Position numbers and translations under genes: made by a program
In this document: positions 1 through 64,000 of the stretch, in pieces
Layout of the letters: every line of letters begins with the position of its first letter
Numbering within the stretch: position 1 is the first letter of the stretch
The notes under the pieces: generated by a model
The model's database searches: none
The model's input: only the letters and a program-made list of their open reading frames with translations
Told to the model about the DNA's origin: nothing
Assembly (NCBI GenBank): GCA_031763025.1
Contig: JASSKH010000002.1
Location: 20,278,168-20,342,167 of the forward strand
Source: Macrocystis pyrifera
Lineage: Eukaryota > Sar > Phaeophyceae > Laminariales > Laminariaceae
DNA: 64,000 nucleotides
Reading direction: 5' to 3'

Positions 1-420
1 GGTAGGTTGACGGTCGTCTTTCGTGGGCCGTTAGCGACGTAATAATGTAGGTATGTATCGAGAAAGTACGTAGAAAGTACGCACTCGTGTTTCAACTTCA
101 ATAATACAGTTCGCAGCCTAGTACGGCAGTAAGTAGTAGGTTTCAGGTTTGGGGAAAATATTGTCATGTACAGTAGATATCGAGAAAGGACATAAAAAAT
201 ACGTACTCCTACCATAGTCTAGTGCAGTAGCCTAGTACAGCAGTGAGTTGGTCTTCTTTGGTCAGTAGTAGTAGTCACGATGTTTACCCCCAATTTGCGA
301 TGATATCATCTTTTTCATTCGTTTTGTCTCGTATGAATTATCTTTCATTTTTTTTGGAGTTTCGGTCTATCGATTTTTTTCGTTCTTTCCGCCTGTTTTT
401 TTCGTTTCCGTATATTTTTC
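1..420. repeat. Repeat-derived noncoding DNA with two diverged direct copies
   Basis: Two diverged direct copies of a roughly 120-150 bp unit are visible, at about 50-135 and 170-250. Both contain a tatcgagaaag motif, then a tacg-rich stretch, then gcctagtac. No supported gene is seen. The open frame running rightward from about 243 is T-rich and low complexity, and is not believed to be coding. Confidence 0.4.
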
Positions 421-1030
421 GCATTTCGAAATCCCGGCCTCTCGTGCGTCGTAGAGAATGCGACTCTTTGCGGCTCGAGTGCTTACTATACGTGCCCGGG
501 GATCTGCAGATCAGACATTTCGTACGTAATTACTTATCTCGTACCGTAAGTTTTTGGGCTGTTGCGCACGTACTGCAGATCTGCTGCATCTCCGTCATTT
601 CTTCAGCCAACTACTCTTAACATGAGCAAACACGTACCGAGTACGTAGGATTTAATACTTCTGAGCGGCAGCGAGAGTTGTTTTCAATCAGAGCAGTACG
701 TGGCGATAGGCTGAGAATGAACAAACGACTGCCGAGTGCGTAGAATTGTATACTTCTGAGCAGCAGTGAGAGTTGCTTTCCATCAGAGCAGCACATAGCA
801 CTAGGCTGAAAATAGAAGAACTATCATGTTTCCGTAATGTTGCAGCAGAGAAGACCTGCCGTAATTACTTCACCTTTATTCATGTCTCGTAATTTCCATA
901 ATTTATGCTATTACGCACATGCATCTGTTTTTAAGAAAACGCGCAAACGGCAAAATGTTTGTCTTTAGCTCGAAAGTGCTGACACAACCTCGCAGGCATT
1001 CCATTTCGTACCACTGCATTTCCGAAATTA
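421..1030. repeat. Macro-repeat module a, left copy
   Basis: This segment matches 41557-42000 over several hundred bases with scattered substitutions and small gaps. Shared landmarks are gcatttcgaaatcccggcc, ggggatctgcagatcagac, and the cassette 'gagcaaacac..accgagta'. In the right half of the window the homologous module follows the cccttagc/cttcgtcggagg end module. Here it precedes the other modules, so the module order is circularly permuted between the two copies. No coding potential is apparent. Confidence 0.75.
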
Positions 1031-1241
1031 CGTATGTGTATCCGTGAAGAATACTACATGCAGCAGTAGTAGTAGATAGTCTTCTTCCTCACAACCCTTT
1101 CAAGATTCTCTGTCTTAGAACCTAGATCCGGTGCGGTCGCAGATCAAGCTCTTCTCCTCCCTCCCCACTACTATGTTGTCAAGCATGCGGTCCTTTCTTT
1201 GATGTCTGCGTGTTGTTTTTTGGGGGGGCTAACCCACTAAT

Positions 1242-1366
1242 TACTGCTGTCCCGTTCGGTGGACAAAGCACTCTAATTTCATGTGGTTTTCCTGCAAAAT
1301 GGGGCTGCAGTACTACTACATGAAATTAGAGTGGTTTGTCCACCTCGAAACGGGACTGCAGTACTG
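1242..1366. repeat. Foldback (MITE-like) element FB1, copy 1
   Basis: The arms tactgctgtcccgttcg and cgaaacgggactgcagta are inverted complements. Pairing continues inward through gtggacaaagcactc against gagtggtttgtccac, and through aatttcatgt against acatgaaatt. Total length is about 125 bp with a short loop. Copies recur at the same place in other macro-repeat units. Confidence 0.65.
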
Positions 1367-1700
1367 AAGTGTTAATGGCTTGATCCGAGGGACCAGAAAA
1401 TGAAACAAAAAAAAAAACAAACATATTCATCGCCACGTATTTGATCAGGTACGCATCAATCTAGGCATAACGGGGATACATATTTTTGTGTACCCATGAA
1501 GAGTACTACATACAGCAGCAGTATTAGTAGATGGTCTTCTTCCTCACTGTTTCGACCCTTTCAAGTCTGTCCTATAACCTAGATCCGGGGAGGTCGTATA
1601 GCAAGCTCTTCTCCTCCCTCTCAACTACTTTGATGTAGAGGATGCGGCTCTTTGATGTCTGCGTGTTGTTTTTTTTGGGGGGGGGGGCTAACCCACTAAC

Positions 1701-1826
1701 TACTGCAGTCCCGTTCGGTGGACAAAGCACTCTAATTTCATGTGGTTTTCCCGCAAAATGGGACTGCAGCACTACCACATGAAATTAGAGTGGTTTGTCC
1801 ACCTCGAAACGGGCTTGCAGTACTGA
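1701..1826. repeat. Foldback (MITE-like) element FB1, copy 2
   Basis: Same inverted-arm structure as the copy at 1242-1366, with tactgcagtcccg at the left and cgggcttgcagta at the right. It is the second tandem copy within the macro-repeat unit. Confidence 0.65.
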
Positions 1827-2587
1827 GGGGTTGATGGCTTGATCCCAGGGACCAGAAAATGAAACCCAAACGGAAAAAAAACATCTTTATCGCCATGTTG
1901 CTTGATCAGGTACGCATCAATCTATGCGGTGGCGTGAAGGGGCTACCATTTATTTTGTAAACCGACCACATACATACGCACGCTTTGGTCGTGAAGTTCG
2001 TGTCATATTGGACTCCGAGCAGCAGTGAGATGACTACAAAATATTATTACTCTGAAATATGAATAAACAACTAACGAGTACGTAGGACTAAATACTTCTG
2101 TAGATGGTCTTCTTCCTCACAACCCCTTCAAGCCTCTGTCTTGGAAGAACTATCATCTTTCATTTATACTACCGCAGAGAAGACCTGCCGTAATTACGTC
2201 AGTTTTTTTTCTATCTCGTAATTCCCATAATTTATGTTGTTACGCACATATATATGTTTTTAAGAAAACGCGCAAACAGCAAAATGTTCATCTTTAAATC
2301 GAAGCTGAAACCACATCGTAGGCATTCCATCTCGTACGAATTAATGGCAATACGCATATACTGCATTTCCGTAATTACGTATGTGTACCCATGAAGAGTG
2401 CTACATACAGTAGTAGTAGTAGTAGTAGTAGATGGTCACAACCCTTTCAAGCCTCTGTTTTACATAACCTAGATCCGGGGTGGTCGTAGAGCAAGCTCTT
2501 CTCCTCCCTCCCCACTACCACTATGTTGTCAAGCATGCGGTCCTTTCTTTGATGCCTGCGTGTTGTTCTAGGGGCGGGAGACTAACC

Positions 2588-2706
2588 TGGAGTCCCGTGT
2601 CGTGGACCAATCACTCCAATTCCATGCGGTAGTACTGCAGTCCCATTTTGGGGGAAAACCACATGAAATTAGAGTGCTTTGTCCTCGAAACGGGACTGCA
2701 ATACGA
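2588..2706. repeat. Foldback (MITE-like) element FB1, copy 3 (diverged)
   Basis: The right arm (acatgaaattagag through cgggactgca) is well kept. The left arm (agtcccgtgtcgtggacc) has drifted. A further diverged copy lies at about 4147-4240, and half-copies at about 37062 and 40072. Confidence 0.5.
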
Positions 2707-2918
2707 AGGGGTTGATGGCTTGATCCCAGGGACCAGAAAATGAAACCCAAACAAAAAAAAACATGTTTATCGCCACGTTGCTTGATCGGGTACGCATCAA
2801 CCTATGCGGTGGCATAACGGGGATACCATTTTTTTTGTAAACCGATCACATACGCACGCTTTGGTCGTGAAGTTCGTGTGATATTGGACTCCGAGCAGCA
2901 GTGAGATGATTATTACTA

Positions 2919-3017
2919 CTGAGGACCGTACTAAATGGGACCAATTTTTGTTAATAAAAATAGGGAAATATATAGGTTTTCGTGTGCGCCACAGGTGTTA
3001 TTTACTATGGCCCTCCG
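2919..3017. mobile_element. TA-flanked MITE family M1, copy 1
   Basis: About 99 bp with inverted ends: ctgaggaccgtactaaat at the left, and the complement of atttactatggccctccg at the right. It is flanked by TA on both sides (2917-2918 and 3018-3019). Homologous copies are at 29703-29801 and 39518-39620. TA duplications with a G-rich 5' end suggest a Stowaway-like Tc1/mariner derivative, which is an inference. Confidence 0.6.
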
Positions 3018-3019
3018 TA

Positions 3020-4470
3020 ATAATATTATCACTCCGAAATGTAAATAAAACAACTACCGAGTACGTAGCACTAAATACTTCTGAGCAGCAGTGAGAGTTA
3101 TTAAAATTACAGCAGTACGTTGCAAAAAGCAATAGGCTAATAACAAAAAACTAATTATCTTAATAGAGTGTATAGAGTGTATTATGTGTTTCTCGGGTAT
3201 TTTGTGTTCTTGATTCCGTCTGCCCGAATTCAGCAATTTTACGCACCAGGTATGTATGTATACCCATGAAGGGTACTACATACAGCAGTAGTAAGTATTG
3301 ATAGTAGATGGTCTGCTTCCTCACTACTGTTTCAACCCTTCCAAGCCTCTGTCTTATAACCTTGATCCGGGGTGGTCGTAGAGGAAGCTCTTCTCCTTCC
3401 TCCGAACAGTAAGATGTCATGCGCTTTGTGGTAATTTCTGCTGCAGCAATTAAAATGGTACATCGACTGGTGTGTTATTTGAGGGCTTGATCCAAGGGAC
3501 CAATTACTAAAGATCTGTTTTTCAGGAGTTGTGGATCAGGGGCGTATCAATCCTTCATTTTAAACAAATGTGATTTCTTCCAGATGATGCAGTGTTGTTT
3601 TCGTTGTTTTGTTTCCAGGGTAAAATCTTTTTGGCGTACCACATCACTGAAATTCTCCAAATAGCTGACCATATTTTCTTTGGCGTAACGGGGATACCTT
3701 TTTGATGTAAACGATCACATACGCACGTTTTTGTCGTGAAGTTTGTTTGTAAATGGACTTCTGAGCAAACAGTGAGATGACTATTATTACTTGTAATATT
3801 AACAATCAACTACCGAGTACGTAGGCAGCACTAAATACTTCTCAGCAGCAGTGAGAGTTATTCAAATTACAGCAGTGCGTTGCAAAAAGCATTAGGCTGA
3901 GAATAAAATAACTGTCATTTCAATAGACTACTGAAGTACAACAATCCTTTCAAGCCTCTGCCTTATAACCTAGGTCATAGAGCAGGTTCTCCCCCCGCCT
4001 CCCCGCTGTTGTCAAGTATAAATAGGAACACTGTCTGGTGTGCATTACTACTTACTGCAGTACAGCAGCAGACACACTGGCTGGTGTGTTGTTCCTTTCA
4101 TGTCCCTGCGTGTTATGTTTTGGGGGGAGATTAATTCTTTCTTAGTACTACTGCAGTCCCGTGTTGAGGACAAACCACATGAATTCCTATTTTGGGGACA
4201 AACCACATGAAATTAGAGTAGTTTGTCCCCAAAAACGCACATTAGAAGAACTGGAGTATTTTGTGTGTTTTGTTGTGTATTTTTGCTTTTGATTTATTCA
4301 TGTTTTGTCTCAAATTCGTCACATTCGTTTAACGGGTGAGGATTGCTTCGTTCGATGCTCAATTACTCATCAGATTGGATTACACGACCGTTGCTGTAAC
4401 TTGCCCGCCTACGCCCGCTTATTTTTTCTGGAGCTTTCGTTGTCGGTGTTTCTGTCCGACGGAATTACTA
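3020..4470. repeat. Macro-repeat modules b/c, left copy
   Basis: Homologous to 35235-38160 and 39233-40330. It contains at least two copies of a recurring cassette of about 110 bp: accgagtacgtag, then ctaaatacttctgagcagc, then agcagtacgttgc, then taggctga. That cassette occurs at about ten places in the window. No credible open frame; the short frames here cross low-complexity sequence. Confidence 0.65.
4468..4470. repeat. Target-site duplication, left, of element A
   Basis: The sequence is cta; the right partner is ttg at 5987-5989. The unoccupied site in the paralogous repeat (40332-40334) reads ctg, so each side differs by one base from the inferred original CTG. Confidence 0.5.
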
Positions 4471-5024
4471 CTAGGGATGGGAACGGATTCGTTTTAGTAC
4501 GTAAAAAAAAACAAAGGATGTCGCATGGTCGTTATCGGGGGAAAAAAATCTTTAGGAAATTAACCAATCCGTGATTGGGAAAAAAAAAAAAGTTTGCAAC
4601 CAAAAAATCCGTTCTATGATGCTGCCTCTCAAAAATAAAATAAAAAGCAGTGCCGGCATCGATATTGTGGCGTTGAGCTGTAGTTGGAAAAAAGGCAGCC
4701 TTGCTTTTTGCACGACACGTGTTGCAGGACAGCGCACAACCAAGCCCAGAGGATGGAGTTGCAGCGTAGACACGGACGCGCGAGCGTGAACGAATCGCAC
4801 GTTCCTGGGGAGGCCTTGGGATTGGCGACCGGCAACGAGAAAGCTGCCCTCCCCTGTGAAACACATCTTGTACAGATCAAGTCGCAGCATGCGGTCCCGT
4901 TTTACTGCTGTTAACAACTAAACAAGAAGAAGATACCTCGTACCTACACACAGAGCATGGACACTCGGCTGCGTGTTGCTATACTGCACTTCGCCGAGAC
5001 CGGGAGTTCGACGGCGCTGCCTGC

Positions 5025-5480
5025 ACCTCCGTGGCAGCGCGCCCCACTTCTAGCTCACGGGCAAGTTGTTGTGCGTGCAGCTGGGCTTGAGCCTTGCGGC
5101 CAAGGCTGCATTCACCACGCGCCTGAAATATGCATGCTGCTGATGTATGTACTCGTACGTACGTCGTACCACTCTGTCCGGAAATGTAAAGAACAGCTTA
5201 TTTTCACATTTATGATTAAACCATTCCTATATTTCCGGACAGGGTGGTACGCTAGAGTATTTTTACTCCGTCGTTTTCTCACGTGAGACAACAATAGTGA
5301 TGCGTTCGCATCTGAACGCTAGGGGTAACTCGCTTCCTGCTGCATCAAGGCCCGATCACAGATGGTCTTCGCTGCTGCGATGACACCGAGTGTGATGGCG
5401 ATCGCTCGGCGTGCGGCCGCTTTCATGTCTGGCACCGTTTGCCCGATACCATGAAGACTGGAAGTCCTTTGTTTTTATCT
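5025..5480 (-). pseudogene. Relic of the element-C coiled-coil gene inside element A
   Basis: On the minus strand, 5030-5130 aligns with the central part of the gene at 24536-25213; shared stretches include gcagcgcgc, cacttctagctc and ggccaaggctgc. A second block near 5390-5450 aligns with its 5' part. The frame is broken and the start region is lost. An 85-bp foldback insertion (5166-5250) separates the two blocks. It cannot encode the original protein. Confidence 0.55.
5166..5250. mobile_element. TA-flanked foldback MITE family M2, copy in element A
   Basis: The inverted ends are ccactctgtccggaaat at the left and atttccggacagggtgg at the right, each bordered by TA. A homologous copy sits at the corresponding place in the degraded element at 26372-27620 (26966-27048). 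It therefore inserted before those two transposon copies separated. A half-site remains at about 27697-27722. Confidence 0.6.
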
Positions 5481-5986
5481 CGGGATATTTTTTGTCGAAT
5501 TTCCCATCAACAATTGACTCTTCAAAAGAGGGTCAACTCGTGCAACAGATTTCATGTCGGCCACTTGTCGGATTCAGGTGCGGATTGCATTGCTGTGTGC
5601 GCAAAGTCATTCCGCATCGATTGACTAGTTTAGATTTTCGAGTATAGTCAAATAGACAGAAAGATACGAATACAACCTAAAAAAATCGAGTTTTCCCCCG
5701 CGTATTTCCACAAAAACTTAGCGGAGCAAAAATCTGCAGATCAAAGCACAACCAGTCAGTGGATCATTCTCCATCGATGGGAGGTGTCTGTCGAACTTTA
5801 TCATCCAATTCGTTTCCCTGGTCGAGTAATCAGTTGCTCGGTGCTACACGTGAATGTAGTCTAAAACCAAGTGAATAGGGTGGTGGCAGACTATTTAAAA
5901 AAATTGTTCTTTCGACATTTTTTGAACGGATTCTCCAATAGACTGGACATTTTTTACGTCTAAAACGAATCCATTCCCATGCCTAA

Positions 5987-6883
5987 TTGTGTTTTGAACC
6001 AGGGTTCCTCTTTTTGGCGTTATTGCTGAAGAGCGCTGTTTGTTGGGTTTAACGGGACAATGGGAAACCATAGTTTTCCTGTTTCCTTTCGCTTTACATC
6101 CTGAGTGCTTAGATGCTTTCTCCATTACCTGTCCTGCCGCAGAGCTTAGATTAGTCTGTTTTACCTGCCGTGGGTTGTATGGGGTGAGAAAATAGCATAC
6201 CCTCCCTCGAACGGTATATTGCATCTTGGTTTTGGCTTTCTTCGATTCGTCGCAGGGGGACGTAGATAGATTCTCGGATAGCGTAGATTATTTCTCCCGT
6301 ATCTGGCCTGGGCTGTACGGGACAAGAGAGTATAACACCTTTCTCACGAACGGTATATTATGCATCATCTATCATGGCATTGGCTTTTTTCATTCGTATC
6401 AGGCGAGGATTCTCAGTTGCCGATCGTGCATCGTACGAGTCTCGCTTTGGTACGAACACTGGTGTGTTTTGTGGGGGCAGAGATTTTTGGAATGACCCGA
6501 GGGTGGTGTGCGGCAGAGTTTAGGCAAGAAAACCTTTTGGTTTCGTGCTTTTGTCATTGCCTACGGGAACATCCAATGCGTCTTTTGTCATTAATATCTG
6601 AAACAGGAGGACATCTTTTTCGAACAGTTCGTATCATTTCATCCTGAACGGACCCTTGGCATCGTAAACTGCCGTTTGCAGCAGATTAGCGGCCCGTTGC
6701 GTGCGGGGATTGGCTTGGTCGGCGGCCGTCACTTTCGACGTCACGGGCCTTTTTTACATCATGCTTTACGTCAGGGATCAACGGTAGAACCTGTTTTTAC
6801 TGGACTTATTTCGAGCATAGATCGTTGCGTCTACATCAACGGTTCCTTGGCATCGTAAACTGACGTGCCTTAGCCGTTAACTG
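5987..6883. repeat. Macro-repeat module c, left copy
   Basis: Homologous to 40335-41400. Both contain gtgttttgaaccagggtt, gacgagaaaa..catacc, ctcagttgccgatcgtgc and the recurring cttggcatcgtaaactg motif. A fragment with the same cttggcatcg..aaactgcc motif occurs alone at about 22068-22105. No gene is supported. Confidence 0.7.
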
Positions 6884-8064
6884 TTAGGGGCGGGACTGGA
6901 GGCCTGTTTTGACCCCAAAAAACGGCAGGCTATTCCAACCGACCAGCCCAAAAAAAAAAAAAAATCTGAAAAAATAAAACTACCACCATACCCTAACTAC
7001 TTGGTTTGAGTGCGGATGCGTAGTGAACTTGTATCTGATATTTCTCTGAGGTGGAGATTGAGCCGGTCTTGACCTCGTCCAGACACCCCACACAGGGCAC
7101 ATACCGTTCGGATCGCCTGCTTTTTTTAGCACGGGAGTACAAATTGACGTCTTTATAGACTAAAAAGTGCGGAGAAACATGTTTTTTTTTTCTGTTTTTT
7201 TCTGTCTCTTGCTCTATGGTGTGCTTTGAGTGGTGGGTAGACATAGCCATATTCTGCATTGGGATGTGCGGCATACGGCAAAACAAACCCCGCTCGAATC
7301 GACATAGTATCCGCAGAGAACGATCTGGCGAAAAATCGCCCCTTTTCAGTCACTTTTTCGGGACCTGTACCATGGCAACCAATTTCTTGATGGGGAATTA
7401 TTCGAAAACACCCGAACGAACCTCGGCCAAGGGCAAAAAGAGGAAAAAAAAATATCCAAGCGAATCGGGAGGCATATCTGCAGCGTACGGGTGGTACCGT
7501 CCACGACGCGTCGGCGATCGTGTGCCGAGGGAATGCTGTTGTCCGCCGTGGCATGGGGGGGGCGTGCGAAGGCCGCGACCGGGCTGATGGCTATGGATGG
7601 GAACATCTTGCACCGCTGCAGCAGCAGCAGCATCAGTAGAAGCAGCTGGGTCAGTAGCGCCAGCAGCCGCATCAGGATCAGCAGATCCACCTTCAACCAG
7701 GCCCGGTAGGGGCTGCACTTGCAGGTTGTCAGCCATCGAGGCGGAGGGTCCACCAGTAATACCCCCCCTCACGCTCACGCGCCGGTTTGTGCGCTGCTGC
7801 TCAAGCACTCGTCATGGTGTTTTTTGTTGTGTGCTGCTCCGCCCTTTTTGAGCGGCACGCTGCAGCTCCTCTCGTACCATACATGACATACCCTGGTACC
7901 TGGTACGTGATATATGATAACACGTGGAGATTTTTTTTGTGACGTGTCCATTCTTTCCCACGCGCTTATTGGTTAATTTCTTGAAGACTTTTTTTCCCAG
8001 ATAACGACCGCTGACATTTTTTGTGACTTTTTTACGTCTAAAAATATTTCAGTCCCACCCCTAA
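6884..8064 (-). mobile_element. Element B: TIR DNA transposon related to A and C, reversed
   Basis: 1181 bp with ends ttaggggcgggactgg (left) and, complemented, ttaggggtgggactga (right). The right end has the conserved gttatctggg..aaaa..aattaaccaat block that lies at the left end of elements A and C, so B is inverted relative to them. Flanks are ctg (6881-6883) and atg (8065-8067). A nearby duplicate of the target region at 8149-8172 reads ttaactgtgggttgcc without the insertion, supporting a 3-bp CTG duplication. It carries a truncated gene relic at 7390-7590. Confidence 0.75.
7390..7590 (+). pseudogene. Truncated homologue of the element-C coiled-coil gene
   Basis: The start region reads MGNYSKTPERTSAKGKK and matches MGNSKKPEGTGRKGKKKK of the gene at 24536-25213, including the Lys-rich tail. 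DNA similarity continues to about 7570 through the region encoding 'RRVGDRVPRE', but the reading frame no longer follows the parental protein and terminates at 7587. CAG-rich sequence follows. Orientation is opposite to the element-C gene, as expected because element B is inverted. Non-functional by appearance. Confidence 0.6.
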
Positions 8065-8270
8065 ATGTGGGTTGCCTGCGGGTCTTAGCCCGGGCCTTAG
8101 CGTTGCCTGCAGGCCTCAGCTTCGTCGGAGGCCCTTTGAAGGCCTCTCTTAACTGTGGGTTGCCTGCGGGTCATAGCGCGGGCCTCAGCGTTGCCTGCGG
8201 GCCTTAGCTTCGTCGGAGGCCCTTTGAAGGCCTCTCGACGAAGCACCCCTGTAGACCTTACAGTTATATC
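8065..8270. repeat. Tandem pair of a GC-rich unit of about 85 bp
   Basis: Two direct copies (about 8068-8155 and 8156-8245) contain gttgcctgcgggtc, then cttcgtcggaggccctttg, then aaggcctct. A diverged copy lies at 41385-41465 in the right macro-repeat. Confidence 0.6.
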
Positions 8271-8470
8271 CACAATTTCACAGATGGAGGCCAGACACAG
8301 CTCATTCATGCTTCCCTCGTGTCTCGAGGCACACGTGACGCCTACCCACGAAAACGGCGACCGCGCTCCTTGCGATCCCCCCTCTACCCGCCAGCACCCA
8401 TTGACACCCGCGACGGCATCGGGCTCGCCCGCGGTGCCGTGTTCTGAGTCCACGCACGCACACAAAATGG
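8271..8470. repeat. Dispersed repeat D1, short copy
   Basis: Shared with 11715-11910 and 45955-46110. Landmarks are atggaggccag, gcttccctcgtgtctcgagg, acggcgaccgcgctccttgc and cgggctcgcccgcgg. It looks protein-like on both strands because it is GC-rich, but the frame is not conserved between copies. Confidence 0.6.
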
Positions 8471-8970
8471 AAGAACATTTGTAGAGAAATTTATGTTACG
8501 CTTGACTATTCGTCTGAACACGAGTACGGAAAAGCGCTTGTATTCATGAACGCGGTTGTTGTTCGTAATTATAAGCTACATCAGACATTGATTTTTCAGA
8601 AAGAAGTATACCATGACAGAAAACGTCATCTAACTTGGGTTTGGTGTTCCCTGATTACTACGTTATATTTTCTGGCACCGTAAAGTGACAAAAATACACT
8701 GGTGTAACGTTTTTTTTTGTCGTTTTTGCGACTTGGACAGACGGACATGGATATTTTGCCAGAAAACAGTATATCTTGACAGAAAATGTCATCTAACTTG
8801 GGGTTTGGTGTACCCTAATTTCCTAGTTCGATTTTTTTTTACAGTAAACGGGCAAAAAACCACTGATGTACCGTTTTTATGTCATTTTGCCCAGTAGGAC
8901 AAGTTTTTAATTTCGCTCCTAGACACCCTAGGTAAACCTAGGGAATTGGCCCAATAATCAGGGAAGTGTC
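8471..8970. repeat. Dispersed repeat D2, copy 1, with an internal tandem pair
   Basis: Homologous to 46140-46625. An internal unit of about 145 bp is repeated twice in each copy. It contains gacagaaaa.gtcat, then acttgggtttggtgt, then an accgta/acaaaaa..ctggtgtaccg segment. D1 and D2 are adjacent in the same order in both places, so they are parts of one larger repeat. Confidence 0.65.
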
Positions 8971-9039
8971 CAGACACATGCCGTCGAATGACTGCGTGAT
9001 CCTACGATAGATCGAAACTTCGATACTTCCAGGGTTATG

Positions 9040-9400
9040 CTCTGTAGGCTATGTGGATTCCGGATACGGGTATGGAAGACTTACAAAACAGACGTTCCGG
9101 GCAAGTATAACAATGTAATACCCGTACCCAGGGGTATTGTGGCACGGGCGTACATAGCTTAACAGAACTTCGGGGTACAGGTATGTATGAATGTCAAACA
9201 GAACTCGCAGAGATTTCGTGTACGGGTATAGAAGTCTTACAGAACTCACAGAAGTTCCGGGCAGGTACAAACAAGTTCCACCCGAACCCGGGGTATTGTG
9301 GCACGAGCGTTCAGAATTTACAGAAGTTTCGGGTACGGGTATGAGTGTCGTACAGAATTCAAAAGGAGTTCTGGGTACGGGTAAAACCCCCGGGTAAATA
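9040..9400. repeat. Tandem repeat T1 (gtacgggtat family), locus 1
   Basis: Diverged direct copies of a unit containing acggg(t)atg.a.gtc.tacagaac, tcacagaagttccggg, and cccggggtattgtggcacg. The same family is at 15165-15650. No gene. Confidence 0.6.
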
Positions 9401-9699
9401 CAGTACTCAAGAGGGCTAGAAACAAAAACCGATAAAACACCGGTGAAAGAAATACAAAAAAAAAATCCGTGTGCCGTGATGGGTATTATACTGTAGAGCA
9501 GGGTAATCGTTGCCCTGCTGTTCCCTGGGTGTTGCTATTTAGTAGTTTCGTTGTTTTCTGTAGTTGTATTGATGAAACCTGGTCCATGATGCAGCAGTGC
9601 GGAGAGCAGACGCGTCGAACAAGGACACGACGGCCGCGAGCGGACGATCGACGGTCGTGACTACTTCTGTATAAATATTCGAAATATATTACATAAAGG

Positions 9700-10045
9700 G
9701 ACAAACACCACGAGCCGATCGAAAGATGCTGTGGCAAGGTATGGGAAGAGTCAAAGCACATAACCACCGTCACAAGCGCAGCAAGGCGCTGCATCCAATC
9801 TAGGCGGGGCCATTTACTATTATCCCCCCTGGGCACCAGGGCCCCTAACGTAACGCAACGCAACCCAACCCAACCCAACCCAACTATTAAAGATGCTGTG
9901 GCACGTTTGCTACACCAACCCCAACGTCGATGCAAATAGGCAGATAGGGCGAAACGAAGCCCATCGCGTACCAACGCGCTGCATCTAAACTACGCGGGGC
10001 CGTCCACCCTTACACCCCCGGACACCAGGGCCCCCAACGGTCGGG
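9700..10045. repeat. Tandem duplication with an AACCC minisatellite
   Basis: Two direct copies (about 9718-9850 and 9890-10035) share aagatgctgtggca, gcgctgcatc..a, ggcggggcc and caccagggcccc..aacg. Between them at 9861-9884 is a short caacc array. The array is too short and internal to be a telomere. Confidence 0.5.
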
Positions 10046-10058
10046 GTTGCAGCCGCGT

Positions 10059-10300
10059 TCACGGGCGATCGAACCACCGTCTTTGGCGCCAGTCGGTAAG
10101 GTCGTCGGCTTCAAGCTCACGGACGAACCCGGAATCGCGCTCGCGCTTGCGGCCGAACCCGCTCTCGTGGATGAATCCGCGCTTGCGGGAGACCCCATCG
10201 TGCTGTTTGTACTGTTTGTCGAACCAACGCTCGCGCCAGCGGGAAACCTCACCGTGCTGTTGGCCCTGTTTGGTGAACCAACGCTCGAACTCGCGCTCCG
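10059..10300 (-). pseudogene. Possible C-terminal part of the Cys-rich gene, 18-residue tandem repeat
   Basis: One minus-strand frame encodes a 54-bp (18-codon) tandem repeat, EREFERWFTKQGQQHGE followed by ERWFDKQYKQHDGVSRK, then GFIHESGFGRKRERDSGF, and ends at a stop near 10059. Its frame is offset from the Cys-rich stretch immediately upstream (10306-10530). Either a frameshift or an unseen intron separates them. No family is recognised. It may equally be a repeat that is open by chance. Confidence 0.3.
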
Positions 10301-10305
10301 GTACG

Positions 10306-10530
10306 CGGATGACGTGCGCACGCGCATCTGTTCTGTTGTAACAACAGGACAGCGGAGCGGACGACGTCTGCCCTCTGCTCATAGAAGCAATCTTCGCAGA
10401 AGCAGAACCCTATCTCACCCTGACCCGGTAAGCAAAAAAAGGCTGACCGGTCGAACTTGTAGCACTCAAACAGGGTGGTGGTGTCCGTGATGGCAAGAGA
10501 CCGGCAAGCCTCCCGGTCACAGTGAAAGTA
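10306..10530 (-). pseudogene. Cys-rich zinc-finger-like coding relic, unrecognised family
   Basis: The minus strand is open without an ATG for about 75 codons. It begins YFHCDREACRSL, continues LFECYKFDRSAFFC, then PGQGEIGFCFCEDCFYEQ, and ends near NRCACARHP. Cysteines fall at positions 4, 9, 23, 33, 43, 45 and 48, a spacing that suggests metal binding. A stop lies four codons upstream, and the preceding gggag could be a splice acceptor, so this may be an internal exon. Downstream the apparent frame shifts into an 18-residue tandem repeat. I do not recognise the family. Residue composition favours real coding origin over chance. Confidence 0.4.
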
Positions 10531-10734
10531 CTCCCGTCAACCACGCCCATAGGATGGTCACACGCCAAGACAGGAGCTGCCTTGACGATGGGAGACCACG
10601 GTACCGGTTGGCAATGACTCCTGCAAGACAAGCAAGAGGGAAAATAACAAGCCAGGAGACAGGCAGTCAAGCGGAAACCATCAGAACCGTACGAGAAGTC
10701 ATAAATAGAAAATCTTCCAGATACCACTAGTGCA

Positions 10735-10965
10735 GCAGGAAGCATCGCAACGTGGCGTAGCATCGGTTGTACCACTAGTACAGCAAGAACCATCGGAACG
10801 TCGGCGGATTAGTATGCTGCTGTAGTACTGTTGAACTGCTGTACTGGGTAGGTTTTCGCCACATGGCGTTGCATCATGCGCGGGTGGTCAGCAAACACAA
10901 CCAAAAGCATGAGTAAGCATCGGAACGTCGGTGGTGTGGGTATGTACGTACAAGGCGCTTCGCTC
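10735..10965. repeat. Dispersed repeat D3, copy 1
   Basis: Shares gtaccactagtacagcaagaa, ccatcggaacgt, ggcgggtggtcagcaaac-like and aacgtcggtggtgtgg with 12075-12400. Confidence 0.55.
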
Positions 10966-11010
10966 CGCGGGCGGCCTACGCCGCCCGCTACGCTCGCTCA
11001 GGAAGAAAAA
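10960..11010. repeat. GC-rich palindromic stretch
   Basis: A perfect palindromic core, gggcggcctacgccgccc, is flanked by cgcttcgctccg and ctacgctcgctc. It could form a strong hairpin. A weaker relative, cttcgcgtcgtgggcgg, is at 11150-11195. Function unknown. Confidence 0.5.
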
Positions 11011-11399
11011 GTACATCAAATTATGCAAAGCGGATGGAGGTCGATGATTGAATATTGTTTTTTTCATGACTGTAGTTGCAAACTGGGGACTTGATAATGC
11101 CAAGAGTCCCGCCGCCATGCTTCAGGAGAAAACAGCTCGGACGCCACATACGCTTCGCGTCGTGGGCGGTTTTCCGCTACGCCCGCTCACATGTCGTACG
11201 TACGTACATACCCCAGGTAGGGTACTTATTCTCTTCTTTCGATATGCTCTGTGTCTGTACGTGTATGTACGAAAGATAAAGCACAGCACGGCACAGCAAA
11301 ACAGCAAAAACAACGAAAATGAAACCGAGAATTTCTGAAAGAAAAAAAATCCCCGTCCTCTTTCGTATAATAATTTAGTATTATACCTAAGTCAAAAAG

Positions 11400-11935
11400 A
11401 AAAAATGAAAAAATCAAACAGCAGAGCTTCTATGTCAGCCTCGTGCGCCGCCTGCCCCTCTCGCGACCATCTCGCCACGGGTTCGGTCCGGGAAAAGCTT
11501 TCCTTCCTCTCTTTCACAGTGAGCCCCGTCGCCCGCCTCGCGCGAAGCCCGATGCTCACCGTCGACCTCCGTTCGCCAGCTCCAACATTGTTAATGCTCA
11601 GCCTGGGTACCTTCCTCTTGTCATTTCAGCCCGGTCGCAAAAATAAGCAGCGCTTGAATATCATTTTACAATCCCGAACGACCCTCAACTACTCGTACGT
11701 ACTCTATCAAAAATCACGAATGGAGGCCAGCCAGTGCCAATTGATGCATCCCTCGTGTCGCGAGGCACACGCGACGCCTAGCCACAAAACCGGCGACCGC
11801 GCTCCTTGCAACTCCCCCTCTACCCGCCAGCACCCGCTGACCCCGACGGTGCCGGGTTCGCCCGCGGAACCGTGTTCGGGGTACACGCACGCACACGGAG
11901 CGAAAAAAAAGGAAAAAGGAAAAAATAACTGAAAG
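11400..11935. repeat. Dispersed repeat D1, long copy
   Basis: Matches 45640-46110 throughout, with landmarks tctcgcgaccatctc, cacagtgagcc.cgtcgcccgcctcgcg, gtcgcaaaaataagca and ggaggccag. The 3' part is also at 8271-8470. Both longer copies begin after a short a-rich run (aaaaagaaaaa). The 175-codon open frame is not preserved in the other copy, so it is treated as noncoding. Confidence 0.6.
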
Positions 11936-12074
11936 TACGAAGAGAATGGAGAAAACAAAGACCCGCTGGAAAGGTCCGGCAAGTAATAAAAGGAGGCGAT
12001 TTCCAAGTGGGAGCTTGAGAGGCCAGGGATGTACCAACCGAGCACGCTCAGAGAGTGATATCTAAGTAAATAGT

Positions 12075-12400
12075 TCTATAGCAGCCCGCTGGCGTGGCAG
12101 CGGTCGTACCACTAGTACAGCAAGAACCATCGGAACGTTGGTGCGTTAGTGGGCGGATTGGCTCAAAAGCAAAAGTGCTGGGGGTGTGGGTGGTCTGGGT
12201 GGATACGTGGGTTGGTTTTTTCGCTACATAGCGTTCCAGCATAGGCGGGTGGTCAGCAAACGCAACCCAAAGTATGAGAAAGCAATGGAACGTCGGTGGT
12301 GTGGATATATACGTATACCGGCCCTGCTGGCGTCGCAGCGGTCGTACCTAGTACAGCAGTAAAAACATCGAAACGGTGGTGGGTTAGTGGGCGGGTTACG
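12075..12400. repeat. Dispersed repeat D3, one and a half direct copies
   Basis: Two overlapping copies (about 12080-12300 and 12315-12400) of the D3 unit, each starting with gctggcgt.gcagcggtcgtacc and containing gttagtgggcgg.tt. Confidence 0.55.
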
Positions 12401-12689
12401 TCAAAATAAAGTGGCACTGACACCTTCATCCGCTTATCATGGCGGTCAGCAAGATACCAAAAAAGCGATATTAGAGTACAAAAAATGGATACTATGACGC
12501 ACCTTGCGTCAGCAGCAATCTTCTCCCGAGCCTTTCTGCGTGCCGCCGTATTCTTGTTCCGAATAGCAGTTCTGGTGGTGAAATATACAAAAAATAAAAC
12601 AAACAAATTACACACATGATGAGACTACAATGCGGAGTCACATCGTATCGGAGACAATAAAACAGAAGAGAGATGACACACGCCACGCA

Positions 12690-13125
12690 AGTTCAATACG
12701 TATTAGCGCAGCATGGCAGACTACACTACTACAATACTGCATGTATTGAGGTTGCGAAGTATAAACATCAAATACTAGTTCCACACAAGTATCACGAGAC
12801 ACGATCTGGTTGCAGGGATTGTGGTAAAAAGGAAGGGACATTTAGGGGGGCTCCACAACTATGGTTGACGGGCGATCGCAATAACGCAAAACGGGGCAAA
12901 AAGGGAGAGAGATAACACGAAATATCAAACCGTATTAACGCAGCTTGGCAGACTAGACTACTAATACTACAATACTGCAGATATTGAAGTTGCGCCTCAT
13001 GCCAACGAAATACTTGTTCCACGCAATCATAATGACACGGTCTGGTTGCAGGGAGTGTGGTAACAAGGGAGGGAGATTTACGGGGGATCGACGACTACGG
13101 TTGACGGACGAGAGCCACAGCATGA
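12690..13125. repeat. Tandem pair of a unit of about 230 bp
   Basis: Copies at about 12697-12880 and 12930-13110 share gtattaacgcagc.tggcagac, ctacaatactgca, cacggtctggttgcaggga and acggttgacgg. No gene. Confidence 0.6.
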
Positions 13126-13159
13126 CACTGCTGTATACCCCCAGCAACAGTTGTTGACT

Positions 13160-13450
13160 ATGAGCATGGCGATACACGGAAAACGGTTATACGGGGTGTT
13201 TTGCACACCTTCTCGCAGCAGCAGCCTCCTTCCGACCCTTGCTGCGAGCGGCGTGCTTCCGAGAGGAACTTTGTGCCCGTGCTTCAGTAACTCTTTGTGC
13301 GCGGGCTTCCATCCTTGCGAGTCTTTCCAATCGAGCAGCAATTGCTCTAGGTCCTTGCACGACCTCAGGAACTCCCGAAGTGCCTTGAGACTGCGGTACT
13401 GCTGCCGCTTTGCTTCTGCTGCTGTTATCCGTTCGGTAAGTACGTCAACT
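13160..13450 (-). other. Coding-like Arg/Lys/Leu-rich segment, unassigned
   Basis: Two minus-strand frames are open across this stretch. One contains LKALREFLRSCKDLEQLLL followed by DWKDSQGWKPAHKELLKHG. The other contains IAARLERLARMEARAQRV followed by EARAQSSSRKHAARSKG. Both have charged, helix-prone composition, so one frame is probably a coding relic, but the true frame cannot be decided. A good plus-strand donor (gtaagt at 13436) also lies here. Confidence 0.25.
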
Positions 13451-13920
13451 TACCGTAAAGAAGGAAGCGACCCTGCCGAAAAACACCACTAAAAATATCG
13501 CGAACCCCATGGGGTAGAGACCTCGCCGCCAAAAGCGACTTTGCACGGCCGCTTGCGAGCGGCGGGCAACGAACTCATAAACGCCGTCAGCCAATCCCGC
13601 TGAGCGAGCCATGCTTCTATACGGTGATCCCACTTTTGTTACGATCGATGTGCTGTAATCCAATTTGAGAAAAAAAATGCTGCTCGTACCGACTCTTGCA
13701 CAAGCGATTGTCCCGCGGGTGGGACTGGGTCGCGTAGTTCAAGGCGCAGGGCTCCGTTGAATCCGAAAGTTGGCCCAGACTGCTTGTAAGTGTGTCGGCT
13801 ATCGATTCGCGCGGTATACATGTCAACATCGGGAGCGGTTTGGGACCAGATTTTGCGAGGATTGGAGTTTCTTTGTGACGGGCGACAGCTAGACAGGTTT
13901 CGAATTTCTGATTGAGGATA

Positions 13921-14784
13921 CCCTAGGTAAGGCCAATTATTATGCAGTCGAAAACGTGGATTGAAAAAGCCGGTTTCCGATCGGTTACTTTCCCCACTGG
14001 ATTGTGAATCGCTACGCTTCTTATCGCCCGTCGGATCGAGCATACAGTTTTTGCGTTTTTTTCTGTAGGCGTTTGACGTAAGGGAGTGACTAGCTAGACT
14101 AGCCCAAAGAAAAAAGGGTAGGATAGGCGGAAGTCGATTCGAAACTGTTTCGCTGTAATGTTCATGGGGTCAGAGAGGTCTTCATTTTCCAGCAGCTGCG
14201 CCCAACCACGCATACATGCTGATGTCTCGCTGCTTCCTCGAGCAGCGTGAGAGCTACACACGCGGTGCGTTCTCCTCGATGGTGTCCCCGAGGCCATCGC
14301 GGCGCTGGACATCGCGTCGCTGGACTTCTTCGAGAGCCGCCAAAGCTACAGCCAGTGCAGCAGTTGGCAAAATGTATCGATAGCGCGCACTGCGGCCACC
14401 GGGTCCTGACGCGTGCCGCTGACGGGCGTAGATAACGGATGTATCACGCTGACTCGCGGCGATTTGAAGCATAAATGACAGCAGCCAAGCCAGCGTCGCC
14501 GATGTTGTGGTGTGGGGTCGTGTCGTATGTCGTTTTGTTGTGGCGTGAGGTGTGATACTCGTTTGCGGCGGGACTTTCAATTTTTTCCGAAGCATGAATC
14601 CGACTGGCGTGTTGGATCGAAAATCTCAGTTTTCTCGACTGTCTGGTCCAGTTCAATTTTTTTTCCGAAAAATCTTGGATTTAAATGGCGTTTTATACTG
14701 CATAGGGTCATTTTTTGTCTCCAATCGGAAACCGGCTTTTCAATCTATGTTTCCGACTGCATAAGAACTGGCCTCAACCTAGGG
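13921..14784 (-). mobile_element. Decayed DNA transposon with 64-bp TIRs and a Harbinger-like transposase relic
   Basis: The left arm 13921-13984 (starts ccctaggtaaggcc, ends ttccgatcgg) is the inverted complement of 14721-14784 (starts ccaatcgg, ends ggcctcaacctaggg) at roughly 80% identity. Similarity stops sharply on both outer sides, which fixes the ends. Between them the minus strand has a transposase N-terminal relic. The immediate flanks (ata and aac) do not form a convincing duplication. 864 bp is too short for an autonomous element. Confidence 0.65.
14094..14595 (-). pseudogene. PIF/Harbinger-like transposase N-terminal relic
   Basis: One minus-strand frame (to 14254) ends with LAALEEVQRRDVQRRDG. 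After a shift, the next frame reads GWAQLLENEDLSDPMNI, AKQFRIDFRLSYPFFFGLV, then a stop. An FR.DFR..Y..F..LV segment after an acidic run is typical of the region just before the DDE domain in Harbinger-type (DDE_Tnp_4) transposases. This is recognised from the motif pattern only; no alignment was run. No DDE catalytic residues remain, the frame is broken, and the relic lies inside a 64-bp TIR pair. Confidence 0.45.
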
Positions 14785-15164
14785 AACTGCGTACACTGAA
14801 AGTCCATTGTAGCTGCTGCTGTTTTTGCTGGCTTCGAAGGTTTGCACGGGTAAGAACCGTTCCAACTTCCTTGGAAACGACTTCGGCGGTTAACGGTATA
14901 CCACTCGAATGAACGGTAAGGTACTGTTGTACGAGAACGAAGCCCAGCAATAGTACTGCATATTGAATGCTGGTATACTCGTAGTAATATTAAATTACAA
15001 GCCAAGCATGTAATTTTTTTCTTTTCTTTGTACATTTAACAGTACAAAATGCACAATAATTTTACCCCGGGAAAATAAGTAATAATACGTACGTACTCAC
15101 CAGGTTTTTATTTCGAACACAAAACAGTGCCACACGACACATAGTACCAAAACACACACAATAC

Positions 15165-15650
15165 CCCACATTGAGTCAGTATACAACTGCTCCGTCCGTA
15201 CCCTCGACGTATATATAAATCGGGCACTCCGGGGGTTATACCCGAATACTTGACCGGGCTCCACGGGATTGAGACAAAGGTAGACCCGTACCCAGAAATG
15301 TGCAACAGTCTTGAATAACTTACAGAAGTTCCGGGCGCGGGTATGAATGTCGTTCATTACTCACAGAACTGGCGGGTACGGATATAAAAGCCTCACAGAA
15401 CTCACAGAAGTTCTGGTATTGTGGTACGATCGTACAGAGCTCACAGAAGTTCCAGGCAGGTATAAACATGTTGAACCCATACCCCGGGTATTGTGGCTCG
15501 AGCGCACAGAATTTACATAAGTTCCGGGTACGGGAATGTGGTATATAACTTAAAGAAGTCCGGGTACGGGTATGAATATCATACAGAACTCACAGAAGTT
15601 CTTTGTAGGGAAACATCCGGGAAAACACCATGGTTCTGTGCGTACCCTAG
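15165..15650. repeat. Tandem repeat T1 (gtacgggtat family), locus 2
   Basis: Several direct copies of the unit described at 9040-9400, with tcacagaagttccgggc, gggtatgaatgtcgt and acccgggtattgtggc. The two loci are about 6 kb apart in the same orientation. Confidence 0.6.
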
Positions 15651-15787
15651 AGAACATAACCTTGCATATTTCGAGACATCCATACTTTTGATACGATACA
15701 CAACACCCAACACTATTAATCCTATCCTTACTGTAGTACAAACCGGACACTCTGATCATATACGAGTATGTGAAATTTTCGTAATGT

Positions 15788-15967
15788 TTCGAACTTATAT
15801 CTCTTCGTAAGCGCACTTTTTCGCAAAACGCCAAGTAGTCCACACGCGAAGCCCGGCCGGACACAGTGGTCGAGGTCCGCGCGATCCGTGCACTCGGGAG
15901 TGCGTGGCAAGCCCTCAAAGTTTTTTGCAGCGGAAGGGGATGAGACGATTTGCCGGGGGTTCAGCAC
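15788..15967 (-). pseudogene. Conserved coding-like fragment P1, copy 1
   Basis: Minus-strand peptide with NFEGLPRTPECTDRA and LLGVLRKSALTKRYKF. The fragment at 48600-48800 reads NFERSPRFPEWTDRA and LLGVLFKRARTKRYVE at the same spacing (one residue gap). Conservation at the amino-acid level with diverged DNA suggests both descend from a coding sequence under selection. I do not recognise the family; a transposon origin is likely because it is dispersed. Confidence 0.4.
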
Positions 15968-16829
15968 GAGGACCTTTTTCTTCTCATGTACGTACCCAGA
16001 CTGACGTTACCGTTCAAACTGTTTTGTGCTTGTTTTTTTTGCACCGAGCACGGCCCACAGCCCAGACAACAATACCGCAGTTCACAGAGCATGTTAATCT
16101 CCAGCTGCCCATAGCACCACAATTCTGCCGCCCAGCAGCAGCAGCGGGCAGCACCTTGCGCGTATGGCTGATCGTACTATGGCTAGTTGCTTTATTAGAG
16201 ATTGAGAACGATCGCTTGACCACGCCGCCACCACACCATCAATCTCCTCACTGCTGCTTCTTCTGCGTATTACTGTATGTGATCCAACATTGCCACTGCT
16301 CCAGCTGCGCGCAGCACAGTGTGCCAACAGCAGCAGGCAGTGTATTCTGCGCATGTAGCAGATCCGCGCTGTACTCTCAGTACTATTAATAGTGTTCGTT
16401 GTTGTTGGCATTGGCATTGGCCTATGCACGAACCTGTCGCAGTGTGACCCGGCATTTTTTACTTCCTACCGATTAATCCCCGGATCGATATGTAGGAGTC
16501 GAGTACAACAATCGTTCGCGCAATCATCGTGTGCATTCGTACCTAACAGTACTATTACTGCTGCTGTTCCCTAAACTGCTGACCGATCGATCCTAGATCC
16601 AGCTGAAAAGGCAGCAGTACACGTTCCCTTGTCGCAGTACGCGTATCTTCTGCAGTCGTGCCATATCACATGGCATTTTACAGCGGTACTGCTGTACATG
16701 CAGTTGTACCAGCCTAAGCTACCCTTGAAATATCCTGAAGTGTGTTTTAGATTGCGTGAAAACCTCAATTTGCAAGCTGTACGAGTACTCTATTAACGGC
16801 GTAAATGACGCTCAATAATATTTTCATTT

Positions 16830-18220
16830 ACGAGGTTCGAGTCCCACGTTGCTTGCCTTCTTTTTTTTGTTTTTGTTGTACCAGTACGTACATTTCGTTT
16901 CTGACCTATTTATACGTAGGATAGAAGTTGTGTGTTTTCGCGCAAGGTCTCGGAGTTTGGGCTCGCTTACATGTGGCGTGTGCTCAAATCTGAACCTTTC
17001 ACAGATGCTCCCAATACTTGGGAGGAAGGCAAAGAATGTACGAGAAAACTAATGTAGGTACTTCGTGCACTCGCCGTAATTGAGGTTTGTACTGCAGATA
17101 ATGCGGGTACTCGCTGTATTTCGAGGTTCTGCACTACTGCGGAAACTTCCGGGCTCGAAGCATTCCGGGATTCGCTACTGTGGATGGTCCCTGTACTTTC
17201 AAGTACCTCGGGGTTCTGTACTGCGGGTAATACGAGTACTGGCAGTATTTCGTGCAACGGTAGTGTTCGTATTGCGATTACTCGTAGTAACGCAATACTC
17301 TCAGTTTGCCCGGTATACTTGGAGTACGAAGTATGAGGTTTACTTTGATCATCTGTGCCCCGAGTCGACAATTCATGCCCATTATTTGGCAGAAAACACT
17401 TACAGATGGTCTGGCGAGTGGGAGTTGAAGCAAACTTCTTTCGCCGGGAGCAACCCGAGCGCTTGAAGTACTGGCAGTATTTCGGAAACACGTACTGCGA
17501 GTACTCTCAGTATCTCGAGGTTCTGTGCTGCCGATATTGCCTGTACTCCAAGTATTTGGGGGTTCGATACTGCGGATACTTATTTGCCTTTACTCTAGGA
17601 GTTCTGTAATGCTCATACTCCCAGTACTCTCAGTATTTAAACTTCTCAGTATTCCCAATAATTGGGCTTTCTATGTACTCGCCGTATTCTGGCCGCCAGT
17701 ACTCCAATCTTCTTACTACTCGGACTACGCAATGCACTCCCAGCATCTGTGCCTTATTTTACCCTGAGCGCCAAGAAAGATATATTTTGCGCGTAAACAT
17801 TTAGCATTTGCTGTCTTTTACGCAGCCGGTAACCGAAGCGGTTAAATCGAAATTTTGCTCAAAACTCCTCCTTGCAAGCTTGATGAGATAAATTCGATCC
17901 CGCGCAAATATTGTCGCATCCTCGACCTCAAGCAACTTTTGCATACATACGTTTACGCCGCAAGCATTGAACTTACCACCTCGAGCCATCTGTTCTTCAT
18001 CAATACCCACTTACTGGTACCCTCTCTTATATTATTGTAGTAATGATCCCACATTAATTCCGAAAACCGTATAGTTTGTCCTCCAAAAAGTGTGTGTTCC
18101 TCACATTAATGATGGGTGAATGCAGTGCTAAACAGGTGCGCAGGTATTCGTACGAGCACTACTTCGTTCTTGCGCCACCCCCTAGACACTTCCCGGAGGG
18201 GAACCTTGTAATGAGTATAA
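16830..18220. repeat. Repeat R3 (1.4-1.5 kb unit), diverged copy
   Basis: Homologous to the tandem units at 61697-64000. Shared blocks are gagtttgggc.cgctta..tgtggcgtg, cctttcaca/aacatttcaca, caata.ttggga, many gtactcgcagtatttcg submotifs, tatattattgtagtaatg, and cttcccggaggggaaccttg near the end. The inner part is itself a degenerate tandem array of a 40-60 bp motif (cagtat.tcgaggttctgtactgcg). No gene. Confidence 0.65.
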
Positions 18221-20900
18221 ATGCAGGGCTGAAAGCTCAAGATTTTCAGCAAATGGAACTGGGCACTGATACAACTTCCAGGTGAATCAGTGTGACATTG
18301 AAAATGCAGCTTTGGGGTGCACTGGACGTAGGAATGGCTGTAGCGTTTTTGGGAACATATAGCGTGAAGGTCCATGTGTCTCATCCCGAAGAGCGTAATC
18401 GTTATAATATCTACGTAGATACGTATAAACCTGTTAGTACCACAACAGTACACTATTTCGTTGAAACTTCAATCACTGCAACCTGTTTTCGAGTATTTGC
18501 TGTAGTAGTCCATACTCGTACCCGTTACTCGTACGGTACTCGTAAATTGGTACGTAGCCCACACTCAAAACAGCTAAAAACAAGTTCGGACGGTCGACTG
18601 TGCCTCGCGCCTAGAGGGTCTAGACCATTACATCTACTGCGGCATACCTGGTAGGCACTATCAACTCTTCACCCAGGTTTCTTCTGCATAAAGCAGGGTC
18701 ATCGCCGCCCAATGTCGGCCTTTGCGAGCGTCTCGAAATGTGTCAGAGCTAACTTAAACCGGTGCCATGGATTCAAGACGAGCCATAAGTACAAAAAAAA
18801 CATACAAGTTTGATATAACACTGAAAAACTTTGGTTTCGGCGTACAATTCCTGCAGCACTGTGCGCCCCGGATACCAATACTACCTTTGCCAAGCTCTGT
18901 GCGGCGCACAGTCAATTGCGCTGGCTGTGGACTCTCGCATACCACCCTCACCTCGAGGGAAAACCAGAGATTCGGAGATCTCCATCCACGCAACTGCTTC
19001 CACCGCGCGTTTACAAGCGATAACCGCCGGATGTTGTTTGGTCGGCGGTGCGTCTACTGATAACGTCAATCCCTATTTTTTGGTTACCTACCAAGCTGAG
19101 ATCAAGAGCTGACTAGACTTCGTGGTTTAGGCCCACATGCAGAACTCCACGTGTTTTTTGTCTCACGACGCAGCGACCTCTGCAAACGCCAACAATCACA
19201 TCCCTTACATCTTAAGAGTGATTCGTGTGCCATGCCTCTCCGTTTCCAAGGCTAAGGCTATCAGACGCGGGCTAGTATAGCCACAAACGGCAAATCTTTC
19301 GGCCACATAAAATGAAAAACGGTTTTTGTTTCATCTCCAGTGATTTACCAATCACAAGCAGTGACACATTTTCGTCGTGAACCACTCGGAGTTCAAGCGT
19401 GAGCCGACTCAAGCGTGCTTTAAACCACACCTCGCAATTCACAATCAGCAGATTCCACGCCCGTCTGGATTGCGGACCTCTGCGCTTTTAGCGATGCCTA
19501 ACCGCACGTCATCGCAGCTGATGCGACGATCATCAGCAGTAGCAGGCAGCAGTAGCCCCCTCCGAGGCCGATGCAGCTCTACCTGCCCGACGGCTCTATC
19601 AGACGCACCTAGTTCTCTTTCATCTGGAAAAAAAAAAACGTACCAGGTACTCGTAAGATAAAACCTGCTATTAATAAGTGCGAGTACAAACAAAACATGC
19701 AACGAAGTAGACGGAAACAGCAGCACACACAGGGGGGCTCGGCGAACGACAGCTTATTGTCCAGCAGGTCGTTCCTCATCATCTCCATCTCGAGATAATC
19801 TTGCACCGAGTGTCCGCTCTCATGAGGAGGAGCAGACTCTCCCCTCTACAATCCACAAACACGCACGGAATATGATTCAGTTTTTTACTGCCTACTTTCG
19901 GAGGGTGCCCTCGCATTTTCCGCATGGGTGCGCCGCTCGTCCTGTTGCTTCACGGCTGCGTCACGCATAGTTCCGCCGCGACGAAGCCGCGAACACTGAT
20001 AGCCTTGTAGTGGCGCGCGCGAGGTTACTCGCTGCAACAAAGGGTGTCTCGCCGGGTGTTTCGTTGTCTGCCGACTCGCGCGTGGTGGAGCAAAGCGTCC
20101 GTTTATTTTTGTTATTTGAGGAGAATACGATATTTGCGCGATTGGATTCCATTAGGCTGTAGTGCAAATATAGATGAGTATTCGAAGTTGATTTTACTAG
20201 GAACAAACGTTTATTCGGGCGCAGTTTGCTGTGCCATGTCCTTCACATCTATAGTAACGAAGGCGGTTTAGATCCTCGAGGTCAGGGTGACAACTTTGTC
20301 AAGATAAAACCACCGAACAATCATGTTTTTGGCCTTTTCGTGTCTAACGTGCTTCAGAGTTGATTGAGACAACCGTGTTCAGGTACTCTTACCCACACCT
20401 GATATTATAGCCTATGAACCACGGCCAACTCGGGCTTACGATCAAGCAATCTGCGTTGGAAATCTGCCGTTTATGCAGTATTTAAGGAGGTTATGTGACC
20501 GTGGGAAGGTTGGCGTCATTTCCTGATGGTTTTTTTTTCATGGTCGCTGAAAAAAAACTCCACATAGATCGAAGCGTTTTGCGGTGGAACAAGCCCATAT
20601 TGACAGTCATACCTGTGCTCCAATTCAAAGCCTAAAACGGCATGCGATTACAGAATATTTTCAATGGATTTGCCTATGCAGTAGATCTTTGAGAATTTCC
20701 ATTGCCCCATAATGGCCAAAGTTTACGGCAAAAACAAAAATAACGATTGGGAAAATATGTTTACAGATTGGATTTGATTTCATGAAAAATACGTGTTTGC
20801 GTCCTATCGGGAAAGGTAATTATTCGTTATAATCTTTTCAAAATCGAAAGAATGCAGCGCCTCACAACGCCCAGCCGGCAAACCCCGACGAGAGTAGACG
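18221..20900. other. Unassigned sequence, no supported gene
   Basis: Short open frames only, none with recognisable motifs. A minus-strand pyrimidine tract with ccag (about 19620-19640) looks like a splice acceptor, followed by an open frame containing DERELGASDRAVGQVE to about 19445, which could be an exon. The rest shows no repeat structure I can pair inside the window. Confidence 0.3.
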
Positions 20901-22617
20901 AGAACGAAGGCATGCGTCGGCGCGTGCACGACGCCGCCAGCCTCTGTTTTTGGCTGCGAGGCTAGGAAGCTATAACCCTCAGGGTATCTTGTATCTTGGG
21001 TGGGCGGACGGATACCTAAAACGCCACGGGCGGCATAGCGACGGCGATGCAGCTATCGCAGTCTTGAGCTTATCTTCCCGTTTTTCAGCCGATCACTCGG
21101 TTCTCGTGAGATTTGGTGCATCGAGCTGGTTGAAAATTTAGGATGGGGACCACCACGGTTGTTCTTGAGGCGCCCGCTGGTGTACGCTGGGCTGTGGTCT
21201 GGAGACGTGAGAGCGGCTGTTGTTCCGGTGGCCTCACGTTGTGGTTCTGGATTTATCGCCTCGGTCGTGGTCATCGATGCGATCAAGAATTGCGCCGGAA
21301 CGTCTCGGGGGCGTTGACCCACCGTGAACATGCCGCCCCAAGTTGGATCAACTCCCACATTGGAATTTGATTTACAACCAGGGAAGGTACCCGAGGACCT
21401 GCTTTCGTTTTTCGTCCAAATCGAATTTTAAATACCACAAAATCCTCGGACAATTTGAATTGAAAGGCTATTTTACTGGCAGGGTAAGTCGGACAATTTG
21501 ATGGGTTAGGGTTATAGGGTAATTTGAACGGGTTACGTAGGTCACTTCTACGTGTTGAACTACTTTCCTGGCGTAAAATGGTTGGCCTGTTTGTGCTTTG
21601 GACGATATCAGGAGGACTGTCTCGTGCACGTAGTTGATGGTGTATAATTTTGTTTTTTTGGTCGATTTCGTTGATGCCTTCGGCATATTTTTTGGTTCAT
21701 CGCCGGAGAGCGGTTCGGACGGTTTATCAAATATCTGTCGTGCGTTGTCGAGGAAAATAAGAGTAGCTACTTGGGCACACTATACTTTTTCCAAGACCGG
21801 TGTATGACACCCATCACATTTGGATCATGTGTTATTTTATTTTAGGGAGGGGTGATTACTGTCTCGGTCCAAGAACCCTTTTCGTGTGATTTACTTACGC
21901 TATTGAATTGCGCCAGGGAACAAATATCTATCGACCTTGCTCAGGGATCGAACGGGCCGTCGACATGACATAGTAACTGCTGCTTCTTTAGCTGCGAAAC
22001 CCTTATGCATATATATATCGATTATTTTTCATTGCGTCAGGGATATATACATTTTTTGTTACCGGCACTTGGCATCGAAAACTGCCGTTTGCAGTAAGTG
22101 ATGTTTTACGCTTGAAGCTGCGAGTCTTGCAGTAGCTTCGTAGGCGGCCCTCACTGGGCCGCCGCAGGAACAGCTTTGTGTATATCTACGATTCCTACAA
22201 TAGTACTATCCCCATCGGGGGGTAGTTGACTTGAATCCCGGGCGTGTAGCAAGTCGAAAAGAGGCAGCATCATCAAGCGATCATATTTATACAATGGCAA
22301 GATGGGGTTCGACGATGCGTGGTTGATTTCAAAAATGGACGTGACAATGCAGAGGTACAGTGGTAGCTGAAATCGTGGGCTTCCATGGTTGTGGAGGGCG
22401 CGGCGTCTAGGAATCGAGGAAAGCCATCCCGTGAATACTCGCCAGTTTGCGCGACTTTGAAGACTAGATCACGCGACACGGATCCCGGCCGGGACTCAAC
22501 CTTAAACTTGCACCGTAGTGTCCACGCGGCCCCGTGTCCCGCACCCAAAAGCGCGAAAAAAGACCAACGGCCCAAAATGAAGACTTGACGATGCGCAAAA
22601 AAAGTGCATTGCATGCA
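20901..22617. other. Unassigned sequence with possible short coding relics
   Basis: A minus-strand frame at 21053-21358 (contains VDPTWGGMFTVGQRPRD) and another at 22273-22530 (contains KFKVESRPGSVSRDLVF) have protein-like composition but no recognised family. 22065-22105 is a stray fragment of macro-repeat module c. Neither frame is supported enough to call a gene. Confidence 0.25.
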
Positions 22618-22722
22618 AAATACATACAAGATTCCTTACGGCATGAGGTTAACTTGAAATAACGGGGGCGTCTCAAGTTCCAAAGGAATCTGCAGGTAAC
22701 ACACATTCTTGAAGCAAACATG
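22618..22722 (-). pseudogene. Conserved coding-like fragment P2, copy 1
   Basis: Minus-strand peptide CVTCRFLWNLRRPRYFKL followed by TSCRKESCMYF. The fragment at 34388-34492 reads GVTCDSLFALRRPRDFTL then PTSRRGTLCIYL, in the same register. The conserved core is VTC..L..LRRPR.F.L with a later C.Y. Family unknown. The surrounding DNA is also similar, so this is a dispersed element fragment. Confidence 0.4.
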
Positions 22723-22974
22723 TGGCATAGGCTGCTGTATTGCCCAAAGGAATTAGTAGAAATGAGGGACATTCCTAACGGACAAAAAGAAACAAGGTCC
22801 AATGTGAGATATTTGTCATGAATCGTGTTTTAGTGCCGAGCTTCACGACAGAAACCTCGCGTATGATGACGCCATTTTGTTCAGTTTTTCACTGAATAAA
22901 ACTAAATAACGACCCGTCGCAACTTGTCGTGGCTCTGCTTTAAATACGCCTGATCAAGGCAGCCCGTAGACAAC

Positions 22975-23245
22975 CAGAGAGATTGGAATATCACAGGCTG
23001 GGTCGGGCTTCGGCCCGTGATTTGAAAATCTATCACGGGCCCACTTACGCACCACCTGCAAAAACCCTTGGATTTGAAATGTTTTCGGGATGTTTTTAGC
23101 GATTGAGAATATCACGAAACGTGACATAAAAATGTGACATATCAGCTATTTTTTCGTGAGAACTGAAAAATCACGAATTTGTATCTCCTGTCATGATCAA
23201 ATGTCACGAATCGTGAGTTTTATTTTGTTCGTTAGGAATCACCTT
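22975..23245. repeat. Inverted dispersed repeat D4, copy 1
   Basis: Rich in tcacg/cgtga motifs, with cggcccgtgat, tatcacgggcc, cttggatttgaa and gtcacgaatcgtgagtttta. The reverse complement, diverged, is at 28500-28730 (ctcacaaatcgtgacat, ttcaaacccaaggg, gaatcacgggccgaag). The two flank the transposon-rich block 23366-27620 as a distant inverted pair. Confidence 0.5.
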
Positions 23246-23249
23246 GAAC

Positions 23250-23362
23250 AGGAACTCACAGCGTACTACACCATAGCAGAGTCCACAGAGTACTCAAAGA
23301 GTATACACAGGGTGCCCACATAATACACAACACACAACAAATGAGTACACAGAGCACACGCA
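23250..23362. repeat. Degenerate CACAGAGTAC tandem sequence, left flank of element C
   Basis: Irregular repetition of cacagagtac-like words. The same type of sequence resumes at 25730-25960 beyond the transposon, so element C interrupted one array. Confidence 0.5.
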
Positions 23363-23365
23363 CAG
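23363..23365. repeat. Target-site duplication of element C (left)
   Basis: cag, matched exactly by cag at 25721-25723. Confidence 0.7.
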
Positions 23366-23591
23366 TTAGGTGTGGGACTAGAATTTTTTTAGACGTAGAA
23401 TTTGGAAAAAAAATGTCCCATGTCGTTCTCTGGGGAAAAAAATCTTTAGAAAATCAACCAATCAGCGATGGGGGGAAAGGACCCACGTCATCAACAAAAA
23501 TCTATTCGTAAAGAAAAAGCTGTGCCGCTGCTGCTGCTGTGCCGCAAAAAAGTAGGAGCGTGGCCAGGTGCTGAGTGTGAAAAAAAGTTTG

Positions 23592-23624
<33 letters not shown>

Positions 23625-23685
23625 GTGTTGCTGCTCGAGGTGCTGCTGCACCACACCACGCGCAGAAGCGTACACAGCGGCCAGC

Positions 23686-25213
23686 TTAAGAGGGTGGGCC
23701 ACATCGTCTGGTAGGCCCTCCGGCACGATGGCTGACAGCAGACCAATGCATCCCGTGTCGGACACGCTCGAAGGCGGAGGTGCTGACCTCTCTGCTGCTG
23801 CTGCTGCTGCTGCTGCTGGAGCTTCTGCTGCTAGAGAGGATACCCCCATCTTCGCCCATCGGATAGGCTGTGTGTTGCACATCTTGCACCTCGCCGTGAC
23901 TGCGGGGTTGACGAACCCCTTCTTCATGGGCCCTCTCGGCAAGGGGAGTTGGCATGAGTGGGAGTCTGACCACTTGGTGGCGCTGCTTGGCTCTGTCTGG
24001 TACAAAGTCACTCTGTATCTCCTCCATCACCACGCCGTGCCGCTCCGCCTGTGACAGCCCGACGCCGTACTGATACTGAGGCGAGGCAGCACGAGACCCC
24101 GCACGGCACCCCATTCTTGCCCAGTCCATCCCACTCCCCATCCCCCCCTCGTCCATTTCGGCCATAGAACCTTCCTTTGCCTGGGCGGCTGCCAGCTTTG
24201 CGGTTTTCCGTGACACCTGGCGCATCAGTCAGAGCAGCACCAGAAAGTTAAGTACTGGTATTTTTTCATAGTCAACGCAAGTTGTTTTTTTCGACCCAAT
24301 TTTGTTTTCATCAAAAAGTATACTGGATACAAAGTACAAGCACACAACAACAGAGAGAGAAGTCAGCAAGCGAAGTAAAGGTATATTTTCATAGCCAAAT
24401 CAAGTTGTTTTTTCGACGAAAAAAAAAAGTTCTCAATTAAGTGTACTGGATATAAAGTAGAAGGACACACCAGCACAGGCAGGGACAACAAGACGTTCCA
24501 CATACGAAAAAAAAAATACATTCAACCTTGCTCACCTGCTTCTTGAGGTTGACTGTCTGCGCTCTCAACTTCGCGAGCAAGGGCGCCATAATCTTCGCCT
24601 TTGTCTCAAGCCGCGACACTTTGATCCTCTCGTGGATGATGGCTTCTTGCAGCGCGTCCTCATTCCCTTTGTCGGCTTGGCCGATGCCACACGGAGTCCA
24701 GTCGCCTGCGGTCATCCCAAATTCTTCCAAGATGGTGAGGTTTTGCTGTGCCGTTGTTTTTCCTTTTTCGCGAACCTCCTCCAGCGTCTTTCCCAGCTCT
24801 ACCGCGCGTGCCTCCGACGCAGCGCGCTTCACCTCTAGCTCGCGGCTAAGTTGCAGCTGTGCGTGCAGCTCGACTCGGGTCTGGGCCAAGGCTGCGTCCG
24901 ACTCGTGCCTGAGGTCCTGCTCCAGGTTGAGTTTGCCCTTCTGCTCGAACAACTGATGGGAGACAGCTTGCAGTGAAGACTTTGCCTCAGCGGTCTCGGC
25001 CCGACTCTCGTCGCGCTGCTTCAAGGCCCGGTTACGGATGCCCTCGGCGGCCTCGAGACCGCCGCGCTGGATGGCAAGCGCCCGGCGTGCAGCCACGCCC
25101 GCGTCTGCGACTGTAGTCCCGGTACGCGCCAGATAAGCCTCTTGGTTCTTCTGGACAATTTTCTTTTTTTTCCCTTTTCGTCCGGTGCCCTCAGGTTTTT
25201 TTGAGTTTCCCAT
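23686..25213 (-). CDS. Two-exon coiled-coil protein carried by element C
   Basis: Exon 1 is 25213-24536 (226 codons) and starts MGNSKKPEGTGRKGKKKK. This ATG is chosen because the homologue in element B keeps MGN and the Lys-rich run; an upstream in-frame ATG exists at 25237. Residues about 55-225 are Ala/Glu/Arg/Lys-rich and predicted coiled coil. Exon 1 ends AAG CAG at a gtgagc donor. The proposed intron is 24217-24535 (319 bp, itself a diverged internal duplication), ending gcgccag. Exon 2 starts VSRKTAKLAAAQAKEG and keeps phase 0. It runs through a Ser run encoded by a CAG microsatellite to a stop at 23686. In another exon-2 frame a RCKMCNTQPIRW motif (C-x2-C) and PEGLPDDVAHPLKLAAVYA are encoded, so a frameshift near the microsatellite is possible. 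Function unknown: a DNA-binding or accessory partner of the transposon is only a guess. Confidence 0.5.
24217..24535 (-). other. Predicted intron with internal duplication
   Basis: Two diverged copies of about 110 bp (24247-24350 and 24373-24485) share ttttcatag.caa..caagttgttttttcga and gtactggata.aaagta. Donor is gtgagc, acceptor is gcgccag. The duplication may mean that a former exon between two similar introns was lost. Confidence 0.35.
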
Positions 25214-25720
25214 GGCTGATTGATATTTCGCGATCACTGCCAGAATGACTCAATAGGGCCAAGTTTGATCGCGAATTTCTCATCGGCTATTTACTGGATT
25301 CAAGCACGGATTGATTTGTTGTCTCCGCCAAGTCTCGGCGAAGAGGAGGGCACGTATTGTTTTCATACTCAATTGCAGTACTTCTTCCCCATAGAGCAAG
25401 AGACGAATATAAGCATAAAACACGAGTTTTCCCGCACATTTCCGGCCAATTAGACGTAAAAATCTAATGGAAAATTCTGAATGATGTGCCTTCCCCTCCG
25501 TTTACACTGGTTACACGTGTCTGTTGAATCCCAGGATCCAACTCGTCTCCTATGTCGAGCAATTTGTCATTGCAGGTCAACCAATAATGCAGTCTAAAGC
25601 CAAGTAAATATGGTGGCGGTACATTTTTCATCTTCAATCTTTTTTCGGATTTTTAGGCGGTTTTCGTCGAATAGATGCGCCATTTTTTGGGCACTTTTCG
25701 TCGTCCAGTCCCAGCCCTAA

Positions 25721-26040
25721 CAGTTAGTGTATGGTTCTACTGCGCTGAACAGCAGAGTACAGAGAACATGTAGCACACAAACAGTACAGCTAATACACAC
25801 AGTAGTACAACGAGTACACATAGTGCACAGAGGTGCTCTGGACTGTGCTGCACATAACAGTACACAGAGTGCAACTCTACGGTAGTGCACAGAGTACAGC
25901 GTGCACAAGGTACATAAAGAGCACGCACACTGTTTGAACACAAAGCACACCCATGGTAAACTGTTCGTTGCTGTGGTGTATTAGAACTGCTGCTGCTGTT
26001 ATTGCACAGCTGCACGAGTGTGTCTTTGAGGGGATTCCAT
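25721..26040. repeat. Degenerate CACAGAGTAC tandem sequence, right flank of element C
   Basis: It continues the array seen at 23250-23362, with many acagagtac, gtacacag and gtgcacag words. It starts with the cag duplication (25721-25723). No gene. Confidence 0.45.
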
Positions 26041-26042
26041 GT

Positions 26043-26329
26043 AGTCGTGCCCAACACGGAAGACCTACAGCAACGGAAGGAGCTTCGAGTGGAGACGGAA
26101 GCAGGCAGTATGGGCCGTGTCCTATGCTAGGAATAAAGCCAAAAAGGCGGCAGAACAAGTCGCGCCCGAGTCGTACCGCTGCAGACTCGAGAAGGCTAGC
26201 AAATACAGCCAGAGGCACAGAGCTGGGAGCGCAGTGACACAGACGAAGGCAGGCAGTATGAGTTTGAGCCCATCGTACGTGACCTCTGCCATATGGCCTT
26301 GGTTAGGATATACGTGCCAGGTACTATAG
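26043..26329 (+). CDS. Hypothetical coding fragment, Lys/Arg/Ala-rich
   Basis: The frame is open after a stop at about 26040, with no ATG at its left end. It reads CPTRKTYSNGRSFEWRRK, then QAVWAVSYARNKAKKAAEQ, then VAPESYRCRLEKASKYSQ, and stops at 26329. A later in-frame codon (tcctatgct region, 26117) is not an ATG. Composition is basic and helix-prone, more protein-like than nearby frames. It lies between elements C and D, ending about 40 bp before the likely left end of D. Family not recognised; it could be an exon or a relic. Confidence 0.35.
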
Positions 26330-26371
26330 TAGTTGTGCCACGAGCCTGGTGCGAGGTGTACAGCAGAACTC

Positions 26372-27620
26372 GGAGGGTTGGGTGCAAATTTACACCTCTT
26401 CCCCCCTGTAAAACTACCAACCAGCGATAGGGCATTTCAAACGATCTCACTACGAAGGATATATGCGTAATGCACTTTCCACGTCACACAAAAAAGTCGG
26501 CCTTGCTGCTCGCATAAAGCGTGCTGCCGGACAGCACCAAGATCAGAGAGTAGAGCAGCAACGTAGGCACGGACGCGCGAGCGTTAGCTAATCACGTGCT
26601 TCTGGTGGCCCCTTGGAATCGGCGGCCGGCAGAACGAGAGTGCGCCCCCCCCCTCCCGAAATCAACTATGTAGAGATCAAGTCGCAGGCTATGTGGTCCT
26701 TCTTTGGTGCTGCTGCTGCTGGACGAGTAGGTATAAACAGCAAAATATACCCACGCACAGCCATCGGCATCGGCTGCGTGTTGCTATGCTGCACATCACC
26801 GAGACCGGGATTTGAAGAGGCGGCCCGCACCTCTGTGGAAGCGCGCCCCACGGGCAAGTTGTTGCTGTGCGTGCAGTTGGGCTTGAGTTTTGAGGTCAAG
26901 GTGGCACTCACTACGCGCCTGAAGTTCTGCATGGTGCTGCTGTATGTACTCGTACCCGTATGTGCCTACCACTCTGTCCGGAAATGTAAGGAACCGTTCA
27001 TTCTCATACTCATACTCGAACCATACCTATATTTACGGACAGTGGTACGGTAGAGTGTTTCTTCTGGATCATTTTTCAATTGAGACAGCAGTGATGCGTT
27101 GGCATCTGCAAGCTAGGCGCGCGACTCGCTTCCAACTGCATCAAGGCCCGATTACAGATGGTCTTCGCTGCGGCGACGGCACCGGGTGTCATGGCAATCG
27201 CTCGGCGTCCGATCGCGCTCATCTCTGGCACCGTTTGCCCGATTCAATCAAGACAAGTGGTTTGGTAGGACTGGATGTCATTTTTGTTTGTTTCCCCTTT
27301 TTCATCTCGGGATATTTTTTCTCGAATTTCCCATAAAGAATTGACTCACGAGAGGGTCAACTTTTAGAGCGAATTCCTTGTCGGCTATTTGTCGGATTCA
27401 AACGCGGGTTGCATTGCTGTGTGCGCGAAGTCTTAGCTGGGGCGATGGCACGTATTGTTCCTCTAGCAATGTCAAATAATATTTCTCTGGAGAAACGGAT
27501 ACGAATATAACCTTAAAAGTCGAGCTTTCCCGCACATTTCCTATCGTATGGACGTCAATGAAAATTTGCTGATAGACTGGACATTTTTCACGTCTAGAAC
27601 GAATCCATTCCCATCCTTAA
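26372..27620 (+). mobile_element. Element D: degraded relative of elements A/C
   Basis: The right end is clear: complemented it reads ttaaggatgggaatgg, then gacgtgaaaaatgtcc. The interior is collinear with element A (gacacggacgcgcgagcg-like, gatggtcttcgctgc, tctggcaccgtttgcccg). The left end is degenerate: ggagggttgggtgc at 26372 followed by ccaaccagcgataggg matches the family start loosely. Flanks ctc and cat do not match. Gene relics near 26820-26930 derive from the coiled-coil gene but are not open. Confidence 0.6.
26966..27048. mobile_element. TA-flanked foldback MITE family M2, copy in element D
   Basis: Ends ccactctgtccggaaat and atttacggacagtgg, bordered by TA. Orthologous in position to 5166-5250. 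Confidence 0.55.
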
Positions 27621-28310
27621 CATTGCCTCAGTATACCAGATATTGGTTTGTCTGAGAGTGTACGGACTATTTGGATATTAATATGAATACCAAAGGCTCC
27701 TTACATTTCCGGACAGAGTGGTAAAGTCTACAGTACAAGAATCGATGTGTTGATGGCGTGGTTAGTGTTCATGCTGTCCATCACGACAAGCGTGTTGTTT
27801 CTGTTTTCCCCACCTTTCCGGTCGGCACCCAATTGTCGTCGATGTAATCACCAATCCCCCAGGCGTTCAGAATATACAGGCCTTTTTTAAGTCGAATATA
27901 AAAGGTATTACAATAACCATCGTCCTATTTTTAGTGCACACACAAACGAGTACATCATGTACAACAGCAGCAGTAGGAAATAAAATGCTACATTCAATAC
28001 GTCCAGAGATATTTGTATAGCAGACGAACAAGATTGAATGGCTACCATGACTTTGATGGTGATAATTCCCGCACTAGTATGGACAATATTATATTATAGA
28101 ATAAAAAACACTTACAGAGCGTACAAGGACAAATGGTGTTGATGACGTTGATGGATGTTGATGACGATCGTCGTGTTGTTTACGCCCACCTGTCTCGTCG
28201 GTATCCTCAAGTACGCATAATAGGGTCTGCATACTAGGAATATACATACGAGGGTGAACGACGTTGACGTTGTTTACATTGATGGCGATAAGCGTGCCGT
28301 TTCTCCCTTA
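27621..28310. other. Noncoding stretch with two partial exon paralogues
   Basis: Contains minus-strand fragments 27814-27872 (NAWGIGDYIDDNWVPTGK followed by a gtgggg donor-like site) and 28190-28212 (LRIPTRQ followed by gtgggc). Both match the 3' end and donor of the exon at 28312-28455. A half-copy of MITE M2 lies at 27697-27722. Otherwise nothing recognised. Confidence 0.4.
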
Positions 28311-28311
28311 C

Positions 28312-28455
28312 CTGTCTGGTCGGCACCCAAATATTGTCGACGCGGTCGCCGAGACCACTGGCGCGAAGCAGACCGTCTACAGCGTCCCGGCAGCGCAGCT
28401 CGTAAGTCGCAAAGCATCGCAGGAGGTACCAGTGGAACTCCTCGTCGGTTTGCAC
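28312..28455 (-). CDS. Internal exon of an unrecognised gene (48 codons)
   Basis: The minus strand shows a tttgatcag acceptor, then 144 nt in one phase-0 frame, then an AGACAG|gtaagg donor. The peptide is VQTDEEFHWYLLRCFATY, ELRCRDAVDGLLRASGLG, then DRVDNIWVPTRQ. Both splice sites fit consensus and the length is exactly divisible by three. Partial paralogues lie downstream at 27814-27872 and 28190-28212, keeping the terminal (W)VPT.(Q/K) and the donor. Neighbouring exons were not found: upstream lies dispersed repeat D4. It is therefore probably part of a fragmented, tandemly duplicated gene. Family unknown. Confidence 0.45.
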
Positions 28456-28499
28456 CTGATCAAAACCAATACAACCAGATGAGAGCACAGAAAGGTTCG

Positions 28500-28760
28500 C
28501 TCCTCATGAACTAATAAAACTCACAAATCGTGACATTTGGGCATAACAATATGTCGTGATCTTTCTCACTTATAAAAAACCCAATACTTCAAACCCAAGG
28601 GATTTTGCGGGTGAGGCCAACTCTCGCAAGTTGAGCCGAGCTGGGGCGGGCCGACCGCAGCCAGCTCAGCCCGTGATATTTTTGAATCACGGGCCGAAGT
28701 CCGACACATTATGTGAAACTCTAATATCACGCGTCGTCCGCCCGGCCCGCGAGATACCAA
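28500..28760. repeat. Inverted dispersed repeat D4, copy 2
   Basis: Reverse-complement relative of 22975-23245. Shared words are ctcaca.atcgtgacat, acccaagg, cacgggccgaag and cccgtgatattt. A further cgtgat-rich stretch continues to 29130. Confidence 0.5.
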
Positions 28761-29700
28761 TCGCACTGGTCGTCTGCCAGGCCTGGCCCGTGATATTTTC
28801 ATAATCGTTTCTTTTTTTTTCGCGCCGTCTCCTCCTCCAGGTTTCGAGCCCGCAATGTGCTCGTTAGCCCGCGTCCAGCGGTGCCTTTGGGCAGCCGTTC
28901 GCTGTCCACAATCAGCATACGAACCAGAGTCTGCCATGCCCCTGTACCGGACCCCGGAAAACGTTGGTACAGCGTCTGTTACGTAGTGCCTTGACCAGGC
29001 GTATTTCGAGCCACGAAATGTCACCAATCATGATATAAATTTTGTTGGAAGAAAAAAAAAACACAAATGGCGTCATGATTTTGAGGTTCACGTCGCAAGT
29101 CGTGGCGTAATGAATCACGATTCATGCCAAGAACCCCACGAATACTTCTGTTTGTATTCGGTAGGAATGACCCTTAGGCATAACAAGAGCAACAAAATAC
29201 AGTATTAATAGTTGTGCATTGAAGCAACACTGAAAAAAGAACCGAAGCAAACTTGTCTGCAAATCAACATAAAACAACAAGCAGAGCCGTATTTAGTATC
29301 CGGAATCAAACACCGCGATTCGTCGCAGGAGGTGTGCGGAAATCCTCGACGGTTTAGATCTGAAATAGGTGGAGACAAAATCATGCAAAATGAAAAAAAG
29401 CAAAGAAAAAAAACAAAATTTAGAGCAACACCACGTACAGAGCAGGATGAAGGGAAATTTCAAAGGAGCATTAGAACAAAACCCAACGTGTCGCGACACG
29501 AAGAAGATGAATAGCAGCAACACTACTTACTGCCTTAAGAGACTACTTAAAAGCATTGAAGAACTTTCGAAGAAGTTGCAACGCGAACGAAAAATAGTCA
29601 CTATCAAAACGTACAAAAGTAACGTGAGACTACCTCTATTACAGTCGATAAAACAAACACACGGGACAATAAATTTCGCCATTACTAGAATACATACTAC
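28761..29700. other. A-rich noncoding region
   Basis: The frames at 29212-29514 and 29369-29722 are Lys/Gln/Arg-rich because the DNA is A-rich. They overlap each other and have no motif, so no gene is called. A B-box-like word (ggctcgaaacc, minus strand, about 28838-28850) was examined and rejected as a tRNA. Confidence 0.3.
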
Positions 29701-29702
29701 TA

Positions 29703-29801
29703 CGGGGGACCATGGTAAATAGGACCAAATATTGTTATTAAAAAAACGTAAATGTCTATGTTTTTGTGTGTACCGTAGGTCCTATTTAATATGCCCCCCC
29801 G
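29703..29801. mobile_element. TA-flanked MITE family M1, copy 2
   Basis: Ends cgggggaccatggtaaatag and, complemented, cgggggggcatattaaatag, each bordered by TA (29701-29702 and 29802-29803). 99 bp; the best-preserved copy of the family. Confidence 0.7.
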
Positions 29802-29803
29802 TA

Positions 29804-30600
29804 ATAGTAGAAATCAGCCAATCATACCAAGTGTGAACGAGAAACAAAATCGACACTCCGCTCTATTTTTTAAGTCCAAGACAAGGAGGTTCACCAAAAA
29901 CAAGTCAAACCAGCATGAACAAAACGTTCATTTATTCTCAAAAACATCCAACCCGCTAGTTTGTCTTCAATTCCGATATGGTGGCGAGCGTGACTCCGTT
30001 TCTCTTTCTTTCAAATGTGCCCCTGCATTAACAGATTGAAAAAACAACAACACGCAAAGTAAACTCCAAGTAAATATCAAATACAATCAAATGTTAAGCA
30101 AAAATTAGAGCAATACCCTTAGTTTGCTACTGCAGCAGCTCTACGCAGAGCAAAATCGAAGGGCAACGCAAGAAAAAATTCCATTAGAAAGTAAACGTGG
30201 ACCAAACTTAGACACCACATCCTAGAAACATAACTTATGAATATGAATTCACCTACGGTACATACAAAAACGGCTTCCGCCGGGCCGCTCTACAGAGCGA
30301 TTCCAACACCAATGACACATTAATGCTTGTGTCGTGTGCCATGTTACTTACAATATTTAGCATAAAAATCTATAACATACAAGGGGGGGCTTCGACGGCG
30401 GGCTGACGCCCGCCAGCGGTTCCGCGCATGCCCGTAATGGCTAAGGGCGTACCGGTACGCAACTCGAGGCCGTTAGTGCGTCAGTACTGACAAGGGGTGC
30501 ATTAAAAAAACAATTTTGAGCAAAGAGAAAGACAACGCTGCAAACACGAGAAAACAAACATTGCTATTCGCCATGCGGCCCAACAACGCTTTACTCGTTC
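29804..30600. other. Noncoding, A-rich; no gene seen
   Basis: Nothing recognised except a short palindromic GC stretch, ggcgggctgacgcccgcc, at 30391-30408. The reading frames are short and low complexity. Confidence 0.3.
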
Positions 30601-31345
30601 GTATACAGCAAGAAGCAGCGCTACAAAGTACCACGTGCGAGACGCACGGCGTCCTACTGTATACTTCCGGTACAGATAGATACAAAACAAACAGTTGAGT
30701 AGCAGTCGATCGAGTAATCGACAGTACGAAGTGCCGGCGATTACGTTGGTGTAGCGAGCTCAGCAGCAGCGAGCAGCAGCATAGCGTACAGGTACACATC
30801 ATACGAAGGCTACACTGGCACGAGACCTCCGCCGAGACGCCAAAATAAATGTACATTGCGACACCGTACTCGTACAGCTTCCGAAGCAGAGGATCCGTCT
30901 TTCAGCTTCAAGATGAGGAGCTACATAACCGAGAGCGGTTGACTTGCACAATAACCATGCTCACGCGGGGGTCAGCAGCAAAAACATATCGCAGGCAAAG
31001 CAGCAGCAGAACATACATAGCAGTAGCACCAGGGCGGATGAACAGCGGCTGCAGCAGCAGGAGTAGCACATCATGCACGCCCGAGGTTGCCCTTGGCACA
31101 ACAGTAGGGGCAGGGGAATCGGTGTCGCATGAGGAGGAAATTGTTATAAATATATCTCAGGCCGACCTACTCCGTGAGGGGGCCTGCGTGAGCAGCAGAA
31201 CACAGCAGCTGCCCCCAGCAGCAGCAGCAGAGCAGCAGCATAGCAACGGCAGCACCAGCAGCAGTAGCACATCACGAACGCCCGAGGGCGCCCGCAGAAC
31301 AGCAGTCGAGGCAAGGGAGCATGGTGGGGCACGACGAGGAAAGTT
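30600..31345. repeat. Segmental duplication S1, copy 1 (uninterrupted)
   Basis: Homologous in the same orientation to 32470-33355. Shared landmarks are tacgaagtgccggcga, gcacgagacctccgccga, cgtacagcttccgaagcag, gaccatgccca/aaccatgctca, cgcccgaggttgccc and gaggagga. It is rich in cagcag. The site corresponding to the MITE insertion in copy 2 is empty here (CAT at 31016-31018). An extra module (gccgacctactccg..gcgtgagcagcag, 31155-31215) recurs at 31700-31745. Confidence 0.65.
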
Positions 31346-31496
31346 ATAATGGCGTCCCCAATGGGGTTTGTAGTTGGTGCATCTCGTCCTCATTAAAGTC
31401 AAGTTGCGGGATCGAGTCTCAACGAGTGCGTGCTCATGCTCGTAGAAACTTTTTCTTGCCTAGATACTTGACGAGTGGCAAGCGTGAGAGCGTGAC

Positions 31497-31690
31497 GTGC
31501 CCTGGCTGCCGGCTGACCGGGTGTGCTGTTGCTCGATTTCTACAGATATATTTCAAATAGGTCAGCTGTGTGTAAGACCAGTCGAGTGATCAATAATTCT
31601 CTATCACAGTCTGGTGGCCAAAGATTTTGGTTGACGGCCTACCTTTGCCCCATCAAGCTCATCTTTTGGCCCGTCAAACCCTCTTCTGAT
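31497..31690 (+). repeat. Left arm of a 2.7-kb inverted-repeat structure
   Basis: Pairs in inverted orientation with 34057-34216. Shared blocks are gtgccctggctg.cggctg, gtcagctgtg, tatcacag.ct.gtggcca, ttttggttg.cggcctacc and tttgccccatca. Similarity is roughly 70-75% with a small gap. It encloses segmental copy 2, the 11-bp minisatellite and a MITE. Confidence 0.55.
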
Positions 31691-31781
31691 GTTATATCTT
31701 AGGCCGACCTACTCCGCGAAAGGGACTGCGTGAGCAGCAACAGCATATCAACACAGCAGCTGCACGTAGCAGCAGCAGCAG

Positions 31782-31957
31782 CCGAGCAGCAGCCGAGCAG
31801 CAGCCGAGCAGCAGCCGAGCAGCAGCCGAGCAGCAGCCGAGCAGCAGCCGAGCAGCAGCCGAGCAGCAGCCGAGCAGCAGCCGAGCAGCAGCCGAGCAGC
31901 AGCCGAGCAGCAGCCGAGCAGCAGCCGAGCAGCAGCCGAGCAGCAGCCGAGCAGCAG
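31782..31957. repeat. 11-bp minisatellite (gagcagcagcc), about 16 copies
   Basis: Perfect head-to-tail gagcagcagcc units, grading into cag trinucleotide runs at both ends (to about 32032). Because 11 is not a multiple of 3, all three frames on each strand encode the same cycling 11-residue pattern (PSSSRAAAEQQ on plus) without stops. This explains the long open frames on both strands here, and no gene is inferred. Confidence 0.85.
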
Positions 31958-31995
31958 CAGAGCAGCAGCAGAGCAGCAGCAGAGCAGAGGCAGTA

Positions 31996-32032
<37 letters not shown>

Positions 32033-32129
32033 CACCACGCACGGCCGAGCCCTGCTGCTGCTGCTACTACTGCCGCTGGAGTTTTTTTTTTTTCTGGTGT
32101 ACACGCTCGCGCAGTGCCCAGACGGGGCG

Positions 32130-32380
32130 CGAAAAGCATTTTAAAGGGTTTGCACGGGACGGGGCACGGATTTCGCGGGATTCGTCCAACTTTCACGGGA
32201 CTAGCATGCACGGGATCGGAATTCGACAAAAAAACACGGAATGGGGTCGTGATCGTGAAGATTTCTACGGGATCAGTTTGGACCGGAACGGGATTTTCAA
32301 AATTCCACGGCATCACGGGATTATCCCGTAGCCCGCGGAATCCCGCGGTATGTTCACAACGGGAAAAATCCCGTGAAAAG
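32130..32380. repeat. CACGGGAT-rich degenerate repeat
   Basis: The word cacggga or cgggatt recurs about a dozen times, in both orientations, over about 250 bp, for example gcacgggacggggcacgg, cacgggatcgg, and cggcatcacgggattatcc. It may be a degenerated tandem array. No gene. Confidence 0.5.
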
Positions 32381-32596
32381 CCCTGCAAATTTCAAGTCCT
32401 AATACGCAGTGGTTCACGAGATACGACCTTCCGATGTTTTATCCACCTTTCGGCTGACCCAGCTCGTACGTACGAGACGCTCGGCGTCCGTACACTGTAT
32501 ATTCCGTACGCAGATCGATACAAAACAATTAGTTGGGCAGCAGTCGGTCAAGTTTAATCGACATTACGAAGCGCCGGCGACTACGGTGGTGCAGCA

Positions 32597-32690
32597 AGCT
32601 CAATGCAGCAAGCACCAGCAGCAAGCTCAATGCAGCAAGCACCAGCAGCAAGCTCAATGCAGCAAGCACCAGCAGCAAGCACCAGCAGCC
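32597..32690. repeat. 27-bp tandem repeat, about 3 copies
   Basis: The unit is agcaagctcaatgcagca followed by agcaccagc. Because 27 is a multiple of 3, the plus frame encodes a 9-residue repeat (AQCSKHQQQ). Copy 1 of the segmental duplication lacks the expansion. Confidence 0.75.
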
Positions 32691-32964
32691 AGCGTACAGC
32701 TACATATCATGAGAAAACTCAGCTGGGGCTCAGCTGGCACGAGACCTCCGCCGACACACCAAAAACATGTCAATTGCGAGACGGTATTCGTACAGCTTCC
32801 GAAGCAGATGGCTCCGTATTTCAGCTTTAATGCGGGGACACATCACCGAGAGGGGTTGACTTGCATATTTACCATGCCCACGGGGGGTAGTAGCAAAAAC
32901 ATATTCCACGCATGGCAACAGCAACAGCAGCAGCAGCAAAACAGGACAGTAGCCGCACATACAT

Positions 32965-33200
32965 GGGCTCGTTCTTATTGAATAATGTTTTTTCCACAAT
33001 TTCAAAGTTTGGAAATAATTGGAGATACGTATCAAGATACGGAGGCGTTCTGTCATTATTCGTGAAAGTCTCCAGAAGCAAAAAATCATGTTTGTTGAAT
33101 TCCTCATATTTGGAAAAAAATTCAGGAAAATCTGCAAGATTAAAAAATTGCGAGAAAAAAACGCGGAAATGATGGGAAAAAGCCCTCCGACAAGAATTAC
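32965..33200. mobile_element. MITE family M3, copy 1, with CAT target duplication and empty site
   Basis: Left end gggctcgttcttattg; complemented right end gtaattcttgtcggag. CAT occurs directly on both sides (32962-32964 and 33201-33203). In the segmental copy at 30600-31345 the same place reads acatacatagcagtag with a single CAT, so both boundaries are fixed by comparison. The second family member is at 48794-49033 in the opposite orientation. AT-rich interior, no coding potential. Confidence 0.75.
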
Positions 33201-33355
33201 CATAGTAGCAGCACCAGAGCAGCGGATGAGCAGCGGCAGCACCAGCAGCAGTAGCAGAACAACACGCAGGCCCGAGGCTGCCCCTGGCACACAGTCGGGG
33301 CAGGGAAGCCCGGTGGCGCGTGAGGAGGAGGAAGCACGGCGTCGTCGTCGTACCT

Positions 33356-34056
33356 CATCGTAATCGGCACATGTTCATGACTTTATTTTTTTGCTTGGCG
33401 GTTACACGATAAAAAAAAAAACGGCTTCACAATACAACCGAAACTCCACGCCTCATGTGATACTGGTACCTAATGGGAATGACTACGATGCTGCTGCCTG
33501 CTGCGTGTAAACCAAAAACAAAATCGTAGACACCGTTTGTACCTCCACCACTCTACCGCTCCTCTCCCGCGACGTAGACTCATCCGATTCGGTCGAGATC
33601 AAAGACCCCGTCTTCTCTGCCTCACGGAGCCTGGTCGCCCGGCCTGTACAGCAGCCGAAGAGGCTCGTGACGCTTGTTTCCCGACCATATGCTAGCCTAC
33701 GAATCTCCTTTTTTTGCGCAAAATTCCGTGCTTTCACACGTAAAATAGCCTGAATCGGAATTTCGACACTCGTTCCTGGGACGCCCGACCCTCAATGCAC
33801 AAGCAACAGCGGAGCATGAGACCGGCCCACCCCACCCCATATTCCCCACACTCTTGCCGCCATGAGCTGTCGAAAGCCGCGGAGGATTCGGCCTCTCCCA
33901 TTTCGGCCAAAGGAGAAGAGGTCCAATCTGGGTGCTGGCAACGACAGCCGAATATTTTAACCGTCAGGAACGAGCATAGAGGTCGGTTGATGACATGTTT
34001 GCCCCTTGACGGGCAACCGTCAAGGACATCCCAATGATCACAACTATTATATTTCC
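33356..34056 (-). other. Possible coding fragment, unassigned
   Basis: A minus-strand frame at 33483-33737 contains KEIRRLAYGRETSVTSLF and TGSLISTESDESTSRERS, with reasonable protein composition but no recognised domain. It starts at a non-ATG codon. The frame upstream (33734-34156) crosses the inverted arm and is not believed. The rest is noncoding. Confidence 0.25.
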
Positions 34057-34216
34057 GGAGAAGTTTTGACGGGTCAAAGGTAGGCCTGACGGGGCAAAGG
34101 TAGGCCGACAACCAAATTATTTGGCCACGAGCCTGTGATAAATCAAGTCTCGACAACTCAACTGGTTGAACTCACAGCTGACGTATTCACACCCGGGCAG
34201 CCGACAGCCAGGGCAC
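34057..34216 (-). repeat. Right arm of the 2.7-kb inverted-repeat structure
   Basis: Inverted partner of 31497-31690. Part of it (atacgtcagctgtgagttc, reading the minus strand) also occurs at 61650-61672. Confidence 0.55.
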
Positions 34217-34387
34217 GGCGCGAGCACGCCCGAGGCCGCCACCGACACAGTCGGGATAGGGGAACACGATGAGGCAGTTTTGTCCCGTAAGGTGAACCTC
34301 ATCTCGCGCTAGCAAGAACAACGCAAAAATATACGTATCAGAAACGCTGAGGAGTCCTGAGAGCACAGGGCCAACAATATCGTTAAC

Positions 34388-34492
34388 CAGGTATATACAC
34401 AAGGTTCCCCTTCGAGATGTGGGTAACGTGAAATCCCGGGGGCGTCGCAAGGCGAAAAGGGAGTCACAGGTAACACCCGTATAGCTGTTCTT
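34388..34492 (-). pseudogene. Conserved coding-like fragment P2, copy 2
   Basis: Minus-strand GVTCDSLFALRRPRDFTL then PTSRRGTLCIYL matches the fragment at 22618-22722. Both are in the same orientation about 11.8 kb apart. Unknown family. Confidence 0.4.
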
Positions 34493-35219
34493 GGTGGAAA
34501 CGGGAACCATGGGTCAGCGTGTTGCTCGAAGGAAAGCGTAATAATTATTAATACTAGTCCGCAGGAACTAAGTACTACTCTTTCTGTGGTGGACACTACA
34601 CTACTACATGCACGCGGTAGAACGGATTTACTATATACCGTCACAATACACCACTACCACTACTACGCAGATGTGGTACAAGTAGAAGCAGCATACACTC
34701 TGCAAAATACTGCCTGGTACACTACTACAGTATTGCTACGACTACTAAATATACTATTGCTGACCAAACGCTCATACAATAAACAGCCAACTTCAGAGAG
34801 GTCAAATAACCACGCGGTACCATGGATTAGGGCATGACTGCTACAAAAATAACATTAGTCGGATTTGTTCTGATGCCTCACGGCCTGCGCTGCCGATATC
34901 CCTCGCTCTCGGCGCTTGCGGCACCGCCGTTCGTGGTCTGCCCCCGCCCTTATCGTCTTCGTTTCAGACTTGCCCGCCTGCGGGGAGATGGACGGGGCTT
35001 TGCCTCCGAAGTTTCGATTCTTTCTTGTTCCTTTTCTTCGGCTCGCTTTCTTCCCGGTTCGGTGCCCGGGAGTTGCGGACCTTTCACGTGTGCCCGATAT
35101 CGGTTCCGGCGAAATCGTGTCGTCGCGTTCCTTTTGTGATGTCCTGCGACCTCTCGCGTGGAGGAACGTATGACGTGTCTGCGAGCTCGCGTGCTGTTAA
35201 CTCGTAAATAATATTATTA
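34493..35219. other. Unassigned sequence, no supported gene
   Basis: tac/act-rich stretch (34565-34790), then GC-rich sequence (34860-35170) with two overlapping plus frames of Arg/Phe-rich composition and no motif. Nothing recognised. Confidence 0.3.
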
Positions 35220-36354
35220 CTACTGCTGCTGTTCATAGATAGTTGTCGAGACCCCTGCCGAGTGCGTGCGGTTCAATACTCCTTATTAATAGCACAGCAG
35301 CAGTGAGGAGAGTCATTCCAACTGCAGCGGCAGTGCGTTGCGAAAAGCAGTAGGCTGATAGAAAAATAACTTTTATTATGTTGTCAGTATATATAGAGTG
35401 CGTTGTGGGTTTCTCGGGTATTCTGTTTTCTTCATTTCGTCTCCCCGAGTTCGGCAAATGTACGTACCCCGGGTGTGGGTGTATACCCATGAAGGGTACT
35501 ACCTACAGCAGGAGTCGAGTGCGTGCGATTCATTACTTCTTATTACTAGCAGCAGTGAGGAGAGTCATTCCAACTGCAAAGGTAGTGCGTCGCGAAAAGC
35601 AGTATGCTGATAGAAAAATAACTTTTTTTGTGTTTTTTGTAGGTTACGTTGTGGGTTTCTCGGGTATTCTGTTTTCTTGATTTCGTCTCCCCGAGTTCGG
35701 CAAATGTACGTACCCCGGGTGTGGGTGTATACCCATGAAGGGTACTACCTACAGCAGGAGTCGAGTGCGTGCGATTCATTACTTCTTATTACTAGCAGCA
35801 ATGAGGAGAGTTGTTCCAACTGCAGAGGCAGTGCGTCGCGAAAAGCAGTAGGCTGATATAAAAATAACTATTATTGTGTTTTTTGTAGGTTACGTTGTGG
35901 GTTTCTCGGGTATTCTGTTTTCTTGATTTCGTCTCCCCGAGTTCGGCAAATGTACGTACCCCTGGTGTGGGTGTATACCCATGAAGGGTACTACCTACAG
36001 CAGGAGAACATGGATCTTCTTCCTCACTGTTTCAACCCTTTCAAGTGTCTGCCTTATAACCTAGAGCAGTAGCTCCGAGGAGGTCGTATAGCAAGCCCTT
36101 CTCTTCCCTCCCCAGCTCTGTTTCCAGGGGAAAATCATTTTTGCGTATCTTCACTGAAATTCTCCAACGACCTGGCCATAAAAATTATTTATCGCACTGT
36201 GCCTGGCCAACACCGTTTTTTTTTTTTTTACGTAGTACGTATGTGGCAACAAGCATCATCACTCTTATTGCTAGTGCTACTAAAAAAATATCAATACTAC
36301 GATCATGAACTATGGTGTCGAGCAAGCGGTCCTTTCTTTTATGCCTGCGTGTTG
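35220..36354. repeat. Macro-repeat module b, right copy: three tandem units of about 246 bp
   Basis: Units start near 35255, 35511 and 35757 and share gagtgcgtgcg.ttca, agcagcagtgaggagagt, gcgtcgcgaaaagcagta, tgtgggtttctcgggtat and acgtaccccgggtgtgg. Two neighbouring units are nearly identical, indicating recent amplification. The left copy (3040-3420) holds a single diverged unit. Confidence 0.7.
36349..36354. repeat. Putative target duplication, left, of the solo LTR
   Basis: gtgttg; the right partner at 37025-37030 is gtgccg (4 of 6 bases match). Uninterrupted paralogues elsewhere read gcgtgttg followed by t/g-rich sequence. Confidence 0.4.
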
Positions 36355-37024
36355 TGATATTATGTAGTACCGGGCTATAGAAGTGGTTGAGCGTGTTCTA
36401 GAAGGGCCAAAGTCCACAAGTACCGCAGCCCTGAATACTCCCAAGAGTATTCCTGAGGCGCTGTAGTTTTCCTTGGTGAACAAGAACGATAGCCCTGAAT
36501 ACCCTTAAGAGTATTCCTGAAGCTCGGAAGTTTCTCTCGGTAGATAACAAGCCAGCACGGATCCGAGGAATGTTCGTAGAACAGATTGAATAACCCATAG
36601 TATGTGTTTTGGTGGACTTAAGTATCGCAAGGTGTGACTACTGTGAGGACACGAGCAGTGTTCCTATAACAGTCTAAATGACCCGTAGCATGCGTTTCAG
36701 CGGACTTATAGAAAGTATCCCAAGGCATGGCTACTCCGGTAGTCCAGGTCGTCGATAGAAGAGTGGACAAGCGTCCGAGGATAGTTCCTCGGACAAACGT
36801 ATAAACCCGTCGAGCGGGCTAATGTAGGAGACAAGAGTGGGTTTGGTGCCTCGAACCAAACCCTCATCGTCTCGCTTTCATTCTGCTCCCCTCTCTCTCA
36901 CCAAGGACCAAAGACGAAAAACAACATAAATAAGAGAAGCCTATACTACAAACAAGAGAAGCTGCCTCCAGCCAGCCAGTTCCTGCCTTCATTTCCCTTA
37001 CCTCTACACTCGGACACCGTGACA
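36355..37024 (+). mobile_element. Solo LTR (TG..CA, about 670 bp)
   Basis: Begins tgatattatgtagtacc and ends cacaccgtgaca-like (tcggacaccgtgaca). Canonical TG..CA ends fall exactly at the points where the macro-repeat breaks: gcgtgttg before, and tttgggggg..agactaacc after. Paralogous units at about 1207-1235, 2555-2590 and 4107-4135 run straight through. A tataaa at about 36800 and a taaataag at about 36927 lie in promoter-like positions. No internal domain or second LTR adjoins it, so it is most simply a solo LTR left by recombination. Superfamily not determinable. Confidence 0.65.
36800..36805 (+). promoter_or_regulatory. TATA-box-like element in the solo LTR
   Basis: tataaa within acgtataaacccg, about 220 bp before the LTR 3' end. 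Position is compatible with an LTR promoter; activity is inference only. Confidence 0.3.
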
Positions 37025-38160
37025 GTGCCGTTTGGGGGGGGGGGAGACTAACCCTTTATTTACTGCAGTCACGCTTTGTGGACGAACCGCTCCAATTTGC
37101 GGGTCGTCGTAGAGCAAAAGCTCTTCTCTTCCCTCCCAGTTCTGTTTCCAGGGCAAAATCATTTTTGCGTACCATCCCTGAAATTCTCCAACGAGCTGGC
37201 CATATTTTTTTTATCGCACTGCCTGGCCAACACCGGAGTTTTATTTACTGTATGTATGTGGCAACAAGCAAGCGTCATCACTCTTATAACTATTAATGCT
37301 ATTAATAAATAATTATTGCTGTAACCTATTTCTTTGCTTTGATTTTGATGTATCGGGGATACAATCCGATCAAAATACGAACTAAAATTTCACAAATTCC
37401 AAACTGTATTTTGTAAACTGGAAACATGAATTTGGTCGCAAGCGTGTTCAGTACATGTATGCGGGCGTCACAGGATAGGAAGCTCGCCTACGTACATACA
37501 TTTATTAATAGTACATGCAGCAGCAGTAGGCTGATAGAAAAATGACTATTATTATTTCATAGAGTGTGTTGTGTATTTCTCGGGTATCGTGTTTTCTTGA
37601 TTTCGGCTCCCCGAGTTCAGCAAAAGTACGTACCAGGTATGTATGTATGTGTGTATACCCACGAAGAGTACTAAATACAGCAGTAGTATAGCATGTATTA
37701 ATAGGAGATGGTCTTCTTCCTCACTATTCTGTTTCAACCCTTTAAGCCTCTGTCTTATAACCTAGATCCGGGGTGGTGGTCGTAGAGAAAGCTCTTCTCC
37801 CTCCCCACAATATTACAATTAATTGTCAAGCATGTCATTTGCTGTGTGGTAATTCCTGCTCCAGCATCTGAGTGACCAACAACCAATGATAAGTTTGTCA
37901 GAGTTGTGGATCAGGGGCGTAACAATCCTTCATTTTGAACGTATGTAATTTCTTCCAGATGATGCAGTGTTGTTTTCGTTGTTTAGTTTCCAGTGTAAAA
38001 TCATTTTGGCGTACCATCACTGAACTTCTCCAACGAGCTGTCCATATTTTCTTTGACGCAACGGGGATACCTTTTTCATGTAAACCGATCACATACGCAC
38101 GTTTTTGTCGTGAAGTTCGTGTTGTTTGTGAATGGACTTCTGAGCAGCAGTGAGATGACT
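37025..38160. repeat. Macro-repeat module b/c, right copy continued
   Basis: Homologous to 2590-2700 and 3250-3830 on the left (ctgcagtcacg..ttgtggacgaacc; gatgatgcagtgttgttttcg; cgtttttgtcgtgaagtt). No gene. Confidence 0.65.
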
Positions 38161-39230
38161 ATTAATGGAGTGCTCGCGATTTTTTTTTTTTTACTTTTAC
38201 TTCTCTAAAAATTCTCCCGAGGTAAATTTTTGAGGTAAATTTCTGAAAAAACGGCCGGAAAAGACTTTGGCAAAGTAAGGATTTCAGCGAAAGTTACGGC
38301 AACTTTTGGCTCTCTGTTTCATTGGCCTACACGCACCGAGCATTATCCCGACGCAGAACGCAACTCAAATCTCGAAGGATCAAAACACCGAGCATCTTCC
38401 ATGCCACCATGCTGCTTGCCGTACGCATCACGACAACCGCTGGGAGCACAGAGGCTCGAGAGATGTAGCTTGAGTATAGCGCGCACGAGCGGCGTTGGAT
38501 CGTGCCAGCGGGTCGCCGCCGCTGCTACGGTACACGCTTTCGCCCGCTTGGTGACGACGTGGAGGATGCGCCGTCCCAAAAAAGGACTCGTATTCACACT
38601 CGTACTCGTACTCGTGCTCGTAGGGAGCGCGACAGCATGACAGCTCGTGTATCATTTCGATTTCACCATACTACGGCTGCAGCAGCAGCAGCAGCGGCAG
38701 CAGCGGCGGCGGCGGCGGCGGAGCGGAGCGGAGCGCGCCGGCGCTGTGGCGTGCGTAGGCCGAGCGCAGCAGCAGCAGCAGCAGCAGCAACAGCAATCCA
38801 AAAATGGAAGCTGGTTGGTGCTGGTGCTTGCTGGTGCTGGTGCTGACGCTGTTTATTTTTGTTGCTCATGCTGCTCCTAGCTGCGTCTAGCGCCGGCTAG
38901 CTGCTATTGCTGCTTGTAGTCGTGGGATGGCTGTGGTGGCTTCGCGGTCAACTGTGCCGCCGAAACGTTGCTGGGCTGCCGTTGCTACTCGCACGCTGTT
39001 TTTTTTTTCCGTTCACAGCGTTCGTTCTTTTTTTTTGTTTGCCACATTGCCTCACCTCCCCACTTCCCTTCTTATTTTCGGAGGCGTCGCCTGCAGGATT
39101 TGATTTACCTCACTCGCAAACACACCGGAATCAGGAAGGGAAGGAAATTCACTTTTTTTAGCGCAAGTAATTTTTTTTTTTTTTTAACCTCTATCGCAAA
39201 CACTCTAATATTAATATACTACTTTTAATA
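38161..39230. other. CAG/CGG-rich insertion in the macro-repeat; no supported gene
   Basis: This stretch has no counterpart in the left macro-repeat. It holds cag and cgg microsatellites (38683-38720 and 38768-38800), a ctggtg array (38810-38845), and two open frames on opposite strands at 38343-38640 with no recognised motif. Pyrimidine-rich sequence follows. Confidence 0.35.
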
Positions 39231-40330
39231 TTAACAAACAACTACCGAGTACGTACGTACTTCTGAGCAGCAGTGATACAGGAGTACGTCGCAAAAAGCA
39301 CGAGGCTGAGAATAACTATCAATTCAATAGACTACTGAAAGAAGTACAAAAACCCTTTCAAGCCTCTGCATTATAACCTAGATTCGGAGTGGTCGTAGAA
39401 CAAGCTCCTCTCCTCCCTCGCCACTATCGATTCCGCTGAGATCGTGTTGTTCACGATGACGTTCTTTTCATGTCCTGCGACATCGCCAAACGGCTATTAT
39501 TATAAATATTAATATTACGGGGGGCCATAGTAAATAGGAGCAAAATATTGTTAGTAAAAAAGTGTAATAAAGTATATATTTTTTGTGTATACTCTATGTC
39601 CTACATCCTATGGACCCCCATACCAAATATAACATGTTTTCACAACAGCAGTAGACTATATAAACAAGATAGAATACAAGGTGAAACAATGTTTTTGTTT
39701 ACTTCGGAGAGATTATTTTTTTGTATCCTCTCCCTGCATTCTGCACTTCAGCTTTTTAACATTTCCCCCCCCCCCCCCGATCTTTCGCACACAACCCATT
39801 ATTTTCTATTCGCCCTATTTTTTCGCTCCCTTCTGGGAGGCGTCGTATATAACCTAGATCCGGGGTCGGCCATAGAGCATGTTCTCCCCCCGCCTCCCCG
39901 CTGTTTGTTGTGAAGTATAAAAAAGAACACACTGCCTGGTGTGCACTATGAATACTACATACTGCAGTACAGCACCAGATAGATACACTGGCCGGTGTGT
40001 TGTTCCTTTGATGATGTCCTGCGTGTTATGTTTATACAGGGGGGAGATTAACTCTTTTAGTACTACTACTACTGCAGTCGTCCCGTTTTGGAGACAAACC
40101 ACATAAAGTATTTTGTGTGTTTTGTTGCGTATTTTCCTCTTTGGGTTTGTTCATGTTTTGTCTCAAATTCGTCACATTCGTTTCACGGGGGGTGATGGTT
40201 GCTTCGTTCGATGCTCAAATATTCATCACATTGGATGACACGACTGACTGCAACATGTTGTTACCTGCCCGCCTACGCCCGCTTATTTTTTCTGGAGCTT
40301 TCGTTGTCGGTGTTTCTGTCCGACGAAATT
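39231..40330. repeat. Macro-repeat module c, right copy
   Basis: Homologous to 3800-4470: accgagtacgtac cassette, cctagatccggggt, tgcctggtgtgcac, gtcacattcgtttcacgg, ttttctggagctttcg. No gene. Confidence 0.65.
39518..39620. mobile_element. TA-flanked MITE family M1, copy 3
   Basis: Left end cggggggccatagtaaatag; the right end (complement tgggggtccatagga) is more diverged. Bordered by TA at 39516-39517 and 39621-39622. Confidence 0.6.
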
Positions 40331-41560
40331 ACTGTGTTTTGAACCAGGGTTTCTCTTTTTGGCGTTATTGCTGAAGGCCGCTGTTTGCTGGGTTTTAGGG
40401 GACAATGGGAAACTACAGTTTTTTCTGTTTACTTTCTTCGCTTTAAATCCTGAGTGCGTAGCTGCTTTCTCCATTACCTGCCGTGCCGCAAAGCGTAGAT
40501 TAGTCTGCTTTACCTTCCGTGGGTTGTATGCGACGAGAAAACAGCATACCCTCCCTCGAACGGTATATTACATCTATCTATATTGGCTTTGGCTTCCTTC
40601 GATTCATCGCAGGGGGACGTAGTTTCTCGGATAGCGTAGATTAATTCTCCCGTATCCGTCGTCGGCTGTACGGGACAAGAGAGAGTATTATCCTTTTCTC
40701 ACGAACCGTAAATTATGCATCATCGTGGCATTGGCTTTTCTCATTCGTATTGGGCGAGGGTTCTCAGTTGCCGATCGTGCATCGTACGAGTCTCGCTTTG
40801 GTACACTGGTGGGTTTTGTTGGAGCGGAGATTTTTGTCATGACCCGAGGGTGGTGTGCGGCAGAGTTTAGGGAAGAAAATATTTATGTTTGTTTCATGCT
40901 ATTGTCATTGCCTGCGGGAACATCTAATGCGTCAGGGACCATTACCACCCCTCGAACGGTTGGCTGGCTTTCTTCGATTCGTCGCCGGGGAATGAAAGTA
41001 GATGGGTTCTCGGGTAGAGTAGATTAGTTCTCCATTACCCGTCGTGGGCCGTACGGGACAAGATAAAGTACCATTTTTTCCCCACGACCGAACGGTTTTT
41101 ACGCATCTATATGGCATTGGCTTTTTTCATTCGTATCGTGCAAGGATTCTCAGTTGATCGTGCGTCGTACGAGTCGCTAAAACTTTGTTGTTTGATGTTT
41201 TTGTCATCGCGTATGTATGTCATTGCGTACGGGAACATCCAATGCGTCAGGGACCGATAATATTGTAAACAGGACTTCTTCGTATAGCTGTTGTTGTAGT
41301 TTGTATCATTTCGTCCTGATCGGGCCCTTGGTATCGTAAACTGCCCTTTGCGTCGTTAATTGCCGTTTGCAGCTGTTCATTGCCTGCGGCCCTTAGCCGT
41401 CTCTTAAGGTTGCCCGCGGGCCTTAGCTTCGTCGGAGGCCCTTCAAAGGCCTCTCGACGAAGGCCCTTGTATGTAATGAACATAAGTAAGATATTTACAT
41501 TCACCATTTCCGAATCCTGGCCTCTCCGTCGTCCTTACACGCGAACCACGTTCAGCATTT
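40331..41560. repeat. Macro-repeat module c, right copy, with empty target site of element A
   Basis: At 40318-40345 the sequence runs gtccgacgaaattactgtg without interruption, while the left copy has element A inserted at this place (4471-5986). The remainder parallels 5990-6880. It ends with the cttcgtcggagg..aaggcctctcgacgaag module. Confidence 0.75.
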
Positions 41561-42204
41561 CGAAATCCCGGCCTCTCGTGCGTCCCAGAGAATGCGACTC
41601 TTTCCGGCTCAAGTGCTTATACTATAGGTACCGGGGATCTGCAGATCAGACATTTTGTACGTACTTACTTATCTCGTACCGTAAGCTCTTGGGCTGTTGC
41701 GCGCGCACCGCAGATGTGCTGCATTTCCGTCATTTCTTCAGCCAACTACTCTTAACATGAGCAAACACCTACCGAGTAAGTAGCATTCAATAGAAGACCT
41801 GCCGTAATTACTTCACCTTTCTTTCTATCTCGTAATTTTAGTAATTTATGCTATTACGCACATACATCTGTTTTTAAGAGAACGCGCAAACGGCAAAATG
41901 TTCATCTTTAGTTCGAAAGTGCTGACACCACCTCGTAGGCATTCCATCTCGTACCACTGCGTATCCGTAATTACGTATGTGTACCCATCAAGAGTACTAC
42001 ATGCAGCCATGAAGAGTACCACATACAGCAGAAGTAGTAGATAGTCTTCTTCCTAACGACCTTTTCAAGCCTCTGTCTTATAACCTAGATCCGGGGTGGT
42101 CGTAGAGCAAGCTCTTCTCCCTCCCCACTACTATGTTGTCAAGCATGCGAATCTTTGATGTCTGCGTGTTTTGGGGGGGCCTAACCCACTAATTACTACT
42201 GCAG
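41561..42204. repeat. Macro-repeat module a, right copy, and repeat end
   Basis: Homologous to 421-1250. Similarity to the left copy ends near 42200, in the left edge of the foldback element FB1 (ttactactgcag). Confidence 0.7.
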
Positions 42205-42699
42205 ACTGCACTCGAGCGCGCCGTGCGTGTGCCAGGCCCGCGCAGCTCGAAGTTGCCTTGGATAATAAACTGAATTTTCCCGGATCTCACAAGGGTATCA
42301 AGATTTAAACGGATATTTTGGATAATAATAAACTATTTGTCAACAACTCTACGAGCATCAGAAAAAAGCGGAGAAAAAAATACTCTACGAGGCGACATTG
42401 CCACTGCTTCTCCTCAGGTGAATTCACGCAATGATGAGGTATGGCTTGCACCTTCCATTCTAACGTACATTCGACATTTTTTCATAAAGCCAATGTTACC
42501 AGATAAGGGGAAAACCATCGCTACCGCAGCCTGTAAAATGTCACGGTAACACAAAACATGTGCATACAGCAAGCCAAGCAGTCTTACATGCTGCTGCTGC
42601 ACGCAGACGAATTTTCTATGGCAGCGGCTGATTGATTCTGTGATACGTACAGCACAACCGCAGTGTATAGCGCTTGCTTGACCCTCACTTCTCTGTTGC
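42205..42699. other. Unassigned sequence
   Basis: No repeat partner found. The minus frame at 42414-42743 has no motif and overlaps the better candidate just downstream. Confidence 0.3.
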
Positions 42700-43090
42700 T
42701 CAAGCTGGGGAATTTTGGTGCCATACAGAGGGCCCTCCGTCACTTTTTTGCGTGTTGTCGGTGTTGATGTAGTCCGGCCGAAATGTATTTGATGTAACTT
42801 GCTGTCTGGCGCTATTCCGAGGTTTTACATGATAACTAATACACTGTCCGGGAGAATAACGGATTTTCAACAAAATACCAGGAATGCATTCATCGTAAAT
42901 CGTGGTACATTTATTTCCGGGTGCGTACTCTACATTTTTCCGGACGTGTGCAGCTTCATCCGAAAAACACACGGTACAGATTGGTCTTGATTCTGCGATG
43001 GCATACCCTGGAATACGTTCTTTGTCAACATGTCCACACCAGTTTACGAGTGCATCAATGTAATTGTGTAAAAAAAAACGTGTCAGCGGA
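42700..43090 (-). CDS. Hypothetical coding segment with C-x2-C, unrecognised
   Basis: A minus-strand frame of about 125 codons without an ATG reads NYIDALVNWCGHVDKERI, then PGYAIAESRPICTVCFSD, then YSPGQCISYHVKPRNS, and ends WHQNSPA before a stop. Composition is balanced (aromatics, Cys, Gly, charged residues), unlike the low-complexity frames around it. The C-x2-C at SRPICTVC and the later GQC.SYH could bind metal. It may be an exon or transposase relic. Its left limit is uncertain because the codon at the end of the open frame is ttg and a t-run interrupts there. Confidence 0.35.
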
Positions 43091-43560
43091 CGACGAGTAC
43101 ACAACTGTATTTATGGTGGTTGTAGTACCATTGCTACAAAAAACACTATGACCTACCTGCGCTAACCATGATACACCAGTGGTGTGGTATTGAGAACAGT
43201 GTGTGTGATATTAACAACAGCGTGTTCTATTGCAGGGCAGGGCAAGGGTTGCCCTGCTGTTCCCTAGGTGTTACCATATAATAAAAGGTTGGACGGAGGC
43301 ATGAAAATTCTCTCGCGACGTCGATATTTGCCACGTAGAATATTACTTGTTTGAATATGCTGCAGTTGCCGCTATTTCGAAGCAAAAAAACAAAACATAA
43401 CTTCACAGTCCTTGAATATGCTGCAGTTGTCCGCACTCCAAGGAAGAATCGACCATATGGATGTACTGATGTGCCGGGCGCAGCTTCTCGTCGCAGGGGG
43501 GGCACGGAGAAGGTCCAGGAAATTAGAAGTCGGAGGCGGCCCCGGTCAGCAACAAGGCAT
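43091..43560. other. Noncoding stretch with a short palindrome
   Basis: gcagggcaagggttgccctgc at 43233-43253 is a near-perfect inverted repeat. It is followed by tgttccctaggtgtta and resembles 9497-9530 (cagggtaatcgttgccctgc, tgttccctgggtgtt). The two may be ends of a small dispersed element. No gene. Confidence 0.35.
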
Positions 43561-43589
43561 TGACTGCATCCTGGAGTGACTGGGGTGGT

Positions 43590-43835
43590 CCGTGCGGAAT
43601 CAAGACTGGTGCGGGATCTCGCCATCGCGCACATTAGGATGCGGTTATCTCGATATGGCCATGGTCCTCGACATGGCAATCGGTAGTGTAGTTGCCAGTT
43701 GAATCCGAGAGCCGTCCGAGTGTACATGATACGAGCATGCCGTTCCACGACGTCACCTGGCCATCTGCTGTTGGGGTGGAGTTGATCATCAGGTCGAAGG
43801 GTGATACAGAGAGGTCCGATCGAGACCCCGGCCGC
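43590..43835 (-). other. Possible coding fragment, unassigned
   Basis: One minus frame between stops reads SPFDLMINSTPTADGQVT, SWNGMLVSCTLGRLSDST, then GNYTTDCHVEDHGHIEIT. Composition is protein-like. A competing minus frame (43227-43748) is longer but Arg-rich and unconvincing. No family recognised. Confidence 0.25.
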
Positions 43836-44489
43836 TAAGCGGTAGCACCGTTGTTGAGGTGGGCCGCTATCGTTCTATTGATAATTAAGTATCAAGAAAA
43901 GTACGTAGGAAGCACATATTCGCACCATAGAATTTCCGCTTTTTCTTGCGGTTTTGGAACTATCAAATTTGGTTTTGGCACTATAAGAAGTGGGTGCCGT
44001 AGGTTGCAGGTATTGAGAAGTCAGTATCACTGCAGTCTTGTTTCGACCAGCTGTGTAGGGTGTTAGAAGGGTCGTAGGTTGTCTGTCGTCCAACGAATTT
44101 GAGGCGTTTCAGTCGATTTTCGTCCGCCTCAATGCCGGTCGAGCAACGTTTGCACAGCAACATAAAGACGGTGTGTATGGTGTGGAGGCAAAGGACGACC
44201 GCAGGAACTATACTGCTACTTCTACTGCTGTGCTCTCAAGTGGTTGCAGGGGACACCCGGCTACTACTGTGACGCAGCTTTTGGGTCCACTATATACGTC
44301 AATGAAATTATGACGAGCTTGTCGATCCAAAACACCAACCGCGCAGCTCAAACAACAGCAGAGACGGCGGTGCGTGGTGGTGGCGCAGGCAAACGGTGGC
44401 GACAGCAGGCACATGCGTACTGCTGTCCTCTCGATTGGCTGTGAGAATTGCACCGCTGCTCAGAACAACAGCAGAGGAGTACAGCCGTT
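43836..44489. other. Unassigned sequence
   Basis: A start resembling the first 100 bases of the window (tatcaagaaaagtacgtag..gcacatattcgc against tatcgagaaagtacgtagaaagtacgcact) occurs near 43890. Otherwise nothing recognised. Confidence 0.3.
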
Positions 44490-45355
44490 TTTTCTGGTGG
44501 CGGTTGTTGATCGTTGTGGTCGGTGTGGTTTGGAGTCGGGATGTCATTCATGCTGTACATGCGCCCGTGCCCCCAGCTCTGCCTACTACCCGTCCTCGGT
44601 GCTGCATCGTAGGCTCCGATACATGCAACTAGTCATAAATTACACCCCGCATATGCCACCGTGCGCGCATGATTTTGCCTGCTGCTGCTGGTGTGCTGCT
44701 GGGCGCCTGCTGCTGCTGGATGATGAGTAGTTTTGTCTGGTGGCAGTTGGTCGTTGATCGTTGTGGTGGGCGTGGTCGGGAGTCAGGATACATACATGGG
44801 TACATAGATACATACATATGCCCGCACCCCAAGCTCTTCCTATTTATCCTCGATGATGCATCGTGTAGGCTCCGACACTTGCAACTACTACAGGCACAGT
44901 GGCCAAGAGTAGACCCTGGATGTGTCACCTCACGCAGTTTTTTTTTCCTGGTGGCAGTTAGTTGGTTGTTGATCGGTGGGTGTGTTCGGGAGTCGGGTTA
45001 CACACATGCCCCTGCACACCAAGCTCTGCCTATCTATCCTCGATGACGCGTCGTAGGCTTAACACTTGCAACTACCGGTACAGTAGCCAAGAATACACTG
45101 CGGGTGTGCACCTCACGCGCTGGTTTGGCCTGTTACTATGCTGCTGGGCAACAGCAGGTGGCGGTTGTTGTTCGTCGTCGTCGTCGTGGGTGTGGTCGGG
45201 AGTCGGGATACATACATGCGCCCGCACCCCAAACTGTACCTATCCATCCTCCGTGATGCATATCGCAGGCCCCGATACAAGCCATCCATAGAGTATACTG
45301 CGGATGTGCCACCTCACGCGCATGGTTTTGCCCGCTGCTGCTGCTGCTGCTGGGC
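44490..45355. repeat. Tandem array, four units of about 190-240 bp
   Basis: Units begin near 44495, 44738, 44945 and 45155. Each contains ctggtggc.gtt, tcgttg.ggtgtggt, gggagtcgggatacatacatg, cccgcaccccaagctc, tatcctcgatgatgcatcgtagg, and cacctcacgcgc. Unit lengths differ through ctg microsatellite changes. No gene. Confidence 0.7.
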
Positions 45356-45640
45356 GGCATGGCCGCAGCGATGTACAACAGCCTGCTTGTTGTACTCGTA
45401 GCACGCTCAATACGATATTTGTGCTCAGCAGCAGTTGTAACGGCACTGTTGGCCAATCACGGCCATTTTGCAAGTCATACGGTATGTCACAGCTCTGCTT
45501 TGATTGGTGCAAGCAAGCTCGAAAAGTCTCTTTTCACGTTGTGTTTTGCTTGTAATAACTTTGTACCTATCCCTCGGCCCAGTGCCTGTCTCCTCTCATG
45601 TAATAATTTTCTGCCTGATTGGGACACGTTCCACTGGTCA
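45356..45640. other. Unassigned sequence
   Basis: No repeat partner or credible frame recognised. Confidence 0.25.
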
Positions 45641-46625
45641 AAAAGAAAAAAAAACGAACAGTAGAGCTTCCCTCTTAGCCTTGTACGCCGCCCGCCCGTC
45701 TCGCGACCACCTCACCATCGATTGGGTCCGGATAAAGTTTTCCTACCTCTCTGCCACAGTGAGCCTCGTCGCCCGCCTCGCGTAAAGCCCGGTGCTCACC
45801 GTGGCCCTTCTTCGCCACTTCGACAAAGTTGGTGCTCAAACTGCATTGAAGCCTCTTTGAAGTTTAGTTAGGTCGCAAAAATAAGCATCGCTTGAATTTT
45901 ATTTCACATATCAAAACGACCCTTATATCTCGTATATGGTGCAAGCGGATCCTCACGTGGAGGCCAGACAGAGCCCATTCGTGCTTCCTGCGCGTCTCGA
46001 GACACACGCGACGCCTAACCATGCAAACGGCGACGGCGCTCCTTGCAACACCCCCTGACACCCGCGGCGGCGCCGGGCTCGCCCGCGGTACCGTGCTCTG
46101 ACTACACGCACGCGCACGAAACGAAATAAAATGGCTTCAGATTATATATAAGCAACGCTTGACTCCGACCTGGTACGTTCGTTTGAAGACGAGTACACAG
46201 CAGTACAAGAAGGCGCTTCTGTTGATGAACGCAGTTTTTGTTCGACAATATAAGCTGCACCGTGACATTGTTCGTTTGCCATAAAACGGTATACCTTGAC
46301 AGAAAATGTCATATGACTTGGGTTTGGTGTGCCCTGAACACCTCGTTTGTCTTTACGTACCGTAACCTGACAAACATACGATGATGTACCGTTTTTTGGC
46401 ATTTTCGCAAGTGAGACGGACGGACATGGATGTTTCGACAAAAAACGGTATACCTTGACGGAAAATATCATCGAACTTCGGTTTGGTTTACCCTGATGGC
46501 CTGGTTTGAGTTTTTCGTACCGTAAACTTACAAAAAAGCGCTGGTGTACCGTTTTTTGTCATTTAGTCCGTTAGGACAGGAAATTAATTTTGCTTCTCGA
46601 TAACGCTATAGGGTAAACCTAAGGA
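45641..46625. repeat. Dispersed repeats D1 + D2, second locus
   Basis: D1 (45641-46110) and D2 (46140-46625) occur in the same order and orientation as at 8271-8970. Shared landmarks include cagtgagcctcgtcgcccgcc, aataagca.cgcttgaat, gacagaaaatgtcat and gggtttggtgtgccctga. Confidence 0.65.
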
Positions 46626-48599
46626 ATTTACTATTTTCTTCAGATCTGATATAAATAAAGGTCGTATAGGGGTTGTAAAGGGGCTGAGAAAAAAAGGAAT
46701 TAAATTTGCTTTTTTGTATCTTAGTACATGTTATACTCACAATGGCTGTCGAAACCATGAACATGAGCGATATGATAGAAACCCAAACTTCTAATAGATT
46801 GAACAAACATACAGGCACGCGTCGTGCAGCCACATCAGTACACAACATCAGCCGTACATCAGAAGTCTTGCCTTTGTGACAACCAAGGTACTTTTGTGAG
46901 CGGCATTAGGCAGGATATCCGATCACGACTAAATTATTTTGGGGCAAAAATCAAACACTCTTGTAGTAGGTACAGTATCCAACGTTACAGTAGCACACAG
47001 CAGTACACAACAGCAGCCTTACAGCAACAGTCTTGGCTTTGTCACAGCCACTATGCTTTTGTGGTTGTGTTTGTATTATGTGCGTTCGGCGGAATATCCA
47101 ATCATGACAATATTCTTAAGGCAGAATCGAACACGATGTATGATATCATACGTTTGTATGATAAGTCGGTCAGCGTCCAGTGTAATTAATTGCCATATCA
47201 TGTGTTCGACGTGTAGCCCGTCGGTTGGATCATGCTGCTGGTTTGTTTGGCTCGGTCGATGGGTGATTGACTCCGCGTGACTGGTTGTTTCGCTCCGTTG
47301 CGCGGCAGGCCAAGCATTCCCTCATCCAGGTTAGTCATTACAACAGGCATCGCGGAAGCCCAAGCAGCAAGCCAGCAATTTGCTCGTAGCACTCTGTACG
47401 TGCTCGATGCAGAATGTCGTAAAAATCGATGATTGCAACACTGCTGAACCACAGCTGTAGATGCAGGCTGCAGCATGATTTATTTATAGTGCTGCTCTCA
47501 CATATGGATACGTGCACAGCCCGAAGAAATATAATAGAAGTAGTGCTTGATGCTGTGCACTGCAGAACGACTGCTGCGTCGCTGCTTGCCGCATCTACGG
47601 GTAGTTATGCTAGTGTTGTACATATCTTATACCAGTCCTACGGTACTACCCTGATACTGTTGCTTGCTGGCGCTATGGAACTTTCTACGAGTACGTACGC
47701 CTGTTGACGATTGAAGTACATTAGGAAAATCGAAAATTGTAACTCTCGTCCACTTGTGCGCGTCGGTGGAAGGTGGACGGTAGTTGCTGTTTAGTCACGT
47801 GACAGATGACAGGCTCCAATACGTTCCTGCTGCGGTCTACGAGTGCTGCTGCCATTCTTCTGGAGTCGAACTCGAGTGGGACAAATAAGCAACCAGGAAT
47901 CATCACGATGAAACAAAATCGTACAATCACGCCAACCCAACAAAAGCGGGACCCAATCAAAGACAACAGGTACCATCGGCAGCATTGCGTGATGCGCAAA
48001 ACACGCCCACGCATCTTTAGGAGCCGTTGTCTCGACGCTTAGTCTTCTGAGCTAGCGTCACCTTGTGTACTTGGGCAAGCATTGTGGTCAACTCGGTGTG
48101 GCAGCCGAGAGGAAGACATAAAGGATAATCCTGCCTCCGTACCGGCTGTGTGCTTCAGCATGTTGCTGGTACTGTTACCTTCAGGGGTAGGACTCGCACA
48201 CCAGCAAGCACACGAGCAACCAGCAGAATGCGACAGGAAGCTCAGCGAACCGTTCCAATCCGCGACAATGGGTGCGCACGGTCTCCGCGGTGGCTGTCTT
48301 GCTGGTACTGGTTGGATGCCTGCGACTAACGATCAATTAACTACTGCTTGCTGTGAAATTAAGCTAACGGTTCTGATGCATGCTATTTTGCTGTGTGTTC
48401 CCGGAGATTACTGAGGCCGGGCGTAGTTACACGTTACACGGCGATTCGATTCGAAGGGGGTCTCAATTTCAAGGCTCGGTCAAAATTTGGAACTCGAGAC
48501 TGCTGGCAACAACATTGATCAACCGCCCGCCAGCTTGCGTCACTACGAGGACAACACCCTACTCCCCAAAAGGGAGCCTTGTGTGTATGTAATTTTTTC
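46626..48599. other. Unassigned sequence, no supported gene
   Basis: A direct repeat pair lies at about 46835-46930 and 46985-47110 (gtacacaaca.cagcc..acagcag, cttg..tttgtgacaac/cacagccac, ttttgtg). Open frames are short and unconvincing. Nothing else recognised. Confidence 0.3.
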
Positions 48600-48800
48600 G
48601 TTTTTTTCAACATATCTCTTCGTACGCGCCCTTTTAAACAATACACCAAGGAGGTTGACACGGGAAGTCCGTTCAGACACATTGGTAAATGTCTGGGCGC
48701 GATCGGTCCACTCTGGAAAGCGTGGCGATCGCTCAAAGTTTTGATTCGGCGGGGGTGGAGAAGACGATATCCCTGGATTCACGAAGGGCCTTCGGGTCAT
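48600..48800 (-). pseudogene. Conserved coding-like fragment P1, copy 2
   Basis: Minus-strand NPGISSSPPPPNQNFERS, PRFPEWTDRA and LLGVLFKRARTKRYVE match the fragment at 15788-15967. It abuts MITE M3 copy 2. Confidence 0.4.
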
Positions 48801-49033
48801 TCTTGTCGGAGAGCTTTTTGTGCCATAATTTTCATATATATTTTTTTTTCGCGCAAATTTTTAATCTTCCAGATTTTCCTGATCTTTTTTCAAAATACGT
48901 GAAGCCTATTTTCTTTGCTTTTGAAGAATTTCACAAATTGTGACAGAACGCCTCCGTATCTTGTTTACATATTTCCAATTATTTTTAAAGTTGGGAAATT
49001 AGGGAAAGAACGCTCTTCGACAAGAACGGGCTT
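48794..49033. mobile_element. MITE family M3, copy 2
   Basis: Inverted ends gtcattcttgtcggagagc and, complemented, cccgttcttgtcgaagagc. It is the reverse complement of 32965-33200 along its whole length, including aatacggaggcgttctgtca-like interior words. The target duplication is not clear on this copy. Confidence 0.65.
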
Positions 49034-49310
49034 TAGCAGGTTATTATTTTTTCAAACGAGCGATTTGTTCGGGTTTTGCCGGGAGCAGCGCCCAAACAGG
49101 CGACAACAACAGCGCAGAGCGTGATGTAACTAACTTGTCACAGCGTACAACCCCGCCAGCAAACAAGATGAGAACGCAACCTCCTGTGCTGTTGTGTTTG
49201 AGTGTACGTACACGTACGCACCTCACCAGGATGTATCTGTACAGCATGCTCTATGTGTGTGTATTGCCTTCGGCTTTTTCCGCCGCAGAGTTCCACTAAT
49301 TTCATGCGGA
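49034..49310. other. Unassigned sequence
   Basis: Nothing recognised between the MITE and the following tandem repeats. Confidence 0.25.
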
Positions 49311-49425
49311 AACGTAAGGAATGCCGGTGCATGAAAAGCACCCTCGTCCATGCCAGTGCAAATGAATAATACCCTCGTCTATGCCGGTGCATAGATAGTA
49401 CCTACGTCCATGCCGGTGTGTGGGG
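49311..49425. repeat. Short tandem repeat of about 40 bp, 3 copies
   Basis: Copies of tgccggtgcat followed by agatagtacc/gaaaagcacc and tcgtccatgcc. Confidence 0.6.
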
Positions 49426-49489
49426 AGTGCTCACTCTTGTCTCTGTCTGCTGTCATCGCCGCCTTTCCGTCCTGTTCCGTTGTCGTTAG

Positions 49490-49710
49490 TGTATTCGCTT
49501 CCGTTTGTTTTTCCGTCCCGTCCCGCCGCGCCTGTGTTCTGCTCCGGTTCCGCGCCGTCCCGCAACATCATTTCTGTTCCGTTCCGCGCCGTCCCCCAGC
49601 GTCGATTTCCCACGCCGTTCCGCGCGTTTGTGCCGTGTCCAGTTTCGTGTTATCCCACGGCGCCTGCGCTATGTTAAGTTTCCGTGCCGTCCCGCCGCGT
49701 CCCAACGTTT
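49490..49710. repeat. Degenerate CCGTCCCGC-rich repeat
   Basis: Words such as ttccgcgccgtcccgc and cgtcccgccgcg recur about every 30-50 bases. They give long Arg/Pro-rich open frames in several registers (including a 302-codon frame), which I treat as repeat artefacts. Confidence 0.5.
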
Positions 49711-50380
49711 TTCAAAAAAAGAAAAACGCTCTTGTTGGAGGCTCGACATCAACGACAATGACGGGCAGCGACAACGACGAGGTCGGCTCCGGGTAAAAAT
49801 CCGACTTGCGTACTTCAAGCCGGATGTACGGCGAACATGGTCAAGCTGCGCTTCAGAAAACAGTGCCCGCAGTCTTGGATCGCAGTCCGGCAGCTCGGTG
49901 GCCGGAAACTCCCCACCGGTCCAAGGCTCTCTCGACACCGCTCTGCTCGTTCAGCCGATCCTGATCCGGAGGCCGTCGGGGAGGTCTGCAGCTTCGCTGG
50001 CGGCAAAGTCGGAGCGGGCGCTCTCGGGCAGCCATTCGAGGGTCCCGTTGCCGGGGCTTTCCCACCGACAGCGCGGTATATGCGGCCACCCCGTCCGGAA
50101 GATCATGAGCACTTACGCCGGACTGCCCGCTTCTCCCCCTCTATTCCGGACAGGCGGGCGGGCTCGCCATTGGACAGAGGGGGGAGGTAGGGGGGGGGGG
50201 GGGGGGGGGGTACTCGATAGGAGAGATGTACTCGATATCATGCATGGCCGTAGTCGTATGACCATAGATCCTCGCATCCCTACAATGCCGGGACGGAGCA
50301 TGTCGGGTTTTCACCGACCAGGCAGACATTGCTTGCACCAAGCGCGAAGCGCCGTGAGGTGTCCGGCGAGTCGCATGAAG
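49711..50380. other. GC-rich region with competing open frames and a 20-base G tract
   Basis: Frames are open on both strands (minus: LRALFSEAQLDHVRRTSG followed by LKYASRIFT looks most protein-like, 49670-49900). No recognised family. A run of about 20 G at 50191-50210 breaks the plus frames. Confidence 0.25.
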
Positions 50381-51380
50381 GGTGAGCTGCATCCTACTAA
50401 GAATCGCTTGTGATGCGGACTTGCATATGGATGACAGCTTCAATGGGTTATTTAATTTCCGGTGTGGCCACTTCCAGAGACAGCAATGGGAGTACTATGT
50501 AACCGCCTCTTGGGTGCCTTACCTTGAACTACGTGATACGATCAATTCCCTTGTGCAGAGTAAAGGTTTTTACTTCGCACAAATGATCTAACTAGACGAC
50601 CAGCTGTGGGCGACCGCCAAAAAAAAAAAAAAAACGGTACCCTGGATGTCTAGCTCACGTAGTGAGCGGCATGTTTTACAGTGTCGTTGCCAACCGACTC
50701 CAACCCAACCCATGTAATATATATATAGAAGGGGGGGGGGGGGGGGGGGGGGGGGTCGGATTCGACGGTGCACCGGTAAACTCCGATCGGGGAATTCATG
50801 CGTTCTCTAGGGTGTCTGGAGGTGCTGGGGGCAGTGCGCGTCGCGTTGTGCAATCTGATCCGCTTGCTTTCACGTGCGTTTCCGGTTTGGATCGTTTTTG
50901 GTTCTGTTACTCGGGGTTGACGGGATGTAGAGTACTTGGCGCGGCAGCCTCCGATATCGATAAACATCCACGTGTTGCTCGAGTTTGTAGCTTGGGTGCG
51001 TAGGAGAAAATCAAGCCGGCACTCTCGCGGGTAAACTGTCAGGTGCGTTACACTATGTGCAGATATTGTGGCCTGCGCCGTCGCCGCTTATGAAAACGCG
51101 CACGGAGGGGAGATGCATGGTCGCACGTTGCCGCATGAACTATATCAAGACCTCGTCACCCTACCTAGTGGTACACTTGTTGGGAGGACAGGATTTGGCC
51201 TCGTTGCGCGAACTGGAGATGATCCCAGCGAAATTGTCCGAGGGGGAGGCGCCGCAGAGGGTGATCCAGATACAGGGTAGATTCAAATCCTCAGAGTCTC
51301 CCAAGGAACACACCCGCAACAACCCGGAGGACGCGGGTATGGTATCTCGTTCACTACCACAAAAAGGAGAAGATTAAGCA
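50381..51380 (+). other. Coding-like relics, unrecognised, with a G homopolymer
   Basis: Three disconnected plus frames have protein-like composition. 50430-50591 contains HFQRQQWEYYVTASWVPY and LELRDTINSLVQSKGFYF. 51062-51280 contains VAAYENAHGGEMHGRTLP and HELYQDLVTLPSGTLVGR after a gtgcag acceptor-like site. An overlapping shifted frame runs to 51376. They may be pieces of one decayed gene. A tract of 26 or more G (50731-50756) separates the first two. No domain recognised. Confidence 0.25.
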
Positions 51381-52310
51381 GAGGCAGCCAGGCCATGGTA
51401 CCATATGGGGCCGGACACGGTTGCATCGGCGTTACCTCGGAGTTGGGGTATGTCAATGGTTTTCTGCCCTTGGGGATCCCGGTCGTCCGATACTGCGTGC
51501 GTTAGGGCCCCGGCCAGTAGGCAGGGGGCGGGGACTCTCGGGGTACTGGCAGTACCATAGGGAACAAGAAGCAGCGGCCGGTGTCGCGGATCTCGTACCA
51601 CACCAGTGAAGCCCCCCCCCCAACGTCGCAGAGAACAATAGTAACACGGGAAGTCGAAAGATGTACAATAAAGCACTACATTTCTAACATCACCATACAG
51701 AAAAAATGTGTGTTTTGTTGCCAACCATTCGATCTCATTGTTTGATAGTCATGGACTCTACCGACGGAAGGGTTTTATCCTGGTGGCAAGCAACGAGGAC
51801 GGAAATAGGTTGTAACTCTCGAGAAGCTCGTGCTTGATGTGCGTAGCTGTGCGTGCGGAGCAGAGGAACACGAGCAGACGGCACGACATTGCGCGCTGCC
51901 GATTGATGGGCCCTGACTAGGTCTACTGTTGTGGTTTTCCCACACACCCGCCCGCCCCTTTCTTCTTTCGAAGGTAGTTGGAACGAAGCGGCCATACATG
52001 TATGGTGCTGGGCACACCGTACTATACATTATATAGTATCCAATGGCCATTTTTTCAGCAATAGTTCACATTTCTTGTTTGGCCGCGGGTCTTTTCTCGT
52101 GCTTCCTGCTGCGGGGCCCACAGGGGGGCGGCGTGCACAGTACGGTGCAAGCGTTGGCTTCGACCGGGTTCCATGGCACATGCTCTAGGTGGGCAAAGTC
52201 ACGTGACCCGGCAAGAAACTCAGGGGATGGGGTCCCACTTCCGAAAAGCCATCTAGGGGCTTGGAAACCGACCCGGATCTTCGCATTTTTAGCTGCAAAG
52301 ATTTTGTTCT
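51381..52310. other. Unassigned sequence
   Basis: No convincing gene; frames on opposite strands overlap without motifs. No repeat partner seen. Confidence 0.25.
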
Positions 52311-52760
52311 TCTCGCTTCTTGCCGCAACTGCAACAGCACGCAGCAGTGCTGCTCGAGCTCGTGCTGCTCGAGCTGCAGCAGTAAAACTACAGCAAAAAC
52401 AGGCGTACGAGTGCTGCTCGAGTCGAATGATACTCGAGTGTCGCTGGGCGCTGCTGCTCTGCTGCTGAGTGCTCCTGTGCCCGTGACTGCTTGGCCACGT
52501 CGTGCTCGTGCTCGTCTCGTGTTCGTTGCGCTTGAGCAATCGAGTGATCGTGGTCCCGTGTCTTTTTTTTTAGGTGCAATATAGGCTTGGAAACCTACTC
52601 ATGATGCTCGTGCGCTCGAGTGCTGCTCCAGCAGTACGCAGCAGTACAAGAACAGCAACAACAGGCGTACGAGTGCTGCTCGAATCGAGTGTAGCTCGAG
52701 TGCTGCTGAGTGTTGTTACTGCTGCTGAGTGCTCGTGTGCTCGTGCTTGGCCATAAGACG
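52311..52760. repeat. Tandem pair rich in gctgctcgag
   Basis: Copies at about 52345-52520 and 52605-52750 share acaggcgtacgagtgctgctcga, tcgagtg, gctgctgagtgctc and cttggcca. ctcgag and ctgcag palindromes are dense. No gene. Confidence 0.55.
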
Positions 52761-52849
52761 TGAGAAAAGGCTGAGCCACCATGTACGTACATACCTGGTG
52801 GCATTTTTTTAGTATTTCGGTGCGACTCATCATTTATTTATCGGATCTT

Positions 52850-53345
52850 TGCCCCAAGTATTGGGTTGCGTGTAATAGCCGAATGTTTACTGCCCTTTAT
52901 ACAATGTGCCGGTGCCACACGGTTTCCTTATTATTCTGCCACTACTCCTGTTGTTGCTGCCGCTACTGCTACACACAATCACGGTATAGCTGCTATTGTT
53001 GCTGGGACAGGTTGCTTTTCTTGCTGCTACCCTTATTTATTTTTGCCCGTGCCACGCGGTTGCTTATCTTGCTGCTCCTGTTGTTGCTGCCGCTGCTGCT
53101 GCACACTGCTGCGCACAATCACGGTATAGTGCGAAGACTACTACCGGTGAGGCTGGCGCCTTCTAAAATTTCTGACTGCTACCCGAAGTATATTTTTGCC
53201 CGTGTCACACGGTGGCTTATCTTGGTGCTCGTGCTGATGACGCTACTGCTGCTGCACACTGTCACGGTATAGCTACTGCTGATGTTGCTGGCGCAGGTTG
53301 CTTTCCTTGCTGCTACTCTTAGTTTTTTTGTGTCCGTGCGACTGA
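52850..53345. repeat. Tandem array, three units of about 140-190 bp
   Basis: Units share ttgcccgtg.cac.cggt..cttat, gttgctgccgct.ctgctacac, aatcacggtatag and gctgg.acaggttgctttt. Lengths differ by ctg-run changes. Confidence 0.55.
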
Positions 53346-53479
53346 TGCTCTTATCACACTCTGGCTATTTCGTGTACCAGTATATTTTGTACCGGGTGTT
53401 AATTGCGTTGCACGTGTATAGGGTCGTCCATCAACTCTTTTTCGAGCTTGATTTGTGTTGGTTGATTCTTCGATCTTCC

Positions 53480-53748
53480 CGACGAAACATGTGCAGTTCA
53501 TGCAGATCATGCAGATCCCACCGGGTCAAGATGTACAGATCACACAAACCAAGATCCCACTCAGGTACACACCTGCCAAATGATACAGATCCTGCGGATC
53601 ATACAGATCCTGCAGGTCATGCAAACCCACTGATAAATATGCGCAAACCATCCAGATCGTACAGACCCCATCCCGATCAAGATGAACATATCATATAGAT
53701 GAAACATATATTCCACTCAGATAGATCATACAGATCCTGCAGATCACG
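53480..53748. repeat. Degenerate cagatc(at/ct)gcagatc tandem repeat
   Basis: Words such as catgcagatcatgcagatc, acagatcctgc and gatcatacagatcctgcagatca repeat about every 15-30 bases. The array ends immediately before the ATG of the next open frame. Confidence 0.65.
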
Positions 53749-54072
53749 ATGGACCCATTAATTCTGGCGACTCTTCCCGAAGAAACGAGGAAGATGGTCG
53801 AGGACAACTTCGAACAAGCGCTCCGGCAACAGCAAGCTGCACGTGACGACAGTTCAGCGGAGGGAGAGAGGATAGACGAAGGACGAGCAACCGCCCAGGA
53901 AGGACCTGTGAGCACCGCCGCATCGTCACCCTCCCAAAAATTCACGCAGGACTACGCACGAGTACAACAGCAAGCGTGGGCGTCAGGCCCAGCCTCAGGC
54001 ATGTTTCGATTTAGTACCAGTAATAGACCGCTTCGTGCGGGGGATGGCCTCGTCGCTATGGCCGCGAGATGA
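53749..54072 (+). pseudogene. Possible Copia N-terminal (gag-like) ORF, truncated
   Basis: Starts MDPLILATLPEETRKMVE directly after the cagatc satellite and is acidic and Gln-rich (EQALRQQQAARDDSSAEG). Residues from about 91 onward come from the 265-bp inverted arm (54021-54285), so the natural C-terminus is missing. No zinc knuckle, protease or integrase follows. Calling it gag rests only on its place upstream of a Copia reverse transcriptase. An unrelated gene start is equally possible. Confidence 0.3.
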
Positions 54073-54285
54073 TGTGGGGTGTTGTGCAAAGACGTGTAGA
54101 AGATGTTAATAAATATTTATTACTCGTTGCTGTCGGGAAGGAGGGAAACAAAAGAGAGAGTGAGCTGTGATGCGTCATTCTTGTTCCCCTCTCCCAAATA
54201 ATGTATTCACCTCCGTGTTTGCCAAATTTCTACAGTCAGTCCTTCTCAATCACTGGAAACTTCCTAGAGCCATCCTGTATTCCCA
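54021..54285 (+). repeat. 265-bp inverted arm, left
   Basis: Near-identical reverse complement of 56740-57005, with only about three substitutions seen. It starts taatagaccgcttcgtgc and ends tgtattcccag. Both outer and inner boundaries are shared exactly, so a discrete unit was duplicated in inverted orientation. It is not TG..CA-bounded. Contains a taataaatatttatta palindrome. Confidence 0.85.
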
Positions 54286-55465
54286 GACTTTCCAACGGAA
54301 AAAGATGTTCATGCGCTTACCCCGAGGTTGTGGTAGGTTGTCCGGAAAGATTGTACGATTGAATAAGAGTCTATACGGCCTGAAGCAGGCTTCAAGGCAA
54401 TGGCATGCGCACCTTACTAGATGTTTAAAGACTCTGGGTTTTGTGCAATGCTTGGCTGATGCATGCGTTTTTCGTTTGATGGAAGAAGCAAGTGTGGTGA
54501 TGACTATAGTGGTGCATGTAGATGATATATTTGCAGTAGGAGAGAAGGAGAGGTGTGATCGGTTCGGGAAGGACTTGAACCAGATGGTACCGGTCAAGAA
54601 CTTGGGAGAGTTGCGTTGGTATTCGGGGTGTTTCTATGAGAGGGATTGGGAGAAGGGAGTGTTGAAGATTTCCCAGCAGACTTTCGCTGAACAGTTGGCG
54701 GATGAGTATGGGATCGAATTTGGTAAGAGTGCTCCGCTTTCTGTTGGCGCGAGACTTGCTGAGTTCGACGAGAACGAAGCACCAGGGCACCGGCCTTTTC
54801 GCGAGCTGGTAGGCTCACTTATGTGGCTATCAACCCAGACTCGACCTGACATCTCTAACGCAGTAAGAGCGGTGGCTAGGTACTGCTCAGCGCCTAAGCG
54901 TGTCCACTGGAAGGCGGCACTTGGTATTTTAGGATATGTGAGACGGACGTGTTCATTAGGGATTACTTTTCAGAAAGGTTCGGTAGGGCGGCTAAATCTG
55001 CAGGTTTTTGCTGACGCAGACTATGGTAGTAAAGCAGCTGACAGGAGGTCAGTTTCTGGGGGGTTAGTGATGTGTGGTGGTGCATGTGTGTCATGGTTTT
55101 CGAGGACTCAGAAATGCGTCACGCTTTCCGCAACGGAAGCAGGGTACGTGGCACTTGCAGATGTAGTAAAGGAGGTGTTATTTTTTAGGCAGGTTTGGCG
55201 CTTTATGTTACCAGAAGTGGGGATGCCATGCATACCGGTGTTCGAGGACAATGAGGGTGCAGTGCAACTTGCACAAAACCCCATTACCAACTCCAACTCC
55301 AAGCACATCGACGTGCGACACCACTTTCTCAGGGAATTGGTTGGGAGGAAAGAGATATCGATCATCCACATGTCGTCACCTTTTCAGCATGCGGATTTTC
55401 TTACCAAAGCAATACCGCGTGAGTCTTTTGATTTTCACCATAGCATTGCCATGAATACATGGTGA
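54167..55465 (+). pseudogene. pol: Ty1/Copia polyprotein fragment: reverse transcriptase and RNase H
   Basis: Residues 1-40 of the open frame come from the inverted arm. Copia sequence begins near residue 41 (KKMFMRLPRG). Reverse-transcriptase landmarks are KSLYGLKQASRQWHAHL (67-83) and the catalytic VHVDDIFAV (117-124, second and third Asp of the site). RNase H landmarks are VFADADYGSK (280-289), SATEAGYVAL (321-330) and VFEDNEGAVQLAQNP (358-372), followed by KHIDVRHHFLRE and ADFLTKAI near the end. The normal upstream parts (gag, protease, integrase and the first catalytic Asp region of RT) are absent. The frame itself is uninterrupted, so truncation looks fairly recent. It could not mobilise itself. 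Confidence 0.9.
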
Positions 55466-56739
55466 CAACCAGTGTTGTTTTTGTTCATTTTGGGGTATTG
55501 AAGTTTTTTGTTTGTCTGTTGGGGAGACACTGGTAGTGTGTTTTAGTGTGTAGTTTAAAACATGAGATTTGGGAATCTGTCTTTTGGATTGTGGCCTTTT
55601 TATTTTTATGATATCATGATGAATAGGATTTCGGACTATGAAATTCGGAAATGTGTGATACTTGATATACTATGCAGTAGACTTATTCGACACTACTTTA
55701 CTCAGCTGATGACCGTTTAACCGGGAAGGCCAAGTGTCGATTACTGGGACGATGTTGAAGTTAAGAGATGCTGGAACTTGGTATTCGGTACCTGGTACTT
55801 GGTTACGTTGGGGCTTGGTTTCCATATACAGCACTCGAAGCATGGTGACAGAGGTTTGGGGGGCTAATAATGGCGGTTCGATTTTATTATCTGGACTAGC
55901 ATTTTTGTTTTTTTGGGGGAGTATTTGTATAGGATGATGAAATTTGAGACTTCTATATTGATTTCAGCATTATCATTGATGATCGAGGATCCGGAGTATG
56001 TTAATTGGAGGTGTAATTTTTTTGTGTTTTTGGGAGTACTCCATGACGGATTTATGCCACCGTGCGAATGTGATCAACCCTAATTCATTCAGCGATTCCC
56101 GTTTGATTATCGTGGACAAATCGGCTACTAGTTACGGCGCTGAATGGTTATTAATTTTTTTAGTTCCAGTCAGTATGGTGAAGAAACTTGTGTTTGAATT
56201 TGAAGTAGTCATGGGATTTTGATGGATGAGTATTGTTTTTGTTTTTTTGGAGTGATTTTAAAACGACGTGGACTACATCATTGATTAGAGGCGCTGATCG
56301 ACATGGTATATTATAGGAGTTCGGACATGAGATGAGTAGTTTGGGTCACCTAGAGGGATTATCATTTTGTTTTTATTAAAAAAAATTATCCAAGTGGGTG
56401 AATATTATGATGCCACTGTTAAGGGGGGCTCATCGACAAAGTAATCAAGTGGTTGAATCTTTCAATGTCCTTGGTCAGGGGGGCTCAAAGACTAAGTGAT
56501 CAATACATTGAATAGATATTGTGGTCGCACGATGTTCTGTAGCATATGGTTGACTTATAGGATACGTTGATCGAATAGTATGCGGATGAGCCGAATATCA
56601 GTGCGTCATATGGCACGTACGAGTAAACGGTCAATTATTTATTGGATGGGATATTCTGACCGGAGATAGTACGGAATTCCGATATTGAGATATCGTTCGA
56701 ACAATATTCCTTGAGGTAGTATGAGACTGGATTGATTTC
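55466..56739. other. 3' region of the Copia fragment, noncoding
   Basis: T/G-rich with no gene. Two purine-rich runs (aaggggggctca at about 56423 and caggggggctcaaagac at about 56475) resemble polypurine tracts that normally precede a 3' LTR, but no LTR pair is visible. Confidence 0.4.
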
Positions 56740-57005
56740 CTGGGAATACAGGATGGCTCTAGGAAGTTTCCAGTAATTGAGAAGGACTGACTGTAGAACT
56801 TTGGCAAATACGGAGGTGAATACATTATTTGGGAGAGGGGAACAAGAATGACGCATCACAGCTCACTCTCTCTTTTGTTTCCCTCCTTCCCGACAGCAAC
56901 GAGTAATAAATATTTATTAACATCTTCTACACGTCTTTGCACAACACCCGACATCATCTCGCGGCCATAGCGACGAGGCCATCCCCCGCACGAAGCGGTC
57001 TATTA
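56740..57005 (-). repeat. 265-bp inverted arm, right
   Basis: Inverted partner of 54021-54285. Inside it (minus strand) the sequence continues gaaatcaatccagtctc, which differs from what follows the left arm, so the inner junctions are unrelated. Confidence 0.85.
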
Positions 57006-57377
57006 CATACCTTGCTTTTGTGAGCGTATACGTAGTATGATATAGATACAACTATAATTACGATTTTTGAGGTCGTTGTCACTTGCTAGCTCTTGGCAGA
57101 CAGACCGACTGATAGACAGCTCTTCGCGAACAGCCCTTCTTCTTTGAAACAGCCGAACAGCCAAACAGCCAAACAACCTTTCTTCTTTCTTCTTCGCAAA
57201 CTGCAACCAATAGACAGCTCTTCGCACAACGCCTAGAAGAGGCGTCTCGCCTTCGACGAACGGCATCTAGATGCAGCTGTAGGCGGCCAAGCTGCTTGCT
57301 GCTGTCTGCTGGTGCTGCAACCCCCCCTCTCTCTTCTCCACGCCCCCTAAGCTCACCTCCCCCTCGTCGAGAGGCGC
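57006..57377. other. Possible 5' leader of the split zinc-finger gene
   Basis: Contains two direct copies of atagacagctcttcgc (about 57112 and 57208) and a ccaaacagc repeat. The plus frame 57225-57370 (EEASRLRRTASRCSC) is open but uncertain. Confidence 0.25.
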
Positions 57378-57643
57378 GTGGTCCTCGCCCTCTGGCAAGA
57401 GAGCGGCAACGACAAAGACCGACCTGGTGCCGACTGTTGTTTGCGACCGGTGCACGGACCAGCACTTACTTACTTGCCCAAGAACTCCGCGCCTGGTGGC
57501 AAAAACGTGGCCTTCGCCACCTGCGAGGATCTCATGTGCGATGGTGGCGAGATCATCCTGTATTGGGCAACCAACTGCGAGTTATGTGCTCGCCCGATCA
57601 AGGAAGGGACTGTCTCGTACCCCCTCGAGACTGCTGACAGTGG
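57378..57643 (+). CDS. Exon 1 of a putative zinc-finger (LIM/PARP-like) protein
   Basis: The plus frame contains PKNSAPGGKNVAFATCED, LMCDGGEIILYWATNCEL and CARPIKEGTVSYPLETAD. It then meets a strong gtgagt donor at 57644. C-x2-C followed by RPIKEG resembles the start of a LIM or PARP-type finger. The reading frame is protein-like only up to the donor; beyond it the sequence is ctg-rich. A possible continuation is the exon at 60674-60930, with an acceptor gagcag that would keep phase 1. The start codon is uncertain (ATG at 57378 is the first in frame). This is a gene model, not a proven gene. Confidence 0.35.
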
Positions 57644-60600
57644 TGAGTGTCTTGGGTCTATTGTTGAATGCTGTATGTTGCCAGTACGTTTTTTTTGGGT
57701 TTTCAATTGCCTTTTTGCATACAAACCTACCTCAAAGCGTTTATTATTTTTTGGACTCATCCATGCTCGTTCTTTCCCCTTCGTGCGTTGCGTCGGCTCC
57801 TCTTACACAGTGCACGCGAACGCGCACATGCACAACTGTTTGCGGGACGTGAACGAAGGAACGGAGGATTCAGCTGTCGCCGTCACCGCACCGAACGATG
57901 TGAGTGCTGCTGCTACTGTGGTGCATTTTCGGTGCACACGATTTCTGTGTGTACATGTTTTGGTGACCCTACGTACCCCCTTCGCTCGTTTTCGGCTGCT
58001 GCTGCTGCTGCTGCTGCTGCTGTCAGCGCCACGCCATGAGTGCTGCTGCTGTGCACCTGCTGCTCCTGTGCACTTGCTGCTGCTGTGCACTTGCTGCTGC
58101 TGTAGTGCTGCTGCGTTGTTGCCGTGCATCATGCTGGAAGTGTACATATTTTCGGATCGTCAATAAAATTCCGTAGGTTTCGCGATGGCGGCATACTAGG
58201 GTACATCATGCTTTTTTTCTTCCGTATTTTCATATCGTTGCTATGCTGCTGCTGCTGCTGCTGCCAACGCTGCTGCTGCCAACGCTGTGGCGATTCATTG
58301 CAGCTTCTGCTGCTGCTAATGCTGCACCAGGTAGCTGCTTCTGCTGCTGCTAATGCTGCCGCAATATCCACTGACTGCTGAATGTTCGTATGTACTCGGA
58401 TTATTGTTTTTATTGGTCGTTTTTGTACCCAAATTGTTCTTTTGATACGTGAAAAATATTTTTGTCGTTTTGCTCCTGCATTTTGTGTACCTACTGCTTT
58501 TTCTCGTTTTTGGCTTGATTTTTTTTCCTATCGTTGCTACGTTGCTATGCTGCTGCTTGCTGCTGCTGTGGTGCTGCTGCGTGGTTGCCGTACATCATGC
58601 TGCACTTGTGTGTGTACATATTTCTGTATCGTCAATGAATTTCCGTAGGTTTTGCGATCGCGGCATACCAGGGTACATAGTTTTCTTCTTCCTTATTTTC
58701 ATATCGTTGCTATGTTGCTGCTGCCAACGCGGATTATTGTTTTTGTTGGCCATTTTTGTACCCAAATGTTTTTTTTTATAACGTAAAAAAAATATTTTGG
58801 TCGTTTTGCTCCTGCATTTTGCGTACGAACTACTTTTTCTCGTATTTTAGCTTGGTTCTTTTCGTATTGTTACTTCGTATGCTGTTGCTGCGTTGTTGCC
58901 GTACAGCATGCGGGGTTGGGTCTATCTTTAGTGAGGTACCAAAAATACTTTTCGGACGGACTCGGGGTACATACTTTTTTTCTTCCTTCTGTTCATATCG
59001 TTGCTATGCTGCTGCTGCTGCCAACGCTGTGGCGATCCGTTGCTGCTTTTGCTGCTGCTGCTGCTGCTGCTGTTATTAATAGTGGTGCCGCAATATTCAC
59101 TGAATTGAATGTTCGTATGTACTCGGATAATTGTGTTTCTTGGTCGTTTTGTCGTTTTGTGGCGCTGCTGCGTTGTTCCCGTACACATCATGCTGGACAT
59201 GATTTGTGTGCCTATTACACTTGTGCGAGTGTACATATTTCTCTATCGTCAACGATTTTTTTTGTGGTGTTGCTGCGTTGTTGCCGTACATCATGCTGGA
59301 CGTGATTTGTGTGTGTATTACACTTGTGTGTGTGTACATATTTCTGTATCGTCAATAATTACCGTACGTTTTGCGATTGCGGCAGACCAGGGTACATAGT
59401 TTTTTTCTTCCTTCTTTTCACGTCGTTGCTATGCTGCTGCTGCAGCCAACGTTGCGGCGATCCGTTGCTGTTGCTGCTGCTGCTGCTGCTGCTGCTAATG
59501 CTAATAATAATGCTGCCGCAATATTCACTGGATGTTCGCATGTACTCGGATTATTGTTTTTCTTGATCGTTTTTGTACCTAAATGGTCGTTTGAGTACCT
59601 GGAAAAAATATTTTGGTCATTTTGCAGCTGCATTTTGCGTACGTACTGCTTTTTCTCGTTTTGGGCTTCGTTCTTTCCATATCGCTGCTACGCTGCTGTG
59701 GTGCTACTGCTGCGTTGTACATCATGTTGGTCATTTGTGTGTACCATGTACATATTTTTGTTTCGCCAATGAAATTCCGTAGTTTTTGCGGTCGCGGCCT
59801 ACCAGGGTACATACTTTGTTTCCTCTTTTTTATCATATATTTGCTATGCCGCTACTGCTGCCAACGCTGCGGCGATCCATTGCTGCTTCTGCTGCTGCTA
59901 ATGTTGCTAATGCTGCCGCAACCACTGCTCGAAGCCGTTGCTACTGCTGCTGCTGCTGCTGCTGCGGCTGATACTGCTAATGCTAATAATAATGCTGCCG
60001 CAATATTCACTGGATGTTCGCATGTACTCGGATTATTGTTTTTCTTGATCGTTTTTGTACCTAAATGGTCGTTTGAGTACCTGGAAAAAATATTTTGGTC
60101 ATTTTGCAGCTGCATTTTGCGTACGTACTGCTTTTTCTCGTTTTGGGCTTCGTTCTTTCCATATCGCTGCTACGCTGCTGTGGTGCTACTGCTGCGTTGT
60201 ACATCATGTTGGTCATTTGTGTGTACCAGGTACATATTTTTGTTTCGCCAATGAAATTCCGTAGTTTTTGCGGTCGCGGCCTACCAGGGTACATACTTTG
60301 TTTCCTCTTTTTTATCATATATTTGCTATGCCGCTACTGCTGCCAACGCTGCGGCGATCCATTGCTGCTTCTGCTGCTGCTAATGTTGCTAATGCTGCCG
60401 CAACCACTGCTCGAAGCCGTTGCTACTGCTGCTGCTGCTGCTGCTGCGGCTGATACTGCTAATGCTGGCTCAATATCCACTGATTGTTCTTATGTATTCG
60501 GATTACTGTTTTTCTTGGTCGTTTTTGCACCCAAATGGTCGTTTTGGTACGTTAAAAAAATATTTTGGCCGTTTTCCTGCTGCGTTTTACGCATGTACTT

Positions 60601-60673
60601 GCTGCTTCTGCTGCTGCTGCTGCCGTCGTCGTATAGCAAGCGATTACGTACTGCTGTTGTGCCGCTGTAGAGC
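57644..60673 (+). repeat. Satellite-filled putative intron: about six tandem units
   Basis: After ctg microsatellites (57990-58110), units of about 350-482 bp begin near 58140, 58383, 58735, 59109, 59527 and 60009. Each contains tgt.cg.atgtactcggatta, a ctgcattttgcgtac stretch, a ctgctgctgcgttgttgccg stretch, tgtacatatttctgt.tcg.caa, ttccgtag.ttttgcg and gcggc.taccagggtacat. The last two are almost identical. Long Leu/Cys/Phe-rich open frames here result from ctg runs. Confidence 0.7.
59491..60468. repeat. Near-identical 482-bp tandem duplication
   Basis: 59491-59986 and 59973-60468 match at an offset of 482 bases with a single substitution that I can see (t at 59747, g at 60229). This is the youngest event in the array. 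Confidence 0.85.
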
Positions 60674-60927
60674 AGTACAAATAATGAACTCTGCCCCCCT
60701 TCCCCCTCCCCCGCCATTCCCTGCACGCCACTCCCGCCCCGCGCACCCTGTTTACTTCGATCAGGTCGGTGGCAAGTGCTACAACTGCCGCCTGACGGAC
60801 TCCACCATCAAAGACGGAGACATCGTCATCAAGCGCAAAAAGACTCCCTTCCATTTCGCCTGCTCCAGGGCTTCGCGGAATTCCGAAGCAGTACGCCAAG
60901 CAGATTGTCTCCATCCAGGACGAATGA
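60674..60927 (+). CDS. Possible last exon of the zinc-finger protein
   Basis: After a gtagagcag acceptor-like site the frame reads QIMNSAPLPPPPPFPARH, FDQVGGKCYNCRLTDST, IKDGDIVIKRKKTPFHFAC. The spacing C-x2-C-x21-H-x2-C is typical of LIM or PARP-like treble-clef fingers. Past FHFAC the most protein-like continuation, GIPKQYAKQIVSIQDE then a stop at about 60927, is one base out of frame, so a frameshift or sequence error is likely near 60870. Alternatively the ATG at 60684 starts a separate small gene. No exact family assigned. Confidence 0.4.
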
Positions 60928-61380
60928 GAGGCAACAAATTGTTCCCACATTTCCCAAAATCACGATTATTTCTCCCTACACATACCCAACGGGTTCAACA
61001 GCGGACAGATCCACATTCTGGGCCTCCCGCCTCGTTACTACAGCAGCCTGGAAGACTATTTACGTATCATGTCTCATCCAAACTCCTATGCTGGCTAAAT
61101 CGAAATCGCGGCCGCCCAGCAACTATACAACATTTCCATAACCGTTGTCGTCGCCGGCACTGCTGCTTTCCCCTCTGTCCTGAACCTTCCTTGAAACAAC
61201 AGCATGTATGTTGTATATCATCCACATGCCATGCACTACTCCACTCTCTCCCCGCACTGATGAAAGATGTTATCCTTATTGTTAGACGAATGTCATTCTT
61301 ACTCTTGCGTCACCCGATCTTACGTTTCACATTACATTCACAAATAAACGCGATTATTACATCCTTCACCATTTCTTGCA
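60928..61380. other. Probable 3' flank, noncoding
   Basis: The 336-codon frame that crosses here has no continued motif. cacaataaacg (61338-61350) could be a weak polyadenylation context. Nothing else recognised. Confidence 0.3.
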
Positions 61381-61385
61381 CAATA

Positions 61386-61570
61386 CATTTAGTTTGGTTG
61401 GCTTTGGGTATTGCCCCAGTTGCAATATAACTGCAATTGGCGTCATAACATTTAGTTTGGTTGGCTTTGGGCTATTAACCCAATTGCAATATAACTGCAA
61501 TTGGCGTCAAAGCCCAAAGCCAACCAAAACTGCAATTGGCGTCATAGCCCAAAGCCAACCAAACTAAATG
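61386..61570. mobile_element. TA-flanked foldback MITE family M4 (185 bp)
   Basis: Ends catttagtttggttggctt and, complemented, the same; TA on both sides (61384-61385 and 61571-61572). An internal copy of the terminal sequence begins at 61449, giving a nested arrangement. Interior words aactgcaattggcgtca occur three times and in inverted form. Perfect outer arms suggest recent activity. A Tc1/mariner relation is inferred from the TA duplication. Confidence 0.75.
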
Positions 61571-61696
61571 TATTTGTACAAGAAACGACGGAATACCCAC
61601 TCCGAAGGAAAGCCTTGTATATATATATATTTTCTTTTAATAAATTTTGAAATACGTCAGCTGTGAGTTCGACTGATTAAATATTAATATAATAAG
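61571..61696. other. AT-rich spacer
   Basis: Contains tatatatata (about 61618) and a fragment (atacgtcagctgtgagttc) shared with the inverted arm at 34165-34185. No gene. Confidence 0.3.
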
Positions 61697-63178
61697 TTGT
61701 GTGTGTTTATTTTCCACTTTTGGCTTTTTTTGTACCGACCAGTACATTCATCCACCTTACTTTTCTGAACGTATAATATGTTGTAGTTACTTTGTGTGTT
61801 TTTTTCCAAGGAAAAGAGTTTGGGCGCGCTCACGTGTGTGGCGTGCGTTCACGTGTGCGGCGTGCGTTCACACCTCAACATTTCACAGCTACTCTCAATA
61901 GTTGGGAGTAAAGCAAAGTAAGTTCGAGAGAATACACTGCTCTTATTATCGCAGGTATGATATTTCGTACACTCGCAGTATTTCGGGGTTTTTGTACTCG
62001 AGATACTGCGAGTACTCGCAGTATTTTGAGGTTCTGTCGATACTACTTCGTATACTTTCGGGCTCGCACTAATAATGCGGGGTTCGCTACTACTGCTGCT
62101 GGCGTGGATACCCCCTGTTGTGCTTCAAGTGTCTCGGGGTTCTGTACCGCGGGTACTACAAGTATTCTAGTCTACACAGTAGTGGCAGTATTTCGTCCGT
62201 TGGTAGTGTTCGTACTGCTGCTTCTGCAAAAGACTCAGTACTCGCAGTTATGAAATACCCTCAGTATGTCCGGTATACTTCGAGTGAGTATCATGCATAC
62301 TTCAACCGTCTGTGCACCGCGTCGACAATTAATTCTCAGGCCCAGCGTTCGGCACCAAACACACCTAGATAGTCCCAAACGAGTGGGAGTTGGAGCAAAC
62401 CACTTTCGCCGGAGACAACTTGAGTACGTAAAGCGGTCTGGCAGTATTTCGAGATACGCTTTTGCGAGGAATATATATGCATGTACTGCGAATACTCTCA
62501 GTATCTCGAGGTTCTGTACTGCGCATATTGCCTTTACTCCAAGTATTTCGTGTTTCGATACTACTGCGGCTACATGTTTTCTTCCTGTATTCTCGGGGTT
62601 CGGTACTGCTCACACTCTCATTACTCTCAGTATTTGGGCCTTCTCAGTGCTGGCAATATTTTTGCCGCCAGTACTCCAATACTCTCAGTGCTCGGACTAC
62701 GATTTGTTCTCGCCGAGCATTTATCTGTGAAACCTTGATGTTACCCTGAGCACCACGAAAAACATTTATTTTGGGGGAACATATATATACATTGTACCAG
62801 TATGTATGTGCTGTACCTTACTCAACCGGTCACAAAGTATTCTGGCGCACAACCTCGACTTCGCGCAACTTTTTTGTATGAATTAATCGCCGCGAGTCGG
62901 CTGGATCAATTAGTTATCCACTTATCGCTACCCTATTTTATATTATTGTAGTAATGGTCCCACACTAATTCCGCGAACAGCAGTATATAATAGTCTGTCC
63001 TCAAAAATATGTAGTGTGTGTCTTCACGTTAAAATGATGGGTGGACGCAGGTACAACTTCTACACAAAAGTGTGCAGGGTTGCACACGAATATTATTTCG
63101 CTCTTGCGCCACTCCCCTATTCATACGGCACCTCCCGGAGGGGAACCTTGTACGTAGTTTGTATATTGTCATACATTA
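61697..63178. repeat. Repeat R3, tandem unit 1 (1482 bp)
   Basis: The next unit starts 1482 bases later (gtttattttccacttttggc at 61705 and 63187). It contains the degenerate gtactcgcagtatttcg subarray and ends with a cctcccggaggggaaccttg segment also present at 18190-18210. No gene. Confidence 0.75.
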
Positions 63179-64000
63179 AGTTGTGTGTTTATTTTCCACT
63201 TTTGGCTTTTTTTGTACCGACCAGTACATTCATCCACCTTGCTTTTCTGAACGTATAATATGATATAATACAAGTTACTTGTGTGTTTTTACCCAAGGTA
63301 AAGAGTTTGGGCGCGCTTACGTGTGGCGTGCGTTCACGCCTCAACATTTCACAGCTACTCCCAATAGTTGGGAGTAAAGCAAAGTATGTTCGAGAGAATA
63401 CTGCTCTTATTATCGTAGTATAATACTTCGTACACTCGCAGTATTTCGGGGGTTTTGTACTCCAGATACTGCGAGTACTCGCAGTATTTTGAGGTTCTGC
63501 CGATACTCCTACTTCGTATACTTTCGGGCTCGCACTAATGCAGGGTTCGCTACTGCTGCTGGCGTGGATACCCCCTGTTGTGCTTCAAGTGTCTCGGGGT
63601 TCTGTGCCGCGGGTACTACATGTGTTCTAGTCTACACAGTAGCAGTATTTCGTCCGTTGGTAGTGTTCGTACTGCTACTTCTGCGAGACTCAGTACTCGC
63701 AGTTATGAAATACCCTCAATATGCCCAGTATACTTCGAGTGAGTATCATGTATACTTTCAACCGTCTGTGCACCGCGTCGACAATTCTCAGGCCCAGCGT
63801 TCGGCACCACACACACCTAGATAGTCCCACACGAGTGGGAGTTGGAGCAAACCACTTTCGCCGGAGACAACTTAATTATTAAAGCAGTCTGGCAGTATTT
63901 CGAGATACGCTTTTGCGAGGAATATATAATATGCATGTACTGCGAATACTCTCAGTATCTCGAGGTTCTGTACTGCGCATATTGCCTTTACTCCAAGTAT
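63179..64000. repeat. Repeat R3, tandem unit 2 (cut by window end)
   Basis: Very similar to 61697-62530 with small indels. The array continues beyond the window. Confidence 0.75.

Follow-up and report, generated by a model that had tools for sequence, protein, structure and literature searches.

A non-autonomous DNA transposon of Macrocystis pyrifera and its convergent two-gene relatives with hAT-like motifs

To our knowledge, DDE transposases carry their catalytic triad on one chain. hAT transposons have TAGGG-like ends, which resemble the ends of the element family described here. The KP deletion derivatives of the P element, like other non-autonomous transposons, are more numerous than the full copies; they retain both ends together with a transposase fragment from the N-terminus. 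In the passages of a Kat1 study drawn on here, this hAT transposase has D310, D377, C402/H405, W576 and E895, with another passage printing D328 for D377; an insertion domain lies between the second Asp and the Glu, and the CXXH motif is common to several superfamilies (PMC4763223). Trp319 belongs to the insertion domain of Hermes in the sections used of a second paper (PMC8230255).

The window is a 64,000-nucleotide stretch of Macrocystis pyrifera DNA, and it was compared with the one assembly in which it lies (537 Mb, 223 contigs). It holds elements A to D, of which element C is the main subject (Table 1). The original prediction described element C as a transposon with an exact CAG duplication, carrying one spliced coiled-coil gene and no visible transposase. 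CAG is indeed found on both sides, and the termini are imperfect 16-bp inverted repeats, TTAGGTGTGGGACTAG / TTAGGGCTGGGACTGG, with the ends TTAGG..CCTAA. In our view, element C probably arose recently, by deletion, from a tail-to-tail two-gene transposon and is non-autonomous; the two genes would be the halves of a transposase, and longer copies would have moved element C in trans. The family has a deletion structure, two convergent coding genes, an ordered set of motifs, a 3-bp duplication and recent spread. An Rfam scan of the whole window gave nothing that reached the gathering score. The EsV-1-7 repeat has at least 150 matches in the host genome (1584 candidates, 150 scored) and none in 14 control genomes; its proliferation is described for brown algae in a section of PMC12477816.

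Table 1. Features of the window discussed in the text (positions are those of the window).
Feature	Position	Strand	Basis or remark
Element A, older deletion derivative; carries remnants of gene 2 and a palindromic element nested in it	4471..5986	+	
Element B, deletion derivative with gene 1 start (MADNLQ..) and frameshifted gene 2 start	6884..8064	-	
Left target-site duplication CAG of element C	23363..23365	.	
Element C, non-autonomous two-gene DNA transposon copy with an internal deletion	23366..25720	.	terminal repeats, CAG duplication, collinearity with C192
Left terminal inverted repeat	23366..23381	+	
False continuation of exon 2, which crosses the deletion junction and reads gene 1 in antisense	23689..24012	-	
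Gene 1 start (MADSRP...GCVLHILHLAVTAGL...LLGSVWY), cut off by the deletion	23728..24010	+	identity to C199 and C190; dN/dS
Gene 2 exon 2, genuine remainder (VSRKTAKL...ERHGVVMEEIQ)	24013..24216	-	match to C209; same segment precedes the catalytic domain in C192 and the C190 palindrome
Gene 2 intron	24217..24535	-	conserved splice sites
Gene 2 exon 1, 226 aa with a Lys-rich N-terminus followed by a coiled coil	24536..25213	-	
Right terminal inverted repeat	25705..25720	-	
Right target-site duplication CAG of element C	25721..25723	.	
Element D, sister of A, left end lost	26490..27620 (start approximate)	+	
CTA target, related empty site of copy L009	50495..50497	.	L009 flanks overlap there by exactly 3 bp

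Two kinds of match led to the longer relatives: diverged ones (C209, C190) and near-identical ones (C192, C190). Positions 3-630 and 640-1926 of element C are 95.8% and 98.3% identical to the C192 copy, which holds about 2.28 kb of extra DNA between the two blocks. On this alignment, element C lacks about 2.3 kb of the central part of the transposon. The copy on C190 near 14.55 Mb is a decayed 8.5-kb element with both genes, both ends and CAG on either side; its left end reads TTAGGGGCAGGACTG after CAG, and its right end reads ..CCTAA before CAG. In the C192 copy, gene 2 is broken by a stop and gene 1 by a frameshift, and the gene 1 block with the C-terminal E could not be located. The right end of this copy falls 8 bp short and is interrupted: bases 1-78 and 74-499 of the query lie at separate places about 1.4 kb apart. 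At C192:1566955-1568832 these right-end pieces share 5 bases, as if an element had inserted with a 5-bp duplication. Each arm of L027 (C190:3846500-3856400), a palindromic inverted dimer of the C family, carries gene 2 with an open catalytic exon together with the last part of gene 1, whose start was not found in the palindrome. No intact copy holding both genes was found in this genome.

Exon 1 of gene 2 in element C has a lysine-rich start followed by a long predicted helix. Modeled alone, it folds as a 130-residue helix between two shorter helices (mean pLDDT 83). A PDB fold search with this coil model gave no significant match, only unspecific long helices, and no relatives of the coil protein were confirmed in viral contigs or prokaryotic genome contigs. 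The splice in element C is credible because the donor CAG/GTGAGC and the acceptor CCAG/GT are both present in the relative on C209; there, exon 1 is 71% identical at the DNA level, and the intron measures 1110 bp against 319 bp in element C. The exon 2 remainder is 39% identical to C209 from the first residue past the acceptor (E 3.6e-9). Within the intron, at window 24223-24492, a stretch of about 125 bp is imperfectly duplicated in tandem (71% identical); C192, the C190 palindrome and near-identical copies have this duplication too. Coding-potential scores for the exon 2 region do not separate the two strands, the minus strand being favoured with one training set; the strand is settled by the longer copies. 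There, gene 2 consists of the coiled coil, the intron, VSRKTAKL..ERHGVVMEEIQ and then a catalytic-looking domain. Past the point where the exon 2 fragment of element C ends, it runs into FLCVAADESLRNGDKKYPIFVSFWD...VLYVLSDNTASVSG; after ERHGVVMEEIQ the longer copies have RHLKPNGEYGESTARMFQ..TGVNMKHELKMSFARKTVKVFALGITKLDGDELVAAILRAPFLCVAADESLRNGDKKYPIFVSFWD..WWG..MKDKTAETQAQLFYETIVD..YPRERVLYVLSDNTASVSGEVGGCVALLQRKLKGED and an Arg-Gly-rich tail. The two-exon gene of the original prediction holds for exon 1 and the splice, but exon 2 is coding only over about 24216-24013, and the rest (to 23689) is antisense to gene 1.

Gene 1 lies on the plus strand, and the ORF at 23728-24054 of element C is its truncated start, 60% identical to C199 (96 columns) and 69% to C190 (64 columns). 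In longer copies, gene 1 starts near the left end with MAD.., an Ala-rich stretch and GCVLHILHL.VTAGL..F.GPLG.GSWHEW, continues with RPAETRWM.IW.GAA.LD.RW and has the terminal part ..PIHQQLVESFFSKYDT. Ten positions of the GCxLHxLHL block, namely C, H and eight others, are invariant in all ten aligned loci. RW is found in five of the six loci whose segment covers the motif (TRW in four of these), and the C-terminal LV[ED]SF[FL]SK, LVESFFSK in the motif of the longer copies, in four of four, one with D replacing E. Element C has no catalytic residues and in that sense no visible transposase, but both of its gene fragments belong to transposase-like genes that continue in longer copies. The Pfam hAT dimerisation model PF05699 does not match two gene 1 C-terminal parts at E values up to 10, and none of its matches listed in the genome (317 candidates, 150 scored; compared by eye) falls on six places with a gene 1 C-terminal part. 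Elsewhere in the genome the same model has at least 150 matches, so ordinary hAT elements are present and detectable. The count of hAT dimerisation-domain matches, at least 150, compares with the 128 hAT copies in 4 families given for Ectocarpus in Table 1 of PMC12477816.

Read across gene 2 and then gene 1, the motifs, assigned by eye, come in the order D, D, CxxH, TRW, E. In two families the Asp of gene 2 lie 67 residues apart, and the conserved sequence beyond the second one extends for 24 residues before turning RG-rich; the Kat1 positions quoted in PMC4763223 give 67 residues between D310 and D377 and 25 from D377 to C402. The genes are cut where the CxxH would be due to begin. Folded from 11 aligned rows, the gene 2 part is predicted as strand-strand-strand-helix-strand-helix at a mean pLDDT of 50, with the two Asp directly after the first and fourth predicted strands, an order that is RNase H-like at low confidence. 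A PDB fold search with the catalytic half returned nothing significant (best E 0.43); two Hermes chains (E 2.9 and 5.2) stood amid other RNase H-like and unrelated folds. PDB sequence searches, including profiles of three conserved blocks, gave nothing meaningful. Pfam matched none of the scanned segments of either gene above cut-off (best E values below it 0.003 and 0.02), and no relatives of the catalytic half were confirmed in viral contigs or prokaryotic genome contigs. From the motif order, the spacing and the weak fold model, we infer that the products of gene 1 and gene 2 may form one composite enzyme, with catalysis shared between two subunits. The Asp pair is not kept in every relative: N replaces the first Asp in C209, and both are lost in C205. 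The C205 relative, L045 640-2091, has a 484-codon open frame with both catalytic Asp gone and is possibly a decayed or domesticated copy.

One of the two genes might instead encode a whole transposase with unrecognised residues, the other being its partner. The hAT motifs were assigned by eye and have no profile match, which leaves room for this reading. However, past the second Asp gene 2 offers only the 24 conserved residues and the RG-rich tail, and in gene 1 the CxxH is preceded by no more than a short Ala-rich stretch, so neither gene seems to have room for the missing part. The spacing of the motifs also fits a cut between the second Asp and the CxxH, and we regard a whole transposase in one gene as unlikely.

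Both halves occur together at four loci (C190 14.55 Mb, C190 3.85 Mb, C192 1.57 Mb and C200 19.735 Mb), convergent and on opposite strands in all four. Gene 2 is found alone on C209, C202, C194 and C205, and gene 1 alone on C215, C137, C131, C218 and at four other C200 places; C137 also has a gene 2 start on the strand opposite gene 1. The C200 19.735-Mb copy is about 50% identical, with a gene 1 dN/dS of 0.23-0.24 and saturated synonymous sites in gene 2, and because this distant copy shares the convergent layout, the layout is judged to be old. Together with the deletion, the two convergent coding genes are well supported. The layout could also be read as an inversion that killed these elements, the active source being an ordinary one-gene hAT elsewhere. 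Though the lack of a fully intact two-gene copy speaks for an inversion, no locus among the matches has the halves on one strand, and the layout seems to have been kept under selection, given the low gene 1 dN/dS of the divergent locus. An inversion is therefore improbable.

Selection was assessed by dN/dS values that are pairwise, come mostly from decayed copies and are mutually non-independent: 0.26-0.31 for the catalytic part of gene 2 (four loci neither saturated nor near-identical), 0.40-0.55 for gene 2 exon 1 against four diverged copies, 0.13-0.40 for gene 1 where unsaturated, plus one close pair at 0.58, and 0.18-0.40 for the gene 1 start in five unsaturated comparisons. A gene 1 comparison with L037 (score 41) was spurious and was excluded. 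Judged by these values, both genes are under purifying selection in diverged copies, and both strands are coding for the same reason. Between elements B and C, exon 1 has changed at 28 of 59 third positions and at 28 of 120 first and second positions. At the gene 1 start, the changes by codon position are 12, 11 and 10, and the absence of a third-position excess counts against constraint there in this pair.

The young copies differ from this. Exon 1 of element C matches at full length and 97-100% identity at no fewer than 34 places on many contigs, a count that includes element C itself, C192 and two palindrome arms and comes from 40 scored of 215 candidates; the further matches among those scored are one partial match at 93% and five diverged pieces. 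When the best 20 loci were read, 19 were the same element of about 2.35 kb, and L014 was without the left 205 bp. The read-through across the deletion junction, HGVVMEEIQSDFVPD, is identical in 18 of the 20 (L004 reads MEEIQR, and the match of L015 stops at HGVV), and therefore a single deletion event probably founded the young group. The original prediction had named a lack of purifying selection between copies as a finding against it, and none is seen among the young copies: exon 1 is open in only 10 of 20 young copies (element C and 19 others), and the copies of equal length carry nine nonsynonymous changes, stops included, and no synonymous ones, alongside eight indels. The truncated coiled-coil product of element C is most likely a passenger, since there is no sign of selection among the young copies. 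A lower substitution density in exon 1 was rejected as a sign of selection because the loci had been ranked by exon 1 similarity.

By analogy with the KP product of the P element, the truncated protein could act as a repressor that poisons the transposase. Its predicted oligomerisation region is retained, and copies with this deletion have multiplied. Against a repressor stand the open exon 1 in only half of the copies and the nonsynonymous changes just given, and small size with usable ends would explain the multiplication. We give repression little credence and keep to the reading of element C as a deletion derivative with a passenger fragment.

The insertion sites of the same 20 loci fall into two groups. 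Whole ends are found at nine loci, two of them beginning CTAGG, and identical 3-bp flanks at eight of these nine; the flanks seen are CAG, CTG, CGG, CCG and CTA, and the exception, L005, has CAG and CTA. At the empty site related to copy L009, its two flanks overlap by exactly CTA, and therefore the duplication is 3 bp long, a wording chosen over a 5-bp ACNGT with TAGG..CCTA ends, which is indistinguishable from a 3-bp CNG with TTAGG..CCTAA ends and predicts the same empty site. The remaining 11 copies (L002, L006, L008, L010 and L014-L020) are trimmed, with 2-11 bp missing at scorable ends, and no 3-bp duplication was seen by eye in the 10 with both ends scorable. Compared with a related uninterrupted site, L016 has lost 5 and 6 bp and has two bases in place of one target base. 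L019 lies in a satellite and, compared with a neighbouring unit of it, has lost 4 and 2 bp and has one shared base. Across the genome, 33 matches span 496 bp or more of the right 507 bp, 12 of them extending to the final base and 21 ending 1-11 bp short, a count in which BLAST may drop a mismatched last base. On the simplest reading, which has few empty sites behind it, the trimmed copies would be excised linear copies joined into breaks by host end joining. A literature search for end-joined transposons found no earlier report. If confirmed, trimmed copies without a duplication would make the end-joining capture of excised transposons measurable genome-wide. Trimmed ends in 11 of 20 copies apart, element C has the inverted repeats, fixed-length duplication, recent copies and internal deletion of non-autonomous cut-and-paste elements.

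These results suggest how the family may work. The minus-strand gene 2 would supply the coiled coil, the Arg-Gly-rich tail and, between them, the opening half of an RNase H-type core, in which the two catalytic Asp lie. The second half would come from the plus-strand gene 1 and would comprise the CxxH, the C-terminal E and, between the two, a TRW-bearing insertion region. Together the proteins would form a single transposase, cutting at TTAGG..CCTAA ends and inserting at A-CNG-T sites with a 3-bp duplication. Element C, having lost the catalytic parts of both genes, would be moved in trans by longer copies. More broadly, and tentatively, these elements may represent a brown algal transposon lineage with an RNase H site formed in trans (D-D plus CxxH-W-E, convergent genes, 3-bp CNG), in which re-insertion of excised copies relies on host end joining no less often than on the transposase. 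If the halves of a core are kept on separate genes of opposite strands, the family would be a natural split recombinase, open to control through co-expression, and a central deletion would harm both genes together. Among the papers searched, none was found to describe a split hAT-like transposase.

Elements A, B and D are 57-76% similar to element C in pieces. Gene relics are found in all three, and the gene is constitutive for the family rather than a random capture, as the original prediction had it. However, A and D share a nested palindromic insertion within the gene and one deletion pattern, so they count as one lineage and not as independent witnesses. The short palindromic element (TACCACTCTGTCCGGAAATGTAA..) nested in A and D lies at window 5164-5252 and 26967-27041, and a further arm lies beside D at 27649-27723. 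At window 54020-57006, a Copia-type reverse transcriptase ORF (54164-55462; RVT_2, E 5.5e-17) is located between two 267-bp arms that are inverted and 99% complementary, not direct repeats. No Copia polymerase was found in viral contigs.

The original prediction took the coiled-coil gene for an undescribed accessory or second protein of a Harbinger-like system, or for selfish cargo, and named a DDE gene in the same frame as a finding against this. A complete accessory protein or cargo, for which the intact two-exon frame in element C, the relics in A, B and D and the tail-to-tail Harbinger elements of Ectocarpus could be cited, is very improbable and is largely refuted by the longer copies, where the same frame runs on into a conserved catalytic-looking, DDE-like domain, as well as by the deletion junction relative to C192, the absence of a Myb/SANT match in the segments scanned and the truncated gene without visible selection. 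A complete accessory gene and cargo capture were both rejected because the gene runs on in longer copies. A short copy can pass for a novel gene-carrying transposon when its parents are out of view.

The Harbinger guess was reasonable, since all autonomous Harbinger elements of Ectocarpus have two genes arranged tail-to-tail in the part of that survey drawn on here (PMC12477816). A 3-bp duplication is also shared with the PHIS group (PIF/Harbinger, Pangu, NuwaI and NuwaII), whose duplications are TNA, ANT or CWG; CWG is the one used by NuwaI (PMC4482050). CAG and CTG fit NuwaI, but CGG, CCG and CTA do not. Unlike PHIS elements, both genes here seem to carry parts of one catalytic core, the ends start with TTAGG and not GGG, and the segments scanned have no Harbinger domain or Myb/SANT second ORF. 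Membership in PIF/Harbinger was rejected on the absence of these domains, and there was no Pfam match in those segments to support a Harbinger-like system. Element C resembles the KP derivatives in its deletion form and differs in that its coding fragment from gene 2 comes from one of two genes and has no sign of selection. With respect to hAT (hobo, Ac, Tam3; Hermes, Kat1), the duplication is 3 bp (CNG or CTA) and not 8 bp, a coiled coil replaces the BED finger, and neither of the two gene 1 C-terminal parts scanned matches the hAT C-terminal Pfam model. The family is not placed in hAT because of the duplication length, the lack of a single-chain transposase and the lack of a match to the C-terminal domain. 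The apparent likeness to hAT is in the order D, D, CxxH, insertion-region W and C-terminal E, which hAT carries on a single polypeptide and which here would be split over two convergent genes.
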